Positions 1 to 50,810 of a stretch of DNA of 50,810 nt are shown here, one piece after another. The notes beneath the pieces were generated by a model. That model saw nothing but the letters and a program-made list of their open reading frames with translations, did not search any database and was not told where the DNA came from. The position numbers and the translations under genes are program-made. Every line of letters starts with the position of its first letter. Positions within the stretch are counted from its first letter, which is position 1. The stretch is from Candidatus Daviesbacteria bacterium RIFCSPHIGHO2_02_FULL_43_12. GTDB taxonomy: Bacteria; Patescibacteriota; Microgenomatia; Daviesbacterales; UBA10151. Location: assembly GCA_001776775.1 (NCBI GenBank), contig MFDD01000006.1, positions 2,191 through 53,000 on the forward strand, written 5' to 3'.

Positions 1-496
1 CGGTCTGACAACTGCCGTCAACCAGGTTTTGGTTGTCTGGACAGCCACATACCCTACCTGGATCGGACTTTTCTTCATGCCCATCGGCAAATCTTTTCAG
101 CCAATATATATGGGAGGTTCCAGCGTCATCGTTTAAGCAGGCTTCGTCATCATAGGTCACATCTCCATGACCTTGGTCGACTGGAGGCTGATTATCTGAA
201 TTTGGATTAGTACCCGTATCGGGGTTGGGACAGCTAATTGGTTCAGCGCAAGAGTTTTTATCACAAAAAGCCTGACCATTTTCGTCAGTGGAAAAGTAGT
301 GCCAATAAACAGTGCCCTGACAGTTATTACCGGCATCACAGGAATCTCCGGTTGGAGCTCCGATCTGATACTGATCAGGAGCACCACAAGCCACTGGATC
401 CTCAGCCCGAACAGGCGTGACCACGGTCAAAAATGGCGTGACCAGCATGAGTAGTGACAAAAACAGGCAGATAGCTTTACGCAGAAAAATGTTCAT
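1..496 (-). CDS. Partial secreted Cys-rich protein (3' end outside window)
   Basis: The minus frame is open from an ATG at 496 to the window edge, so about 165 N-terminal residues are visible. It begins with a Sec-type signal peptide: MNIFLRK, then a hydrophobic stretch ending near PVRAED at about residue 27. The mature part is rich in Cys, Asp, Asn and Gly, with many short CxxxxxC spacings such as CDAGNNCQG, and looks like a secreted disulfide-bonded or metal-binding surface protein. Its ATG overlaps the stop of the upstream FN3 gene (ATGA at 493-496), which suggests translational coupling and a shared role at the cell surface. No family is recognised. The reading frame is clear; the function is unknown. 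Confidence 0.75.
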   Translation of the reverse strand, partial: MNIFLRKAICLFLSLLMLVTPFLTVVTPVRAEDPVACGAPDQYQIGAPTGDSCDAGNNCQGTVYWHYFSTDENGQAFCDKNSCAEPISCPNPDTGTNPNSDNQPPVDQGHGDVTYDDEACLNDDAGTSHIYWLKRFADGHEEKSDPGRVCGCPDNQNLVDGSCQT

Positions 497-1266
497 TGCT
501 TAGCTTTCGATAAAACTATATCCGGAACAGGCGTCAGCTGATTAAGTTTTAACTGCGCCTGAATCTGACCCCGAAGGCCAGCTTCGACAACCAATTTGAT
601 AGTTGTAGCCGGAGTCAAAGGAAAAAGCTCTTTGCCACCATTTACTTTAACATTGGCCAGATCCAGCTGCCAGGCCCCGTTAGCGGTGGTCAGAACAGCC
701 AAAGTGGCAGAATTAGTCGCATTTTTTAAAGTCAGATAGACGATCACTCCTGCAGCAGGAGTCTTTCTATCTGGTTCGAGAATTTTTCCATAAACCGGAT
801 TTGGCACTGTCGCCGCATTAAAAGTAGGTAGGGTTTTGAAAGAATAAAGCTTGGAACTCCAGATTCCTTGATAAACCCGAGCAAAATAAGTAGTCTCGGG
901 AGTCAGCCCATCTAGGGTTATCAAATGTGTATCTAGTCGGATATTACGATCAAAAACCTGCAGCTGGTCGTCCAATAAACCTCGTTTTAGATTGGGAAAC
1001 ACTCCGAATTTGCCAGATTTATTGACATACAATCGACCCTTAGTGGGCAGGTTGCTGGCCCAGGACAGTGTGACAGACCGATCCGAGACATTAGAAACTA
1101 CTATCGACTTTATTTCCGGATGAGGCTCCAGAGTTAAAGAGATCAGCCAAAGAACTAAAACCAGAGCCATAGTTCCTATAGCAAATATCAGTAGCTTAAG
1201 AGGCGATTTAAATAGACTAGAAATTTTGACCAGGAGGATGCGCAGAATGGAATTTGGGGCAGGCAT
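493..1266 (-). CDS. Membrane-anchored fibronectin type III-like protein
   Basis: A 257-aa protein with a short basic cytoplasmic N-terminus, one strong membrane span (about residues 23-45, rich in L, V, I) and an exported region. Residues about 52-146 read as an FN3-like beta sandwich: SDRSVTLSWASNLPTKGRLY, then LDGLTPETTYFARVY. Residues about 155-250 resemble a carboxypeptidase-regulatory-like/CnaB-type fold (GKILEPDRKTPAAGVIVYL). There is no enzyme motif. It is the first gene of a two-gene unit with the Cys-rich secreted protein downstream. It is probably a structural surface or pilus-associated protein; fold-level calls are by eye. Confidence 0.7.
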   Translation of the reverse strand: MPAPNSILRILLVKISSLFKSPLKLLIFAIGTMALVLVLWLISLTLEPHPEIKSIVVSNVSDRSVTLSWASNLPTKGRLYVNKSGKFGVFPNLKRGLLDDQLQVFDRNIRLDTHLITLDGLTPETTYFARVYQGIWSSKLYSFKTLPTFNAATVPNPVYGKILEPDRKTPAAGVIVYLTLKNATNSATLAVLTTANGAWQLDLANVKVNGGKELFPLTPATTIKLVVEAGLRGQIQAQLKLNQLTPVPDIVLSKAKQ

Positions 1267-1290
1267 ACATTTATATTAATAAATAAAAGT

Positions 1291-1707
1291 CTAATTAGAA
1301 AGAGGTAACACTACCCAACCGCGGCGGTTCGACTTAGGGACCTTCAGAGGAGAGGTTATAAATCGTTCAACCCTATCAATGAAAATAACTGTCCCAAACT
1401 GCGCACTTTCTTTATTCTTAAAGTAACTGACATCCTGTTCCATAGACCCGAAACTCAAATCTTTTCCATAAGCTTTTTTGATTATTTCAAAGTCTGTTTG
1501 GTCCAATCCTTCAAAAAAAAGTACCTTTTTAACTATAAACTGCCCGGAGATCTCCTGACCAGACGGCTTGATAAAAACTACATCTCCTTTGCTGACCTGG
1601 CCAAAAGGAACGAGTCTTTTATTGCTGAAACGCGTTTCGATGGTTTTACGGCCAGCGAAAATCTCTTTAACGGCTTGAGGAGTAAAAATAGCTAAGTGCC
1701 GGCGCAT
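1291..1707 (-). CDS. ASCH-domain (PUA-like) protein
   Basis: 138 aa, the normal size for a stand-alone ASCH domain. The family signature is at the N-terminus: FTPQAVKEIFAGRKTIETRF, where the G-x-K-T-x-E-x-R core is typical. A barrel with KGDVVFIKPSGQEISGQFIV follows. ASCH proteins are PUA-like nucleic-acid-binding folds proposed to act in RNA metabolism or translation control, and some members are ribonucleases. The gene diverges from secE; a TAAGAT hexamer 8 nt before the ATG may be its -10 box, giving an almost leaderless mRNA. Domain identity is good; the exact substrate is unknown. Confidence 0.75.
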   Translation of the reverse strand: MRRHLAIFTPQAVKEIFAGRKTIETRFSNKRLVPFGQVSKGDVVFIKPSGQEISGQFIVKKVLFFEGLDQTDFEIIKKAYGKDLSFGSMEQDVSYFKNKESAQFGTVIFIDRVERFITSPLKVPKSNRRGWVVLPLSN

Positions 1708-1725
1708 ATATAGCTATCTTAGATC

Positions 1726-1763
1726 GCAAATCTCAAATGTCAAATCTTGAATGTCAAATCTAG
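1726..1763. repeat. Degenerate heptamer repeat (gtcaaat family)
   Basis: Tandem 7-nt units resembling gtcaaat/cttgaat fill the gap between the divergent ASCH gene and secE. It is one of about 18 such islands in the window. Confidence 0.7.
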
Positions 1764-1770
1764 CAAACTG

Positions 1771-1779
1771 TGCTATCAT
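1771..1779 (+). promoter_or_regulatory. Extended -10 of secE-nusG
   Basis: TGC-TATCAT is an extended -10 (TGN plus hexamer) lying 11 nt before the secE ATG. The predicted start point would leave a leader of only about 4 nt. No good -35 is seen at the right distance. Confidence 0.55.
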
Positions 1780-1790
1780 TAACACCTAAT

Positions 1791-1991
1791 ATGGCTGCAA
1801 AAATCCGAATTCCCGGCATTGACTTTTTGAGAGAGGTTAAGGTAGAATTGTCAAAAGTTATCTGGCCTAGCCGGCTAGAGACGGTTAAGCTTACGACAAT
1901 TGTTATTGTAGTCACAATTATCGTAGGCTTTTTTGTTTTAGGAATAGACTACGTACTAGCTTTTCTTTTGAAGCTAATAACTAGAACATAA
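1791..1991 (+). CDS. secE: Preprotein translocase subunit SecE
   Basis: 66 aa, the minimal single-span SecE form. The conserved amphipathic helix FLREVKVELSKVIWPSR precedes one transmembrane helix (about residues 35-57). SecE clamps SecY in the SecYEG protein-export channel. I start at the ATG at 1791; a GTG at 1770 in frame would add residues encoded by the -10 box itself. nusG follows 22 nt downstream, the order found across bacteria. Confidence 0.93.
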   Translation: MAAKIRIPGIDFLREVKVELSKVIWPSRLETVKLTTIVIVVTIIVGFFVLGIDYVLAFLLKLITRT

Positions 1992-2013
1992 GGAATGCAG
2001 ACTAAACTAATTT

Positions 2014-2859
2014 ATGACAGACGATAATACCAATTTAATACAAGATGACGTAGCTACCGACCAGGCAGATGTCACTACCATATCCGAACCTACCCAGGAT
2101 CAGGTAGAAGCGCTGAACGAAGAGACCTCAGACGATATGGCAGCCCACGAAGGTCAGGAGTCGAATGTGACTAATGAGTCGAACGAATCGGAAGCTAAGC
2201 AACAAGAAGAACTTGAACCTTCGACTCCTCCGACTCAGGCCGAAGGCCTAGACCCCTCCGACTCAAGTGAAGAACCAGCTAATAGCTCAGACGACCAACT
2301 TGCCACCGAAACGGCTACCCCGTCTGACAACCCTAACGCCCGCTGGTATATCGTACATACCGCTTCCGGGCATGAAAACCGAGTGGCCGCCGCCCTAAAA
2401 CAGCGTATCGAATCTGAACACCTGGAAGACAAGATCCTTGATGTCCTGGTCCCCACCCAGGATAAAATCGAGATCAAAAGCGGTAAAAAAGCCACTGTTA
2501 AAGAAAAGATCTTTCCTGGATATATCCTCGTTAAAATGATTTTAGACGACATCTCTTGGCTCTCTGTCCGCACAACTCCAGGGGTAACAGCTTTTGTGGG
2601 TATCGGTAATAAACCCACCCCTATTCCCGAGCATGAGGTGCGCACAATTATCAAGTTTATGACCCAAGGTGCCGCTCCTACCTTTAAAGATGTCTTTATG
2701 CCGAATGATACTGTCAAGATCGTTGACGGACCATTTACTGACTTTATCGGCAAGGTTGACTCTGTAGACAAAGAACATGGCAAGGTCCGGATATTAGTTT
2801 CTATCTTCGGACGAGAAACCCCAGTCGAGCTCGATTTTCTACAAGTCACCAAGCTTTAA
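2014..2859 (+). CDS. nusG: Transcription antitermination factor NusG with acidic N-terminal tail
   Basis: 281 aa against about 180 for a typical NusG. Residues from 109 (ARWYIVHTASGHENRVA) form the NGN domain with FPGYILVKM and TPGVTAFVG; the C-terminal KOW domain is NDTVKIVDGPFTDFIGKV onward. NusG binds RNA polymerase and links it to Rho or to ribosomal protein S10. Residues 1-108 are a low-complexity tail rich in Asp, Glu, Ser, Thr and Gln with almost no basic residues, apparently disordered. The tail starts MTDDNTN, closely like MTDENTN of L7/L12 in this window. It is co-directional with secE. No strong Shine-Dalgarno lies at normal spacing. Confidence 0.93.
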   Translation: MTDDNTNLIQDDVATDQADVTTISEPTQDQVEALNEETSDDMAAHEGQESNVTNESNESEAKQQEELEPSTPPTQAEGLDPSDSSEEPANSSDDQLATETATPSDNPNARWYIVHTASGHENRVAAALKQRIESEHLEDKILDVLVPTQDKIEIKSGKKATVKEKIFPGYILVKMILDDISWLSVRTTPGVTAFVGIGNKPTPIPEHEVRTIIKFMTQGAAPTFKDVFMPNDTVKIVDGPFTDFIGKVDSVDKEHGKVRILVSIFGRETPVELDFLQVTKL

Positions 2860-2899
2860 ACTAATAGGTCTTCAAAATTATTCATTGCGCGGAGTGGTG

Positions 2900-2905
2900 T
2901 ATAAT
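2900..2905 (+). promoter_or_regulatory. -10 box, leaderless start of orphan gene
   Basis: A perfect TATAAT ends 6 nt before the ATG at 2912, so transcription should begin at or next to the start codon. No Shine-Dalgarno is possible in such an mRNA. Confidence 0.6.
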
Positions 2906-2911
2906 ATTTAT

Positions 2912-3235
2912 ATGAATAATTTAGACACTATTCCTGGGTCCCCACAACCATCTGCTGAAGTTCCAAAACTGACTCAGGAAAATATTAAACATCCTGCACG
3001 GGGCATACTTGGCAGAGCTCTTTACTTTGCCGGTGCTCTTAGAGATAGAATCGTTCATTTTGCTACAAAGCCCGTTAACCCAATTGATGGCAGTTCTAGT
3101 TACCAGAGGTCCTCAGTACTGATACCGCCGTACTTGTCGGAACCGCAAAATCCTCCGGAAGCTACTCCCGAGCAGCCCTTAAGAGCCACTATCAAAGAGG
3201 TTACTCGTAATCTTCCGCTTTTTCCCCAGGGCTAA
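2912..3235 (+). CDS. Hypothetical 107-aa protein
   Basis: Unrecognised. I use the ATG at 2912 rather than an upstream GTG in frame, because a TATAAT box ends 6 nt before it. The protein is Pro-rich at both ends with a central segment (LGRALYFAGALRDRIVHFAT) that could form an amphipathic helix. There is no signal peptide and no membrane span of full length. It resembles the next gene in style: a disordered Pro-rich N-terminus followed by a short helical region. It sits inside the nusG-rplK interval, which is normally empty. Confidence 0.55.
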   Translation: MNNLDTIPGSPQPSAEVPKLTQENIKHPARGILGRALYFAGALRDRIVHFATKPVNPIDGSSSYQRSSVLIPPYLSEPQNPPEATPEQPLRATIKEVTRNLPLFPQG

Positions 3236-3265
3236 ACTTAAAAATTTAGATTATTTTTAAGTTTA
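3233..3265. terminator. 13-bp AT-rich hairpin after orphan gene
   Basis: TAAACTTAAAAAT (3233-3245) and its exact inverted copy (3253-3265) flank a 7-nt loop. The stem starts at the TAA stop codon of the preceding gene. It lacks a free T-tract, so termination is plausible but unproved. Confidence 0.5.
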
Positions 3266-3278
3266 ACTACGACAAACA

Positions 3279-3287
3279 TGCTATCAT
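3279..3287 (+). promoter_or_regulatory. Extended -10, leaderless start
   Basis: TGC-TATCAT, the same extended -10 as at secE, ends 7 nt before the ATG at 3295, again placing the start point at the start codon. Confidence 0.6.
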
Positions 3288-3294
3288 TATATCT

Positions 3295-3792
3295 ATGCCT
3301 GAAACGCCTGAACAAATTGCCGCTGCCAATGCTTCGGCCAAAGAAGAATTTCGGCAGAGTGTTTTAGCTGGTGTAGCACACGCTGCGGAAGAGGAAAAAA
3401 AGACTACTCTTGTTGAACCTGAAGAATCTATTCAACAACCATCCGTTCCTTTAAAAGAAAGGCTCCATCAATGGAGTATCAAAGCTCGAGCTGGACTACG
3501 GCTTATACCTGAGGTCTTGACCATGAGAGATCGGGCTTGGGAAAATTATGCAGTTCGAGTTATTCGAAATGAACCGGGTCTCTCACCTAGGTTAATTACA
3601 ACTCTAGTTACTGAGGATCCAAAAAAATTCTTCGATGATCCTCGTTTTCGAGAAGTCTTAGCAGACAAGGCTGGATCAAACTTTAATCCAGTCGACGACT
3701 CTGCAATCCTGAGGCGTTCTATCATGCAGGCTCCTAATACATCTGCAGCACGAGCTCAATTAGAATCCAAACTACGAGTGACAGCTCCTTAA
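3295..3792 (+). CDS. Hypothetical 165-aa protein
   Basis: Unrecognised soluble protein. Residues 1-60 are Glu/Ala/Lys-rich and probably disordered or helical; residues about 60-165 are a mixed helical region with many Arg and Leu (LRLIPEVLTMRDRAWENYAV). There is no signal peptide or membrane span. It has its own extended -10 promoter with a leaderless start. It lies between nusG and rplK; a role in translation or transcription is only guilt by association. Confidence 0.55.
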   Translation: MPETPEQIAAANASAKEEFRQSVLAGVAHAAEEEKKTTLVEPEESIQQPSVPLKERLHQWSIKARAGLRLIPEVLTMRDRAWENYAVRVIRNEPGLSPRLITTLVTEDPKKFFDDPRFREVLADKAGSNFNPVDDSAILRRSIMQAPNTSAARAQLESKLRVTAP

Positions 3793-3802
3793 CCCCAACC
3801 TC

Positions 3803-3831
3803 TTGCAAATCGAATCTAAAAAAGAGATAAT
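3803..3831 (+). promoter_or_regulatory. Promoter of rplK
   Basis: TTGCAA (3803-3808), 17-nt spacer, GATAAT (3826-3831). The predicted start near 3838 gives a leader of about 19 nt before rplK. Confidence 0.6.
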
Positions 3832-3856
3832 ACTCAGGTCAAATTAGTTCACAGCT

Positions 3857-4285
3857 ATGCCTGTACGCAAGATTAAAACTCTAATTAAACTCAATATCCC
3901 TGCTGGGGCTGCTACCGCTGCTCCTCCGGTCGGTCCAGCTCTGGGACAACATGGTCTGCCGATCATGGACTTTGTGAAACAATACAATGAACGCACCAAA
4001 GAACGGATGGGCAATATCTTACCGGTGGTGATCACCGCTTATGATGATAGGACCTTTACTTTTATTACCAAAGAACCACCTGTGGCTGAAATGATTAAGA
4101 AAGCTTTGCAGGTTGAAAAAGGTTCTGGCAAAGCCGGACGCGAATTTGCTGGCACTCTGTCCAAGAGTCAGGTTGAGGAGATTGCTAAAGCCAAGATGCC
4201 AGATTTAAATGCCAATTCTGTTGAAGCGGCCATGAAGGTCGTTGAAGGTACAGCCAGATCAATGGGAGTGAAAGTGGCAGCGTAG
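3857..4285 (+). CDS. rplK: 50S ribosomal protein L11
   Basis: 142 aa, full length. The N-terminal domain has the L11 signature [20 protein letters not shown] followed by [17 protein letters not shown]; the C-terminal RNA-binding domain includes [17 protein letters not shown] and GTARSMGV. L11 binds the GTPase-associated centre of 23S rRNA and is needed for factor-dependent GTP hydrolysis. It has a recognisable promoter of its own and is followed at 43 nt by rplA, the normal pairing. Confidence 0.96.
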
Positions 4286-4287
4286 CT

Positions 4288-4321
4288 GCCATCCTGAGCT
4301 AGTGAGACGAGTCGAAGGATC
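4288..4321. repeat. Dispersed palindromic repeat, variant copy
   Basis: Starts with ATCCTGAG and ends with CGAAGGAT, with a variable middle. It shares its arms with the copy at 6861-6882. It fills the rplK-rplA gap and supplies the GAAGGA Shine-Dalgarno of rplA. Confidence 0.6.
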
Positions 4322-4327
4322 CAAAAA

Positions 4328-5095
4328 ATGAAGAAATTAACGGAAGAAACAAAAGAACCAACAGAGAAAAAAATAGCAACTGCTAATAAGGCAGAAACTC
4401 CTGCTAAGAAAAAAGCCAAACTCTCTAAGGTAGCTAAAAAAACCACTAAAAAGGCCCGAAAACAAACTCGGGGAACAAAATATCAAGCAAAGGCCGAGCT
4501 GGTCGAAAGAGTCCGCAAATACCCCCTTACTGAGGCCATCGATTTGGCCAAACAAACTTCGTATACCAAGTTTCCAACTACCTTAGCCGTCCACATTAAT
4601 ACTTCCCAAGCAGGCGTCCGTGGACTAGTCACCCTTCCCTTTGCTGCTGGAAAAAAGCTCAGAGTTTTGGCTTTTGGTAAAGGGGCCAGCGAATCCGGAG
4701 CAGACCTGGTTGGAACCGATGAGACAGTCGCTGCGATTGAAAAATCCAAGATCGACTTTGATGTGGTGGTAGCTACTCCTGACTGGATGCCCAGACTAGC
4801 TAAAGTCGCTCGGGTTCTGGGTCCTCGGGGTCTGATGCCTAATCCGAAATCCGGAACTATTACCGATAATCTGGCTAAAGCTGTGGCTGAGCTGCAATCC
4901 GGAAAGACAGAATACAAGACTGAACCAAACGGTAAGGTGATTCATTTAGGCGTTGGCAAAGCTGAACAGTCAACCGCCGAGATCGCCGCCAATATCAAAA
5001 CCCTCTTTACCACTATCGGTAAATCCCGAGTCCAGCAGCTGGTCATCGCCCCAACCATGGGTCTAGGGGTCAAAATCGACCCAGCTTCAATATAA
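4328..5095 (+). CDS. rplA: 50S ribosomal protein L1 with basic N-terminal tail
   Basis: 255 aa. From about residue 52 (KYQAKAELVERVRKYPLTEA) the protein follows the L1 fold, with the conserved rRNA-binding motif LGPRGLMPNPKSGTI and the C-terminal QLVIAPTMGLGVKIDP. L1 forms the mobile stalk that contacts E-site tRNA, and in many bacteria represses its own operon. Residues 1-51 are an added tail rich in Lys, Ala and Thr, resembling histone H1 tails and probably binding RNA electrostatically. A GAAGGA Shine-Dalgarno about 8 nt before the ATG comes from a dispersed repeat. Confidence 0.95.
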   Translation: MKKLTEETKEPTEKKIATANKAETPAKKKAKLSKVAKKTTKKARKQTRGTKYQAKAELVERVRKYPLTEAIDLAKQTSYTKFPTTLAVHINTSQAGVRGLVTLPFAAGKKLRVLAFGKGASESGADLVGTDETVAAIEKSKIDFDVVVATPDWMPRLAKVARVLGPRGLMPNPKSGTITDNLAKAVAELQSGKTEYKTEPNGKVIHLGVGKAEQSTAEIAANIKTLFTTIGKSRVQQLVIAPTMGLGVKIDPASI

Positions 5096-5162
5096 ATTAA
5101 AGTCATTAAGGTAATTAGAGCGATTAAAGCTTCATTAACGAAGCTAAAATCTGGGAAAAATA

Positions 5163-5275
5163 GCTCAGAGTGATGAGTTAAGAGTTCAGAGTAAAAATAA
5201 CTCTGCACTCTACATTCTACACTCTTAATTCTCGTCGCTCTTTCCTTGACTCTTGACCCTTGCCACTTGTCACTC
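5163..5275. repeat. Degenerate heptamer repeat island
   Basis: Several 7-nt families follow one another (gagttca, ctctaca, cttgacc, cttgtca types) over about 110 nt between rplA and the dockerin gene. The first part can pair with the second (ctcagagt against actctgca-like units). Confidence 0.65.
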
Positions 5276-5295
5276 CTGTCTATTACTATTAAGGT

Positions 5296-6228
5296 ATGCT
5301 CAAGCTGCCATTTGCAATTCCCCGTTTGGGAATAACCCAAATAATTATTCTGGTCTTTACAATCCTGACGGCTATTATTCCAATCACGGTTTTCTTGCTG
5401 TCTCAAAGTTATCGCTCCAGCAGTCATGCCTCTGAGCAAATAGATCAAAGTACCGGCCCCAAGACCACATCCCATGAAGTTCCCAAGGATTCACCTATTA
5501 AAGACCTCTTAGATAACTCCGCTTCAAATCCCCAGGCTTCTCCCGGTACCGAATCCGGGTCTGCTGATGAAGGTTTAACTGGACTAACTGCTCAGATAGT
5601 CGGACCGACCCTGGATTTTATTATCCAGCTCGAAGGACGACCTGCCAGCAGCCAAGCCGCAAAAATCTTTTTAGGAATAGCTACCGGCTCAGCTCAGCTT
5701 AAACCCAATTATTTATTGTCCTTTGCCATAGACGTACCGGCCAGCGGCAGCTACCAAGGGCTTTCTATCCAAGGACTAACTGTTGGCAGTGAGTATACCG
5801 CCTACCTCAAAGGTCCTCAGCAGATTGCTACCTCTTCGGCCTTTACTGTTAGTCCGAATAAAGCCAATCTAAACCCAACTGGAAACCCTCTCTTGATGCT
5901 GACTGGGGACTTAAACGACGATAATCGTATCGACTCCTCAGACCAGACTATCGCCGATAAAGCCACTGGTTCGAATAAAACATCGGGCAACTGGAATCCG
6001 ATCGTGGACTTTAATCTTGATGGAGTGGTCAATAACTTTGACCTCAATTATGTACGTAAAAACCAGGGTCTAACCGGAGCCTCGGGAGCCTGGTATTCTA
6101 GTCCTCCCATTGCCTCAAAGTCAGCATCCCTCGATACCTCACAAGCTATTGGTTCGCCTCTGTTGGAGTCTCCGTATAAACCCCAGGGGGTCTCTGATGG
6201 GTATTGGATGTGGATGCCGAGCTTCTAA
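5296..6228 (+). CDS. Membrane-anchored dockerin-type surface protein
   Basis: 310 aa. One membrane span/uncleaved signal at about residues 15-38 (IIILVFTILTAIIPITVFLL), a Ser/Pro-rich linker to about 95, a beta-rich domain (about 100-200) and a C-terminal dockerin-like module (about 205-260). That module has two Ca-binding loops, DLNDDNRIDSSD and DFNLDGVVNNFD. Dockerins dock to cohesin modules; in bacteria without cellulosomes they serve cell-surface assembly. No cohesin is recognised in the window. It has its own upstream region made of heptamer repeats; a TATTAC box 12 nt before the ATG is a possible -10. It separates rplA from rplJ. Confidence 0.75.
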   Translation: MLKLPFAIPRLGITQIIILVFTILTAIIPITVFLLSQSYRSSSHASEQIDQSTGPKTTSHEVPKDSPIKDLLDNSASNPQASPGTESGSADEGLTGLTAQIVGPTLDFIIQLEGRPASSQAAKIFLGIATGSAQLKPNYLLSFAIDVPASGSYQGLSIQGLTVGSEYTAYLKGPQQIATSSAFTVSPNKANLNPTGNPLLMLTGDLNDDNRIDSSDQTIADKATGSNKTSGNWNPIVDFNLDGVVNNFDLNYVRKNQGLTGASGAWYSSPPIASKSASLDTSQAIGSPLLESPYKPQGVSDGYWMWMPSF

Positions 6229-6334
6229 ACGCACCAACTTTTCGGATAAATCTCTTGATCTGTACTCGGTCGAGGTCACTCGGACCTCGAAAACAGGATA
6301 CCTTCCTTTTGATCGCACCAATATTTCGGATAAC

Positions 6335-6364
6335 TTGACACTAATCTAGGCTATAGGATACAAT
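6335..6364 (+). promoter_or_regulatory. Consensus-like promoter of small secreted protein
   Basis: Perfect TTGACA (6335-6340), 18-nt spacer, TACAAT (6359-6364). The start point near 6371 leaves a leader of about 7 nt and no Shine-Dalgarno. Confidence 0.7.
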
Positions 6365-6377
6365 TCAAAATAGAAAT

Positions 6378-6782
6378 ATGCGATCAGAACTTTCAAGACG
6401 TGTTGAGACAGTTCGTAAAGCAGCTGCAAGAGCAGGGATACTTGCTCTGGCTGTCCTTCCTTTGGCCTTACTTCCAACTGGTGCTGCTGCTCAGGAAGCT
6501 GTTACGCCAGCTAAGAGCTGCGTTAAGGATGCACTAGTACGTATCGAATCTTTGGGTGATGGATGGCACAATGTGCATTCCCGGGGAGATTGTTCTGAAT
6601 ACTATGGCGGAGTCTGGAGAACTAACCGTGCTGGCGGTGAGGTAGTTGCGATCAGAACCGGAAGATTACCAGATGGTACAGTCTGCCGATATAATGTACA
6701 TCAGGCAGGCGAAATGTATGCTGGCGGACTCTGGGGAGATCCTAAATGTAATGGTAAGGGTGTTAATGCCCTTCAGCGATAA
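6378..6782 (+). CDS. Small secreted protein with four Cys and an internal repeat
   Basis: 134 aa, unrecognised. Signal peptide at about 1-38 (ILALAVLPLALLPTGAAA, cut near AAA-QEA). The mature part has four Cys (48, 72, 103, 124), fit for two disulfides. Two halves resemble each other: NVHSRGDCSEYYGGVW and NVHQAGEMYAGGLW share NVH, G, Y, GG and W. It is driven by one of the most consensus-like promoters in the window, so it may be abundant. It lies among ribosomal protein genes with no obvious functional link. Confidence 0.7.
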   Translation: MRSELSRRVETVRKAAARAGILALAVLPLALLPTGAAAQEAVTPAKSCVKDALVRIESLGDGWHNVHSRGDCSEYYGGVWRTNRAGGEVVAIRTGRLPDGTVCRYNVHQAGEMYAGGLWGDPKCNGKGVNALQR

Positions 6783-6809
6783 TCCTCACCACCCACAAAG
6801 CCCTCTAGG

Positions 6810-6839
6810 TTGACAAGTCACATACCGATCGGTTAAGAT
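6810..6839 (+). promoter_or_regulatory. Promoter of rplJ-rplL
   Basis: TTGACA (6810-6815), 18-nt spacer, TAAGAT (6834-6839). A start near 6846 gives a 150-nt leader before rplJ, much longer than other leaders here. Confidence 0.65.
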
Positions 6840-6860
6840 ACTCCAGCTTGAGAAAGTATG

Positions 6861-6882
6861 CATCCTGAGCGAAGTCGAAGGA
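6861..6882. repeat. Dispersed palindromic repeat
   Basis: CATCCTGAGCGAAGTCGAAG followed by GA; imperfectly self-complementary at its ends (TCCT/AGGA). A variant lies at 4288-4321. It is within the rplJ leader. Confidence 0.6.
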
Positions 6883-6907
6883 ATAAGTCATACCGAGGCG
6901 TTAAGTA

Positions 6908-6969
6908 GATCGTTAATCGTTGGTCGTTAATCGAAAAGTCGATACACGATACATGATAATCGATACACC
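6908..6969. repeat. Degenerate heptamer repeat (cgttaat and gatacac families)
   Basis: Two neighbouring 7-nt families: cgttaat/cgttggt and gatacac/gatacat. They occupy the distal part of the rplJ leader, directly before the attenuator-like hairpin. Confidence 0.7.
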
Positions 6970-6970
6970 A

Positions 6971-6995
6971 AAACTCCTCGAAGAGGAGTTTTTTT
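6971..6995 (+). terminator. Terminator-like hairpin ending at rplJ ATG
   Basis: AAACTCCTC (6971-6979), GAA loop, GAGGAGTTT (6983-6991), then T up to 6995; the ATG is at 6996. The right arm contains GAGGAG, the Shine-Dalgarno of rplJ. The same element could stop transcription or hide the ribosome-binding site. Confidence 0.7.
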
Positions 6996-7526
6996 ATGCC
7001 TAAAACACGCGCGCAAAAAGAAGATACAGTCAAAACCCTAACCGATCAGCTCTCCAGAGCTAAATCGGTGGTTTTTGCTAACTACCAAGGTCTGACCATG
7101 TCTCAGCTCTCTGTTTTGCGCTCTGAACTCCGCACTCAAAACGCTACCTTTAATATCACTAAGAACAATCTGCTTAAAATTGCTTTGAAAGGTGCTCATC
7201 TCCCAGAAACAGACGCAGGATCGATCACTGGTCCTATCGCTACCCTCCTGACCTTTGAAGACGAAATTACTCCTATCAAAGCCCTGACCAAAGCTATTAA
7301 AGATAACGGTATCGGTGAGATTAAGGGAGGTTTGCTTGACGGTGAATTTATGACTGCTTCAAAAGTAGTTCAACTCTCTACTCTTCCTAGCAAAGATCAG
7401 CTACGCGCTCAGGTAGTAGGTGCACTCGGATCTCCCTTGTATGGTATTGTCGGTGTGCTGCAGGCTAATTTACGCAATCTGGTTTATGCTCTGGATCAAA
7501 TCCGAATATCGAGAGGAGGTGAGTAA
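6996..7526 (+). CDS. rplJ: 50S ribosomal protein L10
   Basis: 176 aa, full length. N-terminal MPKTRAQKEDTVKTLTDQLS, the conserved VFANYQGLTMSQLSVLRSEL and the TKNNLLKIAL segment identify L10; the C-terminal helix (about 145-172) holds L7/L12 dimers. L10 forms the base of the ribosomal stalk and usually represses its own mRNA leader. Here the start codon follows immediately after a terminator-like hairpin that also carries the Shine-Dalgarno. rplL follows after a 103-nt repeat-filled gap. Confidence 0.95.
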   Translation: MPKTRAQKEDTVKTLTDQLSRAKSVVFANYQGLTMSQLSVLRSELRTQNATFNITKNNLLKIALKGAHLPETDAGSITGPIATLLTFEDEITPIKALTKAIKDNGIGEIKGGLLDGEFMTASKVVQLSTLPSKDQLRAQVVGALGSPLYGIVGVLQANLRNLVYALDQIRISRGGE

Positions 7527-7531
7527 ATAGT

Positions 7532-7628
7532 TAATAGTACGTTCGCTACGCTCACTTTTGGTTCGTAGTTCATAGTAGAACTACCACGAACCACGAACTA
7601 CAAGCGTAAGCGTACTATGAACCAACAC
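7532..7628. repeat. Heptamer repeat forming a long imperfect inverted repeat
   Basis: Between rplJ and rplL. Units of the gttcata/gttcgta type run in one orientation on the left and in the other on the right. The arms ttcgtagttcatagtag and ctaccacgaaccacgaa pair with wobbles; the outer agtacg and cgtact arms also pair. Confidence 0.7.
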
Positions 7629-7629
7629 T

Positions 7630-8139
7630 ATGACTGACGAAAATACAAATACTGAAGAAGTAAAAGAAGAAGCTAAAGTTGAAGAAGCTCCTGCCTCGTC
7701 TGACGCGAGTCAAGACGGGCCTAAAGAGGAGAAAAAAGCTTCCAAAGAAGTTTCCAAAGGGCTGTCTGACATCATCGAGAAAATCGAAAAACTATCTGTT
7801 TTAGAGCTCGCTGATTTAGTACATGCATTAGAAGACAAATTTGGTGTTACCGCTGCCGCCCCTATGGCTGTAGCTGGTGCGACAAGTGGTGCACCGACTG
7901 GTGACGCCACCCCAGCTGAAGAACAGACATCATTTGATGTTATTTTAACTAGTGCCGGAGCCAATAAGATCGGGGCTATTAAAGCAGTTCGAGAAATCGT
8001 TCCAACTTTAGGCTTAAAAGAAGCTAAAGATTTGGTTGAAGCTGCTCCAAAACCTGTCTTAGAAGGCGTCAAGAAGGAAGCTGCCGAAGAGGCTAAGGCC
8101 AAACTGACAGCTGCAGGCGCTACTGTGGAACTGAAGTAA
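7630..8139 (+). CDS. rplL: 50S ribosomal protein L7/L12 with acidic N-terminal tail
   Basis: 169 aa against about 120-130 usual. From about residue 42, [20 protein letters not shown] is the dimerisation domain; an Ala/Gly/Thr-rich hinge follows, then the C-terminal domain [20 protein letters not shown] with [20 protein letters not shown], which contacts translation factors. Residues 1-41 are an extra Glu/Lys/Ser-rich, mostly acidic tail beginning MTDENTN, like the NusG tail. A strong terminator follows. Confidence 0.95.
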
Positions 8140-8160
8140 TTTTCAGTGCAATCTCTATAA

Positions 8161-8201
8161 AGAGGGCTAACCAAGTCAATTCCGGTTAGCTCTCTTTTTT
8201 T
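8161..8201 (+). terminator. Intrinsic terminator of rplJ-rplL
   Basis: A 12-bp stem (8161-8172 with 8184-8195, one G-T wobble) with an 11-nt loop, then a run of T to 8201. This is the clearest simple terminator in the window. Confidence 0.88.
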
Positions 8202-8281
8202 GTGGTTGAATTAAAAAAACTTAAGCCTGTAGTTAAAATACTTCTTGTCCTATAATTAATTATTTGTTTGTAGCTGAGTCA

Positions 8282-9688
8282 TTAAGCAGTGGCTAGCCGT
8301 AGCATAGGCATAGCTACAGTACTTTGGGATTCTAACTGAGCGCTTTGAGGGTAATAATAAGCTAATTCTAAGATCCGGTGTAGGTTTGTATCCAAAGCTG
8401 ATTCATCATCCATATCCATAGCCAGCACTTCTCTTTTTCGGGCCCTGGCTAGCTCAATGGTCGTCGTAAAACCTGGTCGAAGCTCTTTCTCTAGCTCCGA
8501 CCTTAGCTTATCGGTTAAATAATTAAGCCCATCTGGGGCAATCTCTTCTATTGTCTCACCCTGATCATTAGTACGGGAGATACGCATTTCCGCTGGCACT
8601 GCATCAAGAGTCGCCATATCTTGAGTGACAACTAACTTTTGAAGATCAGGCACTACCGGGACTATTTCTCCAGCAGCATTTTTGGTTTTAGTTGCCCCTT
8701 CATGAATACAATCTCCGCCAAGAACTGCTACCTCCCGTCCAATATGCCACCCCACCTGATCGCCTATATCTGACCACTCAGATTCTGGCTTACCTTTATC
8801 CTTAAGATTACCAATCCACCCACCGAGAGTCTTGACAATAAATTGCTTATCTTTGGTGCTTAAGTTTTTAAATCCTTCAGGATTTGTGACCTGACCTGTT
8901 CGCCGATCAACCCCAAGTGCCCTCTTAATTTTTCTATTCATCTGCCACTTAAGCTCCCTGACCTCGTACATCCCGGTTCGAAGCGCTTCTGGTGGTGCGG
9001 TAGCCGGAACGAGCATGTCGGACATCGCTCCGTAAATCACCTCTAGGGGTTCTCCCGATTGGGTGTTTTGAGCTAGGGTAAAGCCATTAAAAGCTCCTGG
9101 TTCGGTCGCAGCAATAGTTCGATGGATGATTTGGTCGTCATCTGGGCCTACCACAGAACTACTTCCTCCGTTGACAACCTGCAGGTCATATTGATGCACT
9201 TTAGCAATTGTGCTGGTCGCGCTATCTCCTTCATTTTTGCCTTCCCCCATTCCTCTCAGTCTTTGTCTCTCGATTTCAATCGCTTCATTTGCCTGTTCAT
9301 CGGCTGTGGGAGTGCGCGGAACCCAATTTTCCATAATCACCTTGTTATCTTTGACTACTGCATCATGTCCCGACATCGCGATTTTTGACCTACTTACTGC
9401 TCGGCGAAGACGAGGTTTAATTCCTTTCGGGCTGATTACCCGTATTGTGATCCCCCACAATTTCTCTAAGTCTTTCAAGACTTGATCGGTATGGCGACGT
9501 TGATGCATATCTTTGGGGTCAGGACTTTCGGGTCCATGCTCACGGCCAATCTCAGCTAGATTATCGGCAACTACATGACCAGCAATTTCCGTTTCGAAAG
9601 TTAGGGCTTTAGTTTCTGAACTGTTCATTTTTGATCTGATTGCTTCCGATATAGCTGCAGAAGGCGGATTAGTCAACGTAGATTCCAT
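8282..9688 (-). CDS. Orphan 468-aa protein, possibly HD-domain-like
   Basis: Not recognised with confidence. There is no signal peptide or membrane span. The N-terminal third has spaced His/Asp residues in an order reminiscent of HD-type phosphohydrolases: GHVVADNLAEIG, MHQRRHTDQVL, then MSGHDAVV, and later an Ala/Glu helix and HRTIAATE. The expected contiguous HD doublet is weak, so this may be a diverged or false match. I use the ATG at 9688; a TTG six codons earlier would overlap the -10 box (TATATA, 6 nt before the ATG). It diverges from the small HTH gene. Confidence 0.6.
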   Translation of the reverse strand: MESTLTNPPSAAISEAIRSKMNSSETKALTFETEIAGHVVADNLAEIGREHGPESPDPKDMHQRRHTDQVLKDLEKLWGITIRVISPKGIKPRLRRAVSRSKIAMSGHDAVVKDNKVIMENWVPRTPTADEQANEAIEIERQRLRGMGEGKNEGDSATSTIAKVHQYDLQVVNGGSSSVVGPDDDQIIHRTIAATEPGAFNGFTLAQNTQSGEPLEVIYGAMSDMLVPATAPPEALRTGMYEVRELKWQMNRKIKRALGVDRRTGQVTNPEGFKNLSTKDKQFIVKTLGGWIGNLKDKGKPESEWSDIGDQVGWHIGREVAVLGGDCIHEGATKTKNAAGEIVPVVPDLQKLVVTQDMATLDAVPAEMRISRTNDQGETIEEIAPDGLNYLTDKLRSELEKELRPGFTTTIELARARKREVLAMDMDDESALDTNLHRILELAYYYPQSAQLESQSTVAMPMLRLATA

Positions 9689-9716
9689 ATACTTTATATA
9701 ATCCAATGTTTACCAT

Positions 9717-9731
9717 TTAGTTGTCAACTAA
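9717..9731. repeat. 15-nt palindrome between divergent genes
   Basis: TTAGTTGTCAACTAA is a perfect odd-centred palindrome about 30 nt upstream of the orphan gene start and next to its TTGACA element on the minus strand. It is a candidate operator. Confidence 0.45.
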
Positions 9732-9749
9732 TTTTTGTCTTTTGATCTA

Positions 9750-9779
9750 TTGACACTATTTTGACCCTTATGATATACA
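9750..9779 (+). promoter_or_regulatory. Promoter of small HTH gene
   Basis: Perfect TTGACA (9750-9755), 18-nt spacer, TATACA (9774-9779) with a TGA extension. The start near 9786 lies inside the left arm of the 11-bp inverted repeat. Confidence 0.7.
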
Positions 9780-9782
9780 TAG

Positions 9783-9830
9783 TTACATACAAACTGTATA
9801 AAGATACGTTTTCTATCACTTTGTATGTAA
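9783..9830. promoter_or_regulatory. Inverted-repeat operator candidate
   Basis: TTACATACAAA (9783-9793) and TTTGTATGTAA (9820-9830) are exact inverted copies separated by 26 nt. The left arm covers the predicted start point and the right arm ends 6 nt before the HTH start codon. This layout suits autorepression. Confidence 0.6.
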
Positions 9831-9836
9831 ATCTAT

Positions 9837-10049
9837 ATGACAACTACCAAAGTTTCACTCGATAATCTCCCTGACCTACTGACCGTTAAAGAAGTCGCTG
9901 AGGTCCTCAGAGTGTCTCCTCTGACTATCAAAAGATGGGGTAAAAGGGGCAAACTTCCCGCTATTCGGATCAACTCGAGGGGAGACAGACGCTACAAAAA
10001 GGAAGCCGTTTTATGGCTCCTGGGAATTACTCAAAAGACTTCAGTTTAA
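9837..10049 (+). CDS. Small MerR/excisionase-like HTH protein
   Basis: 70 aa made almost wholly of one winged helix-turn-helix of the HTH_17/excisionase type: LLTVKEVAEVLRVSPLTIKR, then WGKRGKLPAI, and a wing with RGDRRYKKEAV. Such proteins bind DNA as excision factors or small regulators. No integrase, recombinase or phage gene lies near, so a regulatory role is more likely than excision. A good promoter and an 11-bp inverted repeat across the start point suggest it controls itself. Confidence 0.8.
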   Translation: MTTTKVSLDNLPDLLTVKEVAEVLRVSPLTIKRWGKRGKLPAIRINSRGDRRYKKEAVLWLLGITQKTSV

Positions 10050-10078
10050 AGATAGTTCTCACTTCATTGAAACGATAA

Positions 10079-10807
10079 TCAGAATTCTTTAGAGATATCC
10101 GCAACAAGACCGCAGTGGTCACTCACCCCGGATACTACCCTAACATCTGAGACCTTAACTCCAGGTGTGGTGAAAATCCCATCAACTACTAGCTGCAGAT
10201 CACCTTTTAGGTGCAGCTCACCATCGATGGTGGTAGTAACTTCGGCCGGTATATTATCCTGATAAAGATCGACTATCTCTGTCCAAACTGGACGGCCGCG
10301 GGGAGCATTAAAATCGCCACATAGTATAAATTCTGGGAATTTGGTCAGAATACCAAATAACTCGTGCAGGTCGCTTAGCTGACGGTCATTAGGCCAACCA
10401 TTAGGAGTCCAGGTAAAGTGGGTGTTTAGTATGGTAAACTGCCTACCTTCTTTGGTTACCTTAATCCAGCCGACTACTTTGGATACCTCACCAGGAGTAT
10501 TTTGATCATAGGGAGGAACCTTGACCAAAGGATCAGTCAGTCCATAATAATTCTCCCCCATATCTTCGAAAGGCAGACGAGACAACAGAGCGATGCCCCA
10601 ATTGTCTTGACCCTTCTTGGCATAAGATTTTTGGCACATTGGATAAAACTTAAAATTACCTGCTGTAGCCTCTTGCAGTTTGGCGAGGTCAGACTCGAAT
10701 ACTTCTTGCAGTAAGACAACATCGGCAGATTCCTGCTTTAAAAAGGATACAACTTTATCCAGATGCCTACTTCCTTCAATATTGACACAAACCAGTTTAA
10801 GAGCCAT
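10079..10807 (-). CDS. Endonuclease/exonuclease/phosphatase (EEP) family protein
   Basis: 242 aa, cytoplasmic. Metal-binding and catalytic motifs of the EEP fold are all present: LVCVNIEG near the start (Asn), LLQEV (Glu), LNTHFTW (His), CGDFNAP (Asp and Asn), and SDHCGLVADI near the end (Asp-His). The family includes DNA repair nucleases, sphingomyelinase-like and phosphoinositide phosphatases; the substrate cannot be read from this sequence. It lies convergent to the HTH gene, with a 29-nt gap. Confidence 0.85.
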   Translation of the reverse strand: MALKLVCVNIEGSRHLDKVVSFLKQESADVVLLQEVFESDLAKLQEATAGNFKFYPMCQKSYAKKGQDNWGIALLSRLPFEDMGENYYGLTDPLVKVPPYDQNTPGEVSKVVGWIKVTKEGRQFTILNTHFTWTPNGWPNDRQLSDLHELFGILTKFPEFILCGDFNAPRGRPVWTEIVDLYQDNIPAEVTTTIDGELHLKGDLQLVVDGIFTTPGVKVSDVRVVSGVSDHCGLVADISKEF

Positions 10808-10905
10808 TTTAAAAGTATATCACAAGAGTATCACGCAGGCATTAGCCACGAATCGCGCAATGTCAAGCTCTGAAATAATTCAATTCTTTACTTAACTTTT
10901 GAAAG

Positions 10906-10914
10906 TGCTATATT
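10906..10914 (+). promoter_or_regulatory. Extended -10, leaderless start
   Basis: TGC-TATATT ends 6 nt before the ATG at 10921, the same layout as at 2900, 3282 and 28727. Confidence 0.65.
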
Positions 10915-10920
10915 AAAACA

Positions 10921-11172
10921 ATGTTAGATAAAAATGATTTAAACCAGATTAAAGGACTTCTGGAGCAACAAACCGAGAACTTTGACCAAAAGTTAGAGAA
11001 ACAATCTGCCTCAATAGACAAGCAATTTAAGTCAATGAAGCAGGAGATTCTAAGAGCCATAAGAAAGAGCGAGAATGCGATTATCGCCTATTTCGATGAT
11101 GCTTATTTTGAGTTGAGAAAAAGGGTAGAAAGAATCGAAGAGTATTTAAAATTGCCTCCTCTAACTGGTTAG
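10921..11172 (+). CDS. Small coiled-coil protein
   Basis: 83 aa, highly charged. Residues about 5-75 have heptad spacing of Leu/Ile/Phe (LNQIKGLLEQQTENF through LRKRVERIEEYLKL), predicting a continuous coiled coil. There is no signal peptide. It has its own extended -10 with a leaderless start. Its 3' end overlaps the convergent WecG-type gene by 12 nt. It is similar in style to short coiled-coil proteins common in CPR genomes; function unknown. Confidence 0.7.
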   Translation: MLDKNDLNQIKGLLEQQTENFDQKLEKQSASIDKQFKSMKQEILRAIRKSENAIIAYFDDAYFELRKRVERIEEYLKLPPLTG

Positions 11173-11871
11173 TACCGACAAAACAAACTTCAGCAAACTT
11201 AGCTGCCGTTTGATCCTCCAGGGCTGAACCATTAATCTAAACAACCACTCTAAACCTATCTTCCTCATCCACAGAGGAGCCCGGGGCACGATTCCAGCAA
11301 TATAATCAAATGCTCCACCCACCCCCATAAAAACTTTAGCCTGAACGCTCTGCAGATGCCGAACAATCCACTTTTCCTGCTTAATATGCCCCAAAGCCAC
11401 AAACAGGATATCTGTCTGGGGAAGCTTACTTAAATCTTGAGTCGTTACCCCGGAATATAATACCTCTCCTCCATTCTCGGAAAAACTTATCTTTAAACCT
11501 GGGAAGCGGGCTTGTAACACTTCAGCGCACTTCTTAGCGACCCTGTCTTGCCCTCCCAAAAACCCAACCAACCAGCCGCTTTGGGCTGCCTGGCGACAGA
11601 GCTGTTCCATAAAGTCCACTCCTGGAACAATATTCTGTACACCTCCCAACCTTAAACCAACCCCATCGGGAATACTCAAGTCAGCTTTATTTAAAATCTC
11701 CCTAAATTCCGGGTCTTTTTGAGCAGACATCACGAACTCGGGGTTGGGAGTGACAACGTATCGCTTGTCGCTTGTCGCTTGTCGCTTGTCGGCTAGCCAG
11801 GAGGAGACAAGCTCTAAAGCCTCCGGCATAGACAGATCGTCAATTTTTACTCCCAGAACTGTTTTTATCAT
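11161..11871 (-). CDS. WecG/TagA/CpsF family glycosyltransferase
   Basis: 236 aa, the full family length. The GT26 signatures are present: VTPNPEFVMSAQKDPEF and the catalytic-region DLSIPDGVGLRLGG, then GFLGGQDRVA and a C-terminal GGAFDYIAGIVPRAP with WLFRL. Relatives transfer N-acetylmannosamine-type sugars to polyprenyl-linked GlcNAc in cell-surface glycan synthesis. Residues about 27-36 (DKRQATSDKR) are encoded by four perfect copies of a heptamer at 11761-11788, an insertion with no counterpart in the family. It lies downstream of and co-directional with GT4. Confidence 0.88.
   Translation of the reverse strand: MIKTVLGVKIDDLSMPEALELVSSWLADKRQATSDKRYVVTPNPEFVMSAQKDPEFREILNKADLSIPDGVGLRLGGVQNIVPGVDFMEQLCRQAAQSGWLVGFLGGQDRVAKKCAEVLQARFPGLKISFSENGGEVLYSGVTTQDLSKLPQTDILFVALGHIKQEKWIVRHLQSVQAKVFMGVGGAFDYIAGIVPRAPLWMRKIGLEWLFRLMVQPWRIKRQLSLLKFVLSVLTS
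11761..11792. repeat. Perfect heptamer tandem repeat inside wecG-type gene
   Basis: Four exact copies of tcgcttg plus a partial fifth, inside the coding frame. Confidence 0.9.
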
Positions 11872-11877
11872 GTAGTT

Positions 11878-11901
11878 ACTTAATACTTAATACTTAATAC
11901 T
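11878..11901. repeat. Heptamer repeat at 3' end of GT4 gene
   Basis: Three exact copies of acttaat plus act. They span the stop codon of the GT4 gene and the gap to the next gene. Confidence 0.8.
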
Positions 11902-13056
11902 TTCTAATACATTAAGTGTTTCCCTGGCTGCTTTTTCCCAACTAAACTTTTTTAGCTGCTCATGACCCTCTTTTATTAACTTCACTCTGAATTCTACATT
12001 CTGCATTCTCATCATACCCTCCAGAATACTCTCTAAGCTATATGGATCAACTAAAATAGCCGCGTTTCCGGCAACTTCTGGCATTGAAGAGATATTCGAA
12101 GTTAACACCGGGCAGTTACTCCCAAAGGCCTCCAGAATTGGCAGTCCAAACCCTTCAAAAAGAGACGGAAATGCCAAGGCTAAGGCATTTTCTAAAAGGA
12201 TTTTTTTCTCTTCGTCAGTAATAAATCCTGTAAATAAAACTCTATCAGAAATCCCCATGGCTTGAGGCTGATGGTAGATCTTAGCTGACTGCCAACCTTT
12301 GTTACCAGCAAGAACAAGTTTTAAAGAGTCGTCAGTCTCCAGACTCCAGTTTTCAGACTTTTTTGCTTTTTCTCTGATAGCTGATAGCTGATGACTGAAA
12401 GCTTCGATTAATCTCTCCAAATTCTTACGGGGTTGGATGGTACCTATAAATAAGAAATATTTTTGTCTTTCAAGTCCAAATTTTTGCATAACTCCCTCCT
12501 CCTTGTCACTTGTCTCTTGGTACTTGTCTCTAGTCGGTCCACCTTCATAGATTACCGTCACTTTTTTTGGGTCGATCCCAACTCTATCTACGAGATCCTG
12601 CTTTGTGGCCTGGGACACAGCGATCAAATGAGTTGCCGATTTAAGCTGCAGCTTAGTAATCGCTTTGAGGTAGAGGGCTTGTTTAAGTTGATGCAAACTT
12701 GGCAAGTACTCCGCTCCCAGATCGTGGATTGTCATCACAGTCTTTAACCCTGGTTTACGAAATAGAGGCAGGGTGTGGGAAGGGACAAACAGTAGATCCA
12801 GATTGTCAGTAAAGGTGTGTATCGCCAAGCCAACCTGAGTCCATAACCGAGGAAAATTAATTAATTTAAACTTAAAATTCTTTGGCCAATCTGATCTGTG
12901 AACTGTGAGCTGTGAACTGCGAACCGGCCTTAGATAGACGATATAAGTATTCTTTTTGTCAATCTCTGCTAAATGTTTTAGTAACTGATATGAATATTCC
13001 TCTGTCCCTGTCCGCCTTTCGATAAAAGCTCTTGACCCATCAATACCAATAACCAT
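11887..13056 (-). CDS. GT4-family glycosyltransferase
   Basis: 389 aa, GT-B fold. The C-terminal nucleotide-sugar site is typical: FIGTIQPRKNLERLIEAF and FPSLFEGFGLPILEAFGSNC, with the two Glu of the E-x7-E motif, then SSMPEVAGNAA. The N-terminal acceptor domain has VMTIHDLGAEYLPSLH. It probably adds a hexose to a lipid-linked glycan in the cytoplasm. At least four heptamer-repeat islands are read in frame as extra loops: VRSSQLTVHRSD, DKYQETSDKEE, SHQLSAIREKAKKSE and RMQNVEFRVKL. Despite these, all core motifs are intact. Confidence 0.9.
   Translation of the reverse strand: MVIGIDGSRAFIERRTGTEEYSYQLLKHLAEIDKKNTYIVYLRPVRSSQLTVHRSDWPKNFKFKLINFPRLWTQVGLAIHTFTDNLDLLFVPSHTLPLFRKPGLKTVMTIHDLGAEYLPSLHQLKQALYLKAITKLQLKSATHLIAVSQATKQDLVDRVGIDPKKVTVIYEGGPTRDKYQETSDKEEGVMQKFGLERQKYFLFIGTIQPRKNLERLIEAFSHQLSAIREKAKKSENWSLETDDSLKLVLAGNKGWQSAKIYHQPQAMGISDRVLFTGFITDEEKKILLENALALAFPSLFEGFGLPILEAFGSNCPVLTSNISSMPEVAGNAAILVDPYSLESILEGMMRMQNVEFRVKLIKEGHEQLKKFSWEKAARETLNVLESIKY
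11984..12012. repeat. Heptamer repeat inside GT4 gene (tctacat/tctgcat)
   Basis: The same tctgcat family as in the T-box leader at 50024-50061, here read as RMQNVEFRVK. Confidence 0.8.
12331..12402. repeat. Heptamer repeat inside GT4 gene (gtcgtca/tgatagc)
   Basis: Degenerate gtcgtca, ctccaga and tgatagc units on both sides of a short T-rich core. The same families recur at 14182-14250 and 44407-44470. Confidence 0.75.
12504..12537. repeat. Heptamer repeat inside GT4 gene (cttgtct)
   Basis: cttgtca, cttgtct, cttggta, cttgtct in tandem, in frame. Confidence 0.85.
12896..12923. repeat. Heptamer repeat inside GT4 gene (ctgtgaa)
   Basis: ctgtgaa, ctgtgag, ctgtgaa, ctgcgaa in tandem, in frame. 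Confidence 0.85.
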
Positions 13057-13444
13057 AGCTATATGTTACTAGTTCCCAGTGACTAGTGACAAGTTTGGCT
13101 ATTTTCGTAAAAAATTCCTTTTCCATTTTTAGCTTGTATTTTTAAGGGTTAAATGATCATTTTCCAGATCACTTTTTTGAGTAAAAAAGATAACCTAAAT
13201 TGACAAATTATCACCAAATTTTGACCCTTCAAAAACTTCCTAGATTTTGAGCTTGTAAACTGAGAAATTGCCTCTTGACGGATCTGCAGACTTTTGTCAT
13301 GATAAATTTAAGGAAGAAATTCCTAGGAATTAGGTTCACAAGTTGGGGGTTTTATCTATTTAAATCGAATTTATCCCACCCTAAACTTCTAACTAAATCC
13401 TAGGCTTTCAACTGCCCGCTATCTGGAAAAGATAGTAAAAATAC
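13057..13444. other. 388-nt intergenic region upstream of giant gene
   Basis: No gene seen. It holds a short heptamer-like stretch (13069-13095), an AT-rich segment, a possible TTGACG -35 (13275-13280), a perfect 14-nt palindrome AATTCCTAGGAATT (13318-13331), a second CCTAGG near 13400, and a GATAGT hexamer (13431-13436) 8 nt before the giant gene's ATG. The palindrome is a candidate operator. Confidence 0.5.
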
Positions 13445-16400
13445 ATGAATAAATTGCTTGGCAAGAGCATCTCGCCCAAGCAGACGGACCATTCGGCCGC
13501 ATCAAACGCGGCACGATCAAACGTGCCTGCCGAGTTTGACTCGGTGGCTTCATCTGTGGTGGCCAAACCAACCCGGGGTTTAATTTCTATTGGTAAAGCA
13601 GCAAAGTATCTGGGGGTATCGATTGACACTCTGCGTAACTGGGAGGAGCAGAAAAAGTTAGTCTCCATTAGGACGGCCGGGGGCAGTAGGAGATATAGGT
13701 TAACAGAATTAAAAAAGTTTGCGATTGCTACTCCTAAACTTGCCAGAAAAATAGAGCAGCACAGTCACCCTAACTTTGAAGATCTCAAGCCAATCTCAAA
13801 AGCTAAAATCCCTGCATCTATATATACTAATGAGCAGCAGGGCGAACATCACTTGGGTTACGCCCCCTCTCCGATCGCTCGGGCGATTAAACAGTTTAAC
13901 CCCAGCTCCATCTTGCCATTGCCACCACCCTTTGTTATCAAGGATAAACCCCGACACCAAGTTGCGAATCATCTTAAGAAAGCTTTACAAATGGGACTAG
14001 GGGGAATTGTTGCAGCCGGATTTATTGTCACCGCCATTATAGTTGGCAGTTACTTCATTAATCCCAGACAAACAAACCAACATTTTGCCCACTCCTCTGC
14101 CCTGTCTCCTTTTAATTCCCTTGCTAAGGGATACCTGTCTATGATACTGCCCCAGAAAGCTAGGGAGTTAGGTTTAAAGAAGTCGTCAGTCGTCAGCCCT
14201 CAGTCGTCAGATAATCTGATAGCTGACAGCGAAGCGAGTCTGAAAGCTGAAAACTCTTCCAACGTCCTGGCAATCATTAACCAGAGACCCGGAACCTTAA
14301 ACATTAACGCCAATACTGCCATCAACGGAACCTTATTGATCGAAGGTGGTGTTCGGGTTACCGGAACAGACGTCAGTGGCTTGCTCCAAAGCATTACCGG
14401 CGGAGATAATGTTACGATTGTCGGTGCCGACTCCCCCAACCCTACTATCTCTGTAACCCTTCCCTCTAATTTAGTTAATTCTTTTGCTACATCTAGTACC
14501 GGAACAAAAGTATCCGGGGATATTATCTTGGGTTCCGGATTATCCCTGGCTACTGCAACTAAAACTATCTCTGTCTCCACCCCAACCCTCTCTTCGGTCA
14601 GAAGTGCCGGTGGATGTTCTGGCTGTATTACTGATGATGATGTCGATAGCGCTCTGACTATCTCATCTTCCGGATCAGTTGCGGTCGGAGCATTATCCTC
14701 GGCTGTAACTATTGCAAAGGGAGGAACGGCACTGACCTCATATACAACTGGCGATATTCTTTATGCTAACTCCTCAGGGACACTCTCTAAATTGGCCATT
14801 GGAACATCTGGCCAATCTTTGGTCGTCACCTCTGGTCTACCTGCCTGGTCATCATCCGGTGCCGGAGTAACCTCCCTAAACAGCTTAACCGGAGAATTAA
14901 CGATAGCGGGGACTTCTAATCAAATCTCGGTGGCAGCATCCTCCACCACGGTGACACTATCTCTACCTTCGACTGTTACTACCACCAACTTAAATGCCTC
15001 GTCTGCCTTGCAGTTAAACGGCACCAATATTAATACCGGTGGAACTCTTTCTAATGTTGCCTACCTGGACACAGCCCAGACCTTTAGCGCAGCGCAGACC
15101 AACTCTACTGCCGGGGCTGCCTCTACCCCAGCCCAGAAACTAACAGGAGCCTGGTATACCGGAGGATCCGGCACAACCACCAAACCTCAACTACTGATTG
15201 AACCAAGCGGAACCACCACCAATGCCTGGTCAACCTCCGGCACTGGTATTGGAGTCAATGCCGCAGCTACCTTTGCCGGAAATTTAATTGATCTGCAGCA
15301 AGCCGCTAACTCCATTTTTTCAATTACCTCAGTCAGTAGTGCTGTTAATGGCTTTAACTTCCTGGCTGGGGCAACCGGATCAGGTGTAGCTATTAGTGCC
15401 GACGGTGGGGGGTCTGATACCAACATCCCTTTAAGTATTGATGCTAAGGGCTCTGGCTTAGTCAAGATTGCGGCTACCTCTACCGGCAATGTTGAGCTAG
15501 CCGGAGGGTCTGCAGCAACCGGATGTACGATCGCCAACTCCACCGGAGCCCTGACTTGTGCCGGGGATATTACCGGTGGCTCAACCGGAACAAGCGGCTA
15601 CTGGACAAGATCAGGAACAACCCTTTCTCCGGCTACAGCCGGGGATGCGATCACTACCTCAGGTAATCTTTCAACCTCAGGATCCGGCACATTATCGATT
15701 GCCGGAACAGCCACTTTTTCATCGACCATTAACACTAATACCTTTAGCTCAACTGCCTTAACCTTTGCCTCAGGCGCAACTACTGCGGTTATCTCGCCGG
15801 CTACAGCCGGAACACATATTGAAGTAGACTCCGGCGGTGGGACAGGGAATATTTTGCTGGGTGGAGGTTCTGGTTCGACCGGGTGTACTGTCTCTGATTC
15901 AACTGGAAACCTAACTTGTGCCGGATCTATTACCGGAGGATCAGAATCTAATCAAGGGTACTGGTCAAGATCGGGAACTACCCTTTCGCCTGTCACCACC
16001 GGGGATGCGATCACTACCTCAGGGAATATTTCTACATCAGGCTCTGGTGCAGTTACCTCAGCCGGGCTCTTAACCGGACAACTTGGTTTAACTATAACCG
16101 GTGCAACCACCAGTATTAATGCCTCCTCTAACTTTGCCACTAATATTAACACCGGCACCTCAACCGGAACTATCTCACTTGGTAACTCAAGCGCCGGAGC
16201 GATTGCCATATCCGGTTCTTCAACTTTCGGAGTAACGACTACTACATCAGCCCAAACTTTCACCAGTGCGGTTGTTTCCGGAACTACTACCTCTTCAGCT
16301 TTTGTCTTTACTGATTCAAGCTTAACTACTGGAACTGGATTGTATCTTGTCTCCTCATCTCTGACTTCTGGAAAACTGGCTCATATTGCTCCGACCTTTG

Positions 16401-19400
16401 CCGGAGCTGGAGTAACAGGCTACGGAGCCTATCTTGAAGGAGCTGATTCAACAACTTCCGCCAACACCGACTACCAACTTTACTCTACTCTAGCTTTATC
16501 AGGCAATGCTGCCAAAACTGGAGTGGGTATATATTCAACAGTAACCAGCTCTTCTACCACCGGAGATACATTAATAGGATTAGACTTGGCTACAAGTGCA
16601 ACAGGTGCCCTAGCTGCCACTCAAACTAGGACAATCTATGGTTTAAGGTCTCAGCCTGCATCAACCGGAGCTTCAAATAACTCTGATGATACATTAAATC
16701 TGTATGGCTCATACTTGGCTCCAACCTCTACCCTAGCCTTGGCTGGTACGACTAATGTTTATGGACAATACATCTCTAATATTGCGACCCATAACGCTGA
16801 TGCCGGAACTGTTAACTCCTATGGACTATATATTGCCAACGGCACCTCCTCTACCAACGGAACTAATACCAAATACGGACTTTATATTGCCACCCCGACC
16901 GGAGCCGATACTAATTATGCGCTCTATATCGCGGGAGGAAATGCCACTTTAGCTGACGGAGCCCTGCTTGACCTCTCGGCGATTAACCTCTCCTCAACTA
17001 CTGAAGGGTTATTGCTGCCTCAAAACGCCACCGCCTGTTCCAGCGCTACCGCTGAGGGACAAATCTGCTGGGACACCTCAACTGATACGCTATATATCGG
17101 TAAGAGTGGTTCAACCGCGGCTGTTGGCCAGGGTGATATCACTGCAGTTGGATCAATGACCTCGGGCGCCGCTTTTGCCGACTCCGGAGCTGATGATGAC
17201 TGGCTGGGACTTGGCTCCGGAGCAGGAAGAATCGAATTTGACGACCAAACTACCGATGAAGTGAATATCCTTTCAGCCAATGTCGGAATTGGTACTCAAA
17301 CTCCTGGAGGTTCCCTGGATGTCTCAGCTGCTAAGTCGCTAACTCCCTCTTTAACTGGAGCCTATCTTTCTTTTTCGGCCTCAACCCTAACTGACTCCGG
17401 TACCGCTGCCTCCGGGACACTGGCTAATGCAGCTTTTAACTCGATTGCCGCCCCGACCCTGGCTGCTACCAACACCTCAGTAGTGACAGACCATGCCTAT
17501 ACTCTATACCTGGCCGGACCCCCAACTGCCGGTACCAATGAAACAATTAATAATAGCTACGCCTTAGGAGTTAATGGTAAAACCCAGCTGGCTAATGCAG
17601 TTGAACTGTCCGGTTCAACCGATGCCACAACTACTGTTGGCACCCGGGTCGAGGGGGCCTGGTCAGTTACTAATCTAGCCGCCGGCACTAATACCTATAA
17701 TTACCGCCGGGCCATTACTGTCACTAATAACGACTCCTCCACTGCCCTGCCAACCAATTATGAGCTCACTATTACCTTAACCACTGGAGCCAGCTCACAA
17801 TCATCTGATGTTTGTGCAACCACCAAAAACGACTCCTCTGACCTGATTGTGGCGAAATTAACTGGCCCGACTGAGATTGCCAGAAATATTACCCGTACCT
17901 CGTGCGCTGCCGGGTCTCAACAGATTGTGGTTAAATTCTTAAATCAAGCTTCAATTGCCGCCTCTGGCACAGCTACCTATTATCTATATTATGGCAACTC
18001 CGGCAGCTCAAACACTGCTCCCACAACCTACTCAACCTCAGCAGTTGTCCTGGATAGTGCAGATAACGTTGGTTCGTGGACCAGTAATGATTCAACTAAC
18101 TTTGCTATTTCCCAGGAGACGACCATCAAACAAGAAGGGACAGGGTCAATCAAGGCAGTTGCTGTTCAAAACTGCTCAACTTGCGGAGATATCGGGGTAT
18201 TCGCAACCACCAACCAGGGACAATTACCGACAACGCGGGCGTATTTTAATACTACGGAAAGTGTTGTAATTGGTGGAACAGGTTATCTCTACTTTATAGG
18301 AGGTGACTGGGCACCAGTTCTTTCAACTGTGTATAAATCTACCATCACTACAGCTGGAGATCTCGGCTCATTTGTAACAACCTCCCAGGCACAGTTACCC
18401 CTTGGCCTATCCTACATGGCCTCAAATATCGTTGATGTTGGTGGTACAAATTATATCTATATTATCGGTGGCTACAACCCAACAACCTATTCAAGCGTAT
18501 ATAAGGCTCAAATTGGCTCAACAGGAAATATTGGAGCCTTTGCTACTACCTCACAAGGACAAATGCTTGAACTTATTTGGCAAAACGCATCTACCGTTGC
18601 AAGCATTAGCGGGACATCATATATCTATGTACTAGGAGATGCTGACGGAAATACTTCAGCCGTCTATAAAGGAATGATTAATCCAGCCAATGGTGATGTC
18701 GGGTCTTTTGCTACCACCTCACAAGGACAACTAAAGGTTGCCACTGTATTTGGAGACGCTACAACCGTCACTATTGGAGGAACTAATTATGTGTATATAG
18801 TAGGAGGAAATACTATTTCCACTGTTTATAAAGCTCAAATCGATACTTCAGCAAACATAGGTTCATTTAATTCTACCTCCCAGGGACAGCTGCCGGCAGT
18901 GATATACAATCCTGCAGTTAATCCTTTTACCATTGGCGGCACGAATTATCTATATGTCTCTGGTGGAGAAGTCTCAACTGTTTATAGAGCAACTCTTGAT
19001 GGTTCGGGTAATGTCGGTTCTTTTGTGACAACTGGGCAAGCACAATTTCCCGCAGCCATTAGAAGCCTGTCTAACATAGTCACTCTGGGTACTTCAAGTT
19101 ACTTCTACGGACTGGGGAATGGCAGTGCATCTGTTGTATATAAAGGAAAAATTACCACTACCTATGATCCATCCGGAGATGTCGGGGCATTTTCTACCAC
19201 ATCTCAAGGACAACTACTCGCTACTCGGCTTCAACTAGGCGGAGCATTGGTGGCTGTCGGCGGGACGAATTATATCTATGCAATCGGAGGGGATTCTGCT
19301 TCAACTGTTTATAAAGCCCAGATTGGATCATCAGGCAATGTCGGCTCATTTGATACTACCTCCCAGGGACAGCTACCGGCCAATATCGAACAAATTGAGA

Positions 19401-22400
19401 ATTCTATTACCACTGCAACTGTCGGAGGAACGAATTATGTCTATCTGGCAGGAGGAAGCGGCGGAGGCTCGGCTTTATATCGAACACAGGTTGATGCCTC
19501 GGGTAATTTGGGCTCTTTTGTAACCACCTCTCAAGGTCAATTAAAAGCAGCTCGGTACGGAACCGGCGCTATCACAGTCAATCAGGCCGGAACCTATTAT
19601 CTCTATAATATCGCCGGTTGGGATGGCGGCGCAGCTACTTCAACGGTATATAAATCTCAAATCGACACCTCCGGCAATGTCGGCTCATTTGATACTACCT
19701 CCCAGGGACAGCTACTGGCTACCCGATACGGAGTAATGGTTGGTCAGGCAACGATTGGTGGAACAAGCTATCTATATGCACTTGGCGGATGTTCTAACGG
19801 GTCTTGTGGAGCAGATGCTACCAGCACAGTTTATAAAGCCCAGATTGGATCATCAGGCAATGTCGGCTCATTTGATACTACCTCCCAGGGACAGCTACCG
19901 GCCAAACGTTGGGAGGGAGCGGTTGTCACACTCTCAATCATGGGCAACTTCCTCTATGTCATCGGAGGAGATGCCGGTACTGGCGCCACCCCCACTTCAA
20001 CAGTTTATAAAGCAGCTATTAACTCAACAGGAGACATTGGCTCTTTTGTGACTACAGGCCAGGCACAGTTACCGGCAAATAATGGGGCAAATCCGGCGGT
20101 GGTAACTAATACGGTTGGCTTTTCCTACCTCTATACCTTGGGTGGGACAACCACTTCAACAGTTTATAAAGCATCTCTGGGGGGTTACGGTGCCCAGCTT
20201 ACTACCTCTGCCAAAAACCTGACTGATTTAGGCGGTCTGCAAATGCAAGTGTATTCCTCCAGGACCGGAACTTATTTAACTTATGATGTTTCCGAAGACG
20301 GGGTGACCTGGACACCCACCTCCAACTCAATTACTATCTCAAGCGCCAACACCTGGGAAACAAAACAGCTGGATATCTCAGGGACTGCTAATGGAGCTAA
20401 AGACGGAATTACCAGAGTAAGAGTTCGGGCATCTGATACGACCTCTGGATTTACGATGTACTTTGACGATATGTCCGGCATTAGCACTGCTTTTAGCGGC
20501 TCATCCCCTTCGGTGGCCCAAGCTGCCAGAATAATCGGTGCAGCTAATTTAATGATTAATGCTCAGGGCACGGGGCTTGTCAGGGTAAATTATGACGCTA
20601 ACTCCAACACCATTGCCGGCTCCGGGGGGCTGACGGTCTATAACGGCGCGACTACTGCCTATTTACAAGTTGATGCTAATGGTAATGTCGTTGTTGGCCA
20701 AGGGGCGGCTCTGGCAACCACCGCCACCAACGGATTCTTATACCTACCCAGCTCTGCCGGCTTACCGACAGGAGTACCAACTTCATACACCGGCTCTTTG
20801 GCGATGGAATATGACTCAACTAATAATAAACTCTGTGTCTATAACGCAGCTTGGAAATGTTCGGCAGCCCTATCTGACTTTGCCGAGTGGGCACCGGCTC
20901 GCGGGGCTGAAATTGGAGATATCGTGGTAACCACCGACGAGGTTAATCCAATTGAGGATTCCGCTTCTCCTTTTATGCTGGGTAAATCCAGCATTGCTTA
21001 TGACCAAAAAATTGTCGGAGTTATCTCTAAATATGCTGAGGATAGTAACGACGCCCATGGCTATAAAAGATCTGATGATTACCACGCGGTGGCCCTGGCC
21101 GGACGTGTGCCAGTTAAAATTGCTTCAAATTCAGCTGCTATTAAAAGAGGCGACTACTTAACTTCTTCCTCTACTCCAGGACAGGCGATGAAGGCGACTA
21201 AACCTGGCCAAATAGTTGGTAAAGCACTCGAAGATTACGATCCCTTAATTAGCAATAAAACTGCAAATCCCGGTATGGTACTCGCTTTTATTCAGCCTGG
21301 CTTTGCTGATCCCCAAAATGCTTTAGCTAATCTATCAATTGAACCTGATGGAACCTTACTGGTGCCAAAATTAAAGGTTGGAGAATTAGGCCTCGATACT
21401 AAACTGTTTGCCCTGGAAGATAGAATTAATCAGCTCAGCCTGACGTCAACAAACACAGAAGATAACTTATTACTAAATAAGCTAGCAGCCTCAAGCGAGA
21501 CTATAGATCCAATTAACGTAGCTTCAAAGCTTCTAACCCTCGATCAAATTCAAGCCACGCAAACTGCGACTTTAGCAAAGCTTGAATCAAGAATCCTCAG
21601 TAATGAATCAAACATCAGTGATAAAGTAGCCTCATTGTCCGCTCAAATCGCTTCCCTCTCAGCAAAACTGGCGAATAAAGAATCCGACAGCGAATCTCTC
21701 TCAAAAGTTTTAGCTGCACAAATTGTCCAACTATCCGAGAAAATAAATTCCTTGCAGCTAAACAGCTCATCTTCAGCCATTGCCGAGGCAAGTAGCTCCA
21801 GCGTCTTCAAGAAATTCTTAGCTGATGATTTCCAACTCACCTCTCCTGATACTTTACTGGCAACAGGAAGTTCACAACTTGCCAGCTTAGCTGTGGCCTC
21901 GGAAGCTACCTTTTCTGGCCGACTAATCGCCTATGACACGATTATCTCCAACTCTTTTAAGTCTTTGGGCGAGACGTTCTTGGGTCAGACAACTATCGCG
22001 GAAGAAGTCAATGTTGACGGCACCCTTTCGGTAACAGGAAACGCCATTAATAGCATTGGGACACTTTATTTGCAAAGCGCTCCCCTTTCTACCAAGCTGG
22101 ATATCTTTGGAGGGAAGCTAGTCATTGATATAGACGGTAACTTGACTACATCAGGAGATATCAAAGCCACCAACCTTGAGATCACCGGAGCGTTGATCAC
22201 CCGGGCCGATGCCGGAGAAGATATTACCATTGGAGATGTAGTATATATTACTGAAGCAGGCACTATTAAAAGGGCCAATGCATCAGATGACTCGTCCTCC
22301 TTGGTGGTCGGTATCGCCGCAGAATCGGCAGAGCAGAATAAACCAGTTAGAGTGGCTATTAGTGGTCGGGTTGGTGGCTTTAAGAATCTGCAAGTCGGTA

Positions 22401-22870
22401 AACCGTATTTCTTGGGTAATAACGGAAAGCTGCTGACAGTGCCAACCAAAGCAGATACCAAAGTCATTCAGGTAGCAATTGCTTTCAATGAAAATAGCCT
22501 GCTTGTCCAGATCCATCCTGATGCCAGCATTAATTCCAAAGTCTTAGGTATTTCAGCCAGCGCTGAGGTCGATCCAAGCTTTAACCTTAAATCCGAGTCC
22601 CCATCTGGTAGTCTAAAAGAGCTGATTAATAATATCGACCAGCAAGAAGCCAGTGGGAGCGCCTCTTCTAGCAAAACTTTGACTGTTAACAACAACACCT
22701 TAGGGTTTTTGAGGGTTAGAAGTAACCCAACAGTTACTGCCGAAGAACTAACCAAGCTAAATATTGGTGATAAATTCCCCGTCCTAGAGCAGCAAAACGG
22801 TTGGTTCAAGATTGAATATACTCCTGCTAATTTCGGCTGGGTGCTAGGATCCTATGTCAGTGTCAAATGA
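13445..22870 (+). CDS. Giant MerR-HTH / single-span / repeat-rich surface protein
   Basis: 3141 aa in one unbroken frame. Residues about 45-95 are a MerR-like winged HTH (ISIGKAAKYLGVSIDTLRNW, then TAGGSRRYRLTELKKF). One membrane span at about 182-202 (GGIVAAGFIVTAIIVGSYF) follows, so the head is cytoplasmic and the rest outside. The exterior has Ser/Thr/Gly-rich beta repeats (about 270-1400), including a duplicated unit with SGYWTRSGTTLSP and QGYWSRSGTTLSP. Then come a DUF2341-like domain (about 1419-1530), twelve kelch-like repeats (about 1583-2253), a phage-tail-like domain (about 2479-2619, FAEWAPARGAEIGDIVV), a coiled coil (about 2630-2795), a second small beta domain and a C-terminal SH3b domain (about 3083-3141). 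No LPXTG is seen. Probably a surface adhesin and a main glycosylation target; the DNA-binding head suggests signalling or tethering. Confidence 0.88.
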   Translation: MNKLLGKSISPKQTDHSAASNAARSNVPAEFDSVASSVVAKPTRGLISIGKAAKYLGVSIDTLRNWEEQKKLVSIRTAGGSRRYRLTELKKFAIATPKLARKIEQHSHPNFEDLKPISKAKIPASIYTNEQQGEHHLGYAPSPIARAIKQFNPSSILPLPPPFVIKDKPRHQVANHLKKALQMGLGGIVAAGFIVTAIIVGSYFINPRQTNQHFAHSSALSPFNSLAKGYLSMILPQKARELGLKKSSVVSPQSSDNLIADSEASLKAENSSNVLAIINQRPGTLNINANTAINGTLLIEGGVRVTGTDVSGLLQSITGGDNVTIVGADSPNPTISVTLPSNLVNSFATSSTGTKVSGDIILGSGLSLATATKTISVSTPTLSSVRSAGGCSGCITDDDVDSALTISSSGSVAVGALSSAVTIAKGGTALTSYTTGDILYANSSGTLSKLAIGTSGQSLVVTSGLPAWSSSGAGVTSLNSLTGELTIAGTSNQISVAASSTTVTLSLPSTVTTTNLNASSALQLNGTNINTGGTLSNVAYLDTAQTFSAAQTNSTAGAASTPAQKLTGAWYTGGSGTTTKPQLLIEPSGTTTNAWSTSGTGIGVNAAATFAGNLIDLQQAANSIFSITSVSSAVNGFNFLAGATGSGVAISADGGGSDTNIPLSIDAKGSGLVKIAATSTGNVELAGGSAATGCTIANSTGALTCAGDITGGSTGTSGYWTRSGTTLSPATAGDAITTSGNLSTSGSGTLSIAGTATFSSTINTNTFSSTALTFASGATTAVISPATAGTHIEVDSGGGTGNILLGGGSGSTGCTVSDSTGNLTCAGSITGGSESNQGYWSRSGTTLSPVTTGDAITTSGNISTSGSGAVTSAGLLTGQLGLTITGATTSINASSNFATNINTGTSTGTISLGNSSAGAIAISGSSTFGVTTTTSAQTFTSAVVSGTTTSSAFVFTDSSLTTGTGLYLVSSSLTSGKLAHIAPTFAGAGVTGYGAYLEGADSTTSANTDYQLYSTLALSGNAAKTGVGIYSTVTSSSTTGDTLIGLDLATSATGALAATQTRTIYGLRSQPASTGASNNSDDTLNLYGSYLAPTSTLALAGTTNVYGQYISNIATHNADAGTVNSYGLYIANGTSSTNGTNTKYGLYIATPTGADTNYALYIAGGNATLADGALLDLSAINLSSTTEGLLLPQNATACSSATAEGQICWDTSTDTLYIGKSGSTAAVGQGDITAVGSMTSGAAFADSGADDDWLGLGSGAGRIEFDDQTTDEVNILSANVGIGTQTPGGSLDVSAAKSLTPSLTGAYLSFSASTLTDSGTAASGTLANAAFNSIAAPTLAATNTSVVTDHAYTLYLAGPPTAGTNETINNSYALGVNGKTQLANAVELSGSTDATTTVGTRVEGAWSVTNLAAGTNTYNYRRAITVTNNDSSTALPTNYELTITLTTGASSQSSDVCATTKNDSSDLIVAKLTGPTEIARNITRTSCAAGSQQIVVKFLNQASIAASGTATYYLYYGNSGSSNTAPTTYSTSAVVLDSADNVGSWTSNDSTNFAISQETTIKQEGTGSIKAVAVQNCSTCGDIGVFATTNQGQLPTTRAYFNTTESVVIGGTGYLYFIGGDWAPVLSTVYKSTITTAGDLGSFVTTSQAQLPLGLSYMASNIVDVGGTNYIYIIGGYNPTTYSSVYKAQIGSTGNIGAFATTSQGQMLELIWQNASTVASISGTSYIYVLGDADGNTSAVYKGMINPANGDVGSFATTSQGQLKVATVFGDATTVTIGGTNYVYIVGGNTISTVYKAQIDTSANIGSFNSTSQGQLPAVIYNPAVNPFTIGGTNYLYVSGGEVSTVYRATLDGSGNVGSFVTTGQAQFPAAIRSLSNIVTLGTSSYFYGLGNGSASVVYKGKITTTYDPSGDVGAFSTTSQGQLLATRLQLGGALVAVGGTNYIYAIGGDSASTVYKAQIGSSGNVGSFDTTSQGQLPANIEQIENSITTATVGGTNYVYLAGGSGGGSALYRTQVDASGNLGSFVTTSQGQLKAARYGTGAITVNQAGTYYLYNIAGWDGGAATSTVYKSQIDTSGNVGSFDTTSQGQLLATRYGVMVGQATIGGTSYLYALGGCSNGSCGADATSTVYKAQIGSSGNVGSFDTTSQGQLPAKRWEGAVVTLSIMGNFLYVIGGDAGTGATPTSTVYKAAINSTGDIGSFVTTGQAQLPANNGANPAVVTNTVGFSYLYTLGGTTTSTVYKASLGGYGAQLTTSAKNLTDLGGLQMQVYSSRTGTYLTYDVSEDGVTWTPTSNSITISSANTWETKQLDISGTANGAKDGITRVRVRASDTTSGFTMYFDDMSGISTAFSGSSPSVAQAARIIGAANLMINAQGTGLVRVNYDANSNTIAGSGGLTVYNGATTAYLQVDANGNVVVGQGAALATTATNGFLYLPSSAGLPTGVPTSYTGSLAMEYDSTNNKLCVYNAAWKCSAALSDFAEWAPARGAEIGDIVVTTDEVNPIEDSASPFMLGKSSIAYDQKIVGVISKYAEDSNDAHGYKRSDDYHAVALAGRVPVKIASNSAAIKRGDYLTSSSTPGQAMKATKPGQIVGKALEDYDPLISNKTANPGMVLAFIQPGFADPQNALANLSIEPDGTLLVPKLKVGELGLDTKLFALEDRINQLSLTSTNTEDNLLLNKLAASSETIDPINVASKLLTLDQIQATQTATLAKLESRILSNESNISDKVASLSAQIASLSAKLANKESDSESLSKVLAAQIVQLSEKINSLQLNSSSSAIAEASSSSVFKKFLADDFQLTSPDTLLATGSSQLASLAVASEATFSGRLIAYDTIISNSFKSLGETFLGQTTIAEEVNVDGTLSVTGNAINSIGTLYLQSAPLSTKLDIFGGKLVIDIDGNLTTSGDIKATNLEITGALITRADAGEDITIGDVVYITEAGTIKRANASDDSSSLVVGIAAESAEQNKPVRVAISGRVGGFKNLQVGKPYFLGNNGKLLTVPTKADTKVIQVAIAFNENSLLVQIHPDASINSKVLGISASAEVDPSFNLKSESPSGSLKELINNIDQQEASGSASSSKTLTVNNNTLGFLRVRSNPTVTAEELTKLNIGDKFPVLEQQNGWFKIEYTPANFGWVLGSYVSVK
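14182..14250. repeat. Heptamer repeat inside giant gene (gtcgtca)
   Basis: gtcgtca units and relatives, read in frame as SSVVSPQSSDNLIADSEASL just after the membrane span. Confidence 0.8.
15521..16060 (+). repeat. Duplicated beta-repeat unit in giant gene
   Basis: Two copies of about 190 nt (from about 15521 and about 15876) encode matching segments with TCAGxITGGS, GYWxRSGTTLSP and GDAITTSGN. This is an internal duplication in the stalk. Confidence 0.7.
18190..20200 (+). repeat. Twelve kelch-like repeats in giant gene
   Basis: Twelve units of about 53-60 codons share G(N/D)(V/I)GSFxTTSQGQL, a GGTNYxYxxGG strand pair and STVYKAQI. A stretch of 77 nt is identical at 19307-19383 and 19829-19905, showing recent duplication or gene conversion. 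Twelve units would fit two six-bladed propellers. Confidence 0.85.
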
Positions 22871-22948
22871 ATCTTTCAATCATAAACTACTGTTTTAGTA
22901 CCTCTTTTTCAGTAGTCGGCTACCAGAATTCTCGGCTTAATCTGTGGG

Positions 22949-25585
22949 TTACAGGAATTCCAGACTTGAAACAACCTTATCAAACTCGCTCATTAAGGGA
23001 GAGGTCGAGGGTTTAACCTTTAGATGAATGATTCGCTGATCCTTAGTTAAAATAAATTCCATGGCTGAAGCCAAGTCTGCTTCCTTCCAAACTGTCACTT
23101 CAGCATCAAATCCAGGGATCTGAGCCAAGCCTTTATTCTGAATTACCCCGCCAAACTTTAAACTGCTTGATTTTACCCATTCATCTTTTGATAAACCAAC
23201 AGGCAGGAATCCGGCAAAAAAACTAATCTTAAAACTTTGATCAGTCGAGGAGAGCGAGATGAAACTACCTTCTCTTTTGATAGTCCAATCCTGAGGATAT
23301 TTAAACTTAAATCCCTGGTTTGTCACAGTATAACTTTTCCAGTCTGTTACCGCTTGTTTAAGCTGAGACTGAATTATTCTACCCAGGCCATTTCGACCCT
23401 CGATTTTATAATCCTCGGTAGTAGCATTATCAAAAATAAATTGAAATTGTTGTTTAGCTTCATCCAGCTTGCCCAGTGAATAAAGGGTATTAGCTAAATT
23501 TAGCCTAATTGATAATTCCTTAGGTAAATAGGAAACCGCCTCATCAAAGTACTTTAGTGAACCAGCTAAATCTCCTCTTAGGGCAGTAAAAACAGCAATC
23601 CGATTTAATATTTCCGGGGAGAAAGGCGCAAACTCATAAGCTTTTTGCAGATAATCAAGAGATTTTTGTTTTACTTGCTGTTGTTTGCCAGTATCTACAT
23701 CTTTAGCAAATGGATCTTTCTGATCACTGATACTCCAAAAATAGTCAGATAAGTCAACAAAACTGGTGGCATATTCAGTTAAAATAGTATTGTAGGCACC
23801 GTTATAGTTCCGCTCTATATAAAAGGGTTTTTTATCTAAAAAATCCGGATCTCTAAATTTATACTGAAAATTCTTCTCGTCTGGCTGGAGTATATCTTTC
23901 GCTCCCAAGATTCGGTAGGCCAGTCCTGACTCGACTGCTTTTAGTCTCTCTTTGTCCAGAACTAATTTGCCAGAATCAGTTCCAGCCAAAACCGACTCTC
24001 TAAAAACCATTGGAGTCACATAGACCGGATAACCTTTATTAATCAGTTTCTCAATATACCAGTTCATTACTTCACGGTACTCCTCAAAACGATCTTTTTT
24101 TATCATTGTTTCCAGCTCAATAGGCATTAAATCCGGATTTTGCACTCTTAAATTATCCCGATACCAAGGCAAGATATACCACATATTAGACACAATCGGA
24201 AAAACATCCGATCGCCTTTTCACTGATTCATGTTCATATAAAGATAGTGAGTTAAAAAAATCTCCAGTCCCTATCAAAACGCTATTTTCTGGTAAATTCT
24301 GATACAAATTATCCGCGTAATCCAGGGAAACAAAGGTTCCAGAGCGATCCAGTTTTGGAAACCAATAGATCAAAGGGATCAGGGCCACTACTAAAGCTCC
24401 AATCAAAAAGGTAGATTTTAGTTTTGGTGTGATTCCTAAAAGAACTTTTAAGGCTAACCCCATTCCCGCCCCGATAAAAATAGTAAAGATTATATAGCTG
24501 GCGATAAACCAGGCCTCCTGGTTACCAGATAAGTAGATAATTCCAAAGGCAAGATTAGTTAAAGGGATAATAGCTAAACTTAAAAATAGTTTTTTATTTT
24601 TTTGGTAAATATAAATTGCCCCTAGAACAAGCACAGGTAGCAGTAGCGGAGTAAACTGAACAAACATTAGATAGATATACCTACCAAAAGACTCAGAAAA
24701 AACTGCCGAAGATCCGGTAAAGCCATTGATCGAATTTGTCCGAGGATCATGAATATCCAGACCCTCTCCTCTTAGGTGGCCTACGAAACGGGCGACTGTT
24801 TGCGGATCTCCCCAGTTTAAAAAAGGATGTGCACTGGCTCGGATTGGTAAATAACTGTAGATGGCGAAGGTTAAAATTACCGTTAGAAAAGCGGCTAATA
24901 CAAGTTTTTTCAAACCAATAAACTTCCAAAAAAATACCGTTGACAAAACCAAAGCCGGGACCACTTGAATAATTGTTGGGTTCGCCCCAGTAGCTATCCC
25001 TAAAACCACGGCAACTAACAAGATTCTGTTGAATAACCCCCTCTTGGCCGCTTTCGCGGTTATAACTAAAGTTATGATTACCATCATTAAAAAGTTAGTG
25101 AAGATATAGGACTCGCTATTTAGAGTTTGGGACCAAAATTCGTAGGAGAAGGCTAGGGTAAGCGAGGCAGCAGCAGCAATCAGATTAATCACCCCAGGGC
25201 TTAAAGTGGAGGTTTTAAGTTTTTTAAAAAGGCTAAAAGCTTTTGAGTCGGTTTTGGCTGAATCGATAAACTGAAAATCGCTAATAAAGAGCTTTCTAAT
25301 CAAAAAATAAACTAGGGTTAGGGTACCAAGTGAGGAAACGATTGAAAAAAGTTGGATTCTAAAGAGATCATTACCAAACGGTAGCCAGGTAAACAGATGA
25401 CCGATTAGCATATACAAGGGAAAGCCGGGCGGATTGGGAATACCCAAACTGGCTGCCCCGGCGACCATTGTTCCGGCATCAATGTAGAGGATGGATGTGG
25501 AGAGGGTTTTAAAATAGACGGTAAGCGTAACAACCCAAAGTGTAAAAAGAGGAAGATGTGGCAGTAAAAACCGCAAACGTTTCAT
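22949..25585 (-). CDS. DUF2723-type GT-C membrane transferase with TPR and C-terminal sandwich domain
   Basis: 878 aa. The N-terminus has the DUF2723 pattern: YIDAGTMVAGAASLGIPNPP then GFPLYMLIGHLF, followed by about ten membrane spans to about residue 420. A soluble exterior follows: a long segment (about 420-640), TPR helices (about 650-745) and a C-terminal domain (about 755-878) with FKFKYPQDWTIKREGSFISL and GLAQIPGFDAEV. The family is thought to use polyprenyl-phosphate sugars for surface glycosylation. The C-terminal domain recurs in the transferase at 34792-36765. TATAAT lies 10 nt before the ATG. It converges on the giant gene 78 nt away. Confidence 0.82.
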   Translation of the reverse strand: MKRLRFLLPHLPLFTLWVVTLTVYFKTLSTSILYIDAGTMVAGAASLGIPNPPGFPLYMLIGHLFTWLPFGNDLFRIQLFSIVSSLGTLTLVYFLIRKLFISDFQFIDSAKTDSKAFSLFKKLKTSTLSPGVINLIAAAASLTLAFSYEFWSQTLNSESYIFTNFLMMVIITLVITAKAAKRGLFNRILLVAVVLGIATGANPTIIQVVPALVLSTVFFWKFIGLKKLVLAAFLTVILTFAIYSYLPIRASAHPFLNWGDPQTVARFVGHLRGEGLDIHDPRTNSINGFTGSSAVFSESFGRYIYLMFVQFTPLLLPVLVLGAIYIYQKNKKLFLSLAIIPLTNLAFGIIYLSGNQEAWFIASYIIFTIFIGAGMGLALKVLLGITPKLKSTFLIGALVVALIPLIYWFPKLDRSGTFVSLDYADNLYQNLPENSVLIGTGDFFNSLSLYEHESVKRRSDVFPIVSNMWYILPWYRDNLRVQNPDLMPIELETMIKKDRFEEYREVMNWYIEKLINKGYPVYVTPMVFRESVLAGTDSGKLVLDKERLKAVESGLAYRILGAKDILQPDEKNFQYKFRDPDFLDKKPFYIERNYNGAYNTILTEYATSFVDLSDYFWSISDQKDPFAKDVDTGKQQQVKQKSLDYLQKAYEFAPFSPEILNRIAVFTALRGDLAGSLKYFDEAVSYLPKELSIRLNLANTLYSLGKLDEAKQQFQFIFDNATTEDYKIEGRNGLGRIIQSQLKQAVTDWKSYTVTNQGFKFKYPQDWTIKREGSFISLSSTDQSFKISFFAGFLPVGLSKDEWVKSSSLKFGGVIQNKGLAQIPGFDAEVTVWKEADLASAMEFILTKDQRIIHLKVKPSTSPLMSEFDKVVSSLEFL

Positions 25586-25595
25586 CAGCTAAAAG

Positions 25596-25601
25596 ATTAT
25601 A
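25596..25601 (-). promoter_or_regulatory. -10 box of DUF2723 gene
   Basis: TATAAT on the minus strand, 10 nt before the ATG at 25585; a leader of about 3 nt. Confidence 0.55.
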
Positions 25602-25607
25602 CCGAGT

Positions 25608-26504
25608 TTAAGTTTTTCTAGCTAGTATCCCAATATTGCCGGCAGCTAAATTTAAAGTAAGGTTCTCCAAACCAGTAATTTTAAGTAACTTACTCCCCCA
25701 CGCTCTTAAAAACTTAGGGATGCCAGCCATCCTGATCCAGTAATAAAGCGGATAAGAGTTCACCACCTCAAAAACCTCCTCTACTTGAAAACCGTTTTGA
25801 GTAAATACGGCTCTTAAAGTTTTTTTATCAAATAAATAGATATGTTCTATATCAAAAATCGCTGATTTTTCTCCAAACAGCTGCACAGATAAACCTTTGG
25901 TGTTATGAACCACAAACAAAGCCTTGCCTCCTTGTTTAAGCAACTCTTGAGTGTCTTGAATAAAAGTGTTCGGATCGACCACATGATCCAGAGTATGAAA
26001 ACAGCAGATTAGATCAAAGCTTCCTTGGGGAAATAAATCCTTTATGAAAAGTGCTGTTTTGATATTTTGCTTGATACTTTGACTGGTTTGTTTAGTCATT
26101 TCTTTGCTTGGTTCAACTCCAAATAGTCTGGTCAGCCCAGCTTTTTTGAGTTCCTCCAGAAAAAAACCATTACCACAGCCGATTTCCAAAACTTTTGGGT
26201 TTTTTGGCAACCCGGATTTAATATCGACAAACAGTTTAAAGTAGGTTTTAATCAAATAAGGAATTTGCTCTGCATAGGAACAAACACTTTCCCTGTAAAA
26301 TTTAGCGATCTTTTGAATGTCTATAATCGGCGAAGAATAAATCAGACCACACCTACGACACTTCATAATCTGGTAATGAATCCTATCCGGAATCCTTCGA
26401 GCAGAATAGATTCCTCCAGATAGATCTTCTTTTTTAAAAGTAGCTGGAAATAAAACTTGGCTGAATTTGTTTGTCTTACAAAGACAGCAGTTGATATTTT
26501 TCAT
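25608..26504 (-). CDS. Zinc-ribbon class I SAM methyltransferase
   Basis: 298 aa. The N-terminal CCLCKTNKF and later CRRCGLIYSSP form two CxxC knuckles of a zinc-binding domain, as in sugar C-methyltransferase-like enzymes. A Rossmann fold follows with VLEIGCGNGFFLEELKKAG (motif I), VEPSKEM, and FDLICCFHTLDHVVDP (motif IV/post). The zinc ribbon plus SAM fold and glycan context suggest a sugar methyltransferase; the substrate is unknown. It diverges from the transketolase genes and shares overlapping -10 elements with them; its own TATAAT lies 9 nt before the ATG. Confidence 0.82.
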   Translation of the reverse strand: MKNINCCLCKTNKFSQVLFPATFKKEDLSGGIYSARRIPDRIHYQIMKCRRCGLIYSSPIIDIQKIAKFYRESVCSYAEQIPYLIKTYFKLFVDIKSGLPKNPKVLEIGCGNGFFLEELKKAGLTRLFGVEPSKEMTKQTSQSIKQNIKTALFIKDLFPQGSFDLICCFHTLDHVVDPNTFIQDTQELLKQGGKALFVVHNTKGLSVQLFGEKSAIFDIEHIYLFDKKTLRAVFTQNGFQVEEVFEVVNSYPLYYWIRMAGIPKFLRAWGSKLLKITGLENLTLNLAAGNIGILARKT

Positions 26505-26519
26505 TTCTTCGCTATTATA
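26491..26519. promoter_or_regulatory. Overlapping divergent promoters
   Basis: Plus strand: TTGATA (26491-26496), 16-nt spacer, TATTAT (26513-26518), serving 26532. Minus strand: TATAAT (26519-26514), 9 nt before the ATG at 26504. The two -10 boxes share five base pairs. The plus -35 lies within the start of the minus gene. Confidence 0.6.
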
Positions 26520-26531
26520 ACTTGATAAGAG

Positions 26532-27257
26532 ATGATTAATAAATCAAAGTTAACATCGGATCAAAAACAGTTAAGAGTTAGAATTTTAGAGCTTAGCTTT
26601 AAGCTCAAACTCTCTCACCTTGGATCGTGCCTAAGCGCAGTCGATTTAATTAACGGAGTCTACGCAGTTAAAAAGCGCAACGAAAAATTTGTCCTTTCCA
26701 ATGGACATGCCGGCATGGCCCTATACGCAGTTTTAGAAAAATATGGCTATATTAAAGATGCCAAACTGATCAACGAGCTGATGATTCACCCTGATAGAAA
26801 CCCAAAAATCGGTATTCATGTCTCCACCGGCAGCCTCGGCCATGGCCTACCAATTGCCTTAGGGATGGCTCTGGCGGATAGAAAAAAGGCTGTCTATTGC
26901 ATGATCTCTGACGGAGAATGCACTGAGGGGAGCATCTGGGAGGCGTTTAGAATTGCTCATGAGCAAAAATTAGCTAATTTAAAGGTTGTTTTAAATGCTA
27001 ACGGCTGGGGTGCTTATAGCACGATCAACCTAACTACTCTCAAAAAAAGGATCAAGGCCTTTGGCTTTGCAGTAAGTGACATCAACGGCCATCGTCAGAT
27101 CGAGATAGTCCAAGCCTTAAAGCAGAAAAGCCGCTTTCCCAGTTTAATTTTTGCCAGAACAACTGTTGAACAGCTCCCTTTTTTAAAAGGTCAAGACGCC
27201 CATTATTTTGTAATGAACCCGAATGATTATCAATTAGCTAGGCAATTACTATCATGA
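26532..27257 (+). CDS. Transketolase-like subunit, TPP-binding domain
   Basis: 241 aa, equal to the N-terminal PP domain of transketolase. Visible: FVLSNGHAGMALYAVLEKYG, STGSLGHGLPIALGMALADR, and the TPP/Mg motif SDGECTEGSIWEAFRIAHEQ ending NANGW (GDG-N motif with S in place of the first G). It must pair with the Pyr-domain protein encoded next, with which it overlaps by 4 nt (ATGA). Location within a glycan locus suggests a role in making an unusual sugar precursor rather than central metabolism, but a pentose-phosphate role is also possible. Confidence 0.85.
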   Translation: MINKSKLTSDQKQLRVRILELSFKLKLSHLGSCLSAVDLINGVYAVKKRNEKFVLSNGHAGMALYAVLEKYGYIKDAKLINELMIHPDRNPKIGIHVSTGSLGHGLPIALGMALADRKKAVYCMISDGECTEGSIWEAFRIAHEQKLANLKVVLNANGWGAYSTINLTTLKKRIKAFGFAVSDINGHRQIEIVQALKQKSRFPSLIFARTTVEQLPFLKGQDAHYFVMNPNDYQLARQLLS

Positions 27258-27757
27258 ACAAACTATCTATTCACCCCAGTCAGCGCGGCCACTTTGCCTT
27301 CTTTGTATTTCAGGCAATGAAGAAAAATAAAAGAATATGGGTGGTTACCAATGATTTAGGTTATAAAATGTGGGATCAGGTCAGGGAGAAATTCCCGGAG
27401 CGGTTTATCAACGCAGGAGCAGCCGAGCAGGCGATGCTCGATTTGGCGGTCGGGCTGGCTTTAGAGGGTAAAATTCCGATTGTCTATTCTATCACCAGCT
27501 TCCTGCTTTTTCGACCCTTTGAAACAATCAAAAACTACATTGATCACGAAAAGATTCCCGTTAAGCTAATCGGTGGTGGTCGAGACAGAGACTATCTGAT
27601 TGACGGACCCTCTCACTGGGCTAGCGAGGACAAACAGATCATGAAGATATTTAAAAATATTCATGTTGCCTGGCCGGAAAGTGTCGGAGAGATCGAGAAG
27701 CTGGTTAAAAAGATGCTGGTGGATCATAAACCCTGGTACCTCAACCTAAGAAGATGA
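27254..27757 (+). CDS. Transketolase-like subunit, Pyr domain only
   Basis: 167 aa. It matches only the pyrimidine-binding domain: INAGAAEQAMLDLAVGLALE carries the catalytic Glu that activates TPP, followed by FLLFRPFETIKNYI. A usual C-terminal subunit is about 300 aa and ends in a third domain that is missing here. The stop overlaps the convergent GT2 gene by 12 nt, leaving no room for a lost domain in frame. With its partner it makes a 408-residue enzyme. Confidence 0.82.
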   Translation: MNKLSIHPSQRGHFAFFVFQAMKKNKRIWVVTNDLGYKMWDQVREKFPERFINAGAAEQAMLDLAVGLALEGKIPIVYSITSFLLFRPFETIKNYIDHEKIPVKLIGGGRDRDYLIDGPSHWASEDKQIMKIFKNIHVAWPESVGEIEKLVKKMLVDHKPWYLNLRR

Positions 27758-28720
27758 GCGTTTGGCACCTTTTTTATGATCGTTAATAATCTCCTGGATG
27801 ATCGAGGCCGGACGAGACTTGACCTCTTCGAAAATCCGGCGGATATACTCACAAATAATTGATAACACAACCAGCTGAACACTACCCAAAAATAAGACAG
27901 ATATTAAAATAGTCAAAAACCCCTGGGGAGCACCTGGGATATAAAAGTACATCAATATATAAAATAATATCGCAAAAACTGACACCATCACGCTAAAGGC
28001 TGCCATATAAAAGACCCATTCAATCGGAGAATAAGAAAAAGAAAAGATAGCTTTGCGAGTCCAATCCAAGCCTTTAAAAATGCCGTTGGTCGAAACACCC
28101 GCACCAGAAAACCGCTCCGGCCGGGTATATTCGATTCCCGTTTGCCTAAAACCGACCCAGGCCCTTAAGCCTCTTAAGAAACGGTCTTTCTCCGGCAGAG
28201 AGTTGATTTGGTCAACAACCCGGCGGTCCATCAAAGAAAAGTCCCCGGCATCTAGTGGCACTTTGACATAGCTTAGTTTATTAAAAATGACATAAAACAT
28301 ATGATAGGCCCACTCCCAAACCTTACCCATACTTGGTTCTCTTTTTTTGCGAACTCCATAAACCACATCAAAGCCTTTGAGCCACTCTTTAACAAATTTT
28401 TCAATTAACTCCGGCGGATCCTGAAGATCGCCGTCCATTAAAATAACTGCCTGTCCGATGGCCTGCTTCATCCCCGAGGTAAAGGCACTTTGAGCCCCGA
28501 AGTTGCGGGAATGTAGCAAGACTGTCAATTTTTTATCTTTTTTGGCTAAATTTTTAAGGATCTCCTGAGAACCATCTGGGCTGGAATCATTAACATAGAT
28601 AATTTCATAGTTGGGGGTGATCTTTTTAAGACTTAGGGTCAACCTGTTATAGAGCTCCTGAATATTCCCTTGGTCCTTGTAGGCGATCGGAATGACTGAG
28701 ATTTTTTTCTGGGTTAACAT
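27746..28720 (-). CDS. GT2 family polyprenyl-phosphate glycosyltransferase (DPM1/GtrB-like)
   Basis: 324 aa. GT-A motifs: VIPIAYKDQGNIQELYNRL, YVNDSSPDGS, and LMDGDLQDPPE (the DxD). Two membrane spans lie at the C-terminus (about 230-255 and 265-290). GtrB/DPM1 relatives move a sugar from a nucleotide to polyprenyl phosphate, producing the donor used by GT-C enzymes such as those upstream. I use the ATG at 28720; an in-frame TTG six codons earlier would put the -10 box inside the gene. An extended -10 (TGC-TATATT) ends 6 nt before the ATG. Confidence 0.9.
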   Translation of the reverse strand: MLTQKKISVIPIAYKDQGNIQELYNRLTLSLKKITPNYEIIYVNDSSPDGSQEILKNLAKKDKKLTVLLHSRNFGAQSAFTSGMKQAIGQAVILMDGDLQDPPELIEKFVKEWLKGFDVVYGVRKKREPSMGKVWEWAYHMFYVIFNKLSYVKVPLDAGDFSLMDRRVVDQINSLPEKDRFLRGLRAWVGFRQTGIEYTRPERFSGAGVSTNGIFKGLDWTRKAIFSFSYSPIEWVFYMAAFSVMVSVFAILFYILMYFYIPGAPQGFLTILISVLFLGSVQLVVLSIICEYIRRIFEEVKSRPASIIQEIINDHKKGAKRSSS

Positions 28721-28726
28721 ATCCAG

Positions 28727-28735
28727 AATATAGCA
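28727..28735 (-). promoter_or_regulatory. Extended -10 of GT2 gene, leaderless start
   Basis: On the minus strand TGC-TATATT ends 6 nt before the ATG at 28720, identical in layout to the element at 10906-10914. Confidence 0.65.
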
Positions 28736-28740
28736 CAAGC

Positions 28741-28775
28741 TAGTTCGTAGTTCATAGTAGATAGTTCGTGGGTAG
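28741..28775. repeat. Heptamer repeat (gttcata family)
   Basis: gttcgta, gttcata and gttcgtg units between the SDR and GT2 genes; same family as 7532-7628 and 43203-43247. Confidence 0.8.
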
Positions 28776-28782
28776 TATTAGT

Positions 28783-29535
28783 TTACCGTTTTTGCTGGCG
28801 GTGCCAAAGCTCGATTAGAGAAAATAGTTTAAGATCTAAATTAAACGGCAGCAGCCGGATAGCGTGTAGCATAAAAAAAGCCCAATATGGATAATAGTAG
28901 GCTGGAGCTTTTTCGGTGATTGCTTCTTCCACACCAATGACTACTTGATCCAGGCTCAGCTGGAACGGCGCTGAGCTCTTAAACGGACTCATCCCCCCCT
29001 TGACCGGACCAAGTGAGACTGTTGTAAACTCAAAAGATGAGTTTTTATATCGCTGATAAAAGGCTTCAAAAGCTATCGACAGAGCTGCCTTACTAGAGCT
29101 ATACCCCACTCCTTCGATACTACTACCCCGCAGTCTAGCGATTGTGGAGATAGCGATAAAGTGGGCGGAGTCTAACTTTTTAAGTAATATCTCCACTCCT
29201 TTCATAACCGAGTAAAAATTAATTTGAAAATGTTGCTCAAGCAAGGCGAAGTTAAAATTAGGATGTAAATCATCTTCGAAGATCGCGGCATTAAAAATAA
29301 TCACCTCCGGCACAAAGTTTTGTCTATCCATTTTCGATATTACTTTCGACCAGGCTAATGGCGAACCGATGTCGACACTGATGTAATCAAAATACTCTTT
29401 ACCAACTTGCTTTTGAAGTTTCTCTAACAGTTTCTCTCTTCTGGCCAAACCAAAAACCCGATGTCCCTTGCCTACCAAGCTAACAACTAACTCCCAACCT
29501 ATGCCTGATGAAACTCCGGTGATTAAGATATTCAT
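28783..29535 (-). CDS. Short-chain dehydrogenase/reductase
   Basis: 250 aa, the classical SDR length. NAD(P)-binding TGVSSGIGWELV at the N-terminus, the NAA-type motif as IIFNAAIFED, catalytic Ser in FIAISTIARLRG and the YSSSKAA pair (Tyr-x3-Lys). Family members oxidise or reduce alcohols and ketones; a sugar or lipid substrate is likely from context. Its ATG overlaps the stop of the upstream TMTC-like gene (ATGA at 29532-29535). Confidence 0.88.
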   Translation of the reverse strand: MNILITGVSSGIGWELVVSLVGKGHRVFGLARREKLLEKLQKQVGKEYFDYISVDIGSPLAWSKVISKMDRQNFVPEVIIFNAAIFEDDLHPNFNFALLEQHFQINFYSVMKGVEILLKKLDSAHFIAISTIARLRGSSIEGVGYSSSKAALSIAFEAFYQRYKNSSFEFTTVSLGPVKGGMSPFKSSAPFQLSLDQVVIGVEEAITEKAPAYYYPYWAFFMLHAIRLLPFNLDLKLFSLIELWHRQQKR

Positions 29536-31217
29536 TGATTTAAGTTTTTAAGTGTTTGCTCGATATTTAGCTTTGAATGCTGCTCCAAGAGTATCTCCAT
29601 ATTTTGCTTAGCATTTAGATGACTTGGGTCAAGCCTTAAGGCCTTGAGAAAATTCTCCAGTGCCTCTTGAAAATGTCCCTGCTGGGTTAAAACAACCCCT
29701 AGATTATTGTAGTTGGTTGGTGAATTAGGGTCTATAGCCAGGGCATTTGTATAGGCATTTTTGGCCAACTCTAGGCGCCCTAGGCTCATATATGTATTTC
29801 CCAGATTTATGTAGGAGCCCATTGACTTGGGCTTGTTCTTGATCGCCTGTAAGTATGAGTTTACGGCAAGCTCTTTTTGGTTTTTCCTTAAATAGGCATT
29901 ACCCAGGTTATAATAAGCGATTTCACTTTGAGGAGTTTTTTTAGCAGTATCCAACCACAGACTCAGAGCATCGTACCACACAGTGTTACGCAAAAAAGTA
30001 AGTACTAAGTAGCTTGTAGCGAGTAGTAGTACGGCTATAATCTTCAACCTTTCATTGAAAGTCTTTGATGGCTGTTTAGAGACTACGAAATTAAGATTTA
30101 GAATCAAATACGCTAAAAGTAAACAAAAACCAACCGAGGGTATATATAAATATCTCTCAGCCATAAATTCCTGAACTGGCATAAGGTTTGAAGCTGGAAG
30201 CAAGCTCAAAAGCAACCAGCCAATGGAGAAGGTGATTATCGGATATTTTCTTCTTAGTCTAAAGGCTAGGATGAATAATAAGCCCAAAATTACGACTGCC
30301 GAAACAGTATAAATACTTAAAAAGTGCTGAGCAGCGATTGCCTCTGTTTTAAGATCAAGGTAATATCCAGACACTATCCCGCCCGGTAAAACATGATTAA
30401 TTGACTGGTTAACTGGGAGAACGAGCAGTTGAAGATATTTTAGTAATACCTTGGCCATGGTCAGCATCGTTAGATAAAAACTATCTAAGGGATAGTCTCC
30501 CCTGCCAATGGTCTGAATCGATACAACCCTAGCCAACAAGTAAATAAGCACCAAAGCTATTAAACCACCATAGATCAAGAGTTTTTTTCGAAGCAGAGAA
30601 ATGATTTTTGAGGGTGAAATCTTCAAAACCAGTAGATCGGTAAAGATTACAAGTACCGGCAGAGTCAGGGTGAGTTCGTAGGTAAAAAAGGCCAATCCGG
30701 CAAAGACTAATGATAAAAGGCTTTTTTTTCTCAGGTAGAGATAGAAGGCAGCTAAGAAAAAAGCTATTCCAATGGTATTGATACTAGAAGCGATATAGGT
30801 CACGGCCTCGGTATGGATTGGATGAACACCAAAGAAAAGCGCGGTTAGAAACGGCAGCAACTTCAGGTTTAACTTAAACTTCAACACCAGCTGTTCAACT
30901 ATCAAAAACACTAAAACTGTACAGATCAGATGCACAACCAGGGCCTGGAGATGCCAATCCCAGGAATTTTGGCCAAAGAGCTGATACAAGAGTAAATAAG
31001 ACACGCTTAAGCCCGGTCGAAAAGCTCCCAAAAATCTAGGTGGCAGCTGACCCTGTAACATTTCTGGCAAGCTCTCCCAACTTCTGATAGCGGACCAATC
31101 TTGAATAAAAAACTGGTCATCCCATACAAACTGGTTTTGAAAAATATTTGCATAGGCAGTTATTGTCAGTAAAACAACGACCAGTAGCTGGAGTCTTTGC
31201 TTAAATAAGTGGGTCAT
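29532..31217 (-). CDS. TMTC-like membrane transferase with TPR tail (paralog 4)
   Basis: 561 aa from the ATG at 31217; an in-frame TTG at 31262 is disfavoured because the three paralogs begin at this point. About ten membrane spans, with the first exterior loop carrying the acidic pair in FVWDDQFFI, then FFGVHPIHTEAVTYIAS. From about residue 425 there are four TPR units (YYNLGNAYLRKNQKELAVNS onward). The architecture matches TMTC/DUF1736 proteins, which in animals O-mannosylate cadherins. Substrate here unknown. Confidence 0.82.
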   Translation of the reverse strand: MTHLFKQRLQLLVVVLLTITAYANIFQNQFVWDDQFFIQDWSAIRSWESLPEMLQGQLPPRFLGAFRPGLSVSYLLLYQLFGQNSWDWHLQALVVHLICTVLVFLIVEQLVLKFKLNLKLLPFLTALFFGVHPIHTEAVTYIASSINTIGIAFFLAAFYLYLRKKSLLSLVFAGLAFFTYELTLTLPVLVIFTDLLVLKISPSKIISLLRKKLLIYGGLIALVLIYLLARVVSIQTIGRGDYPLDSFYLTMLTMAKVLLKYLQLLVLPVNQSINHVLPGGIVSGYYLDLKTEAIAAQHFLSIYTVSAVVILGLLFILAFRLRRKYPIITFSIGWLLLSLLPASNLMPVQEFMAERYLYIPSVGFCLLLAYLILNLNFVVSKQPSKTFNERLKIIAVLLLATSYLVLTFLRNTVWYDALSLWLDTAKKTPQSEIAYYNLGNAYLRKNQKELAVNSYLQAIKNKPKSMGSYINLGNTYMSLGRLELAKNAYTNALAIDPNSPTNYNNLGVVLTQQGHFQEALENFLKALRLDPSHLNAKQNMEILLEQHSKLNIEQTLKNLNQ

Positions 31218-31258
31218 TGGTAACAGTCTTTTATCATAAAAAAGATTAATTAGCAGCC

Positions 31259-33136
31259 TCAATTTCTGGGAATTTTCTCATATTTTACCTCCCAGAAACC
31301 TGACATTTGGATTAGTATGAACTGCAACATTTGTTGTTTCATATGATCTGAACTATTTAGCTGCTTTAACATCTCTATCATCTCCGTTTCCCATACAACT
31401 ACTTTTACTCCCTGATCAATATTTTCCTTTAGGAAATCGCTCGTTTTATCTACATATAGATTAATCGAAAAAGGAACTATTTTTCCAATCTGTTTTAATC
31501 CCCAATGGTAATTCAAAAAAGTGTCGAATTGAGACAGAATCAATATCTCTGTCTGTTTGGGGTAGATAGAAAACATCTGGGTATTTTTCAAAACAGAGAC
31601 TTCATAATCGGAGATTGGAAAAACCTGACCTGCTAATACGTGGATTTTAGCTCTTTCTAACTTGCTAAAAATATGTCCACTAAAAATCACTATGGAGATA
31701 AGGATTAAAACTAGCCCTACAGCTTGGGGTAAGATCTTTTTGGAATGGCTTTTGGCAAAAGAGTCTAGGGATGTAAAAAAAAGTAAGACTAAAATTCCTG
31801 AGATATTTAGCAAATTATGATCATGAGACCTGCCATAGAAGTAGACTAACTCAACTAAAGTTAGCCCTAGCAACAAAAGCTTTAAAGGTTGTTTGCCTAG
31901 CCAAAAACAGCAGATCGGCAGTCCGGCAAAGATTAACCAAAATGGCGAATTCCAGGCTATTGGCATTAAACCAAGTTGCACTTTTTCGTAAAGCTTAGCT
32001 GCCGGAGAGGTTAAAGATTGAAAAAAATAAAGGTTAAAGATAGCCGCTATAGCTATAGGAAAGATTAACTGCCAAGCTTTTTTTAAAAGCTCTTTTCTCT
32101 CTTTTTTTGAGACTATATATTTGAGGACTAAACTTAATCCATAAACTCCCAGGTATAAAAATCCAAAAGAGTTATCAAAAATGTATAGCAAAGCAAATAC
32201 TGAGGCGCTAACCCAAGAGATGAATCCAAATCTCGCTGTTACTAAAAAAGCTATTAACCAAAGATCTAGCCTAAAAGGTTGAACTTGAGGCAACCTAATT
32301 GGATCATGGTTAATAGATAAGTATCGAATGATTACTAAAGCAACGACAAAAATAAATCTGAGGAACTTTTCTTCAATCAAATACTTGGAGGCTTGATAAT
32401 ACAAAAACAACCACATTACAAATAACACCCCCAGGATAACTTGCATCTGGTATATCTTTAGTTTAAGCATCATCATTAACTCAAATATCCACGTCCCGAC
32501 TACTCCATATTGGATGTAAAATGAACCAAGTTTTTCTCCTTGCAAAAGCTTTAGGGCAGGTCCGAGGTAATAACCAAAATCATAGATACTTGCTACATCC
32601 AGGCCAAAAATTACTAAGATTACCAAGCACAACCACCCAAATGACTTGACAAATCTAGGGTGTTTTTTAAAAAGAAGACTTTTGGAAACTAGATACCCAG
32701 AAGAAACAAGCACTAACGTCCCTAAAACCAAAGCTGCTATTTGAGGAAGACTAGCTAATCTAATGATCGGAGTCTGAATCTTCAAAGTCAGATACCCGGT
32801 TATAAGCAGCAAAACTACCAGCAAAAACTTTGATCTGAGCCAGGAGAAAGATTTAAGTCTGTAACTCAAGAATAAATAGCTCCCAATATATAAAAATCCT
32901 CCAATCAACATCACTTGGGGTTCTAGTCCGTCTCTAAATAAAAACTGTTGTTGCCACCAAAGCAAAGTCTTTGGATCGATCTCGGGATAAAACTGGTGGA
33001 TAGGCTTAAAAAACAGGTAGAATAAACTAAAGTAGCCCCAAAATAAACATAGGCTTAAGTTAAAAACCCCCAAAAGCTCTTTTTCTTTTAAAGATGAGCT
33101 TATTTCTTTTTTCAGTAGAGTTAAAGTTTGCACCAT
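31259..33136 (-). CDS. GT-C-like polytopic membrane protein
   Basis: 625 aa with about 13 hydrophobic segments. No named family is certain. The segment DVASIYDFGYYLGPALKLLQ and GEKLGSFYIQYG resembles the acidic first-loop region of GT-C glycosyltransferases, and the last 120 residues are a soluble exterior domain. There is no TPR, unlike its neighbours. It lies within the TMTC-like array, 36 nt after paralog 3 and 41 nt before paralog 4, and so is probably part of the same transcript and pathway. Confidence 0.65.
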   Translation of the reverse strand: MVQTLTLLKKEISSSLKEKELLGVFNLSLCLFWGYFSLFYLFFKPIHQFYPEIDPKTLLWWQQQFLFRDGLEPQVMLIGGFLYIGSYLFLSYRLKSFSWLRSKFLLVVLLLITGYLTLKIQTPIIRLASLPQIAALVLGTLVLVSSGYLVSKSLLFKKHPRFVKSFGWLCLVILVIFGLDVASIYDFGYYLGPALKLLQGEKLGSFYIQYGVVGTWIFELMMMLKLKIYQMQVILGVLFVMWLFLYYQASKYLIEEKFLRFIFVVALVIIRYLSINHDPIRLPQVQPFRLDLWLIAFLVTARFGFISWVSASVFALLYIFDNSFGFLYLGVYGLSLVLKYIVSKKERKELLKKAWQLIFPIAIAAIFNLYFFQSLTSPAAKLYEKVQLGLMPIAWNSPFWLIFAGLPICCFWLGKQPLKLLLLGLTLVELVYFYGRSHDHNLLNISGILVLLFFTSLDSFAKSHSKKILPQAVGLVLILISIVIFSGHIFSKLERAKIHVLAGQVFPISDYEVSVLKNTQMFSIYPKQTEILILSQFDTFLNYHWGLKQIGKIVPFSINLYVDKTSDFLKENIDQGVKVVVWETEMIEMLKQLNSSDHMKQQMLQFILIQMSGFWEVKYEKIPRN

Positions 33137-33172
33137 TACATTCTAAGCAAACCCACTAATCTTTGCATACTC

Positions 33173-34795
33173 TTAATTTCTCGATTTTTGATACTGAATC
33201 AGCTCGATCTCTTGTTTCGCCTGGGAAAAGTTTGGATTTAAGATCAGTGTTTTTTGATATTCCACTAAGGCTTGATCGAGATTATTCTGCGCTTTATAGA
33301 CCAGAGCTAAACCATAGTGCATCGGGTAAAAATCTTTAATAAAAATAGCTTTTTCAAAGGTAGCCTTGGCCCTTGGTAAATCATTTAAGTTAAGATAGAC
33401 AAACCCTAAATTGTTTAGCGCCGGGTGATACTCAGAGTCAACCTCCAGAGCACTAAGATATTCCTCTTTTGCCTTAATTAATTGTCCCTCAGATTGGTAA
33501 ATAGCTGCCAGATTATAGTGAGCTGAAGCGCTCTGATTAGCTTTTAAACTAGCATTTAACCAGATAAACTCAGGTGTTTTCCAGACCTGATTATAAGTAA
33601 CGGTCAAAGCCATATATCCCAGTACAACAAGCAAATAGATAGTTGTTAAAACTTTTAGGTTGACCTTTTTACTAAGGAAGACGAATAAATAACCAATAAC
33701 TAAAGCAAATCCAACCGAGGGAAGATAAAGATATTTTTCCCCCATTACTACCTGTAGAGGGATGATTTGGGAAGCCGGGATTAAAGTAATTAAAAACCAA
33801 AACAGCCCAAAACTAATTAGGGGGTAAAATTCCTTAAGTTTAAAAGCAAGAAAGACCAATCCTAAAGCCAGTATTAGTCCTAGTAAGACACTGGGGTCAA
33901 GCAAGGACTCTTGGTCAATCAGCTGCTTTTTTATATCTACTCCCCCAAGCGTCGGTATTCCCCCTGGCAAAATATGAACTAAACTTAAATTAATTGGCAA
34001 ACTTAAAAGCTCTAAATATTTGACAAAGGCTTTAAGCATGACCAAAGCTGTTAAATAGAAACTGTCAGCTAAATACTCTCCTCTGTTTAAATTATGGGTA
34101 AAACTAAGTTTTAGTAAAAAGAAGACTAGTATCCCTAAAAAATAAACTAATTTTCCCTTCAGATAATCAAACTTTCTTTGAAAAGAAAGTTTTCTGATAG
34201 AAAAATCATAGGCCCAAAGAACAAACGGCAAAGTCAAAGTCATCTCATAGGTAAAAAAAGCGAGCAGGGCAAAGAGGATTGAAAGAAGTTTTTTATCTCT
34301 TTGATACATTAAAAAAGAGCTCAGGAAAAAGACTACTCCGGTCATCTCCATTGAAGCAGCGATATAGGTAATCGCTTCAGTATGGATTGGGTGAAGGCCA
34401 AAAAGCAGGGAGGTTAAAAAAGGAAGATAGTGAGAGAGCAAAGATTGAAGTCTAAGGGTCTTAACTAAGCTTTGGATAATTAAATAAACTAAGATTGTGG
34501 AGATTAGGTGGACTAGGAGTGAATGAAGATGATACCCGAGAGGGTTAGTTCCAAAGATTTGATAGTAAACGCCATAAAGCAGGCTCCTGAGTGGTCGATA
34601 GACTCCTTCGTGTCCGCCGGGTTGGTCTCCTGTGATTAAATTAATCAGGTTAAGCTGATGTGAGCTTTCCCAATTAACAATAAAATCAAAGTCATCAATC
34701 ACCAATTGATTGGCGAAGATAGTTGAATAAGAGAGAAGAGTTAAGGCTATGATGATAAATATTTGATTTTTTTGGGACTGAAAAAGATTAATCAT
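33173..34795 (-). CDS. TMTC-like membrane transferase with TPR tail (paralog 3)
   Basis: 540 aa. The acidic pair is at residues 34-35 (LVIDDFDF), HPIHTE at 135-140, and a later LYLPSVGFALVIGYL. TPR units begin near 405 (AHYNLAAIYQSEGQLIKAKE). The order of spans and motifs matches paralogs 1, 2 and 4. In this fold the acidic residues of the first loop are catalytic and face the outside. The ATG overlaps the stop of paralog 2 (ATGA). Confidence 0.83.
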   Translation of the reverse strand: MINLFQSQKNQIFIIIALTLLSYSTIFANQLVIDDFDFIVNWESSHQLNLINLITGDQPGGHEGVYRPLRSLLYGVYYQIFGTNPLGYHLHSLLVHLISTILVYLIIQSLVKTLRLQSLLSHYLPFLTSLLFGLHPIHTEAITYIAASMEMTGVVFFLSSFLMYQRDKKLLSILFALLAFFTYEMTLTLPFVLWAYDFSIRKLSFQRKFDYLKGKLVYFLGILVFFLLKLSFTHNLNRGEYLADSFYLTALVMLKAFVKYLELLSLPINLSLVHILPGGIPTLGGVDIKKQLIDQESLLDPSVLLGLILALGLVFLAFKLKEFYPLISFGLFWFLITLIPASQIIPLQVVMGEKYLYLPSVGFALVIGYLFVFLSKKVNLKVLTTIYLLVVLGYMALTVTYNQVWKTPEFIWLNASLKANQSASAHYNLAAIYQSEGQLIKAKEEYLSALEVDSEYHPALNNLGFVYLNLNDLPRAKATFEKAIFIKDFYPMHYGLALVYKAQNNLDQALVEYQKTLILNPNFSQAKQEIELIQYQKSRN

Positions 34796-36765
34796 ATCTT
34801 AAGTGAGCTGATAGTCCGATCAAAGACTTTCATCAACACTGAGTCTGCCGGCGAAACGATCACCTCAATAGTGGTTTTTCCTTTGGTCAAAAAAAACTGG
34901 AGTAAGTTGGAACTCCAAACTACAACTTTAGCTGAGTCAACATTTGGTATTTGGGCCAATCCCTGCTTAATAACTCGGCCTTCAGGTTGTAAATTTTTGT
35001 CCGAGAGGTTAAATATTATTTTAAATGATCCAGTTTGATTTGATAAACTAATATTTTGATCTTGTTTATCAATAATCCAATCTTGTGGATACTTAAAAGA
35101 AATTTTAGGGCTTGTGAAGGATACCTGATCCTGATTTAGCTTATCAATGACCATCTGAAGATTACCTAAGGCTGGTTGAAAACTGGGATTTATTTTAGTT
35201 GATTTGAAATAGACATCTCCTGCTTGATCTAATTTATTTTCTGAAAAATAAATATTGCCTAAGTTAAACCAACCCTCCCAAAAGAAAGGGTCCGCTTGGA
35301 CAGATTTTTGGTAGCTTTTTAGTGCTTCCTCGGTCTGGTTTTGCTGCTGATAGAGTTTAGCCGCTGAGGCTATGGCAACTGCAAAATGCAGATTAATTAA
35401 AAAAGCCTGCTGATAATCTTTCATCCCTAATTCAGGCTGATTGAAACCTAGATAAGCATTACCGCGCTGAAAGTAAGCATAAGCGTTATCGTCTGGATAA
35501 ATAGCTATATCATGACTCCAAAATATTAGCTCATTTCTCCAATCCATATTTCGAGTAAAAGTTAGGTAGCTAAAACTGACCACAATGATGGTGCAAACTG
35601 CCAAGCCTAAAGATCGATACTTACTTTTAAATATAAGATTTATCAGAAGTCCAGCTAAGAAGATACTTCCCAAAGAAGCTAGGTATAAAGATCTTTCATT
35701 TAACATTGAGCCCTGAGGTACGATTTCCAAAACTGGCAACAAGGAAAGAAGAAACCAACCAATACCAAAAGTTACCAAGGGCCATTTTTTAAAAAATTTA
35801 ACCATCAAAAAAACAATAGCAATCAATATCAAAAGAGCTACTAGAATATCTAAATTCAATAACGACTGCGCCTTGATGGCTTCAGTTCGATAGCCTCGGT
35901 ACACAAAAGCTTCTATTCCACTGGAAATAACATGATTGTTGGCCTGAGGAAAAGGATAGATAGTTAAAGTTAGATATTTAACTATGACCTTGGACATGGT
36001 CAGCATGGTTAGATAAACACTATCAGCTAAATACGGGCCCCTGGTTGTAGCATGAACAAGAAAAAATCTAATCACGATATAAAATACTGTTCCGGCTAAA
36101 AACGGCCAAATTAGTATCAATTTCTTTTTCCAGTTTTTTACTGTTATTTCTTTGAAGCAAACCTCTGACCAAAGGATTAGAATAGGGAGCATAAGGGTCA
36201 TTTCATAAGTGAAAAAAGCGAGTAGCCCCAGCAGATAAGAAACGTTATATTTCCAAGAGACACCAGCGTTTTTGCTGCCTTTATGAAGGTAGAGCAGATA
36301 AGCGCCTAACATCAGTGCGATTCCAGTCATATCCATCGAAGCGGCGATATAGGTGATTGATTCGGTATGGATGGGGTGGAGCCCAAAGAATAGCGCAGTT
36401 AAAAAAGGTATCCATGAGCTATCCTTGAGGCTAAATCTTTTAACTAACTCTTTGATGATAAAAAAAACTAAGGTTGTGCACACTAAATGAAGCAATATCG
36501 AATGAAGATGGTAAAAAAAGGTATTTGTCCCCCAGACTTGGTAGTAGACTAGGTAAAGCAAACTTCGGACTGGTCGGTATACTCCTTCATGGCCAGTAGG
36601 GACAGCCCCCTGCAGCGCTTTGGTGATATTTAAACTCCCTAAATAGTCTTTATTGATAAAGACTTTGTCGTCAATTATCGGTTGATTAAAAAAGATATTG
36701 GAAAAACTCAAAAAAGTCAGCGTCAGAATTATTAAAAGCTGAAGCCTGGTCTGATTTAGTTTCAT
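34792..36765 (-). CDS. TMTC-like membrane transferase with TPR and C-terminal sandwich domain (paralog 2)
   Basis: 657 aa from ATG at 36765; a GTG at 36780 overlapping the upstream stop is the other option. The acidic pair IIDDKVF, FFGLHPIHTESITYIAASMD and TPRs (about 430-540) match the paralogs. It alone in the array adds a C-terminal domain (about 545-657) with ISFKYPQDWIIDKQDQNISL and GLAQIPNVDSAKVVVW, clearly related to the end of the DUF2723 protein at 22949-25585. The domain recalls PsbP/Mog1-like sandwiches by eye. Confidence 0.82.
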   Translation of the reverse strand: MKLNQTRLQLLIILTLTFLSFSNIFFNQPIIDDKVFINKDYLGSLNITKALQGAVPTGHEGVYRPVRSLLYLVYYQVWGTNTFFYHLHSILLHLVCTTLVFFIIKELVKRFSLKDSSWIPFLTALFFGLHPIHTESITYIAASMDMTGIALMLGAYLLYLHKGSKNAGVSWKYNVSYLLGLLAFFTYEMTLMLPILILWSEVCFKEITVKNWKKKLILIWPFLAGTVFYIVIRFFLVHATTRGPYLADSVYLTMLTMSKVIVKYLTLTIYPFPQANNHVISSGIEAFVYRGYRTEAIKAQSLLNLDILVALLILIAIVFLMVKFFKKWPLVTFGIGWFLLSLLPVLEIVPQGSMLNERSLYLASLGSIFLAGLLINLIFKSKYRSLGLAVCTIIVVSFSYLTFTRNMDWRNELIFWSHDIAIYPDDNAYAYFQRGNAYLGFNQPELGMKDYQQAFLINLHFAVAIASAAKLYQQQNQTEEALKSYQKSVQADPFFWEGWFNLGNIYFSENKLDQAGDVYFKSTKINPSFQPALGNLQMVIDKLNQDQVSFTSPKISFKYPQDWIIDKQDQNISLSNQTGSFKIIFNLSDKNLQPEGRVIKQGLAQIPNVDSAKVVVWSSNLLQFFLTKGKTTIEVIVSPADSVLMKVFDRTISSLKI

Positions 36766-36776
36766 CTTAGTAATTA

Positions 36777-38306
36777 TCACTTTGCCCGGTTTCTAACTAA
36801 ATTTAAAGCCTTCAGCCTCTCTTGAGCCGGGGTATATCCCGGGTTTAGAATGAGCACTGACTGATAGAGCTGAGTAGCTGTAGCCAAATCCCCCATCTGG
36901 GTTAAAATATTAGCCAGGTTAAACCGTGCTTCCCAGAAGCGGGGTTCATTGTCAATAGCTTTTTGATAATTTTTGATCGACTGATCAAAATTCTGGTTAT
37001 GATAATAAAAAATTCCTAAGTTATAAGGAGCCAGACTACTTTGGGGATGTTGCCTGGCTACTTTTTCCCAAAAAGTAATCGGATCCTTCCAATCAAGGTT
37101 TCGCGACACTGTCAAGTAACTGTAAAAAATCATCAGCAGGGTTGTAATAGTCACCCCCAGAAACTGATACCTTTTGCCATCTATCCTCGAAATCAAATAT
37201 GCTAGTAGCAAACAAAAGCCTATTGACCCAATATAGGTATATTTTTCCGAGATCGCTATTCCCTGGGGAAAGAGATAAGACACCGGTAAGAGAGAGGTAA
37301 AAAACCAAAACACACAAAAAGCAAATAGTCTAAATCGCTGTCGGAATTTGATGGCTAAGAATAGTAATCCAAAGACTATCAAAATACTAACTAGTATATC
37401 AATCTGAAAAGGATTCAGATTTCTAATCGCTTGCAGATTGGAATAATGAGTCGTAAATGATTCAAATCCCGGAGCCAGATCCTGAATATATGACAGGTTA
37501 ACTGGAAATAGTAATTTTGTAATATACATTACATACACTTTCATCATCACTAGTTGGGTTGCATAAAAGCTATAGCCCAGATATTCTCCTCTAGCCAGCG
37601 GGATATTTAGTATCCAAATCCGGATGACAAAAAAGCTCGCTACTAAGCCAAAGATCCCCAAGATCCGCTTGCCCCTTCTCAGTAGCTTCTTGACTGGAGT
37701 TTGGAGAATAAAAAATTCATAAAGGGCTATTAAAAGCGGTAGGGTGACCGTCATCTCGTAGGTAAAAAAGGCCAGAACGGCAAAGATAGCGCAAGCTATA
37801 AAATTTCGAGCCTTTTGATAAAAATAAAAGCTGGCCAGCATAAACACCACCCCTGTCATTTCCATCGAAGCGGCGATATAAGTAATAGATTCTGTATGGA
37901 TTGGATGCAGGCCAAAGAGAAGCGCGGTGAGAAAAGGTATGAGAGAAGAATTTGTAATCTTCCCAGCTTCAACCAGTTTTTTCACTATTAAATACACCAG
38001 TAAAGTGGAGACTAGGTGAACAGCTAAGCTGTGCAGATGATATCCAAAAGGGTTCGTTCCCCAAAGAGAGTAATAGATTAGGTAAAGCACTGATCTAATC
38101 GGTCTATAAATACCTTGATGGATTTGCGGAACATTTCCAGTTAGCAAATCTGGTAGATTTTTAAAACTTCTAATCTGTTCCCAGTCCGTAATAAAAGAGG
38201 TGTCGTCTAACACTAGTTGGTTAGGCAGAATATTTATGTATCCGAGAACTGTTAAAATAGCTACCAAAAGCAGCTGATATTTTTTTTGCTGGAATAACTT
38301 TGGCAT
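36777..38306 (-). CDS. TMTC-like membrane transferase with TPR tail (paralog 1)
   Basis: 509 aa from the ATG at 38306; a longer in-frame start at 38357 would run through the promoter and beyond the start of the divergent gene. Motifs: LVLDDTSFI, LFGLHPIHTESITYIAASME, YTYIGSIGFCLLLAYL; TPRs from about 405. It is the promoter-proximal gene of the minus-strand array, which runs at least through paralogs 2 and 3 by stop/start overlap or close spacing. Confidence 0.83.
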   Translation of the reverse strand: MPKLFQQKKYQLLLVAILTVLGYINILPNQLVLDDTSFITDWEQIRSFKNLPDLLTGNVPQIHQGIYRPIRSVLYLIYYSLWGTNPFGYHLHSLAVHLVSTLLVYLIVKKLVEAGKITNSSLIPFLTALLFGLHPIHTESITYIAASMEMTGVVFMLASFYFYQKARNFIACAIFAVLAFFTYEMTVTLPLLIALYEFFILQTPVKKLLRRGKRILGIFGLVASFFVIRIWILNIPLARGEYLGYSFYATQLVMMKVYVMYITKLLFPVNLSYIQDLAPGFESFTTHYSNLQAIRNLNPFQIDILVSILIVFGLLFLAIKFRQRFRLFAFCVFWFFTSLLPVSYLFPQGIAISEKYTYIGSIGFCLLLAYLISRIDGKRYQFLGVTITTLLMIFYSYLTVSRNLDWKDPITFWEKVARQHPQSSLAPYNLGIFYYHNQNFDQSIKNYQKAIDNEPRFWEARFNLANILTQMGDLATATQLYQSVLILNPGYTPAQERLKALNLVRNRAK

Positions 38307-38326
38307 TTTTAGGATGTATTTAGTAG

Positions 38327-38334
38327 AGTATACT
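38327..38334. promoter_or_regulatory. Palindromic -10 shared by divergent genes
   Basis: AGTATACT is a perfect palindrome giving TATACT on both strands. On plus it ends 7 nt before the ATG at 38342 (leaderless); on minus it ends 20 nt before the ATG at 38306. Confidence 0.65.
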
Positions 38335-38341
38335 AAAAAGC

Positions 38342-40111
38342 ATGGGTAAAAAGTCACGCTTAAAAAAACTGCAAAAGATAAAACAAACTGCTCAGACTAT
38401 TAAATCTCCTAAACCAAATGACTATACTAAAATAATTACTTACTGTGTCTATGGATTAACTTTCATAGCTATTTTTTATCTCAGCTTCCTTATCCTAAAA
38501 CCAGGCATCCCTGCCGGACACGATATCGCCGCTCACTATAGCCGAGCCAAAATGGTTTATGAAGCCATCACCCAAGGTCAATTTCCCGTTCGTTGGGTGG
38601 AGTGGACTTACAATGGCGCTAGCATACCATTATTCAACTTCTACCAATCTGGCTTTTATTATCTGGTCTTTGCTCTACACTTGTTGATCCCCTCTTTCGT
38701 CCTATCCATAAAGATCCTGGTGATCCTGCTCTGGTGGCTCGGAGCTGGCTTTATGTTTTTATTCATGAAGCGTTTTGGTTCTTTCTCAGCGATGGTATCC
38801 GCTCTTGTTTTTAGCTTTACACCGTATATTATTAGCGACGTCTTTGTCCGGGCAGCTTATCCGGAGTTTATGGCAATTACTTTCGCCATTGGACTGCTCT
38901 GGGCATTGGACAGGCTGGTTGTCACTCAAAATAAGATCTTTATCTTACTTGGCGCGGTGAATTTAGGGTTAGTAATTATTAGCCACTTACCTACTCTATT
39001 AATCCTCTCTCCCGTGATCGGTTTATACTTACTTACCGGATGTTTTCGATACTTAAATTTTAAGACCATTAAACTAATTTTAATCACTCTTTTTCTTGGG
39101 ATTGGTTTAGCCAGTTTCTATCTGTTGCCAGCTATGGCAGAGATGAACTTAATCCAGTCTGAACTCTTAACTACTGATTATTACGATTTTCATCGCCACT
39201 TCGCTTATTTTAGTCAACTTATTTATTCCCCCTGGGGATATGGTATCTCTGATGCAGGCTCAAATGACGGGATGAGCTTTCAGTTCGGAGCCTTGCAGTG
39301 GCTAATCATCGGTCTAACTGTGCTTACTTTAATTATCTTTAAAGCTCTCCGCAAAAATTTGCCTCACCGAGGGCTGCTGACTTTTTGGTTACTGATGATA
39401 CCTCCGGCGGTTTTTTTGATGACGAGTTCTTCGATCTATTTTTGGGAAAATTTTAAGTTTATCAGCTTTATTCAGTATCCCTGGCGTTATTTAATGATCG
39501 TTGCACTATCCTGTAGCTGTCTGGCTGGTTTACTGATTAGCTTGACTGGTGATTTAAGAATCAAGGCCGCTTTGGTAGTAGCCATGATCGCCGCTGTCTT
39601 TGTGTTCTATGGCCCGTATCTACATCCTTCTATAGAGTTGCCTGAGGAATTTTTTAAGATCGATTCGCCTGACTGGAAACAGAGCGAAGGTATGGTCAAG
39701 TATTCCTACTTAGAAAAAGGCTACCTCCCTAAAGGGGTCAGTGAACTAGCTCAGTCAAAAGACATCCCAAGATATCAAATTATCTCGGGTTCAGGCACAA
39801 TTCAAGAAAAAGTTGCTAATTATCACCAGTTTAAATTGGCAACTGAGTCCGATGGTCCATTTGGTTTGCTTATTAACACCCATAATTTTCCAGGATGGAA
39901 GGCTTTTATCGACCACCAAGAAGCTAGAATTGACTCAAATAACTCTTTTGGGTTTATGAACATCATTATCCCGCCAGGTATACATGAGGTTGAAATTATA
40001 TTTACCAATACTCCTATTAGGTCGTTGGCTAATAGTATCTCGCTAGTTACTTTTAGCGGTTTATTGGCGGCCACTTTTTGGTTTAGTTATAAAAAACTGC
40101 TTGCTTTCTGA
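38342..40111 (+). CDS. PTPS-related-domain polytopic membrane protein
   Basis: 589 aa. A basic N-terminus precedes about 11 membrane spans. The region GIPAGHDIAAHYSRAKMVYE then GQFPVRWVEW and PLFNFYQSGFYY matches the 6-pyruvoyl-tetrahydropterin-synthase-related membrane family, which has GT-C features (acidic-His first loop). The C-terminal 170 residues form an exterior beta-rich domain, as in YfhO-like glycosyltransferases. It is a probable transferase of the same surface pathway. It shares a palindromic -10 with the divergent TMTC-like array. Confidence 0.75.
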   Translation: MGKKSRLKKLQKIKQTAQTIKSPKPNDYTKIITYCVYGLTFIAIFYLSFLILKPGIPAGHDIAAHYSRAKMVYEAITQGQFPVRWVEWTYNGASIPLFNFYQSGFYYLVFALHLLIPSFVLSIKILVILLWWLGAGFMFLFMKRFGSFSAMVSALVFSFTPYIISDVFVRAAYPEFMAITFAIGLLWALDRLVVTQNKIFILLGAVNLGLVIISHLPTLLILSPVIGLYLLTGCFRYLNFKTIKLILITLFLGIGLASFYLLPAMAEMNLIQSELLTTDYYDFHRHFAYFSQLIYSPWGYGISDAGSNDGMSFQFGALQWLIIGLTVLTLIIFKALRKNLPHRGLLTFWLLMIPPAVFLMTSSSIYFWENFKFISFIQYPWRYLMIVALSCSCLAGLLISLTGDLRIKAALVVAMIAAVFVFYGPYLHPSIELPEEFFKIDSPDWKQSEGMVKYSYLEKGYLPKGVSELAQSKDIPRYQIISGSGTIQEKVANYHQFKLATESDGPFGLLINTHNFPGWKAFIDHQEARIDSNNSFGFMNIIIPPGIHEVEIIFTNTPIRSLANSISLVTFSGLLAATFWFSYKKLLAF

Positions 40112-40136
40112 ATACCTCTGATCTATTTAGGGTATC

Positions 40137-40165
40137 TTGTGAGGGGGTAGCAGATTGAGTATAGT
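40137..40165 (+). promoter_or_regulatory. Promoter of mreB
   Basis: TTGTGA (40137-40142), 17-nt spacer, TATAGT (40160-40165). The start near 40173 leaves about 5 nt before the ATG, so the GGAGA at 40166-40170 would not be transcribed. Confidence 0.55.
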
Positions 40166-40177
40166 GGAGACCTGTAT

Positions 40178-41194
40178 ATGTTTAAATTCTCCAAACGAAT
40201 CGGTATAGATCTTGGTACTGCTAACTCCCTGGTTTATCTGGCTGGAACTGGTATTGTGATGAACGAACCGACAGTTGTGGCCGTTTCTACCGATGATAAT
40301 CGGGTGTTAGCTGTCGGCAATGAAGCTAAGGAGATGCTGGGCCGCACCCCCGGCAATATTCAAGCAACCCGACCAATGAGGGATGGGGTGATCGCCGATT
40401 ATGTCATTACTGAGGCCATGCTGCGCTACTTTATTGATAAGGTCTGTGGCTCTACCCGCTTCTTTAAGCCGGAAGTCATGGTCTGCGTTCCGGCGGGCGT
40501 CACCTCGGTTGAAAGAAGAGCTGTTCTAGACGCCACACTTAGTGCTGGGGCTAAAACCGCCTTTCTGATCGATGAACCACTGGCAGCCGCAATTGGGGCC
40601 AATATACCAATTGCCAACCCTTCTGGGAATATGATTGTCGACATCGGTGGCGGCACCGCCGAGGCAGCGGTGATCTGCTTGGGTGGGGTGGTTGTGCATA
40701 GCTCCGCTCGGGTTGGCGGGAATAAGATTGATGAGGCCATTATAAACCTTGTCCGTAAGAGATTTGGCTTGATGATCGGTGACCATCAAGCAGAAGAGGT
40801 AAAAATCCAGATTGGCATCGCTACCCTTCCTAAAAAAAATGAGGTCAAAGAGATGGAGGTCCGGGGCCGGGACGCCAGTACGGGCTTACCCAAAACCATT
40901 AGCATTAATTCTTTTGATGTTAATGAAGCTATCTCCGATGTCTTAAAAAAGATTATTGGTGCAGTTAAGGGAGTTTTGGAACAAACCCCTCCTGAGCTAG
41001 CCTCGGACATTATCGATAAAGGGATTGTCATGTCCGGAGGAACCTCTCAGTTACATAATTTGGATAAGCTTATGACCGAACAAACCGGTGTTCCCTGTCA
41101 CCTGGCGGAAAACCCGTTGTATTGTGTTGCCTTAGGGACCGGACTGGCCCTAGAAAATCTTGACTTATACAAAAGATCCGTGAGCAAGAGATAG
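40178..41194 (+). CDS. mreB: Rod-shape-determining actin homolog MreB
   Basis: 338 aa, full length. Actin-fold ATP-site motifs: RIGIDLGTANSLVYL (phosphate 1), MIVDIGGGTAEAAVICLGG (phosphate 2) and GIVMSGGTSQLHNLDKLM (adenosine), with FLIDEPLAAAIGANIPI. It polymerises under the membrane and guides cell-wall synthesis. It stands alone without mreC or mreD in the window; the next gene is convergent. Assignment to MreB rather than DnaK or FtsA is firm from length and motif order. Confidence 0.95.
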   Translation: MFKFSKRIGIDLGTANSLVYLAGTGIVMNEPTVVAVSTDDNRVLAVGNEAKEMLGRTPGNIQATRPMRDGVIADYVITEAMLRYFIDKVCGSTRFFKPEVMVCVPAGVTSVERRAVLDATLSAGAKTAFLIDEPLAAAIGANIPIANPSGNMIVDIGGGTAEAAVICLGGVVVHSSARVGGNKIDEAIINLVRKRFGLMIGDHQAEEVKIQIGIATLPKKNEVKEMEVRGRDASTGLPKTISINSFDVNEAISDVLKKIIGAVKGVLEQTPPELASDIIDKGIVMSGGTSQLHNLDKLMTEQTGVPCHLAENPLYCVALGTGLALENLDLYKRSVSKR

Positions 41195-41222
41195 AATTAA
41201 GTAATAATAGTAAAGCTTTATT

Positions 41223-42440
41223 CTATTTGAGGTTCAGGCCGTAAAGATTCGGCTGGGAAGCAGTTGGAGTGGGAATGGAAGAAACAATAATCAACCTGGA
41301 CCCATCCGGCCAGGAAAAGACAGAATCAGCTTCGACTTTACCGGCATAAAGTATTGATGTATTCGTGCCATCATATTCTAAGACAGAAATTGTGCCGTTT
41401 AAAAGCTCTGCTTCGGCCACATTTTTACCAGTGTTAGGAGAACCAGCGGGAGTGGGTGAAACAACCGGACCGGAAGTAACCTCGGTCAGTATCAGGTGCC
41501 TGGAATCCGCTAACCACATATAGGGTGTGGCTCTGCCCTCTTTAACATTAATCTCCGACAGGTCAAAAGACTTCCGCTCGGTCAGGTCAATGACTTTAAA
41601 TGAGGTCTCCCCGTCTCGAGAATACAAAAGCTTTGTTTCGTCTGGTGACCATTTTAGATAAGCGGCTTCGGAAGCCTCTCGGCGCATAGTTAAATCTTTA
41701 AGAGCTAGGACTCGGGAAGCAGTGGTGGTGGCCATATCCTGATCCCAAGTGGAAAGAGTGGCTTTAAGTATAGCGGTAATATCTTTGGGGGGGTCATTAA
41801 GACGATTAGCGTCCAATAATAAATTCTTATCCGGCAGACTGACCAGTAGCTGATTTGAATCCGGAGCCCAACGGAAAGAGGCTTTAGTCAGGTCAAGACC
41901 AGTCACCGCTGCCAAAATTTGATGCGGCTCCCTGCCTCTGGCAAAGGCAATTGGTTGCTCTTTCATATCCCAGACCCAGATACCACCCTTCTTGATAGAT
42001 AAAGGATTTGTCTCTCCTTCACCCGGAACCAAAAAAGCCACTCTCTGGTTATCTGGCGAGATGGTCAGATTAAGAGCCCCATTAAAGCTTAGGGGGTAGA
42101 TAGATGGAATGGCGGGAAAAAGAGTTGCTTTAACCTCGGTGACTAAACCCTGTTTAATCTCGATTTTTTTCTGCCAAGGAATAAAACCATCTTTGACAAT
42201 CTTAATCTCATAGAAGCGAGGCTCAAGAGAATTGACATTAGCATTGGTCGCAGTTGTTAGGTGTCCGTCAATATAGACCGAAGCCTGGTCAGGAGTAGAG
42301 GTCAGAGAAAGTATCCCTGTACCAAAGATAGTTTTGTTTTCTGGAGACAACCGATACCCCTTAGCCAAAAACACGGCTGCTGCTGCCAATCCACCTAAAA
42401 TAAGGAGGGTAACCAGGGTGAGTAAAAAGCGCTTACGCAT
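41223..42440 (-). CDS. PEGA-domain membrane-anchored protein with beta-propeller-like region
   Basis: 405 aa. One membrane span (about 7-27), then a PEGA domain (about 43-112): LSLTSTPDQASVYIDGHLTT and FYEIKIVKDGFIPWQKKIEI. The rest (about 115-405) has repeated WD40/TolB-like strands, such as LTISPDNQRVAFLVPG, FRWAPDSNQLLVSLPD and LKWSPDETKLLYSRDG. PEGA domains are found in surface and sugar-binding proteins. It follows the sortase on the same strand but has its own TACAAT box 8 nt before the ATG. Confidence 0.82.
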   Translation of the reverse strand: MRKRFLLTLVTLLILGGLAAAAVFLAKGYRLSPENKTIFGTGILSLTSTPDQASVYIDGHLTTATNANVNSLEPRFYEIKIVKDGFIPWQKKIEIKQGLVTEVKATLFPAIPSIYPLSFNGALNLTISPDNQRVAFLVPGEGETNPLSIKKGGIWVWDMKEQPIAFARGREPHQILAAVTGLDLTKASFRWAPDSNQLLVSLPDKNLLLDANRLNDPPKDITAILKATLSTWDQDMATTTASRVLALKDLTMRREASEAAYLKWSPDETKLLYSRDGETSFKVIDLTERKSFDLSEINVKEGRATPYMWLADSRHLILTEVTSGPVVSPTPAGSPNTGKNVAEAELLNGTISVLEYDGTNTSILYAGKVEADSVFSWPDGSRLIIVSSIPTPTASQPNLYGLNLK

Positions 42441-42448
42441 GTCTATGT

Positions 42449-42454
42449 ATTGTA
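42449..42454 (-). promoter_or_regulatory. -10 box of PEGA gene
   Basis: TACAAT on the minus strand, 8 nt before the ATG, with a TTGTTA element 18 nt further upstream. Confidence 0.6.
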
Positions 42455-42479
42455 CCGCATATTAGTAACGGGTAACAAG

Positions 42480-43199
42480 CTAGAATCCTTCTAATTTAGC
42501 TCTGACTATTAACCGATTGAGGAGTGTACCTGGCGGATCACAGGTCTGGAGTGTCAGGACTGGTTGGTCGTAGCGGTTTCTCAAAAAATCCAAGTCACTC
42601 GGACTGGCAATTTGCTTATCATAGACGATGTAGTCAAACCTGCGTCCTTTATAAAACATCACGACTCTATCCCCTAGCTCAAGCTCACGCAATAGATAAA
42701 AGATGGCATTGAAACGGATGATATTCCAAGGAGCATCAGTGGAGTGGGAAAAGATATATAAATTGCCAGGCTCTCCGGGAACTGTCGAACCGGCAACTGC
42801 GGCAACTCCCTGGGCCAGAGCGCTAGTATAGGACTTCTCGTCTGAAGGGTTAACATTAGGAACTACTTTGGCATTAGCATTGATCTTTTCAATCACGATG
42901 CCATAATCGGCTGAAACCGGGGTGATTGTTTGGGGAGCCAGATTCAGGAAACTTCCAAACTTGGCTTGAGGGCTAGACTGAGGCAGCACCACAGACCCGG
43001 TTGAGGAAGTAGCGGGTTGATCAATCGAGGTATCAAGATCAACAGTTCGAGAAATCCCTAAAATCTGATCTTTCCGAAAAGTGGCCTCGGCTAAAATAAC
43101 CGGTCCAAATTCAAAAGCCAGCGAAACCAAGGCGACAATCACTACAAAATTAGAAAGAGTCCGGATAGCCAGTACTATTTTAAAACGTTTTGAAGCCAT
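42480..43199 (-). CDS. Sortase
   Basis: 239 aa with an N-terminal membrane anchor (about 15-37). The sortase core starts near residue 98 (ADYGIVIEKINANAKVVPNV). The catalytic triad is visible: His152 in YIFSHST, Cys220 in LTLQTCDPPGT and Arg229 in LNRLIVRAKL. Sortases cleave a C-terminal sorting signal and join exported proteins to a surface amine. No protein ending in an LPXTG-type signal is seen in this window, so its substrates lie elsewhere or beyond the left edge. TATAAA lies 8 nt before the ATG. Confidence 0.92.
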   Translation of the reverse strand: MASKRFKIVLAIRTLSNFVVIVALVSLAFEFGPVILAEATFRKDQILGISRTVDLDTSIDQPATSSTGSVVLPQSSPQAKFGSFLNLAPQTITPVSADYGIVIEKINANAKVVPNVNPSDEKSYTSALAQGVAAVAGSTVPGEPGNLYIFSHSTDAPWNIIRFNAIFYLLRELELGDRVVMFYKGRRFDYIVYDKQIASPSDLDFLRNRYDQPVLTLQTCDPPGTLLNRLIVRAKLEGF

Positions 43200-43202
43200 A
43201 TC

Positions 43203-43310
43203 ACTAGTTTATAGTTTACGGTTCATAGTTCATAGTAGCTAAAAAGTGAGTTTACAGGATATCCTTTGTCTGACTATTAACCATCGACTATTAACCATGA
43301 ACTATTTTGT
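43203..43310. repeat. Heptamer repeats between sortase and tRNA-Arg
   Basis: Two islands: gttcata-type units at about 43203-43247 and actatta/ccatgaa-type units at about 43270-43310, in opposite orientation, so they can pair. The first contains the TATAAA -10 (43208-43213) of the sortase gene. Confidence 0.7.
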
Positions 43311-43311
43311 G

Positions 43312-43384
43312 TGACCCTGGAGGGACTTGCACCCCCGACCAACCCCTTAGGACGGGGCTGCTCTATCTACTGAGCTACAGGGCC
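43312..43384 (-). tRNA. tRNA-Arg (anticodon CCT)
   Basis: 73 nt without encoded CCA. Acceptor GGCCCTG pairs with CAGGGTC (one G-T), the D arm has GCTC/GAGC, and the anticodon stem GCCCC/GGGGT holds loop GTCCTAA with anticodon CCT. The T stem GGGGG/CCCTC holds loop TGCAAGT, where position 55 is G rather than the usual T. It reads AGG. Confidence 0.9.
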
Positions 43385-43433
43385 TGGGAGTATTCTAGCA
43401 TTTATCACTTCTTAAGGATATAATTTGACAGCT

Positions 43434-43508
43434 CAGGGTGTAGCTCAGTTGGTAGAGCGCTCGTTTCGGGTGCGAGAGGTTTCGGCAGTTCAAATCTGCC
43501 CACCCTGA
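43434..43508 (+). tRNA. tRNA-Pro (anticodon CGG)
   Basis: 75 nt without encoded CCA. Acceptor CAGGGTG pairs with CACCCTG, including the C1-G72 pair typical of bacterial tRNA-Pro. Anticodon loop TTCGGGT holds CGG; T arm GGCAG-TTCAAAT-CTGCC. The variable region has 7 nt (AGGTTTC), longer than the usual 5. It reads CCG. Confidence 0.93.
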
Positions 43509-43861
43509 CTTATAGAACAGATAATCATTAAGGCGAATTAGATAGAGAAAATCACAAAAATTAATCTTTGTATAAATAGATATCTAAAAAATTAAGAGAT
43601 AAAAAGATTAGGCTTACACATCAACCTAATCTCCAGAGTAATAAATGTATACTAACTACTTAATTTTGGCGAAAAGTTTGATCACAAAATAGACTTTAGT
43701 TTTGGATATTTAAAACTTTTTTTTGGGGAGGTGATATATTTAGAAATAGTGGGGAAATTTAGCACTGAGTTTCTTCGTTTGCTAGAATATTGTTCGAGTG
43801 CAACCGAGAACTACTTGAGCTATTTTACTTCTCGCTAATCGCTCGAAGAATATTTCGGGGA
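43509..43861. other. 353-nt gap between tRNA-Pro and ndk
   Basis: No convincing gene. It holds a minus-strand terminator (43601-43632) and a GGGGAGGTGAT stretch at 43725-43735, a strong match to the anti-Shine-Dalgarno but with no start codon at usable spacing. A 29-codon GTG frame begins at 43749, 17 nt away, and is not supported. Confidence 0.5.
43601..43632 (-). terminator. Terminator-like hairpin downstream of ndk
   Basis: On the minus strand AGATTAGG, 12-nt loop, CCTAATCT, then TTTT. It lies 230 nt beyond the ndk stop and is the first terminator-like element in that direction. Confidence 0.6.
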
Positions 43862-44404
43862 TTAATCTCCAAACCAAAGTTCGATCTCCCGAGCAGCCTC
43901 CTCAATGGAGCCTGAAGCATGCACCAGATTTTGGATAGACCTTTTTTCAGCGTTAGCCGCGATGGCTGAATCAATCGCAAAATCTCCCCGAATCGTGCCT
44001 GGCAGAGCCACAGATGCGACTGTTGAACCGACCAGTTTACGTACAATCTCAATGGCGTGATTCCCCTCCCAGACCATGGCTAGAACAGGCCCAGACATCA
44101 GGTACTTAATATTAAACTGATGGATCATACGACCTATCTCCTTAGGGTCAGCTGTGCCTAAAGTAGCCATCGGATCCAGACCGTATTTTTGATAATCTCC
44201 CAAACTCTTACCCCCGACTGCCTCTAACCACTCATCAGTTACCGGATAATGATCCCTCGCTAACTGTTCGTTTGCCTGAGTGTATTTGGCATCTACCAGA
44301 TCAAGACCTACCTGCTCCAGGCGCTTGATGATCTCTCCGATTAAATGTCGGCGCATGCCATCTGGTTTAACAATCACTAAGGTTTTTTGGTTAAATTGAT
44401 TCAT
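43862..44404 (-). CDS. ndk: Nucleoside diphosphate kinase
   Basis: 180 aa against about 140-150 for standard enzymes. The N-terminal KTLVIVKPDGMRRHLIGEII and the active-site segment NLVHASGS (phosphohistidine at His162) are intact; so are GPVLAMVWEG and GTIRGDFA. About 35-40 extra residues lie at about 50-95 (EWLEAVGGKSLGDYQKYGLD), in the region that carries the Kpn/substrate loop. It balances NTP and dNTP pools. The upstream gap is a heptamer-repeat island. Confidence 0.95.
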   Translation of the reverse strand: MNQFNQKTLVIVKPDGMRRHLIGEIIKRLEQVGLDLVDAKYTQANEQLARDHYPVTDEWLEAVGGKSLGDYQKYGLDPMATLGTADPKEIGRMIHQFNIKYLMSGPVLAMVWEGNHAIEIVRKLVGSTVASVALPGTIRGDFAIDSAIAANAEKRSIQNLVHASGSIEEAAREIELWFGD

Positions 44405-44406
44405 AG

Positions 44407-44470
44407 TCTTCAGCTTTCAGTCTTCAGCTTTCAGATTAAGTAGTCTGATGACTGCTGTCTGACGACTGAC
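44407..44470. repeat. Heptamer repeat (tcttcag/ctttcag)
   Basis: tcttcag and ctttcag alternate four times, followed by tgactgc and tgtctga units. It fills the whole gap between ndk and the phosphoesterase gene. Confidence 0.85.
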
Positions 44471-44472
44471 AA

Positions 44473-45516
44473 CTATTTAATTTCTGTATCCTGGATATTG
44501 TAACTGCCACCTTCAAAAACGTCAACGAGCACAAGTCTTGGCTGCTGCAGATTGCGGGTCGAAGTAATTGCCCCGACTACTGTCATTTTTAGATTCGTGG
44601 AGGGCTCGGTGAAGTGCGAATAAAAGTGGGCATCTCCAGCAAAAACCTCTGCCACCTGAGCATTTTTGAATAGACCGATCAACTCTTCTGCCTGGGTTTT
44701 GAGCTTGGGATTAGTTTTACCCATCACATGATCAGAAGTGGGATGAAAGATAGGAATGCCCGCCATGATAAAAGTCAATTTCGACTTTTCTTCCTGAGCC
44801 AATTTTAGCTGTTCTTTGATCCACTCCATCTGGATACCATCGATTCCTAAATAGTTATCACTATTATAGAGCAGAATAAATCTTACTCCTGCTTTACTAA
44901 AACTCGCATAGGGTGAGCCGAAAACTTGGGTAAAATTGGTAGAAGGTGAACTATTTTTATCCCGCGAATCCCATAAATCATGGTCACCCGCTGTCAAATA
45001 ATAAGGTATATCTACTGTATCAAACTGCGCTTTAGTATTAACTAATTCATCAATTGTCCCCACATCCGAGTAGTCTCCTAAGCCAATCACAAAGGCCACC
45101 CCGCTATCCTTGGCCATCTTCAAAGCCTTAGTTAGATTAGCGTTGTCGTTATGCGAATCAGACACCACTGCAAAGGTAAATAATTTTGGCCCTTGGGGTG
45201 ACGGTGTCGGACTAGCCTCAGAATTCAAGTTGCCAGTCTTAGATTGAGATAGTAGGTCAGTAAAAAGACGCAGTGATGTCCGCGGGTCTACGGTCAAAAC
45301 CCCTTTAGCAACTTTTAGAAAGTCTTCTGAGGTAACCAGACTTCTTATATTTGGTAGTTCCGGTAATTTTATTGACTCTCCAGCAAAACGACCTAAAACA
45401 AAAAAGACGCCTAGACCAAATGTCGAGATCATTATCAGGCTCAAAAAAACCCTGACGATTCCTAGTGGTCCGCCCTGTCTTCGTTTTTTAGTTTCTTCTG
45501 AGTGACGTCCAAACAT
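44473..45516 (-). CDS. Membrane-anchored calcineurin-like metallophosphoesterase
   Basis: 347 aa from ATG at 45516, chosen because a GGGAG Shine-Dalgarno lies about 8 nt upstream; an earlier in-frame ATG overlaps argS. One membrane span (about 22-46), a linker, then the phosphoesterase core: FAVVSDSHND (D-x-H), VIGLGDYSDVG (GD), LTAGDHDLWD (GNHD-like with Asp), and FAGDAHFYSHF (GHxH-like with Asp in place of Gly-His context). The active site would be outside the cell. Substrate unknown: phosphoester or nucleotide. Confidence 0.85.
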   Translation of the reverse strand: MFGRHSEETKKRRQGGPLGIVRVFLSLIMISTFGLGVFFVLGRFAGESIKLPELPNIRSLVTSEDFLKVAKGVLTVDPRTSLRLFTDLLSQSKTGNLNSEASPTPSPQGPKLFTFAVVSDSHNDNANLTKALKMAKDSGVAFVIGLGDYSDVGTIDELVNTKAQFDTVDIPYYLTAGDHDLWDSRDKNSSPSTNFTQVFGSPYASFSKAGVRFILLYNSDNYLGIDGIQMEWIKEQLKLAQEEKSKLTFIMAGIPIFHPTSDHVMGKTNPKLKTQAEELIGLFKNAQVAEVFAGDAHFYSHFTEPSTNLKMTVVGAITSTRNLQQPRLVLVDVFEGGSYNIQDTEIK

Positions 45517-45526
45517 AATTTTCTCC

Positions 45527-47236
45527 CTACATCCTTTCTGGGGCTTCAATCCCCAACAGATATAGGCCAGATTTGATTGTATCAGTAACCCTTTCTGTTA
45601 GTTCTAGCCTAAAAGCTTCCTTGTCAGATTTGAGAATAGGACAGCGCTGATAAAAAAGATTAAAGGATTTTGCCAGGTCTAACAGATAAAAACAGAGGGT
45701 AGTTGAGCTAAGTTCTTGTGATGCTTTTTGAACTATAAGTGGGTAGTAAGTTAGTAGTCTGAGTACCTCCCGTTCTTCTTCTTGAAGATCTATGCCTTCC
45801 AGCTTTTCTTGACCCTTGACCTTTGACCCTTGACTCTGATTCCTTAACACCGACTGAGCCCTGGCATAGGTATACTGCACATAGGGACCAGAATCTCCCT
45901 CCAAGGATACCGACTTATCTATATCAAAAGATATATCAGTGGATGAAGCAAACTTTAACATATAAAACTTAACCGCCCCAACTGTCACCTGTTCGACAAT
46001 CTTCTCACCGTCTTCGCCTTTAATACTAGTTAGATCTGCGACTTTAGCTTTGACCATCTCCAGCAACTGCTCGGCAGTGACCACATTACCTTTACGCGAA
46101 GACATCTTGCCAGTTGTTAAGCTGACCAAGCCGTAAGATAGGTGCTTTTTCCTGCCTTTAAACCGCTCGTCAACCAACTCGATAGCCTTTAAAACCACTT
46201 CAAAATACCCCGATTGTTCAGATCCGACGATATGTAAGGCGATATCAAAGGGAAAAGCCTGTTCTTCAGCGAAAGCCAACCCTACCTCTTTGGCTTCATA
46301 GGTCGGATTACCAGCAGAAGTGATGAATACCCGACTATGTAGGCCATACTTCTCACCTGGAAAGATCACCGCTCCTTGACTCTCTTCAAAAACTCGACCG
46401 ACATTTTGCAAAACAATCTCTTTACCTCGCTTTTCGACCTCAGACTCCAGAAAAGAGTTATCAAAACTAGTCCCCATGCGGGTATAGAGTGTTTTTAAAT
46501 ACTCCAAGCTCCAGTTGGTGACTAGCTTCCAGAGTTCTACATACTCTAGGGAGCGCTGATAGATCTTTTTATTTAGGGTGTCTATCTCGGTTTTTTTAGC
46601 TGGGTCTTCCTCATAAGCTGAGTTGGCATGGACATAGGCCAGACCAAGAAATTTGAGTCTTTCGACTAAGCTTTTTTGCTTAGCCTCTTCAAACTGGTCT
46701 TGAAGGTTTATCACTCCCCAGAGAGTCTTTGCTAGAGGCAACCCTATATCTGAGCTGTAGGTAGCCCGGTAAACTTCATGACCGGCATTTTCCAGGAATC
46801 TCGCTAAAGCTTCTCCGAAGATCAGGTTCCTTAAATGGCCAATATGAAATTCCTTACTTAAGTTGGGTCCAGCGTATTCAACAAAATATTTTAGCTTATG
46901 TCCTCTACTATCCTTTATTTGCCGTTTGTCATCTACCATTCCTGAACGCAGTATCTGGTCTTTGATAAAAAAATTAATAAATCCAGGCCCCGCTACTTCG
47001 ACCCTGTCTACATACCGTGAACCGTGAACCGTGAACTCCTGACTAATAGCATTAGCAATCTCTTTAGGTGATTGATAGCGTTTACCGGCATCTTGATTAG
47101 ATAGCTGTAACGCTATATTGGTGGAGAAATCCCCAAACTTAGAGTTCTCGGGAAAGCTTAATTCTATCTTTTTAGCCGAAAATCCCAATTTTTCAACTGC
47201 TTTCTGTAAATCTTGCTCAAGTTGGAGGTAGATCAT
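45527..47236 (-). CDS. argS: Arginyl-tRNA synthetase
   Basis: 569 aa from ATG at 47236; an in-frame ATG at 47314 would add 26 residues that precede the usual family start. Class I signatures: EYAGPNLSKEFHIGHLRNLI (HIGH), and LTTGKMSSRKGNVVT (KMSKS-like, KMSSRKG). N-terminal Add-1 domain VEVAGPGFINFFI; C-terminal DALR helix bundle ends the protein. Two in-frame heptamer islands code for extra loops: FTVHGSRYVDR in the N-terminal domain and SQGSKVKGQEK before the DALR domain. Charges tRNA-Arg. Confidence 0.95.
   Translation of the reverse strand: MIYLQLEQDLQKAVEKLGFSAKKIELSFPENSKFGDFSTNIALQLSNQDAGKRYQSPKEIANAISQEFTVHGSRYVDRVEVAGPGFINFFIKDQILRSGMVDDKRQIKDSRGHKLKYFVEYAGPNLSKEFHIGHLRNLIFGEALARFLENAGHEVYRATYSSDIGLPLAKTLWGVINLQDQFEEAKQKSLVERLKFLGLAYVHANSAYEEDPAKKTEIDTLNKKIYQRSLEYVELWKLVTNWSLEYLKTLYTRMGTSFDNSFLESEVEKRGKEIVLQNVGRVFEESQGAVIFPGEKYGLHSRVFITSAGNPTYEAKEVGLAFAEEQAFPFDIALHIVGSEQSGYFEVVLKAIELVDERFKGRKKHLSYGLVSLTTGKMSSRKGNVVTAEQLLEMVKAKVADLTSIKGEDGEKIVEQVTVGAVKFYMLKFASSTDISFDIDKSVSLEGDSGPYVQYTYARAQSVLRNQSQGSKVKGQEKLEGIDLQEEEREVLRLLTYYPLIVQKASQELSSTTLCFYLLDLAKSFNLFYQRCPILKSDKEAFRLELTERVTDTIKSGLYLLGIEAPERM
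45809..45836. repeat. Heptamer repeat inside argS (ttgaccc)
   Basis: ttgaccc, ttgacct, ttgaccc, ttgactc in tandem within the coding frame. Confidence 0.88.
47014..47037. repeat. Heptamer repeat inside argS (gtgaacc)
   Basis: Three units gtgaacc, gtgaacc, gtgaact within the coding frame. Confidence 0.8.
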
Positions 47237-47421
47237 AGTAGTTTTAAGTTTATCATAAATTGAGTCAACCACCTTCTCTGCAAAAGGGTCTGTTGGTAGA
47301 AAATTCTGCTGCATCTATATCCAGCGATGAATCAATTTAATTAATTATGTTAACCAAAACACTATCCAGACTATTCAAAACATATCGTAACATATCACGA
47401 ATTAATTGATAACTAATTTGG

Positions 47422-48552
47422 TTATACGATTATGTGCATAGCTGTCTCAACTAACTTTTTTAGGAACCCTGCTGTTTGCTTTAAATGTCTAAGTTGTAAC
47501 TTTTCCGAGTTTGAATGAGCATTGCTGCCTCCCCTTGAGACAGAGATCGTCGGGTAGCCTTTTCCGCTCAGATTATTGGCATCACTAGTGGAGAATGATT
47601 CTTTGAAGATTGGCTTCAGTCCTACCGATAGACTAGTTTGATAGCATAGTTTTGCTATTGCACTATTTTTATCCCCGTTGAAGGGTGGTATATAGCTAGA
47701 CTTCTTAATCTTAAATTTTATCTGGGTGTTAAATCGCTTGCCGATCTTTTGACTAATCTGACTAATTTTTTCTTCGACTGACTTTATAGTTTGATCCTTG
47801 AATGCCCTAATCTCGCCAGTAAGTGTTACTAAATCACACACTACATTCGTTGCTTCGCCTCCATGAACCTGTCCTATATTCAAGGTCCAACCTTGTTGAC
47901 TATTTTTACCTATTGGGAGGCTGTTTATCAGTGATGCAGATATCTTGACTGCATCTTTTCCTTTGTCATATGACTTTGCGGCGTGAGAGGCTAGCCCATG
48001 AACTTCGATTATGAAATTTTCATAGCCCAATGATTTATACACAAATACCCCTGGTAAATCAGAGCTGTCCAGATTAAAAACATATTTTATACTTGCTTTA
48101 TCAAACTTAAAAAATGAGGAACCCATTACCCCTGCTTCTTCGTGGGTAGTAAAGAAGAACAGCAAATTACAACTTAATTTACCTATGTCTAAGGATTCTG
48201 CTAACGCCAAGAGGCTGACGATCCCAGCTTTATTATCTGCTCCTAGAATTGTCTTACCCGTACTTGTAAACACTTTACCGTCAAACTTAACTTTTACTTG
48301 TTCCCCTAGCTTTTGGACTGTATCCATATGAGCACTAAAAACCAGAGTTTTATATTCAGGACTTACCTCTAAATAAGCATAGATATTTCCAGAGTTACTT
48401 TGATTCTTTTTTCCAGAGTCGTCTGTCCAAACTTTCCATCCAAGATCATTCATCTTGTTTGTAATCCAACCAGCGATATCTTTTTCATACCCGCTAGGCG
48501 AGCTTATCTCAGCTGCTTCTGTAAATAGTTTCACTAAATCTTTATTGATCAT
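47422..48552 (-). CDS. M20-family (PepT-like) metallopeptidase
   Basis: 376 aa. All di-zinc residues are visible: His75 and Asp77 in FSAHMDTVQ, Asp106 in LGADNKAG, Glu138-Glu139 in THEEAG, Asp162 in FNLDSSD, and His in GGSNAHSNSEK near the end. The dimerisation domain (about 180-290) includes VHGLASHAAKSYDKG. PepT-like enzymes release N-terminal residues from di- or tripeptides in the cytoplasm. Its start overlaps the end of the ATP-grasp gene by 11 nt, so the two are co-translated and both stand under the T-box. Confidence 0.88.
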   Translation of the reverse strand: MINKDLVKLFTEAAEISSPSGYEKDIAGWITNKMNDLGWKVWTDDSGKKNQSNSGNIYAYLEVSPEYKTLVFSAHMDTVQKLGEQVKVKFDGKVFTSTGKTILGADNKAGIVSLLALAESLDIGKLSCNLLFFFTTHEEAGVMGSSFFKFDKASIKYVFNLDSSDLPGVFVYKSLGYENFIIEVHGLASHAAKSYDKGKDAVKISASLINSLPIGKNSQQGWTLNIGQVHGGEATNVVCDLVTLTGEIRAFKDQTIKSVEEKISQISQKIGKRFNTQIKFKIKKSSYIPPFNGDKNSAIAKLCYQTSLSVGLKPIFKESFSTSDANNLSGKGYPTISVSRGGSNAHSNSEKLQLRHLKQTAGFLKKLVETAMHIIV

Positions 48553-49912
48553 TTTTAAAGACTCCCTGGGCTTTCTTGATCAAGTGAGCTGCCTCGTAAG
48601 GATCGTCTTTGCCTGAGATGGCTACAGCGTAAAAACTATCTTCATATCCAGAATCCAAAACTGAACCGTTGAAAACAAATATGCCTTCAGCATTAGGGCC
48701 AGTTTTAGTAATCAGTAGTTTGTTATCCTGAAGAACCTCGATAACATGCTCGATCTTTGTACCTGGAGCAACCTTTAGTTTGGAAACCACCCAACCAATA
48801 CCATATTGACCCTCCCTTAATGCTAGTATCCAGGCTTTAGAGATTGTTGAAGCTCCTGGTCTGGTGTTTTCGTCATTACAAAGTGGAGCTCCAACTGGAA
48901 AACCTAGTTTTTCGCTGATATGAGGAGGCACGATCAACATCCCCATGGTGTGAGGTCCCCAGGCTTGGTGTTTGCTATAACCCTTGGCTAGCTTGTGACC
49001 TACTGCTAGAATCGGGTCTAAGTATTTTTTGTCAATCGGTTCTGCTCCAATTGCCCCTAGGGCACTTTGACCCTCCAACAAGTGAGCTTGTGCGCTGGTA
49101 AATTTATAGGATCCATCAAAATCGATAAAAGTGGCGATACTTACGCTCGTAGTATCCGGTACCCAACCTTGAACAACGCCACCTTCTTCGGGCGTAAATT
49201 CGTTGGGGAGATATTGACTGGGATGACCCCTAACGATATCTGCTATTGAGCTAATGAGGTGTCCCATACCTCCCGTAGAGTGGCTTACCTTAACCACTAC
49301 CTTCTCATATCCAGCCTGGGCCAGATTCAAGACAGCATCTTTGAGTTGACCCGGATGATAAATAGGTACTGTCATCGGAGTATAAATCCCACATTCACCG
49401 GCAAACTCTGATAACCCCACTTTTGTACCTGCCCAATTAGCAAACTTAGAGTTTCCATAATAAGGGACTCCAAGTTTCTGAGCTATGGCTTCCATCTCTT
49501 CTGTTTGATTAAAACCATATAGACTCATTGAAGACTCACCAGCAGATTTTTTGGCTACTTCCTCTGCCAAACTAGACAAAAACCCAGGGTTTGCTAGTAC
49601 TATCTGGTCGAGCGAGCCTCCTTTTATTTTATTGCCAGGGATCATCCAATGGGGATTATGATCTCCAAAGAGTTTGTTTCTATAGTGAGCTTCAGTTTTA
49701 GGCAAAGCCACCCTACTTATAAAGATCCCGGGATAGTTACCCATCGCCTCTCCAGCTTGCCTATGCTCATATAACATCTCTCCTTCAATTCCAGTGAGAA
49801 TCTTCGTATTCTTCTCTCCCTGAGAGGGTAGAACCACCAGATGTTTACCTCTTAATAAAGAGGTGTCAAATTCGGCATATTTTCCCAAATCAATCGGACT
49901 ATATTTTTCCAT
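48542..49912 (-). CDS. ATP-grasp ligase (pre-ATP-grasp, PGM1-like)
   Basis: 456 aa, soluble. An N-terminal Rossmann-like pre-ATP-grasp region (about 22-155) leads to ATP-grasp strands: YEKVVVKVSHSTGGMGHLIS (Lys plus Gly-rich loop), VVQGWVPDTTSVSIATFID, and the Mg/ATP-binding end with NDENTRPGAST. ATP-grasp enzymes join a carboxylate to an amine through an acyl-phosphate. The layout recalls peptide ligases such as PGM1 of pheganomycin synthesis, but this is by eye. A T-box leader precedes it, which ties expression to an uncharged tRNA and points to an amino-acid substrate. Confidence 0.72.
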   Translation of the reverse strand: MEKYSPIDLGKYAEFDTSLLRGKHLVVLPSQGEKNTKILTGIEGEMLYEHRQAGEAMGNYPGIFISRVALPKTEAHYRNKLFGDHNPHWMIPGNKIKGGSLDQIVLANPGFLSSLAEEVAKKSAGESSMSLYGFNQTEEMEAIAQKLGVPYYGNSKFANWAGTKVGLSEFAGECGIYTPMTVPIYHPGQLKDAVLNLAQAGYEKVVVKVSHSTGGMGHLISSIADIVRGHPSQYLPNEFTPEEGGVVQGWVPDTTSVSIATFIDFDGSYKFTSAQAHLLEGQSALGAIGAEPIDKKYLDPILAVGHKLAKGYSKHQAWGPHTMGMLIVPPHISEKLGFPVGAPLCNDENTRPGASTISKAWILALREGQYGIGWVVSKLKVAPGTKIEHVIEVLQDNKLLITKTGPNAEGIFVFNGSVLDSGYEDSFYAVAISGKDDPYEAAHLIKKAQGVFKNDQ

Positions 49913-49936
49913 ATTTTTCTCTCTGGGCTTTTACAA

Positions 49937-49984
49937 CTAAAAAGCCCTTGTAAATCCACCAATTACGATGAACTTACAAGGGCT
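49937..49984 (-). terminator. T-box terminator
   Basis: On the minus strand AGCCCTTGTAA (49984-49974), 20-nt loop, TTACAAGGGCT (49953-49943), then TTTTTA. An 11-bp perfect stem 25 nt before the ATP-grasp start. Confidence 0.9.
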
Positions 49985-50023
49985 CTCTTTCGAATTCAGA
50001 ATTCTTGAATTCAGATTTAAGAA

Positions 50024-50061
50024 TTTACATTCTGCATTCTGAACTCTACATTCTGCATTCT
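50024..50061. repeat. Heptamer repeat inside T-box leader
   Basis: tctgcat, tctgaac, tctacat, tctgcat units between the T-box bulge and the terminator. Confidence 0.88.
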
Positions 50062-50092
50062 TTAAGGGCGGTACCACCTTGTCTTAATTTCC

Positions 50093-50119
50093 AAAAAAAT
50101 CCTCCGCGGTTGCGAAGGA
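50093..50119 (-). terminator. Second terminator-like hairpin inside the T-box leader
   Basis: On the minus strand TCCTTCGC, AACC loop, GCGGAGGA (8 bp, one wobble), then seven T. It occupies the place of stem III, between stem I and the T-box bulge. Confidence 0.65.
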
Positions 50120-50280
50120 GTTCTAAAAGAAATTATCTCTTTCAGCGCTCCGTTACCGACACGCCTGACTCATTTTACAGTTTGTCTTCTGTCTTGGTCT
50201 TCCCAGGGGGTTTATCCAAGCTGCTTGTCTACTGCGGTAGACTTAAAATGCATTTCACTAACCTATTAAGTTGTGTACGT

Positions 50281-50308
50281 ATTATACCACAACTCCTTGT
50301 TTCGTCAA
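50281..50308 (-). promoter_or_regulatory. Promoter of the T-box operon
   Basis: On the minus strand TTGACG (50308-50303), 16-nt spacer, TATAAT (50286-50281). It overlaps the last codons of comEC. Start near 50274. Confidence 0.75.
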
Positions 50309-50810
50309 ATGAGCAAGGTGTTGGCCTCTCTGCTTTAGCCGTAAATACGCACCGAAAAGTAGTAAGTAATACCCTGCCCAAACGACAACTGGGAGAGTTG
50401 GAATATACATCTTATTAAAGGGAATACTATCAAACCAGTTCACAAGTTGCAGAAAGTACATCAAAAAAATATTCGGAATAATCCCCAGAGTCCACCCCAA
50501 GGGTGGCCAGATTAGACTCGCAACCAGAGCCATCAAACCGGTTAGCATAATTGGTGAAATAGTCCACAACACCAGGGCGTTAACTATCACTCCCAGCATA
50601 CTTAATTGATGAAAATTGGCCGCAATAATCGGCAAAGTCAGAGCTTGGGCCGCCAAAGACACTCCCAAGTCCTCTCGCATAACCTCTGGTAACCAAGCTA
50701 GATTGGCGACAACCAAGGGAGCTACCCTCACTACTGCCAGGGTGGCAGCAAATGACAGCTGAAAAGAGATCGAGAAAGCCCAGTTGGGGTTAAGCGATAA
50801 CATGACTAGC
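50282..50810 (-). CDS. comEC: ComEC/Rec2-type DNA uptake channel, partial
   Basis: The frame is open to the window edge, so only the last 175 residues are seen; the Met at 50803 is internal. The segment LSLNPNWAFSISFQLSFAAT is the conserved channel signature of the ComEC competence domain, followed by TLPIIAANFHQLSMLGVIVN and further spans. It ends soon after the competence domain with a short basic tail, with no metallo-beta-lactamase domain, which some bacteria encode separately. ComEC moves single-stranded DNA across the membrane. CPR bacteria commonly keep this machinery. Confidence 0.88.
   Translation of the reverse strand, partial: LVMLSLNPNWAFSISFQLSFAATLAVVRVAPLVVANLAWLPEVMREDLGVSLAAQALTLPIIAANFHQLSMLGVIVNALVLWTISPIMLTGLMALVASLIWPPLGWTLGIIPNIFLMYFLQLVNWFDSIPFNKMYIPTLPVVVWAGYYLLLFGAYLRLKQRGQHLAHLTKQGVVV

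Follow-up and report, generated by a model that had tools for sequence, protein, structure and literature searches.

The window, the whole stretch of 50,810 nucleotides of a Candidatus Daviesbacteria contig that we analyzed, carries a giant gene whose product joins a winged helix-turn-helix (HTH) head, one membrane span, and a very long exterior (Table 1). An earlier note, made from the sequence alone, had described positions 13445-22870 as one unbroken frame, and they do form a single ORF of 3,141 aa. The same note had read residues 45-95 as a MerR-type winged HTH and proposed a search against the MerR and HTH_17 families. In Pfam searches with the full-length protein, MerR (PF00376) matched residues 48-84 with an E value of 5e-10 and 39.4 bits, above its curated cut-off of 28.2, MerR_1 matched the head with an E value of 7e-6, and HTH_17 stayed slightly below its cut-off. 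Pfam gives only MerR-type families here; the ToxR/OmpR-type winged HTH (Trans_reg_C) was not found in the head.

The topology check suggested in the earlier note places a single span at residues 187-205 (KD mean 2.22), where the AlphaFold2 model has a helix (residues 174-205); hydropathy along the giant protein gave no second one. The clean span of that note is thus present, at about 96 residues from the end of the HTH instead of the 85 it had counted. Lys and Arg make up 16% of the residues preceding the span and 4% of those following it, and we infer an N-in, C-out topology with the K/R-poor part outside. The exterior comprises 2,936 residues in the window protein and has the Ser/Thr/Gly-rich composition attributed to it before. 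The full-length Pfam search matched SH3_3 alone in it (residues 3088-3139), in agreement with the SH3b module reported earlier. When it was searched piece by piece in frame, the matches obtained (kelch, Peptidase_G2, shufflon, and phage-cement) were all weak, and the propeller module of the earlier reading corresponds to a weak Kelch_6 match (E value of 0.005). The features relevant to an adhesin are its composition and the SH3 and kelch-like modules only. The "SDFAEW..GDIVV" domain also occurs in ORFs without the head and in a signal-peptide-bearing protein resembling a c*-subunit (see below).

Table 1. Features of the giant gene and its upstream region, in window coordinates
Feature	Position	Strand	Basis
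Promoter-like TTGACG-N17-CATGAT, TG in front	13275..13303	+	Consensus match only
Predicted palindromic operator ATTCCTAGGAAT, 15 bp after -10	13319..13330	.	N-type PWM rank 2
Second operator (predicted) AAATCTAGGAAG, 27 bp before -35	13236..13247	-	N-type PWM rank 8
Weaker operator-like AATCCTAGGCTT, in leader	13396..13407	+	N-type PWM rank 50
Giant ORF, 3,141 aa, head-span-exterior	13445..22870	+	Single open frame, ATG; layout kept in relatives
BldC/MerR-type winged HTH, residues 46-90, "N-type", helix SIDTLRNW, wing TAGGSRRY	13580..13714	+	Pfam, phmmer, AlphaFold2, Foldseek
Basic cytoplasmic linker (predicted), residues 91-186	13715..14002	+	Composition; AlphaFold2 (confidence mostly low)
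Single membrane span, residues 187-205	14003..14059	+	Hydropathy 2.22; AlphaFold2 helix 174-205; span in 103/104 relatives
Exterior (predicted), residues 206-3141, Ser/Thr/Gly-rich, K+R 4%	14060..22867	+	Composition
Kelch-like repeats, limits approximate, read from sequence	18401..20314	+	Kelch_6 E 0.005; repeats visible in translation
"SDFAEW..GDIVV" exterior domain, residues ~2446-2624	20780..21316	+	Weak Peptidase_G2 match; relatives in 39/57 genomes
Bacterial SH3 domain, C-terminal, residues 3088-3139	22706..22861	+	SH3_3 E 2.6e-9

Does the head look like a domain that binds DNA? A phmmer search against PDB sequences matched it to BldC (6AMA/6AMK, E value of 4e-5) and SoxR. In an AlphaFold2 model built with 32 relatives, the head has a pLDDT of about 95, and Foldseek ranks the BldC-DNA complex first (probability 1.00, rmsd 1.4-2.1 Å), with RacA-DNA structures also among the fold matches. 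After the HTH, the model has a short helix, a low-confidence basic linker, and then the membrane span; the classical MerR dimerization coiled coil and effector domain are absent from it at this place. Across 60 heads, the DNA-contact positions are near-invariant (Thr in 60/60, the first helix Arg in 56/60, Trp in 52/60, and the wing Arg in 59/59), and several of the equivalent residues contact DNA in BldC (PMC5859096). Neither of the outcomes named in the earlier note as fatal to its claim was found: homologs keep the residues of the recognition helix and wing, and the predicted fold of residues 45-95 is that of DNA-bound BldC. With an HTH and wing, the DNA-contact residues, and a MerR/BldC fold, the head falls in the MerR superfamily (BldC-like). 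These results support a real DNA-binding-type domain joined through one span to a giant exterior, and we infer that the head binds DNA.

The head is present in 34/57 relatives, and the head-span-exterior design is spread over many Microgenomatia families (Ca. Daviesbacteria and others). Co-occurrence of HTH, span, and exterior in one chain, the check on relatives proposed at the outset, was found throughout: among all fetched loci (ORFs of at least 300 aa), a span follows one, two, or more HTHs in 103/104 distinct heads. In the span-bearing heads, HTH and span are separated by 19-140 residues (median 69), with a larger share of K+R inside than outside in 103/103; 27 heads have at least two tandem HTHs. 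Of the control ORFs, 52/182 showed some span-like segment between residues 60 and 330, and 12/182 showed exactly one. Hence, the recurrence of the layout in 103 of 104 heads excludes a chance fusion. An assembly chimera was rejected as well, the same layout being found in single contigs of many genera, and so was an internal start skipping the HTH, whose codons are kept in frame between genera. Exteriors reach about 4,290 residues and intact head-bearing ORFs 4,508 aa, with class-wide open frames of up to 5,314 aa.

Other arrangements of the same parts exist. Two loci (L067, L070) encode proteins of 291-355 aa with a tandem HTH, a span, and an exterior of about 115-165 residues. Woesebacteria-type proteins of 179-263 aa have the same HTH and a C-terminal tail-anchor span leaving 5-16 residues outside (L082, L085, L096, L108, L118, L121, L129, L134, L142). 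The 104th head, without span (L062:6268-7536), is fused to a protein that, read by eye, resembles a cytosine-5 DNA-methyltransferase. The exterior is also found in ORFs without a recognized head, many of them cut by contig ends, so the head is probably not obligatory. At L037:4504-4794 (G016), a head match that lacks the HTH's N-terminal portion continues into a span and giant exterior, possibly as a decayed head or through an unusual start. The window genome (G000) has a second head, with tandem HTHs, that is cut off where the window's own contig ends (G000:C6:58272-58914; L050:8272-8913). The window itself encodes a soluble 70-aa protein of the HTH_17 family (9837-10049, plus strand), 3.4 kb before the giant gene; L063 has a near-identical one of 68 aa in the vicinity of its head gene.

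The upstream regions of head genes share motifs: AATCTATGTA occurs in 15/61 of them versus 5/1022 control upstreams, and TTGACAAATC in 19/61 versus 6/1022. When heads are grouped according to their recognition helix and wing, each subtype has its own upstream motif, namely AAATCTATGCAA for R-type heads (DTLRRW, GGTRLY), AAACTTAGGAAA for N-type heads (DTLRNW, including the window gene), AAACTTGGACAT for TK-type heads (TKTLRRW, RRY), and ACCTATGCAT for GK-type heads. Leave-one-out recovery of the own motif, at a 2% control rate, was 26/30 for R, 12/17 for N (5/17 N-type genes have no site above the threshold), 29/38 for TK, and 8/12 for GK, and motifs of other subtypes were found at a subtype's promoters in 0-2 genes each. 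At the base that Arg30 of BldC reads (register AATT-N4-C), the motifs of the Arg subtypes have C and that of the Asn subtype has A. One gene with an LRNW helix (L140) nevertheless has the Arg-type AATCTATGCA motif; this putative code is suggestive and not absolute.

Could these motifs simply be inherited with the promoters? For 26/34 soluble MerR proteins with the R-type helix from other lineages, a AATCTATGCA-like site is present within 150 bp, versus 17/557 controls. Soluble heads at L088, L095, and L099-L150, including cyanobacterial MerR-resolvases, combine the helix GVSIDTLRRW with AATCTATGCA repeats upstream. The AATCTATGCA repeat is likely the operator of this widespread GVSIDTLRRW head, and a promoter ancestry common to the soluble-protein genes and the giant genes seems unlikely. 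Among related genera, promoters could have a common ancestry, since 19/435 R-type upstream pairs still align with the motifs masked, but these are few compared with the 160 that align unmasked. The sites overlap the -35/-10 region in 23/26 R-type and 13/24 TK-type genes; in 8/8 scorable N-type genes they are at most 60 bp downstream of -10. Ten-base spacings recur, which would suit head-to-tail cooperation as in BldC. Another sequence, GCAGACGGA, stands just before the ATG of many R-type head genes (e.g., L033, L054, L060) and is enriched in head upstreams (18/61 versus 14/1022 controls, p 6e-16).

An N-type position weight matrix (PWM) trained without the window was scored on about 101,000 window positions, and the sites ranked 2 and 8 both fall upstream of 13445, around the promoter-like TTGACG-N17-CATGAT. 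The AATCTATGCA motif of Daviesbacteria relatives was not found at the window gene; its head belongs to the LRNW subtype with another motif. Most likely, judging from these predicted sites, the head recognizes the promoter of its own gene.

How many such sites does a genome have? With at most one mismatch, the tandem R-type site occurs 10 times in 57 genomes, and in nine of the 10 a head gene follows within about 150 bp; two-mismatch tandem matches away from heads are background (11, versus 9 for a reversed-pattern control). The pattern TTGGACA..TGTCCAA has 45 places in 346 genomes, eight of them beside TK-type heads. The window's motif shows no excess in the window genome (8, versus 11 for the reversed pattern), and at this background count no regulon can be called there. 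Few sites per genome make a large regulon or bulk anchoring unlikely. The only strong tandem site off the head genes, a tandem AATCTATGCAAATCTAGG at about 1500-1600 of L152 (G019), is followed after about 100 bp by an ORF without HTH, by eye a short membrane protein.

We suggest that the giant surface protein is its own membrane-anchored DNA-binding regulator, acting at its own promoter, a reading to which we give a probability of roughly three in four on the strength of sequence and model. The BldC-like winged HTH would remain in the cytoplasm, the single N-in/C-out span would anchor the chain, and the exterior of about 2,900 residues would be displayed outside the cell. The head would bind repeated sites in or beside its own promoter in the BldC manner, with the recognition helix in the major groove, the wing in an AT-rich minor groove, and neighboring heads cooperating head to tail. 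Expression of the gene would then depend on how much of its product is in the membrane, or in what state. Such feedback would count or sense displayed molecules, and surface events might be coupled to the head. The feedback is likely negative, i.e., repression of its own gene, a guess from site position, since the sites overlap the core promoter or sit just downstream of -10.

Alternatively, the protein could work as a transmembrane one-component regulator like ToxR or CadC, whose exterior senses contact or a ligand and whose head controls other genes. The topology equals that of known transmembrane regulators (PMC10269533), the small forms with short exteriors exist, and the G019 site precedes another, membrane-protein-like ORF. 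However, no ligand domain was identified in the exterior, and the strong tandem sites are essentially restricted to the head gene's own promoter, with little sign of a regulon. We consider this alternative unlikely, although the heads might act mainly on genes beyond the compared set. The earlier note had also proposed that the head pins the chromosome to the attachment site. A membrane anchor for the chromosome or its own locus, comparable to RacA, would accord with the RacA-DNA fold matches, with the predicted binding at the own locus, and with the tail-anchored HTH-span proteins of 180-260 aa in Woesebacteria. The many sites across a chromosome region that characterize RacA were not found: there is about one tandem site per genome, located at the head gene's own promoter, and single sites are without excess in G000. 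These counts disfavor bulk tethering, which we rejected; anchoring of the own locus is possible, and as an explanation of the head any anchor is improbable.

A second type of head also speaks for the self-regulation reading. In other families, similar exteriors carry tyrosine-recombinase core-binding domains (Phage_int_SAM) in the place of the head, with one to four tandem core-binding domains, a span, and a giant frame of up to 5,382 aa (e.g., L261:4692-11126, L272:2349-9323, L268:4910-10039, L282-L310). Matches to this head occur in 104/344 good genomes of the class, some as small separate upstream ORFs. Upstream of the recombinase-headed genes, GTATAATC is present in 10/31, versus none of the MerR-headed genes, GTATAAT in 18/31, versus four MerR-headed, and there are tandem GTATAATCC-like repeats. 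This argues that the design evolved with two unrelated DNA-binding folds, BldC/MerR-type and recombinase core-binding-type, and since both occupy the same position, DNA binding by the anchored head would be selected, not accidental. HTH-span proteins that bind the cytoskeleton, such as RodZ, exist, but none of our results favors a protein-binding module with no DNA-binding role, and we rejected it as highly improbable: the residues at DNA-contact positions hardly vary, the promoter motifs change with the recognition helix, and in a parallel family an unrelated DNA-binding domain takes the place of the head.

At more than 20 loci, six F1-ATPase-like genes (c*-b-delta-alpha-gamma-beta) directly precede the MerR-headed giant gene on the same strand (e.g., L054:5809-11519; also L033, L036, L040, L041, L044, L049, L052, L053, L056, L057, L059-L061, L064, L065, L074, and L103). 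Pfam supports the identity of alpha, beta, and gamma, and most of these genomes have a canonical F1 cluster elsewhere. The product of the c*-like gene has a start resembling a signal peptide and a domain related to one in the giant's exterior; its hairpin is like that of a c-subunit and shows no carboxylate by eye. The window's own giant gene does not adjoin such an operon. In the window genome, contig C12 (L254:1-4698) opens within a giant gene, after which comes the F1-like operon; the head at the end of C6 and the giant at the start of C12 are probably one locus split by assembly. In Mycoplasma mobile, F1-like ATPases power gliding together with surface proteins (PMC8406192, PMC11864180), and by analogy a gliding-like apparatus of F1-like ATPase and giant is a lead. 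The domain that the c*-subunit has in common with the giant's exterior hints at a force-driven apparatus. We hold it possible, though on balance doubtful, that these are a new class of surface machines, in which displayed giants are continuous with own-promoter heads, evolved at least twice, and are often accompanied by a second F1-like ATPase of their own. If so, they would provide one-molecule feedback from the cell surface to the gene.

Finally, how does the self-regulation that we favor compare with known systems? BldC, a MerR-like regulator of Streptomyces (6AMA/6AMK; PMC5859096), resembles the head in its winged HTH, and in neither was the classical MerR effector domain found. Its sites (AATTCGGACA) have the same register and repeat logic as those of TK-type heads (AACTTGGACA), but BldC is a free protein of 68 residues, whereas in the giants one such domain, or a tandem of them, continues into a span and giant exterior. 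IS607-type MerR-resolvases are a possible source of the head domain: some cyanobacterial members have the helix GVSIDTLRRW and the upstream motif in common with R-type heads, but they are soluble recombinases without a span. RacA, a chromosome anchor, has a MerR-like DNA-binding domain, as the giant's head does, and no giant exterior. Its role is architectural, not transcriptional (PMC5859096). ToxR and CadC have a DNA-binding domain inside, one span, and a domain outside, as does the giant, which falls under the definition of transmembrane regulators as single chains that combine a DNA-binding domain with one or more transmembrane regions (PMC10269533). The predicted operator positions suggest that the giant, too, influences transcription from the membrane. 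The giants differ from ToxR and CadC in the BldC/MerR- or recombinase-type head, in exteriors of up to about 4,290 residues that resemble surface or phage-fibre proteins, and in predicted sites mainly at the own promoter. ToxR and CadC have a different winged HTH, and their exteriors run to a few hundred residues. In the open-access literature, the scope of our search, we found no description of such a head-span-giant design. The helix/operator pairs AATCTATGCA, AACTTAGGAA, and AACTTGGACA are ready for the study of regulation from the membrane, and the proposal offers a testable answer to how very large surface proteins are controlled in genome-reduced Patescibacteria. The design would work like a transmembrane transcription regulator, set apart by head type, exterior, self-targeting, and convergent heads, and there is a real chance that it is a new kind. 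If true, no shorter route from surface to gene would be known, the displayed molecule and the regulator being one chain.
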